From a virus, in IMG/VR virus record IMGVR_UViG_3300009514_000788, positions 1 through 21,556 of that record: a stretch of DNA of 21,556 nt; one strand, written 5' to 3'. Shown here piece by piece: positions 1 to 21,556 of the stretch; the first letter of the stretch is position 1; each line of letters starts with the position of its first letter. The notes under the pieces are model-generated. The model saw only the letters and a list, made by a program, of their open reading frames with translations, had not been told where the DNA came from and searched no databases. Position numbers and translations under genes: made by a program.

Positions 1-57
1 GAAGACAAAAAGGGTCAAGGGCCGATTGCCGTCTTCTTGGAGCGTTGGGTTGAGTAG
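1..57 (+). CDS. C-terminal end of an unidentified protein (partial)
   Basis: An open frame from base 1 ends at TAG (55-57) and encodes 18 residues ending in FLERWVE. Its stop codon overlaps the GTG start of the next gene by one base, the same coupling used by the genes that follow. It is therefore probably the last visible part of the gene upstream in the same operon. Too little is present to assign a family. Confidence 0.45.
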   Translation, partial: EDKKGQGPIAVFLERWVE

Positions 58-713
58 TGGAAGCAAGTAAAGCAGTCACAATTCGAAGACGAGCCAAGAG
101 CTACTTCTTCCAGAAGTATTGCCAAGGAAAAGGTCTTGACATCGGTGCAAGTAGTTCTCGGCCAGAGAATCGCTGGTGGAAACCCTTGAAGTTGGATTGT
201 GAAGCTTGGGAAGAAGCCGGAGGCATTCATGCAGAATCTACCCGTCCTGAATTAACTGGCGACGCCACTTATATGGAAGGCATACCTGACGAAACATACG
301 ATTGGGTTCAAGCTTCCCATCTTCTTGAACATATCCCAGATGCCGAGGTTGCATTAAAAAATTGGATGCGAATTCTCAAACCAGGAGGATTTCTGATCAT
401 CTGCGTGCCGCACGCTGATTACTATGAAAGAAAAGGAATCAAGCCTAGTTTACACAACAAACATCACGTACATTTCTTCCATCCTTTTCAGGATAGAGAA
501 GACGTAAGAAGCCTATTCACGCTTCTAGCAAACACCGTGGGACAGCAAAACATCATCTATATGAATGAATGCACAGAAGGATGCGATGACTACACTGTCT
601 CCGGCATACACCCGATGGTCTACAACTGTGAGTACAGCATCGAAGCTGTCATTCGCAAAGGTGGAGGGAGACCATTTGAATATCAGCGGCCAGTTCAATT
701 TGAGAAATTCTGA
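57..713 (+). CDS. Class I SAM-dependent methyltransferase-like protein
   Basis: A 218-residue protein with the layout of a Methyltransf_11-type class I methyltransferase. Motif I, the SAM-binding loop, is GLDIGAS near residues 26-32. An acidic strand follows (LKLDCEAW), then LLEHIPDAEVALKNWMRILK around residues 88-107 and PGGFLIICVPH, the usual post-motif segment. A His-rich stretch (HNKHHVHFFHPF) near residue 140 may help bind substrate or metal. The start is GTG at 57, overlapping the upstream TAG by one base. Its TGA overlaps the next ATG, so the operon looks translationally coupled. The substrate is unknown; glycan, small-molecule or nucleic-acid methylation are all possible. The fold is recognised by motifs and the role is inferred. 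Confidence 0.75.
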   Translation: MEASKAVTIRRRAKSYFFQKYCQGKGLDIGASSSRPENRWWKPLKLDCEAWEEAGGIHAESTRPELTGDATYMEGIPDETYDWVQASHLLEHIPDAEVALKNWMRILKPGGFLIICVPHADYYERKGIKPSLHNKHHVHFFHPFQDREDVRSLFTLLANTVGQQNIIYMNECTEGCDDYTVSGIHPMVYNCEYSIEAVIRKGGGRPFEYQRPVQFEKF

Positions 714-1027
714 TGAGTAACTTTATCGAGAAAATTAAGGAAATGTTTCGACAGAAGGAAGCAGGATATATAACAGAAAGATGGAAGATTGGATGTGATA
801 TCTGCGGCCTTCCAGAAGAAGAAATGGTTGGGCGACAAACTGTTCATAGTCATGTGCCAATTTCGCCTTCTGATGTATGCTTAGACATTTGTGGTCATCA
901 TACTGATGATGAAATTTCGGAGGCCATCTACAAAATCTACGAAGAGCGTAAAGCATCAGCCATAGCAAACCCTGATCATCCACAGCATAAGCATTTCAAA
1001 GAGAGGGCAAAAAATGGTAGACCTTGA
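713..1027 (+). CDS. Hypothetical protein, possible Cys/His metal site
   Basis: A 104-residue protein starting inside the stop codon of the methyltransferase gene (TGATG). It has a basic, amphipathic N-terminus, a CDICG motif near residues 28-32 and a CLDICGHH motif near residues 56-63. Together these could form one zinc site, although the spacing matches no finger I recognise. The C-terminus is charged and His-rich. I do not recognise the family. The tight coupling on both sides supports a real gene. Confidence 0.6.
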   Translation: MSNFIEKIKEMFRQKEAGYITERWKIGCDICGLPEEEMVGRQTVHSHVPISPSDVCLDICGHHTDDEISEAIYKIYEERKASAIANPDHPQHKHFKERAKNGRP

Positions 1028-1409
1028 ATCAATCAGAGAGAAGACGACCAAAGCTCAGCAGAAGAATGCGGAGAAGGAACGTCTCCAGAAAATTGAAGAA
1101 GAAAAGAAGCGGAAAGCTGCCGAACTAGAGTACAAGCGGAAGCAGAGTCAGGCCACAAAGGATATGATTCGTTGGCTTGAAGTCGCTGTCAAGAGGGCTG
1201 CGAATAATGGCGAAGTAATGGCTTGGACTTCAGTAGATTGGGAAGGAAAGTACCAGGAGGTAATCGAGCACTTCAAAGAGAAGGGCTTCAGGGCAAATCT
1301 TGCTAAACGAAGTCGTGAGGTTCGTCACTATCGCAACTTTGATGATACCTGCGGCGATCATGCTGGTTGGGAAGACTATGATGTGATCGAAGTATGGTGG
1401 AATGAGTAG
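1014..1409 (+). CDS. Hypothetical protein with N-terminal coiled coil
   Basis: A 131-residue protein overlapping the previous gene by 14 bases. Residues about 5-50 are almost entirely Lys, Glu, Gln, Arg and Ala, a likely coiled coil. The C-terminal half is a compact mixed region with many aromatics, ending EDYDVIEVWWNE. I do not recognise the family. Its stop (TAG, 1407-1409) lies inside the start region of the next, frameshifted gene, whose ATG is at 1402. No transmembrane segment or signal is visible. Confidence 0.6.
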   Translation: MVDLESIREKTTKAQQKNAEKERLQKIEEEKKRKAAELEYKRKQSQATKDMIRWLEVAVKRAANNGEVMAWTSVDWEGKYQEVIEHFKEKGFRANLAKRSREVRHYRNFDDTCGDHAGWEDYDVIEVWWNE

Positions 1410-1664
1410 ATCAAGCTTCATTTCCCTGATGGGCTGCAAAACGATACCTACAAAACACGACACACTCGACATAGTTCCCTATGGTCAGAGATCAAAAGCG
1501 AGGTAAAGCCCAAACTCAAAATCCTCAAGGAAGAAGTAAAGACACAGCTTAAGGCTCTATCCGATCAAAAGGATTTCATCGAGTATTGCAAACTCTACAA
1601 TGAGAGTAACATTTGGGGTGATCGCTTCCGTATTTGGGTAAACGATAAATTGGTGGTAGAATGA
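1402..1664 (+). pseudogene. Small gene with an apparent -1 frameshift
   Basis: An ATG at 1402, preceded by GGTGG and overlapping the previous stop by 8 bases, opens a 34-codon frame ending at TAA 1504-1506. A second frame, one base back, stays open to TGA 1662-1664 but has no ATG, GTG or TTG of its own. It ends in an ATGA overlap with the next gene. A -1 slip at the AAAA run 1494-1497 would join the two as one protein of about 88 residues: an N-terminus containing FISLMGC (possibly a weak lipobox), then a charged helical region (KPKLKILKEEVK) and a C-terminus RIWVND. Either the gene is broken, or there is a one-base sequencing error, or the frameshift is programmed. The product is unknown. 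Confidence 0.5.
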
Positions 1665-1903
1665 AAAGCATACTAATCGGACTAGCTTGTTTCCTCTTTG
1701 GGCTTACCTGGGATATTACCTATAGGTTACCCTACTACGAGATAAGAGGATGTCTTATTATTCAGCAAGAATTGCTCGGCATTGAGTTCGTCTACTCATG
1801 GGCAGATGAAGGATTCCGCGACATGCACCCAGATGAATGGGACTTGAGAAGAATGATGGACGAGCCCAATAAGTGGATTCCTCGCTACGGCGGCCTTGAG
1901 TAA
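1661..1903 (+). CDS. Small membrane-anchored or secreted hypothetical protein
   Basis: An 80-residue protein starting in an ATGA overlap with the preceding frame. Residues 1-16 (MKSILIGLACFLFGLT) form a hydrophobic N-terminus, either a signal anchor or a short signal peptide. The rest is acidic and aromatic (YSWADEGFRDMHPDEWDLR). The family is not recognised. Its TAA (1901-1903) directly abuts the stop of the convergent protease gene (TAATTA), leaving no room for a terminator. Confidence 0.55.
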   Translation: MKSILIGLACFLFGLTWDITYRLPYYEIRGCLIIQQELLGIEFVYSWADEGFRDMHPDEWDLRRMMDEPNKWIPRYGGLE

Positions 1904-2767
1904 TTAGAGCCTCGGAACGTAAGCTTTGGGAACTGGCCGCTGTTTCCCATTCAAATCAAAGACTGGAAGGTTAAGTATATCCCAGGGTCGAGGTACGTGT
2001 AGTAGGTACGTGAACTCTTTTTCCCTTTCAAGCAACTTATGGATTTGGTTCAAAGAAGTCCAATAACCATAGCCATTACCACTACGTGAACAGATGAAGA
2101 TCAGTTCACCCTCATCGGTAAAGACTCCACCACCAGAGCGACCACCACGAGGGCTATTCTTTTGAGTCTTGATCTGAGTAACGCTACCAGAGGTATCTTG
2201 TTCTTCTATATACTCAACCAAATAGTGAGCAACTTCGGATCGACCATCACACCCCAGGCTATGATACATTTTGCCTTTTTCTAGTTTGATATCCTTAGGG
2301 CCAATTGGGAGATACCATTCGATATCCCAATCCGCCTTAAATCGAATCAAACCAACATCCCAATTTCCCTGGTAGAATCGTTCATAGCAAAGAACTTCAG
2401 CCTTGTATTTGCGTACTTCATCGAGTTTCTTCTCGTTGTGGTAGAAGACTTCTACGGTAGTTGAACGGGGCTGTCGTTTTGCGTCTTCATAGGTCCAGCG
2501 ACCTGTTCCGCCAAATAAGTGACCACAGGTAATGACATAGGCCCATTTCGTTTCAGGATCGAAGTAGCAAATTGTACCTGAGCCGCCGCCGATTCGCACC
2601 GAAGGGGCGAGCCAGTGAATCCACTCTTCTCCCCGTTCTTCCCAACCTTCTCGTTGGGCAGTCTGGTAATACGACATGTAAAGAACAGGCTGCGTAGGTG
2701 GATTAGCAAAAGTAGGGCTAGCTACGAAGCAGGCGAGGGCCAGGAGTAGGGTTTTCAAGAACTTCAT
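1904..2767 (-). CDS. Secreted trypsin-like (chymotrypsin-fold) serine protease
   Basis: A 287-residue protein starting at ATG 2767, which has AAGGAG five bases upstream; a GTG six bases earlier would lie inside that ribosome site. Residues 1-21 are a Sec signal peptide (hydrophobic LLLALACFVAS, cleavage likely after TFA). A trypsin-like triad is visible: His83 in TCGHL, Asp137 in NWDVGLI and Ser211 in GRSGGG, the usual GxSGG. The C-terminal tail of about 60 residues is not recognisable. The enzyme should act in the periplasm or outside the cell. A secreted S1-like protease is unusual cargo between phage head genes. It could act in envelope damage, in cleavage of host surface proteins or against other phages, and none of these is shown. 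Confidence 0.8.
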   Translation of the reverse strand: MKFLKTLLLALACFVASPTFANPPTQPVLYMSYYQTAQREGWEERGEEWIHWLAPSVRIGGGSGTICYFDPETKWAYVITCGHLFGGTGRWTYEDAKRQPRSTTVEVFYHNEKKLDEVRKYKAEVLCYERFYQGNWDVGLIRFKADWDIEWYLPIGPKDIKLEKGKMYHSLGCDGRSEVAHYLVEYIEEQDTSGSVTQIKTQKNSPRGGRSGGGVFTDEGELIFICSRSGNGYGYWTSLNQIHKLLEREKEFTYLLHVPRPWDILNLPVFDLNGKQRPVPKAYVPRL

Positions 2768-2893
2768 TTTCACTCCTTAGAACTGTTTATTTCCGTAATG
2801 ACTCAAAAAAAGGGAAGGCGACTGAGTCTTGTTCATGTTTAACAACAACCCTACCGATATATTTACGTAGTAAAGTTTTTTTTGGGGAACCAA
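2768..2893. promoter_or_regulatory. Divergent intergenic region, possible promoters
   Basis: This 126-base gap separates the minus-strand protease gene from the plus-strand gene at 2894. An AT-rich element, TATATTTA, at 2858-2865 lies about 28 bases before the plus-strand ATG and could be a -10 box. The sequence GGGGA at 2884-2888 could be the ribosome site. GACTCA and TGAGTC (about 2801 and 2824) form a weak inverted repeat with a long spacer. No clear -35 box is seen. Confidence 0.3.
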
Positions 2894-3328
2894 ATGTTCT
2901 ATCAAGGGCCAATTGCACCGCATAAACTGAAAGCTCTAACAGTCGCACATAACATCTTTCTAAACCGTAACCAAAGATACAAGATTGGCCAATGGCTTGA
3001 TACAACGGTTCATGTTGTTGGGCATTGCATTCCCGTTTGGTATGATGGCGGCGACACAGATGAACCAGCCCAAGAAATCTTCTGTAACTACCTTCTCACG
3101 AATGGTGAGGAGCCAACATTCGTGAGAACCCTAGAAGGCAAAGATGGCTTCAGGATCAATCTTGCAGGGCAACAAATGCGGAAATCTCTCTTAGATGTCA
3201 TAGATGGGGGCTCTGAGAGTATTATGTTTACGAATCACGGGAAAGCCAAATTTCAAGATCGAGAATACCACTTAGTAAACTTTGTTAGTATACATGATGA
3301 GTCGCTTCTACGAGGATCAATGATATGA
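2894..3328 (+). CDS. Hypothetical protein coupled to the capsid gene
   Basis: A 144-residue protein starting at ATG 2894, with GGGGA upstream; a TTG at 2882 would be a less likely start. No signal or membrane segment is seen. It is a mixed alpha/beta sequence with GHCIPVWYDGG around residue 45 and a C-terminus rich in His, Asp and Glu. The family is not recognised. Its stop overlaps the start of the capsid gene as ATGA (3325-3328), so the two are probably translated together. A virion or head-assembly role is possible from context only. Confidence 0.6.
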   Translation: MFYQGPIAPHKLKALTVAHNIFLNRNQRYKIGQWLDTTVHVVGHCIPVWYDGGDTDEPAQEIFCNYLLTNGEEPTFVRTLEGKDGFRINLAGQQMRKSLLDVIDGGSESIMFTNHGKAKFQDREYHLVNFVSIHDESLLRGSMI

Positions 3329-4317
3329 GAGACAAACAATCAATACTGACGGAAAAGAAACAATTAAGAGATAGATGGCTAATTGTTGATCAGGTGGAAG
3401 GGATGAATTACGGTCAATTCTTTAATGAGTTCGATGACTATCTTCAATATCAAATCGCAACTCTAATGGAAAACCAGCGGCTGTTGGCTACCATGAAAGA
3501 GAAAAATAACGAAAAGAAACGTGGTACGGATGAGTTCCGAGAATTCAGCGAGATGGAAAAGCGTTTTAACAGGCTGAGTCCGGAACTTGTCGGACGTGTA
3601 ATGCGTAAACTAGCCTTCAAGCACTTGGTAAACTTCCAAGCTCAGCTAGCTCCGGCCGATCTCATTTTCTACGAGCAGTATCAAATAAATCAAGAGAAGT
3701 CAGGAATCGAGAGGGTGGAAAAATCCGATCCCGTTCTGGCGAAGACACGATGGTTGAAAAGCGTTTTTAATTTACAAGAAAACACAGGGGATATGGAGAA
3801 AGAACAGTTCGCCGTCAGCGTTGCGAACGAAATTGATAGAGAGATTGCTAAGGATTTGGTACTTAATGTCGCTACGAAGGCAAAAAGAAAATACGAGAAT
3901 TTTGAACAATTCTATTCAGTTCTAGTCGAGGTCACTGGAGTAATACGTCGTAAATGCGGGGCTCCCAATCAATCTAGCTGGCTTTTTACGTCCGAGGAAT
4001 TAGCTCAGCGGATCGCCGAAGAAGCTCCATACTATAATTTCAATTTCGATTCATCTCATGACATCTATAAGGTTGGCGTCCTCAATAATTGGGCAGTTTA
4101 TGTGGACAAAGAGTTTGCAAAAAAGCAAGTCCTGATGGGAGTTTCCGGTGACACAATGGGATATTGGTATTCGGGCTATCTTCCTCTGGATTACTCAGAA
4201 GGAGTCATTCCCTGGCTGCGTGATGACCATGAAGGTAACCTCTTGACTCGTTACGGCAAGAAATTGCTACGTAACGGAGGGTCAAAGCGATATGCTCTTA
4301 TTGATTTCGAAGATTAA
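3325..4317 (+). CDS. Major capsid protein, T4 gp23-like (compact)
   Basis: A 330-residue protein that follows the gp23 pattern along much of its length. Around residues 89-117, GRVMRKLAFKHLVNFQAQ leading to PADLIFYEQY matches the segment that reads 'RRVFP-LIA-DIV-VQPM-GP-GLIFYLRY' in T4-like capsid proteins. EIDREIAKDL (169-178) matches the EINREI helix. SSWLFTSEELAQRI (217-230) matches the 'nFIitSp.vA' strand. YKVGVLNNWAVYVDKEF (248-264) and YWYSGYLPL (280-288) match 'GVLnGrykVYiDpy' and 'ayYaPYvPL', and LLTRYGKKL (306-314) matches the C-terminal 'fkTRYG'. It should form the HK97-fold shell. It is shorter than gp23 (about 520 residues) and shows no obvious cleaved N-terminal propeptide. A vertex or other paralogue cannot be excluded. 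Confidence 0.72.
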   Translation: MRDKQSILTEKKQLRDRWLIVDQVEGMNYGQFFNEFDDYLQYQIATLMENQRLLATMKEKNNEKKRGTDEFREFSEMEKRFNRLSPELVGRVMRKLAFKHLVNFQAQLAPADLIFYEQYQINQEKSGIERVEKSDPVLAKTRWLKSVFNLQENTGDMEKEQFAVSVANEIDREIAKDLVLNVATKAKRKYENFEQFYSVLVEVTGVIRRKCGAPNQSSWLFTSEELAQRIAEEAPYYNFNFDSSHDIYKVGVLNNWAVYVDKEFAKKQVLMGVSGDTMGYWYSGYLPLDYSEGVIPWLRDDHEGNLLTRYGKKLLRNGGSKRYALIDFED

Positions 4318-4856
4318 GGACAGCCGGCACAGTCTTGCAGAGACAATCCAAATCGAACCGTAAGACTTTCTCCTGGCAGAACAGTTCGAGCACTCGAAAG
4401 AGAGGCAGTAGCGAGCAGGTAGCCTGTATCGTCTTCTGTTGTCGCTAGGAATATATTCTGTACTGGTCCCCATTGGCCGCCAATTGCATTGAAGCTAACA
4501 ATGCCAGTCGTCGCTCTTTGAGACGTTCCCGACGTAGCTACCGAGAAGCCCACCATAGAGCTAAGTGCTTGTCGATCATACCCATTGACATTAGCTGCCG
4601 GCTCTCCAGATAGGTCTTCTAGAGTATCGCCAGATAAAATCGTGGTACGATTGTCTGTCCCCAAGTAGTAGAAATCAGGGATGGTTGGGCCAGCATCTGT
4701 ATCGAAGCATACCTTCAAAATGAATTCTTCTCCCCCTGAATGCAGCAGGTTTGGTATCTCGCGGGCTTCCCAAATGCATTCGTCCCCTCGATAGTGCTTA
4801 ATTTCGAGGATTGTCATAAACCGCTTCCAGAGAGTTGGTTGAATGATCTTGCTCAT
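4314..4856 (-). CDS. Putative virion structural protein
   Basis: A 180-residue, Gly/Ser/Thr-rich, beta-type protein. It contains PDFYYLGTDNRTTILSGDTL, GYDRQAL, QWGPVQNIFLAT and a C-terminus LLATASLSSARTVLPGESL. This order (a 'value is in range' strand, a Y-x-RQAL motif, W-G-x-V, then 'L.A...LS....V..G.sL') is one I associate with small phage virion or fibre-associated proteins. No catalytic motif is seen. The ATG at 4856 lies 7 bases after the minus-strand TATATA. An internal ATG at 4817 with GGAAG upstream is an alternative start. Its stop overlaps the capsid gene stop through TTAA (4314-4317). Confidence 0.5.
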   Translation of the reverse strand: MSKIIQPTLWKRFMTILEIKHYRGDECIWEAREIPNLLHSGGEEFILKVCFDTDAGPTIPDFYYLGTDNRTTILSGDTLEDLSGEPAANVNGYDRQALSSMVGFSVATSGTSQRATTGIVSFNAIGGQWGPVQNIFLATTEDDTGYLLATASLSSARTVLPGESLTVRFGLSLQDCAGCP

Positions 4857-4874
4857 GATATCCTATATACTTCA
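4857..4874. promoter_or_regulatory. Bidirectional TATATA promoter, 18-base divergent gap
   Basis: The whole space between two divergent ATGs (minus 4856, plus 4875) is 18 bases and holds a palindromic TATATA at 4864-4869. It lies 5 bases before the plus ATG and 7 bases before the minus ATG. If it acts as a -10 box in both directions, both transcripts would start at or next to the start codon. No ribosome site fits on the plus side, which agrees with leaderless translation. No -35 element is clear, as in T4 late promoters (TATAAATA). The promoter role is inferred. Confidence 0.5.
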
Positions 4875-5042
4875 ATGGAAGTAAAGTTCAGAGCATGGTT
4901 ATCGAAAAATGAGGGGCTCACAGAGCCTACGCACGTTGAACGTCCCGATGAGTTACTGCGGGCGGACGCTAAGAAAGGCGTAGGGGCGATGCCGACCTAC
5001 AGCCTTAAGAACATGAAGAAAAAGATGCGGAAGTCTAAATAG
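4875..5042 (+). CDS. Small basic hypothetical protein
   Basis: A 55-residue protein beginning MEVKFRAWLSKNEG and ending in a strongly basic tail (KNMKKKMRKSK). The ATG at 4875 is chosen because it lies 5 bases after TATATA; the open frame extends further upstream but would then run through the divergent gene. The N-terminus resembles that of the next protein (both have an aromatic-Trp helix followed by Asn-Glu). The basic tail suggests binding to nucleic acid or an acidic partner. Family unknown. Confidence 0.5.
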   Translation: MEVKFRAWLSKNEGLTEPTHVERPDELLRADAKKGVGAMPTYSLKNMKKKMRKSK

Positions 5043-5049
5043 ATTTGTC

Positions 5050-5871
5050 ATGAAGAAATTCGAGGATTGGTACAAAAATCGCCTGAATGAAGCCTTTCCC
5101 ATGAAAGAGCCCCAAGTTCCCCAGAGCCCCTTTGGCCGCTGGGCAGCTAAGGCCGGACAGGTGGGCGTATTGCCAGCAATGTTGGGTGCTGGTGGCGATA
5201 TTGATTGGGACAAAGCCCAATCCCTTCAGCATGCAAATACTGCTCCCGAGTTACGCAGGAAATACGATACACTACGTCAAGCCTTTGAAAAAGACCTTTT
5301 GAATTATATCCCTACGCATGAGCTTGACGCAAAGACTCAGCAGGTAGTTAAACACAGTGTTGCCGGCCTTGCGAGAGCTTTTACGAATGGTGGAGCAGTA
5401 CGGCCGCTCGATCTTCACAACATCATCTACGCAGCCCATCAGGCCCCTAGTACGCCAGAATCATTGAAGAATGGCATTTTTGATCGTCATGATAACTTGC
5501 TCAGCCATCTAAGGGGAATCATGTCAAGAACGCCGAAGGCTTGGTTCAATCCCGAAGCTAAAACGGAAGAAGAATGGTACAATCCCAACATGAAGTGGAA
5601 CCGTAAGGAACTCGAAAGCTACATTGATGCTTGGGAAAGCCAAAAGGGCGGAGCCGGAGCAGGCGACAAATTCGATAAGGCTCTGGATGAGTTCATTGCA
5701 ATGATGCAACATACAGGGGTGAAGTTACCACAATCTGATTTGGAAAGAATCGGCCAGCAGATCGCCAATCAAATGGGACAAAAGCTAACATTCACCGACT
5801 TGCAGAAATTGATGGCAATCGCCACTAAAGCTGCTCCCCCGACGGCCCCTGCACCTGCACCCGCACCTTAA
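5050..5871 (+). CDS. Hypothetical protein with Pro/Ala tail
   Basis: A 273-residue protein beginning MKKFEDWYKNRLNEAF, 7 bases after the preceding stop, with no good ribosome site. Residues about 60-250 are mostly helical and charged, with no catalytic motif I recognise. A Gly/Ala segment (GGAGAGDK) lies near residue 200 and the last 14 residues are Pro/Ala repeats (TAPAPAPAP). The short amphipathic N-terminus is of a type seen in T4-like head and prohead-core proteins, so an assembly role is conceivable but unproven. Its stop overlaps the convergent gene through TTAA at 5868-5871. Confidence 0.6.
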   Translation: MKKFEDWYKNRLNEAFPMKEPQVPQSPFGRWAAKAGQVGVLPAMLGAGGDIDWDKAQSLQHANTAPELRRKYDTLRQAFEKDLLNYIPTHELDAKTQQVVKHSVAGLARAFTNGGAVRPLDLHNIIYAAHQAPSTPESLKNGIFDRHDNLLSHLRGIMSRTPKAWFNPEAKTEEEWYNPNMKWNRKELESYIDAWESQKGGAGAGDKFDKALDEFIAMMQHTGVKLPQSDLERIGQQIANQMGQKLTFTDLQKLMAIATKAAPPTAPAPAPAP

Positions 5872-6602
5872 AGGCCAGTCATCCAAAGTTCATTGGGAGT
5901 AGCAATTACATCATTGTTTGATGCGTTCGCATAAGCTGACGCCCAAACCGAACCGAAATTTGGTATGACAGGCTTAGGATTGACGATAATCTTGTGGTGT
6001 GTTCTGAAGGCGTTGTGGAAAACGAGTTCAGAAGCTACTTCCGTTTCGGGTTTCATGTATTTCAACCATTTACCCCAAGATAATCCGTACCTATGTCTCA
6101 TGTGCAGTTGGACAAAAGTAATCTGCATTTGGAATGAATGGTAAAGATGATCCAGATAAAGTCCATGGGCTTTCGTAAAAGCATCCCAAAGCCAACGTAA
6201 CCGGTTGTTCTTGTTAGAAAAAGGATTCCAGAAGTTATCATGGTAACGTTGGTATGATTCCTCTTGGCGTTCTGCTTCGGGACCATGCGACCTTTGTTTT
6301 TTTGGTCTGTACAAGGGCGGATAAAATTCAAGTAGGTCACACCCCGGCATCACAACTTCATCGCTCGTGAACAGTTCTTCCCGATCTAGGCTAACTTCGA
6401 GAAATGGAGGCAAAAGCTCTTGGTTTCGATTCTTCTTTAATGTCCATTGCTTGGCAAGGTATTTTTTCGAGAACTCATGCCACTCAATCGTGATTACAAC
6501 CTTGTCTTTACTATTTCTGCTTTGAAGAAATAACGAGCAGGGTGTCTCAAGACAATCTTCTATGATACGTGATCGGATGGCGTATTCGATGGCTAAAATC
6601 AT
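5868..6602 (-). CDS. Hypothetical protein
   Basis: A 244-residue protein. ATG 6602 is chosen because it begins the conserved-looking segment MILAIEYAIRSRIIEDCLETP and lies 10 bases after the minus-strand TATATA. A longer reading would overlap the divergent lipoprotein gene and adds only low-complexity charged sequence. The middle is rich in Trp, Tyr, His and Arg (KNNRLRWLWDAFTKAHGLYL). No catalytic motif, signal peptide or membrane segment is seen, and I do not recognise the family. Confidence 0.55.
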   Translation of the reverse strand: MILAIEYAIRSRIIEDCLETPCSLFLQSRNSKDKVVITIEWHEFSKKYLAKQWTLKKNRNQELLPPFLEVSLDREELFTSDEVVMPGCDLLEFYPPLYRPKKQRSHGPEAERQEESYQRYHDNFWNPFSNKNNRLRWLWDAFTKAHGLYLDHLYHSFQMQITFVQLHMRHRYGLSWGKWLKYMKPETEVASELVFHNAFRTHHKIIVNPKPVIPNFGSVWASAYANASNNDVIATPNELWMTGL

Positions 6603-6623
6603 ATTCGTACCGTATATAGCTAC
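6603..6623. promoter_or_regulatory. Bidirectional TATATA promoter, 21-base divergent gap
   Basis: TATATA at 6613-6618 sits between minus ATG 6602 (10 bases away) and plus ATG 6624 (5 bases away). This is the second gap with the box exactly 5 bases before a plus-strand ATG. Neither side has a ribosome site. The arrangement fits a shared -10 element giving leaderless mRNA for the plus gene, but no transcription data are available. Confidence 0.5.
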
Positions 6624-7058
6624 ATGAAGAAATTGATTTTGATCCTCGCTATGTTTATCGCGGTCCCTGGATGTGCTCTTTTGCCTCTTGCTCCGGCTCT
6701 TGGTCCTATTATCCAAGGTTATCTAATGTGGAAAGACGGAGAAGCGTCTGCTTATTATGAGACTGACGCCCAGACTGCCTATAATGCTGTAAAACGAGTA
6801 ATGAAAGAAATCGAAGCTCCGATCCTTGAGGATGAGCATCCTTCTGGTAGAGAATTCTACATCAAGAGCGAAAACATTGATAGCTTCAAGGTGACAATCG
6901 AACAGAAGGAAGGCTTAGAAATTACCCGTATCAGCATTCGCATCAACTTCATGGGAGACAAAAAATACGTCGAGTTGATCTACAAGAAACTTGAGAGCCA
7001 ACTCGACGTAATTGTGTTCGATCCTGAGACTAAAAAGTTCAAACGGTTCAAGCAATAA
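6624..7058 (+). CDS. DUF3568-like lipoprotein
   Basis: A 144-residue lipoprotein. Residues 1-17 are a lipoprotein signal peptide (MKKLILILAMFIAVPGC) with acylated Cys17. A hydrophobic, Gly/Pro/Ala-rich linker follows, then YLMWKDGEASAYYETDAQTA and an alternating alpha/beta domain ending ISIRINFMGDKKYVELIYKK. This matches the layout I know for DUF3568 (lipoprotein, Ala/Gly spacer, 'y..G.l.a.y...l...w.A', then 'T.isIRvg.fGde..s..i'). The protein should sit on the periplasmic side of a bacterial envelope. Such genes are normally chromosomal, so this looks like acquired cargo. It ends 11 bases into the convergent metallopeptidase gene. Confidence 0.65.
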   Translation: MKKLILILAMFIAVPGCALLPLAPALGPIIQGYLMWKDGEASAYYETDAQTAYNAVKRVMKEIEAPILEDEHPSGREFYIKSENIDSFKVTIEQKEGLEITRISIRINFMGDKKYVELIYKKLESQLDVIVFDPETKKFKRFKQ

Positions 7059-8541
7059 AGTTTCGAACGAGTTTGCCCTTGACAATTGAGAACATCTTCT
7101 CGAAGTTGTCTTCTACTGCTTTACCGTCTTTAACCATGCTATCGGCATGCAACGCCTTGATGCACTGCCTGGCCGAAGCTATGACTACCTTCTCAGAGGC
7201 TACGATTTCCTCTACAAGATTTCCGTCTCCGTCGAATTCCATCATCGTCTGATTTGGGACTTCGATTTCGACATCATAGAGAGGATTATCGGACTGGGCT
7301 CGGATGCCAAAGTGATCTGAAAGCTTCATCACCTTCACGTCTCGTTTTGTCAGGACAACACCACTATCAGAGGCTACGATACTGTGATAATCCTTCATCA
7401 AGTCTTCCAGACTTCCAAGATCAGATAGCTTCTTATCTGTCATCGCCTTTACACGACGCTGCAAAATCTTGCGACCTTTGAAAACGGTTTCATAAATTCC
7501 AGCATACTTACCACCATTCGTTCGGCGATCATAAGCAATCATTGCCCGAGCCACAGCGTCGTACATTCGAGGCGTTGCAGGAGCCATTGTGACAGCATTG
7601 GTAAGTGCCTTACCTGATTCGTCTCGGGCAATCTTAATCGCATCCATTTGACTGTGGTTCTTGGCTTCCATTTCATAGATGCCTGCAAAACAATCGTAGA
7701 AAGCACCTAGGAATAGTTTCCCGAAACTATGACATTCGCCACCAAGTACGTTGTCTGGCGTTTGGTAGGGCAATTTCTCTGGCGGGGTATATGTGAAGTC
7801 ATTGATAGCAGACCGCAAGGCTCCAGGTTTTCGGCCACCACGACCTTTAACGACATTGTAAATAGTTGTTCCCATTTCTTCGGCCAAGTTTGAGATGACA
7901 TTAGGCTTGCCAAGATCACCTTTCGTTGTCCGCAATGCATGCTCAAGAACTTCATCGGCTTGCATCATTGTTAGCATTGCGATACTATCAGCCCATGCTT
8001 CGTGGAATCCCCAAATTTCAAGGGCTTGCATACTCCAAAAATCAGGACGTAGACAATCAAGGAGTGCATGTCCCAATTCGTGAGCTACGATATCAACAGA
8101 ATCAACCGTGTAAACCATCTTTTTGGTTACGGGGTCCATCTCGAAAAAGAACTTCAATCCTCGTCGGTCATAGAATGCATTTAAGTCGCGTCCGGCACGG
8201 GGAACTACCCGAAGATTATTAGTAGCTGCCCACTTCTTAACTGGCGGCCTGATCTTTTGAAAGAATCCAATAGCAGTACAGAGTACGGCGTAAGCTTGTG
8301 CTGCTTGTCCTTCGGGTGTAAATGGTGCTACGCCCCCGCCTGCCCAGTTGGCAACTGAAAACGAGGGAGATGGCCGGGGTATTTCTGGTATTGGCTGTTG
8401 CCGAACAAGTTCGGGCGTAGTCATGTCGTTAAGAATGAACGACATCTGACCTGGAGCCATCGGAGCGGCCGACAAGATTGTATTATTCTTATCGTCATTT
8501 ACTTCCTTAGGATAGAAGAGAGACTTGATGAAATTTAGCAT
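7048..8541 (-). CDS. Zinc metallopeptidase-like protein (HExxH, gluzincin type)
   Basis: A 497-residue protein starting at ATG 8541 behind AAGGAGG; the frame is open 39 codons further upstream but that part crosses the divergent promoter. HELGH at residues 154-158 provides the zinc-binding histidines and catalytic Glu. FHEAWAD at 179-185 gives a third-ligand Glu181 followed by Asp185, the gluzincin 'E..aD' pattern 22 residues downstream. A hydrophobic segment lies near residue 85. Residues 30-75 are Pro-rich. The C-terminal 250 residues are helical and end KLVRNFIA. There is no signal peptide, so it acts in the cytoplasm or is packaged in the virion. I cannot name a family. A role in processing head proteins is one possibility, but only by context. 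Confidence 0.7.
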   Translation of the reverse strand: MLNFIKSLFYPKEVNDDKNNTILSAAPMAPGQMSFILNDMTTPELVRQQPIPEIPRPSPSFSVANWAGGGVAPFTPEGQAAQAYAVLCTAIGFFQKIRPPVKKWAATNNLRVVPRAGRDLNAFYDRRGLKFFFEMDPVTKKMVYTVDSVDIVAHELGHALLDCLRPDFWSMQALEIWGFHEAWADSIAMLTMMQADEVLEHALRTTKGDLGKPNVISNLAEEMGTTIYNVVKGRGGRKPGALRSAINDFTYTPPEKLPYQTPDNVLGGECHSFGKLFLGAFYDCFAGIYEMEAKNHSQMDAIKIARDESGKALTNAVTMAPATPRMYDAVARAMIAYDRRTNGGKYAGIYETVFKGRKILQRRVKAMTDKKLSDLGSLEDLMKDYHSIVASDSGVVLTKRDVKVMKLSDHFGIRAQSDNPLYDVEIEVPNQTMMEFDGDGNLVEEIVASEKVVIASARQCIKALHADSMVKDGKAVEDNFEKMFSIVKGKLVRNFIA

Positions 8542-8588
8542 TGCTACCTCCTTGATTACAACACTATATACGTTCCCCGTAAAACAAT
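8542..8588. promoter_or_regulatory. Bidirectional TATATA promoter, 47-base divergent gap
   Basis: TATATA at 8565-8570 lies 18 bases before plus ATG 8589 and 23 bases before minus ATG 8541. The minus side has an excellent ribosome site (AAGGAGG); the plus side has none. This is the third divergent gap with a single central palindromic box, here with room for short leaders. Function as a promoter is inferred from position. Confidence 0.5.
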
Positions 8589-9065
8589 ATGGATTTGATG
8601 AATACGAATATCTCTGAACTGCGAAAAGAAGCCTATCGACTTTGGGGTGTAGACCCAACGCGAGTTATTTACGATATGCCCCGTCACGCAAGTTTTGGCA
8701 GTAGATTTATGTTCAAGGCATGCTATGACGAAGAAGTCTTCAACTCGTGGCCGAGGGCATATGTCTTGACATTGCCAAATCTTGATACTGTTTCGCGGGT
8801 ACTCATGCCTGTGTATAACGTCAAGAATGATAGCCACGTGAAACTTGTCGTTCCAGCATGGTACGACATGCCCGCAGAACTACACCAAAAAATGGTGAAG
8901 CGAGTAGAAGAAGGAAAGCCAGTCTTCAAACGCCTGAAATGGTGGCAAAGACTGGCTAATAAGCTGGGATCGAAATACGAAGAGGTTTTGCCGGTTGAAG
9001 ACTACGTTTTTGAAGTCTTCAGAAATGATCGAGCAGAACTCTCGATCACTGTGCTTCCTGCTTAG
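8589..9065 (+). CDS. Hypothetical protein
   Basis: A 158-residue protein with an N-terminal helix (NISELRKEAYRLWGV), a beta-rich middle (VKLVVPAWYDM) and a basic helix (RLKWWQRLANKLGSKY) near residue 120. No signal peptide or catalytic motif is seen, and the family is not recognised. It starts at ATG 8589, 18 bases after TATATA; a second ATG three codons on is possible. Its 3' end overlaps the convergent gene by 20 bases. Confidence 0.55.
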   Translation: MDLMNTNISELRKEAYRLWGVDPTRVIYDMPRHASFGSRFMFKACYDEEVFNSWPRAYVLTLPNLDTVSRVLMPVYNVKNDSHVKLVVPAWYDMPAELHQKMVKRVEEGKPVFKRLKWWQRLANKLGSKYEEVLPVEDYVFEVFRNDRAELSITVLPA

Positions 9066-9639
9066 CTTCGTCTTGTTTTTTCTTGACAGCTTCGTAGATG
9101 TCTTTTGGTAAAATCCCAGGCATTCCTGCTTGGCCTGACATCCAGAATTTAGCGAATTTTCCGTTACTCATCTTCACATAGCTTCTGTGCCATTTCCAAA
9201 ATGGTTGCTTTTCTTTAGCGAACCAATCCGAGTAAAGGTCTAGCACGGCGTCCACTCGCATTGGTGGAGAGTCCGTATGAAGCTCGATCCGAACAGATTC
9301 ACCAGCCTTCAGCGGAAAGACACAAGGAAGTTGGCCAGGGCCAACGCCATTGACATAAATGTTGGCGACAGGCCAATGAGCCATGATTTCTGTTTGCCCT
9401 GAGTTGGTCATGACGCAATAGTAGAGATACTTGCTGTCTTTGGGATCGGGATTCAAAGTGACTTGACATGTAGCTTCGAGCACACCTTGCCCTCCACCCA
9501 TTTTGCCGCCCCAGGGACGGCTGAACCCCTCATCAGTCTCCTTGTATGGCCATCCGCCACCTAAAACGATGTTGTCAAAGTCTCCAGCAAAAGCGATAGA
9601 GCAAAACAGCGAAAACAAAAGAGTCAGGAAAGTCTTCAT
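9046..9639 (-). CDS. Secreted hypothetical protein
   Basis: A 197-residue protein with a clear Sec signal peptide (MKTFLTLLFSLFCSIAFA, cleavage after residue 18). ATG 9639 overlaps the stop of the upstream minus gene (ATGA), and AGAGG lies upstream. The mature part begins with Gly-rich sequence (LGGGWPYKE, KMGGGQG), has a beta-rich core with two Cys (ATCQVTL, LYYCVMT) and a charged C-terminus (KKKQDEAKQEAQ). The core (VNGVGPGQLPCVF, then KAGESVRIELHTD) looks like a beta-sandwich. The family is not recognised. It should be exported to the periplasm or beyond. Confidence 0.6.
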   Translation of the reverse strand: MKTFLTLLFSLFCSIAFAGDFDNIVLGGGWPYKETDEGFSRPWGGKMGGGQGVLEATCQVTLNPDPKDSKYLYYCVMTNSGQTEIMAHWPVANIYVNGVGPGQLPCVFPLKAGESVRIELHTDSPPMRVDAVLDLYSDWFAKEKQPFWKWHRSYVKMSNGKFAKFWMSGQAGMPGILPKDIYEAVKKKQDEAKQEAQ

Positions 9640-10490
9640 TGGATTTGAACCTCTTGATAGAAGCACTCGGATTCGTTTACATTGACGCGACCTAAGTTAT
9701 CTTTGGAGATCAGTGCCACGTAATAAGTTCCTGCGGCCAGTAAATCACCGCCGGCTGGTTTCCCCCCTCCAAAGGTTTCCACGCAGAATTCTTCTTGCTT
9801 GGCCCCGATATCTTGTTTGTCTGGTATCCAATGTGGCTTGATCTGCACAAACGGTTCTTTGCGGGCATAGAAATCGTATGCAACAATAGTTGCCAAGTTC
9901 ATCGGCGTGGAAATCAACACATTGATCTTCTGGCCGCTGCTTTTTGCAATGAAAGGAACAGCCTGAGGTCGTTGAAGTTGAGATTTTGCCCCTAAAAGTA
10001 CGGTTTGTCTATGCCATCGGTCTGCAAGATTTTCAATGAATGCACCCTTGAAGTATTTGCACTTAGGTCGAGATGCAATGTGAATAGTATTCCCAGTGGC
10101 TTTCGTAATCAGACTATACTCCGGAGGGGCTCCATCAAGATTGTTCAGGAAGGCTATAGGATCGCCTATATTGGCGTCTAAGCCCTTCGGGCCAGCATCA
10201 TGGACTTCGATATGGTCATCGTCCTCGAAGGGCTTTACGAGGTACGTGCGGCGGCAGGACGAGGGAGCAGAAGTTCTCTTGCCGTCAATCAACCAAGAAA
10301 CTAATTCGTCAGGATCGACATAAACGGTATGAACTTGATCATGTCCCCAGGCTTCAGCTTTCAAATAGAATTTGGTACTGGCGTTTGGAGAATTATTAGG
10401 TCGCACATTCTCAATGTCGATATTGATGTCGCGTACTGAATGATTCCCTCGTAGTGGATCTACATATTGTTGTCGAATTATCGCACTCAT
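9636..10490 (-). CDS. Putative structural or beta-sandwich protein
   Basis: A 284-residue protein without signal peptide or membrane segment. It is beta-rich, and the C-terminus (LLAAGTYYVALISKDNLGRV) resembles a fibronectin-III or Ig-like strand pair, as found in many phage virion and fibre proteins. The N-terminal third has INIDIENVRPNN and a dense acidic stretch (KPFEDDDHIEVHDAG). The start ATG 10490 is 17 bases from the divergent ATG and has no clear ribosome site. It is coupled by a 4-base overlap to the secreted gene downstream, so the two may act together. Assignment to the virion is a guess from composition. Confidence 0.5.
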   Translation of the reverse strand: MSAIIRQQYVDPLRGNHSVRDINIDIENVRPNNSPNASTKFYLKAEAWGHDQVHTVYVDPDELVSWLIDGKRTSAPSSCRRTYLVKPFEDDDHIEVHDAGPKGLDANIGDPIAFLNNLDGAPPEYSLITKATGNTIHIASRPKCKYFKGAFIENLADRWHRQTVLLGAKSQLQRPQAVPFIAKSSGQKINVLISTPMNLATIVAYDFYARKEPFVQIKPHWIPDKQDIGAKQEEFCVETFGGGKPAGGDLLAAGTYYVALISKDNLGRVNVNESECFYQEVQIQ

Positions 10491-10507
10491 GCTCTAGTAG
10501 AGAGACA

Positions 10508-11065
10508 ATGGTAAGTAATCCAGAAGAACTAGCTCGAAAAATCAAACTGATCAAAGAACAGCGAGAAGCTGAAGCGATCAAGAAGAACCTTCCACGCAAA
10601 TTGCGGGCATTGTCCGACAGTATGGGATATGAGATACGATCCGAACAAGGTGAATACGGATGTGGGATAGATCAAAATTACTGGCCAGAAGACTGGGAAT
10701 GGCAGTTACCTGACGAAGCTGAGGAGAATGAAGAATTCGACTTAGAGCGGATGCCTGTGGCCGACATTTCATCCGAGGTAATCGGCTATTGCTACGATGG
10801 TCTATCAATTGGTTTTCATTTCGAACTCAAGCACTTATTACAATCCAATGAGATTCAAGCCTACTATCAGGGCAAAATGGTCTATCACGAAATCGGTGGA
10901 GAGCTACACTGTTATGTGCCGATGAAAGAATGGGAAGACAGAGTGGAAAAGCTCTGCGAACATCTAGCCGTAAGAATCCAAGAAAAGGAGAAGCCTGATC
11001 TGGGTTTATGGCAAAGACGAATGCAACAAATCAAAGACTATCTCAAGGAAAAATGGGGAGTGTGA
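10508..11065 (+). CDS. Acidic hypothetical protein
   Basis: A 185-residue protein. ATG 10508 is chosen because it follows GAGAG and avoids overlap with the divergent gene. The N-terminus is a charged helix (NPEELARKIKLIKEQREAEA), followed by a strongly acidic stretch (DEAEENEEFDLERMP) near residue 70 and an alpha/beta C-terminal region with HELGH-free, non-catalytic sequence. The family is not recognised. It is followed after one base by the next gene, so they form an operon. Confidence 0.55.
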   Translation: MVSNPEELARKIKLIKEQREAEAIKKNLPRKLRALSDSMGYEIRSEQGEYGCGIDQNYWPEDWEWQLPDEAEENEEFDLERMPVADISSEVIGYCYDGLSIGFHFELKHLLQSNEIQAYYQGKMVYHEIGGELHCYVPMKEWEDRVEKLCEHLAVRIQEKEKPDLGLWQRRMQQIKDYLKEKWGV

Positions 11066-11066
11066 A

Positions 11067-11612
11067 ATGTTTGGATCGGCTCAAGACGAACGCGACTTCT
11101 GGAAAGAATGCTGCTCGAAGGGCATGTTGGCCTATCTGAATCCCGCCAACCAGAACTTTTATGTCAAAAAAGTTGCCACGCCCGTAGACGAGCGGACCAG
11201 TCTCGATGGCGGCGAAATCCAAATTCAATATTTCCCTTCGGAAGATCAGGCGATTGAGTTCATCAAGAGCTTCCTGAATTGGCAGCCAATGGGTAAACTT
11301 GGAGAGTTTGAGCCGCCAGAATTGGGTTCTCGTGCCATCTCTGGTACTGAAGCTGGCCCAAAGACGGCGGCAGAGTCGGCAGAGTTAATCCAAGTTAATG
11401 TATACCTACTTTATGACATTGGATTTGGATTGGCAAACGAGAGCGTGGGCACGGTCCAGGCACAAAGCCTAGAGGAAGCCAACGAAAAAGCCCATAATCT
11501 TGCTCGCAAGGTATTCGAGCGAGAGCACCCCGACGAAAAATGGGAACGGATTGACAAGGAAGTGAAACTCCAAAGGATGGAACAATGCCAAGAATCAAGG
11601 TTCATTGCCTAG
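11067..11612 (+). CDS. Hypothetical protein
   Basis: A 181-residue protein starting one base after the preceding stop. The first 90 residues (from SAQDERDFWKECCSKGM) look like a small alpha/beta domain. A linker rich in Ala, Gly, Glu and Ser follows, then a second small domain (QVNVYLLYDIGFG, then AQSLEEANEKAHNLARKVFE) resembling a beta-alpha unit. The family is not recognised. Its 3' end overlaps the next gene by 28 bases. Confidence 0.55.
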   Translation: MFGSAQDERDFWKECCSKGMLAYLNPANQNFYVKKVATPVDERTSLDGGEIQIQYFPSEDQAIEFIKSFLNWQPMGKLGEFEPPELGSRAISGTEAGPKTAAESAELIQVNVYLLYDIGFGLANESVGTVQAQSLEEANEKAHNLARKVFEREHPDEKWERIDKEVKLQRMEQCQESRFIA

Positions 11613-12076
11613 CAAAGTGCGTCATGGCACTTGCTTTCCTCTTTGCAGGTAACACCGGTTTTGCCAATGAGCCAAAACCGGAAGATTTACCGGTCTATTT
11701 GGTCGAAGATGAATTTGACTTCGTTCAGATCGTTCATCGGTATGGCTACGATGAATACGGCTATTACTATAGCGATTCAACCGATGCCATCTTCTGGAAG
11801 AAAGATGTTTTTGGTGACATGCGAGCATGGTGTGTCGTCACTTCAATCGACACTTACCGCCCGATGATCTTCCATAGAGAAAACGGTAACTTCGTCATAG
11901 AATTCGAAGATACTTTCTGGAATTGGAAAATTCAAAAGTCCTGTAAAGTCTACAGAATCGTCAAGGTAAAGATCATATCGGTCATCTCTGCCAAATTCAA
12001 AGACTTTTCTGTGCCGCAAATTCCATTCGGCTTTGGTGGCTTTACAGAGCCCAACGTGAAGTGCCCACGACCCTAA
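11585..12076 (+). CDS. Secreted hypothetical protein
   Basis: A 163-residue protein with a signal peptide (basic MPRIKVH, hydrophobic VMALAFLFAG, cleavage near GFA-NEP, about residue 27). AAGGA lies 8 bases before ATG 11585. The mature part is rich in Tyr, Asp and Phe (YGYDEYGYYYSD) and contains Cys pairs. The family is not recognised. The last codons and the TAA (12074-12076) overlap the end of the tnpB remnant on the other strand, so the original C-terminus may have been altered by that insertion. Confidence 0.55.
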   Translation: MPRIKVHCLAKCVMALAFLFAGNTGFANEPKPEDLPVYLVEDEFDFVQIVHRYGYDEYGYYYSDSTDAIFWKKDVFGDMRAWCVVTSIDTYRPMIFHRENGNFVIEFEDTFWNWKIQKSCKVYRIVKVKIISVISAKFKDFSVPQIPFGFGGFTEPNVKCPRP

Positions 12077-12180
12077 AGGGTAGGGGCTTCCTGCTTCATC
12101 CTCAATCGCACTTGAGCCAACTCAAGTAGTCTTACATCAAGTCCACAGGCTTTAATTTCCGCACTTCCTGCGGTATTAGA
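12062..12180 (-). ncRNA. Possible orphan omega-RNA (reRNA) scaffold / IS right end
   Basis: In IS200/IS605 elements the omega RNA is made from the 3' end of tnpB and the right end of the element. Just that part is retained here. The minus strand can fold ACTTGAG with CTCAAGT (loop of 4, 12110-12127), CCGCA with TGCGG (12159-12173) and ACCCT with AGGGT at the 3' end (12070-12082). TTTTGA and TAATAC about 16 bases apart just upstream could be a promoter. Expression and function are unproven; it may be only a decaying fragment. Confidence 0.3.
12073..12180 (-). pseudogene. tnpB: 3' remnant of an IS200/IS605-family tnpB gene
   Basis: On the minus strand, 35 codons ending at TAG (12075-12073) read NTAGSAEIKACGLDVR, then LELAQVRLRMKQEAPTL. 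This is the typical last segment of IS1341/IS605-type TnpB proteins: the 'NtaGsagi.ACG' stretch just after the zinc finger and RuvC end, and the 'lKQEAPt' terminus. The frame is interrupted 10 codons upstream of the first Asn and no zinc finger or nuclease core is present, so only the tail survives. The DNA continues past the stop with AGCCCCTACCCTTTAGGGT, the right-end hairpin type of these elements. The family call rests on recognition by eye. Confidence 0.65.
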
Positions 12181-12233
12181 GAATTTTAATTTACTCAAAA
12201 CTAATCACTCTTGGTTTTCGAGCGACTTAAATT

Positions 12234-12258
12234 AAAAGCCCGCCGAAGCGGGCTTTTT
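12234..12258. terminator. Bidirectional intrinsic terminator with UUCG-type loop
   Basis: AAAAGCCCGC and GCGGGCTTTT form a 10-base-pair stem with a 4-base loop (CGAA on plus, TTCG closed by C-G on minus), flanked by A and T runs. It lies just after the stop of the minus-strand gene (12272) and should end that transcript. It can also stop transcription from the plus-strand genes upstream. Confidence 0.85.
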
Positions 12259-12271
12259 GAAGCGAATGCGA

Positions 12272-12835
12272 TTAGTGAGTCACCATCCAGGCGATCATCC
12301 CAAGAATTGCAGCTACGGAAACCCAGCCCAGGGTTGAGTAGAAGTAATCACTCCAAGAAGTTTCATTTTCCGGAACTACCACTTCTGCTTCTCCGTACTT
12401 GTTCTCGTAATAGGCGTGAACTTTATCGCCTTCTTCTTCAGATTCGGTTTCTACGGCTGTAACTACTGGGGGGGTGAGCCTCGCGGAGATGTCATCAAGC
12501 TGGCTCATCATTGCAATCATCATTGGATCGGGCTGCTTATCCTTCGATCCATGCTTGCACATCTTTGTCTTGTGTTGGGGGGCCAAGGCAAAAGCCTCAT
12601 CAGGAACCGTGAGAACTTCAGTCTCAACCGAGCCGTCGTCGCCAAAATGTTCAACGGTTTCCTCAACAGGAATAGTCTTGAGCATTTGGGTGCGGCGTTC
12701 CTTGGTCTTCATTGGAACAACTTCTTCGAGAGTTTCCAGAACGACTTTTTTGCTACCGTCGGCAAGATCGGTCGTATTGGTACGCTTCTCTACCCGAACG
12801 CCGTCTTCTACTCTTTGAAATCTTTCTACTTGCAT
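12272..12835 (-). CDS. Tail-anchored membrane protein, unknown
   Basis: A 187-residue protein with one transmembrane segment at the C-terminus (residues about 166-185, LGWVSVAAILGMIAWM) and only His after it. The long N-terminal part is cytoplasmic by topology, charged and probably helical, with Thr/Glu/Val-rich sequence (KKVVLETLEEVVP) and a Cys-His spot (KMCKHGSKD). GGAG lies 6 bases before the ATG. TACAAT (12865-12860 on minus) about 24 bases upstream looks like a -10 box, and the gene ends at a strong terminator. It appears to be a single-gene unit. The family is not recognised. Confidence 0.6.
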   Translation of the reverse strand: MQVERFQRVEDGVRVEKRTNTTDLADGSKKVVLETLEEVVPMKTKERRTQMLKTIPVEETVEHFGDDGSVETEVLTVPDEAFALAPQHKTKMCKHGSKDKQPDPMMIAMMSQLDDISARLTPPVVTAVETESEEEGDKVHAYYENKYGEAEVVVPENETSWSDYFYSTLGWVSVAAILGMIAWMVTH

Positions 12836-12859
12836 TTGGTTCTCCGATTCGCTTCATTT

Positions 12860-12880
12860 ATTGTATCGGCTTGTGATACA
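12860..12880 (-). promoter_or_regulatory. Promoter with overlapping inverted repeat (possible operator)
   Basis: On the minus strand TACAAT (12865-12860) fits a sigma70-type -10 box for the gene starting at 12835. The inverted repeat TGTATC - 7 bases - GATACA (12862-12880) overlaps it, as an operator for a dimeric repressor would. A matching -35 box is not clear. Confidence 0.35.
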
Positions 12881-12931
12881 GATTAGTGTAGTTTTTGTTT
12901 CCAAAAAACTTTCAATTCACCGGAACTCTAG

Positions 12932-12937
12932 TATATA
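12932..12937 (+). promoter_or_regulatory. TATATA promoter-like box
   Basis: TATATA 29 bases before ATG 12967, flanked by the short inverted repeat GAACT/AGTTC (12923-12941). This is the same box found in the divergent gaps at 4864, 6613 and 8565. Confidence 0.4.
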
Positions 12938-12966
12938 GTTCTGAATACGTATTAGTGGGAACAAAC

Positions 12967-13866
12967 ATGACTTACTTTCTAAACGTGTTTCCGTCAGAGT
13001 TTAAGGGCGTCTGGGTTCTCGGGGATCGACAGTATTCCCCGGAATTTCGCTGCCCTGGCAACTTTGGCCGAGACGATGAACTAATCAAAGCCTGGAATCT
13101 GCCTCCTTACGATTTGAGTGGTGTGGATGCCGATGGAAACGATACAAGTGATCTAACCATCTCTTTTGCTTTCGATCCGGACCTGACGCTTTACAATGAT
13201 ATCGTAGTAGATATTACTTCTATGGCGGTGTCAGCAGCCGCTGTTACTGTCGATGAAATTGTGGCGGCCCTAAATGCGAACTCGACATTTGCTAGTTATT
13301 TCCTAGCCTTTGCTCACTGGCCGCAGTCTCCTGCATCTGACGCCCGAGAACTGCGTATTCGATCCAAACGACCTGGGGTGAACATGCGGTACTACGTGAA
13401 TCGTTTTGGAGCAGAGACAGTGCTTCAATTCAACGCACGTGCAGGCGTGGCCGAATTACCAACTTATTTTGACCGACATACTATCGACAACCAAGACGCT
13501 TTTGCCGACAGCGTTGGAAATCTGATCGCTCTTGACCCTGCTGCTGCTGGCGGAGCTAGTGTTGTTGATGATGATGTTATCAATGACGCCGTGAACGCAA
13601 AGGGTGTATCCCTTGGGCTTGATGCTTCGGTTGTTCAAGATGACTACTTATTGCTTCGCGGTCGTTCCGGTTTGTTCTTGTTTGAGAACAACACTGTAGA
13701 CGGCAGCAATCGTATTACGGAGACGATCCAGTATCATGCAGGGGCTCAAGTAGGCGATTTAGCTATGCGAATTGCCTACACCTATACGGGAGCTAATACA
13801 ATGCCAGATCAAGTTACACGAGAGCCGTACACGCTTACTTCTGGAGACATCATCACGCCTCCATAA
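12967..13866 (+). CDS. Putative virion structural protein
   Basis: A 299-residue protein. ATG 12967 follows GTGGGA and a TATATA box; a TTG at 12895 in the same frame is unlikely. There is no signal peptide. The sequence is beta-rich and acidic with AVTVDEIVAALNANSTFASY near residue 95, a motif of the 'assign nearby grid, then sample' type common in phage virion proteins. It also has RELRIRSKRPGVNMRYY and a Gly/Asp-rich second half, ending PYTLTSGDIITPP. It resembles phage minor structural proteins in composition only. A strong terminator follows 22 bases after the stop. Confidence 0.5.
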   Translation: MTYFLNVFPSEFKGVWVLGDRQYSPEFRCPGNFGRDDELIKAWNLPPYDLSGVDADGNDTSDLTISFAFDPDLTLYNDIVVDITSMAVSAAAVTVDEIVAALNANSTFASYFLAFAHWPQSPASDARELRIRSKRPGVNMRYYVNRFGAETVLQFNARAGVAELPTYFDRHTIDNQDAFADSVGNLIALDPAAAGGASVVDDDVINDAVNAKGVSLGLDASVVQDDYLLLRGRSGLFLFENNTVDGSNRITETIQYHAGAQVGDLAMRIAYTYTGANTMPDQVTREPYTLTSGDIITPP

Positions 13867-13887
13867 TGATACGCACTGGTGGAAAAG

Positions 13888-13922
13888 AAAAAGCCCAGCG
13901 AGTTTCCTCGCTGGGCTTTTTT
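13888..13922. terminator. Bidirectional intrinsic terminator
   Basis: GCCCAGCGAG and CTCGCTGGGC form a perfect 10-base-pair stem with loop TTTC, preceded by five A and followed by six T. It serves the structural gene ending at 13866 and the minus-strand operon ending at 13940. Confidence 0.9.
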
Positions 13923-13939
13923 CATTGCAAGCTCTGGAT

Positions 13940-14179
13940 TTACCAGGGCTCTCCGTCTGTGATCGACAGACGTTCGAAGTCCACGAGCTTCTCGCGGGAG
14001 TAGCTCTTAATGACTTCTTCGCTCTCATCGCGGACTTCGTTGCCCTCGCGGACTTCGAAACCCTTGATGACGTTTCGGCTGAGTTCAGTCAGCAAGACCG
14101 TCCGACGGACGGGCTTCGAATGACTTCCCTTGTAGCGAAACTTTGCAACGGGCTTGTTGCGGATAACAGTGGTACTCAT
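13940..14179 (-). CDS. Small hypothetical protein downstream of CYTH gene
   Basis: A 79-residue basic-to-acidic protein starting at ATG 14179 with AAGGAG upstream; an ATG five codons earlier lacks a ribosome site. It begins MSTTVIRNKPVAKFRYKGSH, has PVRRTVLLTEL and then VIKGFEVREGNEVR, a compact beta-rich pattern like a small binding domain. The family is not recognised. It is the last gene of the ferritin-CYTH operon before the terminator. A TATATA box at 14205-14210, inside the end of the CYTH gene and 25 bases upstream, may give it its own transcript. Confidence 0.55.
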   Translation of the reverse strand: MSTTVIRNKPVAKFRYKGSHSKPVRRTVLLTELSRNVIKGFEVREGNEVRDESEEVIKSYSREKLVDFERLSITDGEPW

Positions 14180-14190
14180 ACCAAACTCCT

Positions 14191-14754
14191 TCAAAATAGA
14201 GACCTATATAGCTCGGACGCATACGCAACGTCACTTAGCTTCCGGTTAGAAAATCGCGTGTCTTCGATGGGAACTTTGAATACAAGGTTTTCAGTGATGA
14301 AGCCCGGTATCTCAAATTTCGGCTCGGTGTGACCTTCTGGGAGTTCAACTTCGGCAAGCACAAAGTAAGTGTCGCCCTCTGAGGTTTTCAGGAAATCAAC
14401 ATCCCAAATTTCTTCACACTCAAAGTTAGGATCGTATCCCGTCATTATTTTATATCGGAATTTTGTAACCCGAGTCTTAGTCTTTCTCCAAATATCTTTG
14501 AAATCTCTTTCTGGAATCTTCGTTGATATTTCGATTACGCGGGCCGTCGGAGATTGAATGCTAAACTTAGCCTGCATGTAATGTCGGGTAAGACCCGTAT
14601 CGCTTTCGAGTTCCTTACGGATTCGAAGTTGATGTCCATTCCCTTTGCCGACGTAGCCTTGTGAAATTCTGAAGGCTCGTCCTAGTTTTCTTGCTTCGTA
14701 GTGAAGACTGTCGTCCAGCTTAAGAACGTGTTTGATTTCGTTTTCTGTTGGCAT
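14191..14754 (-). CDS. CYTH-domain protein (triphosphate tunnel metalloenzyme)
   Basis: A 187-residue protein with the signature ExExK at residues 4-8 (ENEIK). The rest of the tunnel-fold pattern follows: QGYVG (32-36), RIRK (44-47), a Lys in QAKF (61-64), Arg and Glu in RVIEIS (72-77), KTRVTKFRYKI (93-103), WDVDF (117-121), AEVELPEG (134-141) and the terminal 'RFSNRKLS' segment. The family binds triphosphates with Mg or Mn: thiamine triphosphatase, inorganic triphosphatase or class IV adenylate cyclase. The substrate cannot be told here. Its ATG directly follows the TAA of the ferritin-like gene with no gap. In a phage it might alter nucleotide or polyphosphate pools; that is inference. Confidence 0.82.
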   Translation of the reverse strand: MPTENEIKHVLKLDDSLHYEARKLGRAFRISQGYVGKGNGHQLRIRKELESDTGLTRHYMQAKFSIQSPTARVIEISTKIPERDFKDIWRKTKTRVTKFRYKIMTGYDPNFECEEIWDVDFLKTSEGDTYFVLAEVELPEGHTEPKFEIPGFITENLVFKVPIEDTRFSNRKLSDVAYASELYRSLF

Positions 14755-15186
14755 TTACATCCCCATCAGCATCTGGCGAATGTGGTCAGCGTCGGCAGCC
14801 GAGTCTTTCATCTGGTCTTCCATGAACATGCGAATTCTTTCCCCTTCGACTGACTTAACCTGTGAAGCTTGGTGCATTCGCTCCATGTAGTTTTCAACGA
14901 CTTCCAATTCCATGGAATGGGCATATCTGAGAATATCTGCGGGGTCAGTAAGATTCGATGCAAACCCACTAACCGTGGCAGTTGGCTTGCCGCCACAAGC
15001 GAGAATCATATCGCCGAACTGCTGGATATGCAGCATCTCGCCTTGGGCTTCGCGGAGTAGAAAAGATCGAATTGCCTCACGGTGAAGACCATTCACCATA
15101 ACGGCGGCATGCATATAGAAATGCCAGTGCTTGTATTCGTTGGAAAGGTCAGAATTAAGTAGGGTCAACAATGCGTCGAGCGTCAT
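14755..15186 (-). CDS. Bacterioferritin-like diiron protein
   Basis: A 143-residue four-helix protein. Ligand-type residues occur at bacterioferritin-like spacing: Glu17 (NEYKHW), Glu50 and His53 (QGEMLHI), Glu93 (SMELEVV), and Asp132 with His135 (ADADHIRQML). The E-xx-H and D-xx-H pairs are the usual diiron ligands, with Asp in place of the last Glu and the final pair shifted by five residues. It may oxidise and store Fe(II) or detoxify peroxide. AGGAG precedes ATG 15186. It heads the operon with the CYTH gene and is divergent from a Dps-like gene, so the two ferritins are probably regulated together. Confidence 0.78.
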   Translation of the reverse strand: MTLDALLTLLNSDLSNEYKHWHFYMHAAVMVNGLHREAIRSFLLREAQGEMLHIQQFGDMILACGGKPTATVSGFASNLTDPADILRYAHSMELEVVENYMERMHQASQVKSVEGERIRMFMEDQMKDSAADADHIRQMLMGM

Positions 15187-15302
15187 ATTTGTCTCCTGTA
15201 TGTCTATAGTATCGTGTTGAAGAGAGTCCGATGTTTAGCTTTTCCTTCACTTTTTCTGAAATCAGGGAAAGGCTTCTATATATCTTCGACGTGAAGACAT
15301 AC
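15187..15302. promoter_or_regulatory. Divergent promoter region between two ferritin genes
   Basis: The palindromic CTATAG near 15201-15206 lies between the two genes and can give -10-like boxes on both strands (TACTAT or TATAGA on minus; TATAGT on plus). A TATATA box at 15277-15282 lies 20 bases before ATG 15303. The region could hold promoters for both genes. The plus frame is also open from ATG 15231, so part of it may be coding. Confidence 0.35.
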
Positions 15303-15773
15303 ATGCAATTTATCGAAAAGAAGGAATCCCTTGAAAGCAAAGATACCAAGGGCTTACTCCAAGAAACGCTAGCAGTTCTTAGGGCTCTCTCCTGGAGTCA
15401 CTACGCTAGCCACTGGCAGTCAAAGGGCTCCAACTTCTATGGCAATCATCTGCTGTTTCAGCGGCTCTACGAGGCCGTCGATGATGAATTCGACACGCTT
15501 GCAGAGAAACTCGTAGCCTATTTTGGAGAAGAAGCCGTCAAGATGGATGACGCCATGGATCGAGCTAAAGTCTGGGTCGAGAAGTGGAGTAAAACTGGAG
15601 ACGTGGTTGATCGGGCTCTCAACGCCGAGCAAGACCTTCAACGCGTACTGGCCGAAGTTTACGACAGAATCAAGAATTCTGACGACATGAGCTTGGGACT
15701 AGATGATTATCTAATGGCCGTCGCTAACACCCATGAGACTCATCTTTACTTGGTTCAACAGGTCAAGCGTTAA
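15303..15773 (+). CDS. dps: Dps-like ferritin (DNA-protection/iron storage)
   Basis: A 156-residue protein from ATG 15303. His37 (SHWQSKG), His49 (NHLLF), Asp64 and Glu68 (DEFDTLAEK) occur at spacings 12, 15 and 4, the same as the Dps ferroxidase ligands His51, His63, Asp78 and Glu82 of E. coli; the Asp67 equivalent is Gln53. HWQSKGSNFYGNHLLFQRLY is the classic Dps 'HW...G.nF...H..f' motif. Dps forms a 12-mer that oxidises Fe(II) with H2O2 and often binds DNA, though the N-terminus here is not strongly basic. ATG 15231 is an in-frame alternative start giving 180 residues. Its stop overlaps the convergent peptidase gene through TTAA (15770-15773). Confidence 0.85.
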   Translation: MQFIEKKESLESKDTKGLLQETLAVLRALSWSHYASHWQSKGSNFYGNHLLFQRLYEAVDDEFDTLAEKLVAYFGEEAVKMDDAMDRAKVWVEKWSKTGDVVDRALNAEQDLQRVLAEVYDRIKNSDDMSLGLDDYLMAVANTHETHLYLVQQVKR

Positions 15774-16777
15774 GAGGACGTGTTTCTCGCCGACATAGTC
15801 TTGTCGATTTCCATCAGCACTTCGAACGCAAATCGTGCAACCTCTGTCATTCCATCGTAATCGACTTTTTCAGCAGTATCTTTAGTCGTGTGGTAATAGG
15901 GATGATCGCCGGTATGGAAGAAGATGATTGGTACTCCTCTGCGAGCCCAATGAGCGTGATCAGAACGACTGGTGGCTGTATCTGAAGTCTTTGCAGTGAA
16001 GCTGTACTTATCATCGACGCGATGCAGGATATCAGTCAAAGTTTTGTTGCGGCCAGAACCATAGGTTCCCAACTGGCTTTGATTCTTGAGATATCCCACC
16101 ATATCGAAATTCAGCATAGCGACGGTGTTTTCATGAGGAAAGCATGGATGTTTTGCATAAATCTCTGAACCAATAAGCCCGTCTTCTTCTGAAGAAAAAG
16201 CAATAAACACAATGCTGTAATTCAGTTGGTCTTTGATCTTGCTGACGGCTTCAGCAATTTCCAGCAGTGTGGCGATTCCAGAGGCATTGTCATCAGCCCC
16301 ATTGTAGATGCCTCGTGAGTTGCTACCCAAATGATCTAAATGGGCTCCCAGGACAATCACTTTGTCTTTGTTCTTTCCTGGAAAGTAACCAACGATATTG
16401 CTTGTCATGATTCCCTTGTAGCGGAACTGTTGATGAAAGCCCTTATCTGACAGACATGGCTGCATGCCGTAAGACATGAATTCATGAAAGACATAGTTAT
16501 AAGCAAGCGTGAATCCCTCAGTTCCAGGTTTGCGGCCAGCCAACTCGTCTGAGGCCAAGTATTCGACAAACTCCTTAAGCTCAGGAGTTGTAATGCTTTG
16601 TACTGCACCAGCAATTGTAGCCTTGGGAAGGATTGGCGGAGACGGGACGGGGTGCGGAGTAACGATTGGCGTTTCAAACTCAGGAACACTTGGTTCGGAG
16701 ATGAAAGCCTTATCGATAAAGCCAAAGACAAAATAGAAGATAACCGCCGCAACGGTGATTTTGATGAATTTCTGCAT
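15770..16777 (-). CDS. Membrane-anchored M28 family zinc peptidase
   Basis: A 335-residue protein from ATG 16777, with AGGAGG 7 bases upstream; the ATG at 16795 would place that site inside the gene. Residues 8-22 are a hydrophobic anchor or signal, followed by a Pro-rich linker (28-52). M28 motifs are present in order: AHLDH (His146, Asp148), GADDNASG (Asp162/163), SSEED (Glu197, Glu198), NFDMVGY (Asp225) and DHPYYHTTKDT (His296). These supply the two zinc ions and the catalytic Glu of this aminopeptidase family. The active domain should lie outside the cytoplasmic membrane. A small membrane protein gene lies 21 bases upstream in the same unit. Confidence 0.85.
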   Translation of the reverse strand: MQKFIKITVAAVIFYFVFGFIDKAFISEPSVPEFETPIVTPHPVPSPPILPKATIAGAVQSITTPELKEFVEYLASDELAGRKPGTEGFTLAYNYVFHEFMSYGMQPCLSDKGFHQQFRYKGIMTSNIVGYFPGKNKDKVIVLGAHLDHLGSNSRGIYNGADDNASGIATLLEIAEAVSKIKDQLNYSIVFIAFSSEEDGLIGSEIYAKHPCFPHENTVAMLNFDMVGYLKNQSQLGTYGSGRNKTLTDILHRVDDKYSFTAKTSDTATSRSDHAHWARRGVPIIFFHTGDHPYYHTTKDTAEKVDYDGMTEVARFAFEVLMEIDKTMSARNTSS

Positions 16778-16798
16778 GAGACGCCTCCTAGTCATAGT

Positions 16799-16966
16799 CT
16801 AGTCAGTAGTCTCATCTTCCTTGCGGAACTTTTTACTTAGCTTCTGCCAAAATGTGTATGTAAAAAAAGCTACAGTTGATTGGATTATTGCTTGTAAAGC
16901 GATTGCAATGATGCTCACACCACAAACAGTAACTTCGACTAAAGATCGCTTGTTCTTATCTTCCAT
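16799..16966 (-). CDS. 55-residue single-pass membrane protein
   Basis: A short gene with a near-perfect ribosome site (GAGGAGG, 5 bases before ATG 16966). The product begins MEDKNKRSLVEVTVCG, has one hydrophobic segment (about residues 11-38, containing VSIIAIALQAIIQ) and ends in a charged tail (KLSKKFRKEDETTD). It is followed after 21 bases by the M28 peptidase gene, so the two form an operon. The size and layout are like a small phage membrane protein such as a holin or antiholin, but nothing specific supports that. The ribosome site and coupling make it a likely real gene. Confidence 0.65.
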   Translation of the reverse strand: MEDKNKRSLVEVTVCGVSIIAIALQAIIQSTVAFFTYTFWQKLSKKFRKEDETTD

Positions 16967-17073
16967 GCAAACCTCCTCAATATCTATTCAGACGCCATCA
17001 CACCTGAAAATTATTAAGAATTGGCCTATCGGTGCATTTATACTTATGGTCAGTTTTTTCGAGGAGGAATTTT
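16967..17073. promoter_or_regulatory. Divergent promoter region, terminase side
   Basis: TTTATACT near 17038-17045 lies about 28 bases before the terminase ATG and may be its -10 box. On the minus strand TAGATAT just upstream of the GAGGAGG ribosome site may serve the small membrane protein gene. GAGGAGG at 17061-17067 is the terminase ribosome site and decides the start at 17074. Confidence 0.35.
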
Positions 17074-18777
17074 ATGAGTGTAGATCAATTCACGGAATGG
17101 CAGGAGGCTGAGTTCATTAAATGTGCCAGCAGCTTCAGCTATTTCTCAGCTAATTATTTGAGGATTCTCCATCCTAAAGAAGGCTTGGTGAACTTCAAGC
17201 TCTACGGATACCAAGAACGTGTAGTTCAGGCTTTCAATGAGCATCGTTTCAATATCATGCGTAAGTTCCGTCAGGGTGGTCTGACGACACTCTCTGTGAC
17301 TTGGGCTTTATGGCGATGCATGTTCAAAATGGACCAAGTTATCTTGATCATGTCACGTACTGATCGAGAAGCTGTGGAAGCCGGAGAAATTGTTGCAAGA
17401 GCTATTCGCAGCCTTAAGAGTGAACACCCATGGCTTACGCCTAGACTGTTGGACTCCAGTAAACACGAGAAAACGTTTGCTGATACCAATAGTCGCATCA
17501 TGTGCTACGGGCCAGAGGGTGCTCGCGGTAAAGCTGTTACCTACTTAATCATCGACGAAGCAGCGTTCGTTACTAATATGGAAGAGTATTGGATCGATAT
17601 GTATCCAATCGTTTCTACTGGTGGTAACGTTATCGTTATCTCGACGGTTAATGGTATTGGTAACTGGTACGAAGAAACGTATCACGAAGCTGAGCGTGGA
17701 GAAAACGAGTTCCATATCATCGAACTCGATTATCTAGAGCATCCAGACTACTGTGATCCCGAATGGGCGAGAGCCACTCGACGCCAAATTGGCGAAAAGG
17801 GCTGGCGGCAGGAAGTTTTGCGGGAATTCATTGGTTCTGGCGACAACTACATCAAGACTGAGGTTCTTCAGGAACTCGACGATCACACTCGTAATCGTCC
17901 ACCAATCAAAAAGCTCTTTGAAGAATGGGATACAGATAAGGTCTCCCAGGGTCTTGCGGAATCAAAGAGCATCTTCAAGGGTTCTGAACTTGACCTCTGG
18001 ACAAAGGGTGCTCTTTGGATTTGGAAAGAACCAAAAGAAGGGAGTCAGTACATCATCGGTGTCGATGTTGCAGAGGGTGTTGGTGATGACGGAGACAATA
18101 GTGCTTTCCAGATTATTGATTCAAGCACCTGTGAACAGGTGGGTGAATTCTCTAGTAACCTAGTACCGCCACAAATCTACGCAATGATTATCGCTCGGAT
18201 TGGCATGTACTACAACGAAGCTCTCGTAGCTGTTGAAAATGTCGGGCCAGGATTAGCTGTCATAGATAAGCTTATCCACACACTCTATTATGGCAATCTC
18301 TATTACCATCGAGTCAAGACTCAAGAAAAACCGGGAATTGTAATGAATAAGTCAATTCGCCCAGTGGTTCTAGAGTCGATGCAGAACTATATCGAAAACC
18401 GACTGTGCAAGATCAACAGCACTCGTTTAGTGCGTGAGCTAAAAACATTCGTTTTTGATAGAAACAAGAAACGAGCCGAAGCTCGAAAGGGACATCACGA
18501 CGATTTGATCATGGCTTTGTCAATTGCATTTCATGTAAGAGACCATCATGTTCGTGATGTGCCACTAGGAGCAATTCTGCCGGACAATATCACAGAGAGC
18601 CATAAGAACTCGATGTTAGAAAAAATTCGAAAAGAGATTGAAGATGCGGCCCCTGAAGACTTCTTCGCCAAGAAAGATGACGAGAAACATCCTTGGGAAT
18701 ATGAAGATTTGCTTCCTGGAGCTATTTTCAAATTCGAACGGCCGCAAGAAGGTCTCTTAAAGGAGTTTGACTGGTGA
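17074..18777 (+). CDS. terL: Terminase large subunit (T4 gp17-like)
   Basis: The 567-residue DNA-packaging motor, starting at ATG 17074 behind GAGGAGG; an upstream ATG at 17032 lacks such a site. The ATPase domain has a Walker A variant KFRQGGLTT (64-72), in which the usual GKT lysine is Leu and Lys64 precedes, as in many 'K-x-RQ-x-G' terminases. Walker B is TYLIIDEAAF (Asp161, Glu162), and VISTVNG (188-194) is the coupling motif. The nuclease domain has GVDVAEG (Asp331), VAVENVG (Glu388) and HHDDLIMAL (Asp476/477), the RNase H-like acidic triad. It pumps DNA into the head through the portal and cuts concatemers. The next gene starts inside its stop codon (GTGA). Confidence 0.95.
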   Translation: MSVDQFTEWQEAEFIKCASSFSYFSANYLRILHPKEGLVNFKLYGYQERVVQAFNEHRFNIMRKFRQGGLTTLSVTWALWRCMFKMDQVILIMSRTDREAVEAGEIVARAIRSLKSEHPWLTPRLLDSSKHEKTFADTNSRIMCYGPEGARGKAVTYLIIDEAAFVTNMEEYWIDMYPIVSTGGNVIVISTVNGIGNWYEETYHEAERGENEFHIIELDYLEHPDYCDPEWARATRRQIGEKGWRQEVLREFIGSGDNYIKTEVLQELDDHTRNRPPIKKLFEEWDTDKVSQGLAESKSIFKGSELDLWTKGALWIWKEPKEGSQYIIGVDVAEGVGDDGDNSAFQIIDSSTCEQVGEFSSNLVPPQIYAMIIARIGMYYNEALVAVENVGPGLAVIDKLIHTLYYGNLYYHRVKTQEKPGIVMNKSIRPVVLESMQNYIENRLCKINSTRLVRELKTFVFDRNKKRAEARKGHHDDLIMALSIAFHVRDHHVRDVPLGAILPDNITESHKNSMLEKIRKEIEDAAPEDFFAKKDDEKHPWEYEDLLPGAIFKFERPQEGLLKEFDW

Positions 18778-19064
18778 AGACACATGCCTTGCAAGCAATC
18801 CCACACATTCAGCGTGCCTTAGCAACATTAGATAATGATCTTGCGTCTAGTGAAGCCAGGATGTTGCTTCGTCGAGCCTTGGTAAAGCTTGAGGAAACTC
18901 AAACTAAAAGAGATAAGCGGAATGCCGCATCCAAGAGCTATGCCGAAGCCGCCCTGAATAAGGATAAGAAGTGGTGGGAGGCAATCAAGGAAGGTGCATC
19001 TAAGCAGGTTGATGGCGAGACCCTAAGTGATATTGCATCCGATTTAGGTATCTCTGATACCTAG
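18774..19064 (+). CDS. Small helical protein after the terminase
   Basis: A 96-residue protein starting at GTG 18774 in a GTGA overlap with the terminase stop. It is entirely charged and helical (ARMLLRRALVKLEETQTKRDK), and ends with a possible short helix-turn-helix-like stretch (GETLSDIASDLGISDT). A small-terminase or neck function would fit the position, but the sequence does not prove it. Its last 65 bases overlap the convergent sulfotransferase-like gene, an unusually long overlap. One of the two 3' ends may therefore be misjudged, although both frames are open. Confidence 0.5.
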   Translation: MKTHALQAIPHIQRALATLDNDLASSEARMLLRRALVKLEETQTKRDKRNAASKSYAEAALNKDKKWWEAIKEGASKQVDGETLSDIASDLGISDT

Positions 19065-19578
19065 TCTCCGCTAGTTGCTCAACTTGCTCCGGCATTTGGT
19101 AGTAGATTCGCCGCTGAAAAAGGCTAGCCCTTAACGGCTTCTTTAAGCCAATCTGGCCGCTGATTTCATTCAACTTCTCTTGCGATCCAAGTTCTTCCCA
19201 GTGCAGCAATGCTGCCTTCGGTGTTCTCTTGCTTTGCTCGGCAAGTCTTCTCAGTCTGAATCGGTAATAGTTGTACGCTTCAGTAGGACTGAAGTATTGT
19301 TTGCCTGAGATATCGCTTAGCGATATCTCAGGCTTACGCAAGAAGTAAAGAAAGAAACAATTTCTTTCGAACCACTTTGACTGGATATCGAAATTGTTCT
19401 TGATTACATCGGCAATGAAATAAGCGTTGTGGTCATCAAACTGGTCTAAGTCAGTGGGATGTTTATAAGCGTGGGGGAAATCTGCCGCGTAGATGTATGC
19501 GTGGTGATTGAGGACTGTAATCAGGTCTTCGAACCCCGAACCGTAATGGGTGTTAATGAAGATCATTGGTTTTTTCAT
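19000..19578 (-). CDS. Sulfotransferase-like protein
   Basis: A 192-residue protein. MIFINTHYGSGFEDLITVL (5-23) resembles the 5'-phosphosulfate loop region of sulfotransferases. FFLYFLRKPEISLSD (75-89) resembles the 'RdPrd..lS' 3'-phosphate motif. YYRFRLRRLAEQSKR (104-118) and LLHWEELGSQEKLNEI (124-139), followed by IGLKKPL, match the usual late segment 'l.YEdL...p...l..I..FLGl'. Such enzymes use PAPS to sulfate small molecules or sugars. The match is partial and judged by eye. A 31-base perfect palindrome lies within the coding sequence over residues 83-92. It interrupts the terminase-portal gene order on the opposite strand. Confidence 0.42.
   Translation of the reverse strand: MKKPMIFINTHYGSGFEDLITVLNHHAYIYAADFPHAYKHPTDLDQFDDHNAYFIADVIKNNFDIQSKWFERNCFFLYFLRKPEISLSDISGKQYFSPTEAYNYYRFRLRRLAEQSKRTPKAALLHWEELGSQEKLNEISGQIGLKKPLRASLFQRRIYYQMPEQVEQLAETRYQRYLNRMQYHLGSRHQPA
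19303..19333. repeat. 31-base perfect inverted repeat inside the sulfotransferase-like gene
   Basis: GCCTGAGATATCGCT is followed after one T by its exact reverse complement, giving 15 base pairs around a single base (a 13-14-base-pair stem if folded as RNA). It encodes PEISLSDISG in the minus-strand gene. No T run follows, so it is not a standard terminator. Confidence 0.8.
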
Positions 19579-19654
19579 GGATGACTCTTACATAATTAGG
19601 GTTATGTTACTCTTAAACTGTAGTACATAAAAGGATTTAATCGGAGAAAGCATC
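19579..19654. promoter_or_regulatory. Divergent region upstream of portal gene
   Basis: A 76-base gap between the minus ATG 19578 and plus ATG 19655. It contains the inverted repeat ACATAA - TTAGGG - TTATGT at 19590-19607, a possible operator. GGAG lies about 8 bases before the portal ATG. TACATAAA near 19624 could be a -10 box for the portal gene. Confidence 0.35.
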
Positions 19655-21547
19655 ATGGCATGGTGGGACGTATACAAGTTATTCTACTGGCTCTTTAAGC
19701 CAGACCCAATTTCTGAATTCGAAGGTCTTAAAGATATTGAAGGCGAAGCCGTAACTTCTCCTGATATGCCCGACATTCGGGGTCAATGGTCAGGTGGCCC
19801 AGGTGGGCCGCTTCGCGTTAAGGTCGGTGAGTCCGACTTCATTGATCTATCTAGTGTTACCAACCGCATTAGTCGGTACAAGGAATATGATCGTCTGGAC
19901 AATGTTCCGGAAATTCAAACAGCCTTGACCACATTTGCCGATGAAGCATGTGTATCGGGAGATACATTAGTAGCTACGCCATTTGGCTTTATTCCTATGA
20001 AGGAACTGGCCGAAAGCAAAAAATTAGACGATAAGTTCTTAGTCTACTGCTGGGACTTTAAGGCTAATGATTACACACTGGGCTGGGCCTACAATCCACG
20101 TAAAGTCAAAACTGCTAAAACCATCAAGGTTATGTTTGACAACGGCCAAATGCTTAACTGCACACCCGACCATCGAGTTCTACTCAAGAATGGTGAATGG
20201 GTTGAGGCTGGCGACTTGAAGCACGGAGATGAATTGACTCCTTTCTATCGCATCAAAGCCAATCAGAACCTCACGAAACTCAAAACCCAGCAATATCCTC
20301 GGGTATTTACGAACAATCGCGGCTGGATTCATGAACGTCAATTTCTTGACGAGTGGAAGACAGGCAAGCCCCTTCCAGGTATGGAAAGAGTCAATAAGAC
20401 TGTCCGCCTGATCCAACAGGGCCTCAATATGCGTGAAATTTCTGAAGCTATGGGTTATTGGTGGAAGACTATCGAAGCCTATCTTGCAAAGGAAGGTTTT
20501 GCTTACAAAGAGATGAAATGGATCGTCAATAAGTACGAAGATAGCCGTCGTGTAGTGGGCATCATCGATGGCGAGGAAATTGATGTTTACGATCTTTCCG
20601 TAGAAGAGCATGAGTGCTTTGCTACAGACTCCTGTATTGTTCACAACTGCCAAGAAGATGATGATGGTCATGTTTTCAAGGTCAAGACAAAGAACGAAGA
20701 AATCAAACACGAAATCGAATTCTTGCTCTACACAATGCTGGAAGTAAATGACCGCATCTGGAGTTGGGCCAAGAACCTCTATAAGTACGGAGACTTCTTT
20801 CTCGAAATAGTTACTGATCCATCAGAACCAAAGCGAGGCGTTCTTAAGATTCAGCCCTTGCCATCCGATTCAATTTACCGTATCGAAACTATCAAAGGTA
20901 AGTTGATCGAATTCCAGCAGTCTAAAGAAGGGCCTGACTTCAACTCTCTAGCGAGAGTTGAAGTCACCAAGGCATCTCAGGCTGAACTTGAACAGGCCAC
21001 AGCCCTGAGGTTTGTACCTGAGCAGATCATTCACATGAAAGTTGGCGATGATCGCAAATCTTTCTATCCCTATGGAGTTTCTGTAATCGAAGCAGCTAGG
21101 GGACCGGCTCATCAGCTACGCTTGATGGAAGATGCGATGTTAGTATATCGTTTGTGTTTGGTTGGGAATAGTAGAGTTAGAACACGTACTGGTTGGAAGT
21201 ACATTAAGGATATCGCACTAGGCGACGAGGTCTATAGCCTTAGCCATAAGAATGGCCTGATTCCCTCTATGGTGACTTGGCTTGTGGATAACGGAATTAA
21301 AATTTGGTTGTCTGGCTCAAGTAAGAACAGTGCAGAGAGAATGATGACCAGGGACAAGCTTGCATCAGATAAGGCAATGGAAATAGTAAAAAAGCGATAT
21401 CAGGAAAATAAACGATTGTACAAAAAATTATACAATTTTGATTTTGGCGACGACCTATCTGTGTTTGATAAGATAATTGATACTGACAATCTCAATGCAC
21501 AAGAGGTACTAGAGATTGCAAAATCCTTTGTAAGAGAAAAAATTTGA
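19655..21547 (+). CDS. Portal protein (T4 gp20-like) with two inteins, ending in a kinase fragment
   Basis: 630 codons from ATG 19655 (GGAG upstream). The host protein is a T4 gp20-like portal, recognised from the N-terminal MAWWDVYKLF and Trp/Pro-rich start, ISRYKEYDRLDNVPEIQTAL (72-91), FADEA joined to QEDDDGHVF, a central SWAKNLYKYGDFFLEI and MEDAMLVYRL (490-499). Residues 99-331 are a complete intein. A second intein begins at Cys501. After about 48 residues of it the frame becomes the C-terminus of a cytidylate kinase and ends at TGA 21545-21547. The distal half of the portal, normally starting 'RAPERR', is absent. As written, the gene cannot make a full portal without trans-splicing or further rearrangement. 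The fusion could also be an assembly error. Confidence 0.85.
   Translation: MAWWDVYKLFYWLFKPDPISEFEGLKDIEGEAVTSPDMPDIRGQWSGGPGGPLRVKVGESDFIDLSSVTNRISRYKEYDRLDNVPEIQTALTTFADEACVSGDTLVATPFGFIPMKELAESKKLDDKFLVYCWDFKANDYTLGWAYNPRKVKTAKTIKVMFDNGQMLNCTPDHRVLLKNGEWVEAGDLKHGDELTPFYRIKANQNLTKLKTQQYPRVFTNNRGWIHERQFLDEWKTGKPLPGMERVNKTVRLIQQGLNMREISEAMGYWWKTIEAYLAKEGFAYKEMKWIVNKYEDSRRVVGIIDGEEIDVYDLSVEEHECFATDSCIVHNCQEDDDGHVFKVKTKNEEIKHEIEFLLYTMLEVNDRIWSWAKNLYKYGDFFLEIVTDPSEPKRGVLKIQPLPSDSIYRIETIKGKLIEFQQSKEGPDFNSLARVEVTKASQAELEQATALRFVPEQIIHMKVGDDRKSFYPYGVSVIEAARGPAHQLRLMEDAMLVYRLCLVGNSRVRTRTGWKYIKDIALGDEVYSLSHKNGLIPSMVTWLVDNGIKIWLSGSSKNSAERMMTRDKLASDKAMEIVKKRYQENKRLYKKLYNFDFGDDLSVFDKIIDTDNLNAQEVLEIAKSFVREKI
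19949..20647 (+). mobile_element. Complete intein 1 in the portal gene (233 residues)
   Basis: The intein starts at Cys99 (CVSGDTLVATPFGFI, block A). It has block B NCTPDHRVL (TxxH, needed for the first acyl shift) and GEWVEAGDLKHGDEL. It ends DVYDLSVEEHECFATDS then VHN before +1 Cys (blocks F and G: His-Asn, Cys). All residues for self-splicing are visible, and splicing joins FADEA to CQEDDDGHVF. The middle (residues about 122-185) has RGWIHERQFLDEW and GKPLPGME, which resembles the start of an HNH homing nuclease but lacks the catalytic His-His-Asn. It is followed by a helix-turn-helix-like VRLIQQGLNMREISEAMGY. It is probably a mini-intein with a decayed endonuclease. Confidence 0.88.
21155..21300 (+). 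mobile_element. N-terminal fragment of a second portal intein
   Basis: From Cys501 the sequence CLVGNSRVRTRTGWKYI is intein block A, followed by KDIALGDEVYSL and SMVTWLVDNGIK, the usual stretch before block B. The TxxH of block B and everything beyond are missing. The site, after MEDAMLVYRL, is where gp20-like portals continue into RAPERR, a conserved position typical for inteins. GC here (about 44% by hand count) matches the portal gene. With the block B histidine absent this fragment alone should not splice. Confidence 0.75.
21301..21547 (+). pseudogene. cmk: C-terminal fragment of an archaeal/CPR-type cytidylate kinase
   Basis: In frame after the intein fragment, the sequence reads IKIWLSG, SAERMMTRDKLASDKAMEIV, then RYQENKRLYKKLY and DFGDDLSVFDKIIDTDNL. 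This follows the end of the archaeal-type CMP kinase family ('IKvyL.aple.RaeRia.Re...yeeA.....eRe..e..RYk..YgiDi.DLSiYDlvIdT..l..eev.eii'). The P-loop and substrate-binding N-terminus are absent, so it cannot be an active kinase. GC falls to about 34% (85 of 247 bases) against about 44% in the portal gene, a sign of foreign origin. Confidence 0.72.
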
Positions 21548-21556
21548 TGCAGCAAC

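What the first reader, a model, noticed from the sequence alone, without database searches (positions are those of the whole stretch)
21155..21547. Portal intein fragment fused in frame to the tail of a cytidylate kinase
The second intein of the portal gene stops before block B and continues without a break into the C-terminal part of an archaeal/CPR-type CMP kinase. The GC falls from about 44% to about 34% at the join near 21300 (hand counts). The two halves share an 'xIK' at the junction (DNGIK in the intein, IKIW in the kinase). The possibilities are a real recombination that fractured the portal gene, an unusual split intein whose other part and portal C-half lie elsewhere, or an assembly chimera near the window end. 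If real, the head portal would have to be rebuilt by trans-splicing, or a kinase would be tied to an intein, which I do not know to be described.
Basis: partly seen in the sequence, partly recalled or inferred. Interest (0 to 1): 0.85.

Follow-up and report, generated by a model that had tools for sequence, protein, structure and literature searches.

The report
Phage–archaeon chimera at a contig end
The apparent fusion of a phage portal intein to a kinase is almost certainly an assembly error that joined a large phage's DNA to a scrap of an ammonia-oxidising archaeon's chromosome at a short stretch where the two genes happen to look alike, so it is not a real fused gene.

Summary
The reading is correct: one frame (19655-21547) runs from a T4-type portal through a complete mini-intein and 49 residues of a second intein into the last ~90 residues of a CMP kinase, then stops 9 bases before the record ends. 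The window is the whole IMG/VR record, a linear fragment.

The two sides come from different genomes. Up to 21301 the sequence is a huge-phage portal; a relative (L156) has the same second intein intact, 411 residues ending VVSN|TRAPERR, followed by the complete portal. From 21278 on it is the cmk gene of a Nitrososphaerota archaeon (35 of 35 database matches, 58-71% identical). In all 35, cbf5 starts inside the cmk stop codon; the window's last bases keep such an overlapping start.

In the overlap (about 21276-21301) both parents encode nearly the same eight residues (intein WFVNNGVQ, kinase WLVxNGIK, window WLVDNGIK). Joins at such short overlaps are typical of assembly or amplification chimeras. 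No viral record searched carries this kinase; 50 of 52 relatives have an uninterrupted portal at this site.

Verdict: terminal chimera, not a gene fusion, fractured portal or split intein. Raw reads were unavailable, so rare real recombination is not formally excluded.

The parts
19655..21154 (+). N-terminal half of a T4-gp20-type portal protein, interrupted by intein 1; real phage sequence
   Evidence: PF07230 E 2e-20; 44-55% identical to the portal of huge phage LR756511.1 with shared synteny TerL - antisense gene - portal
19949..20647 (+). portal intein 1, 233 aa, C...HN|C, complete, no LAGLIDADG match
   Evidence: TIGR01445 and TIGR01443 matches; homologue in 40 of 47 portal genes of relatives and in LR756511
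21155..21301 (+). N-terminal 49 residues of portal intein 2 (block A only), inserted at YRL|T
   Evidence: 65% identical to residues 1-49 of the intact 411-aa intein 2 of L156
21276..21301 (+). zone of double similarity = the join; fits both the intein (WFVNNGVQ) and the archaeal kinase (WLVxNGIK)
   Evidence: codon-by-codon comparison and sliding identity: intein identity falls from about 0.7 to 0.25 and kinase identity rises from about 0.3 to 0.75 across it
21278..21547 (+). C-terminal end of a Nitrososphaerota (d)CMP kinase gene, with its stop; foreign to the phage
   Evidence: 35 of 35 matches in genome contigs are archaeal, nearly all named as Nitrososphaerota/Thaumarchaeota, 58-71% identical; none in viral contigs or phages
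21544..21556 (+). probable first codons of the next archaeal gene, cbf5 (TTG ATG CAG CAA C, overlapping the cmk stop at offset -1)
   Evidence: 35 of 35 archaeal loci have cbf5 starting at exactly this -1 overlap; family. Only 13 bases, so suggestive

Best explanation
The last ~256 bases of the record are not phage DNA. They are the 3' end of cmk and the first bases of cbf5 from the chromosome of a Nitrososphaerota archaeon, presumably in the same sample. They were joined to the phage contig at a stretch of about 24-26 bases where the phage's second portal intein and the archaeal kinase gene are nearly alike, by a short-overlap merge during short-read assembly or by template switching during library amplification. 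In the living phage the portal gene most likely continues through a complete ~400-residue LAGLIDADG intein into the portal C-half, which lies on another contig. The open frame across the join follows from both genes being read in the same frame over the shared motif. Shown: the two origins, the zone of double similarity, the intact relatives, the terminal position. Inferred: that the joining step was artefactual.
For: Window is a whole linear virus fragment and the join is 255-280 bases from its end. Kinase tail is archaeal, Nitrososphaerota-like, in 35 of 35 matches, with kinase similarity starting at the W codon at 21278. In all 35 archaea cbf5 starts inside the cmk stop, and the window's last bases keep a start codon in that position. 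Intact intein 2 plus portal C-half in L156; uninterrupted portal in 50 of 52 loci. Intein 2 and the kinase are about 61% identical in the 26-base zone, a level reached by 0.25% of all ungapped placements of the two. Neither the portal C-half, the rest of intein 2, nor the kinase N-part is elsewhere in the record. No viral or phage record was found to hold the kinase tail. GC shifts from 45.6% to 34.1%, within the archaeal range of 26-37% for this stretch.
Against: No reads, coverage or assembly graph were available, so the artefact itself was not seen. Microhomology also marks some real illegitimate recombinations. Published simulations report chimeric contigs at all taxonomic levels but few virus-bacterium ones (PMC3901335), so such a join is uncommon a priori. 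The ORF stays open across the join, though the shared in-frame motif accounts for that.
Confidence: 0.96

Rival explanations
1. Real illegitimate recombination in a phage (or defective phage) genome placed an archaeal chromosome fragment inside intein 2, fracturing the portal gene.
For: The join is in frame, and short similarity of the kind that can guide illegitimate recombination is present.
Against: It would destroy an essential head gene; no viral record was found to carry the kinase; the archaeal piece looks like an untouched chromosomal operon end with a cbf5-like start following; it sits at the very end of a fragment.
Confidence: 0.03
2. An atypical split intein: the 49-residue piece is a functional N-fragment whose C-fragment and portal C-half are encoded elsewhere and joined by trans-splicing.
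For: Natural atypical split inteins with N-fragments of 25-37 residues are known (AceL-TerL, GOS-TerL, Cat-TerL; PMC11766414).
Against: The closest relative of this intein is contiguous with a LAGLIDADG endonuclease. The fragment does not end near a stop but runs into an unrelated kinase tail. No C-fragment is in the record.
Confidence: 0.01

Closest known systems
Chimeric contigs of metagenome assembly
   Same: Two unrelated genomes joined at a short shared stretch, near a contig end, with a change of composition and taxonomy
   Different: Here phage and archaeon rather than close relatives; the shared stretch lies in the same coding frame in both, so the chimera looks like a fusion gene
Contiguous LAGLIDADG intein at the YRL|T site of a T4-type portal (L156, IMGVR_UViG_3300005613_003763)
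   Same: Same insertion site and 65% identity over the 49 residues present
   Different: In the window it is cut off before block B and followed by kinase sequence
Nitrososphaerota (d)CMP kinase, TIGR02173, with cbf5 downstream
   Same: Last ~90 residues, stop codon and overlapping next start
   Different: The first ~95-100 residues, including the P-loop, are missing
Atypical split inteins (AceL-TerL, GOS-TerL) and fractured genes (Dassa et al. 2009)
   Same: Short intein N-fragment in a phage head/packaging gene
   Different: Not a stand-alone fragment, no C-fragment, nearest relative contiguous

Membership tests
Complete (splicing) intein - second portal intein | Block A with nucleophile at position 1 | tested here: met
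   C at 21155 and 65% identity to intact intein 2 of L156 over residues 1-49
Complete (splicing) intein - second portal intein | Blocks B, F and G with terminal Asn before C/S/T | tested here: not met
   No further intein 2 sequence anywhere in the record; present in L156
Split intein / fractured gene | A matching C-fragment fused to the portal C-half | tested here: inconclusive
   Neither is in the 21556-base record; the record is a fragment, so absence is limited evidence
Split intein / fractured gene | N-fragment ends as its own reading frame | tested here: not met
   Frame continues into the kinase tail
Archaeal (d)CMP kinase TIGR02173 (complete enzyme) | Curated whole-protein score 102.1, including the N-terminal P-loop half | tested here: not met
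   50.0 bits, model positions 81-166 only; N-terminal half absent
T4-type portal PF07230 | Match above Pfam's gathering score | tested here: met
   73.3 bits against a cut-off of 22.9, N-terminal half only
Chimeric contig | Two parts with different taxonomic origin and intact counterparts elsewhere | tested here: met
   Huge-phage portal and Nitrososphaerota cmk-cbf5
Chimeric contig | Shared or near-shared sequence at the join | tested here: met
   Zone 21276-21301
Chimeric contig | No reads truly spanning the join | not testable with these tools
   Raw reads not available

The most novel reading that the evidence does not exclude
A real phage lineage has a portal intein interrupted by recombination with an archaeal cmk gene, so that the portal must be rebuilt by trans-splicing or the genome is a defective recombinant.
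Probability: 0.03. Interest if true: 0.6.

Novelty: not a real feature. Interest (0 to 1): 0.04.

Why it matters
It matters mainly as a warning: a short in-frame match between unrelated genes can turn an assembly chimera into a convincing 'fusion protein' in a public virus record. The last ~280 bases of this record should not be used as phage sequence, and a kinase should not be counted among this phage's genes. If the join were real it would be a striking phage-archaeon recombinant, but nothing here points that way.

Tried and rejected
The 550-aa portal-plus-intein query found no viral loci, probably because its pattern seeds fell on variable parts; the portal segment alone worked. The 49-aa intein fragment as a query found nothing; that search reaches close relatives only, so the intein 2 relatives come from inspecting L155 and L156. 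A 15-base exact search of the join gave 115 chance-like matches and was not informative. A first codon comparison with L156 was one codon out of register and was redone. I first thought DNGIK belonged to the kinase alone, then saw in L156 that both parents encode a near-identical motif there, and dropped that idea.

Full report
What is in the sequence. The window is the whole of one linear IMG/VR virus record of 21556 bases. A single open frame runs from 19655 to 21547. It encodes, in order, the start of a T4-gp20-type portal (PF07230), a complete 233-residue intein (19949-20647, ending HN|C), more portal up to YRL, the first 49 residues of a second intein (from C at 21155), and the C-terminal end of an archaeal-type (d)CMP kinase (TIGR02173 positions 81-166 of 169; PF13189). 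The stop is 9 bases from the record's end. GC is 45.6% up to the join and 34.1% after it.

The phage side. The portal segment is 54% identical to that of LR756511.1, an uncultured phage genome of 595 kb, which has the same gene order: large terminase, small gene, antisense gene, portal. There the first intein is present at the same site and the portal reads on, YRL|TRAPERRCFYVD, without a second intein. Eighty portal loci from IMG/VR were fetched and 52 were inspected. Fifty read on through YRL (or its equivalent) into the portal C-half. One, L156, has a complete 411-residue intein at exactly the window's site, with LAGLIDADG and splicing domains, ending VVSN|TRAPERRVFYVD and followed by the whole portal C-half. 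The other, L155, has a similar intein start but its contig ends 69 bases into it. The window's 49 intein residues are 65% identical to L156's, up to 21301, with nothing recognisable after that.

The kinase side. The tail was searched in 84,980 prokaryote genomes: 35 loci were confirmed, all archaeal and nearly all named as Nitrososphaerota/Thaumarchaeota, 58-71% identical. In all 35 archaea the next gene is cbf5 and its start codon overlaps the cmk stop by the same offset. In the window a TTG lies at that offset and is followed by ATG CAG CAA C before the record ends; this fits but is only 13 bases. No relative of the kinase tail was found in the viral contigs or the phage records. The GC of the tail falls within the range of the archaeal tails, 26-37%.

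The join. When the window is compared codon by codon with the intact intein and with the archaeal kinases, similarity to the intein holds to about 21301 and then collapses, while similarity to the kinases begins at 21278. Over about 24-26 bases the window fits both: intein WFVNNGVQ, kinase WLVxNGIK, window WLVDNGIK. The intein of L156 and the archaeal genes are on average 61% identical over this zone, a level reached by 0.25% of all ungapped placements of the two. The join is therefore where two unrelated genes are unusually alike, and both are read in the same frame there, which explains why the frame stays open. The true parents may be more alike still, since L156 and the database archaea are only distant relatives of them.

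How it most likely arose. A short-overlap merge in a short-read assembly graph, or template switching during amplification, joined the phage contig to an archaeal fragment (inference). The terminal position, the two intact parents, the different organisms and the overlap all fit. Published simulations find chimeric contigs at all taxonomic levels, though few between viruses and bacteria (PMC3901335). The decisive evidence, the reads, could not be examined.

Rivals. A real recombination would break an essential gene and would have left a chromosomal operon end untouched at the edge of a fragment; I give it about 3%. An atypical split intein cannot be dismissed on length alone, because natural N-fragments of 25-37 residues exist (AceL-TerL, GOS-TerL, Cat-TerL; PMC11766414); but here the fragment is not free-standing, no C-fragment is present, and the closest relative is contiguous; about 1%.

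Verdict. The finding is a chimera at the end of a contig. The parts on either side are ordinary members of known families. Interest is low.

Noticed in passing
window 19949-20647: A 233-residue mini-intein without a LAGLIDADG match, containing a weak HTH_40-like segment, sits at the same portal site in 40 of 47 related portal genes and in LR756511; it looks nearly fixed in this phage group.
   Followed up: partly
L180, L201, L202, L205 (3' of the portal match): Portal genes of related phages carry apparent inteins at still other sites (for example LPGA|C in L180), so the gene is a repeated intein target.
   Followed up: no
L155 3229-3297: Another contig (IMGVR_UViG_3300015360_000907) also ends inside portal intein 2, 69 bases after its start.
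   Followed up: no
window 14755-15186 (-) and 15231-15773 (+): Two ferritin-like genes side by side on opposite strands in the phage.
   Followed up: no
window 15770-16795 (-): An M28-family peptidase with an N-terminal hydrophobic segment just upstream of the terminase.
   Followed up: no
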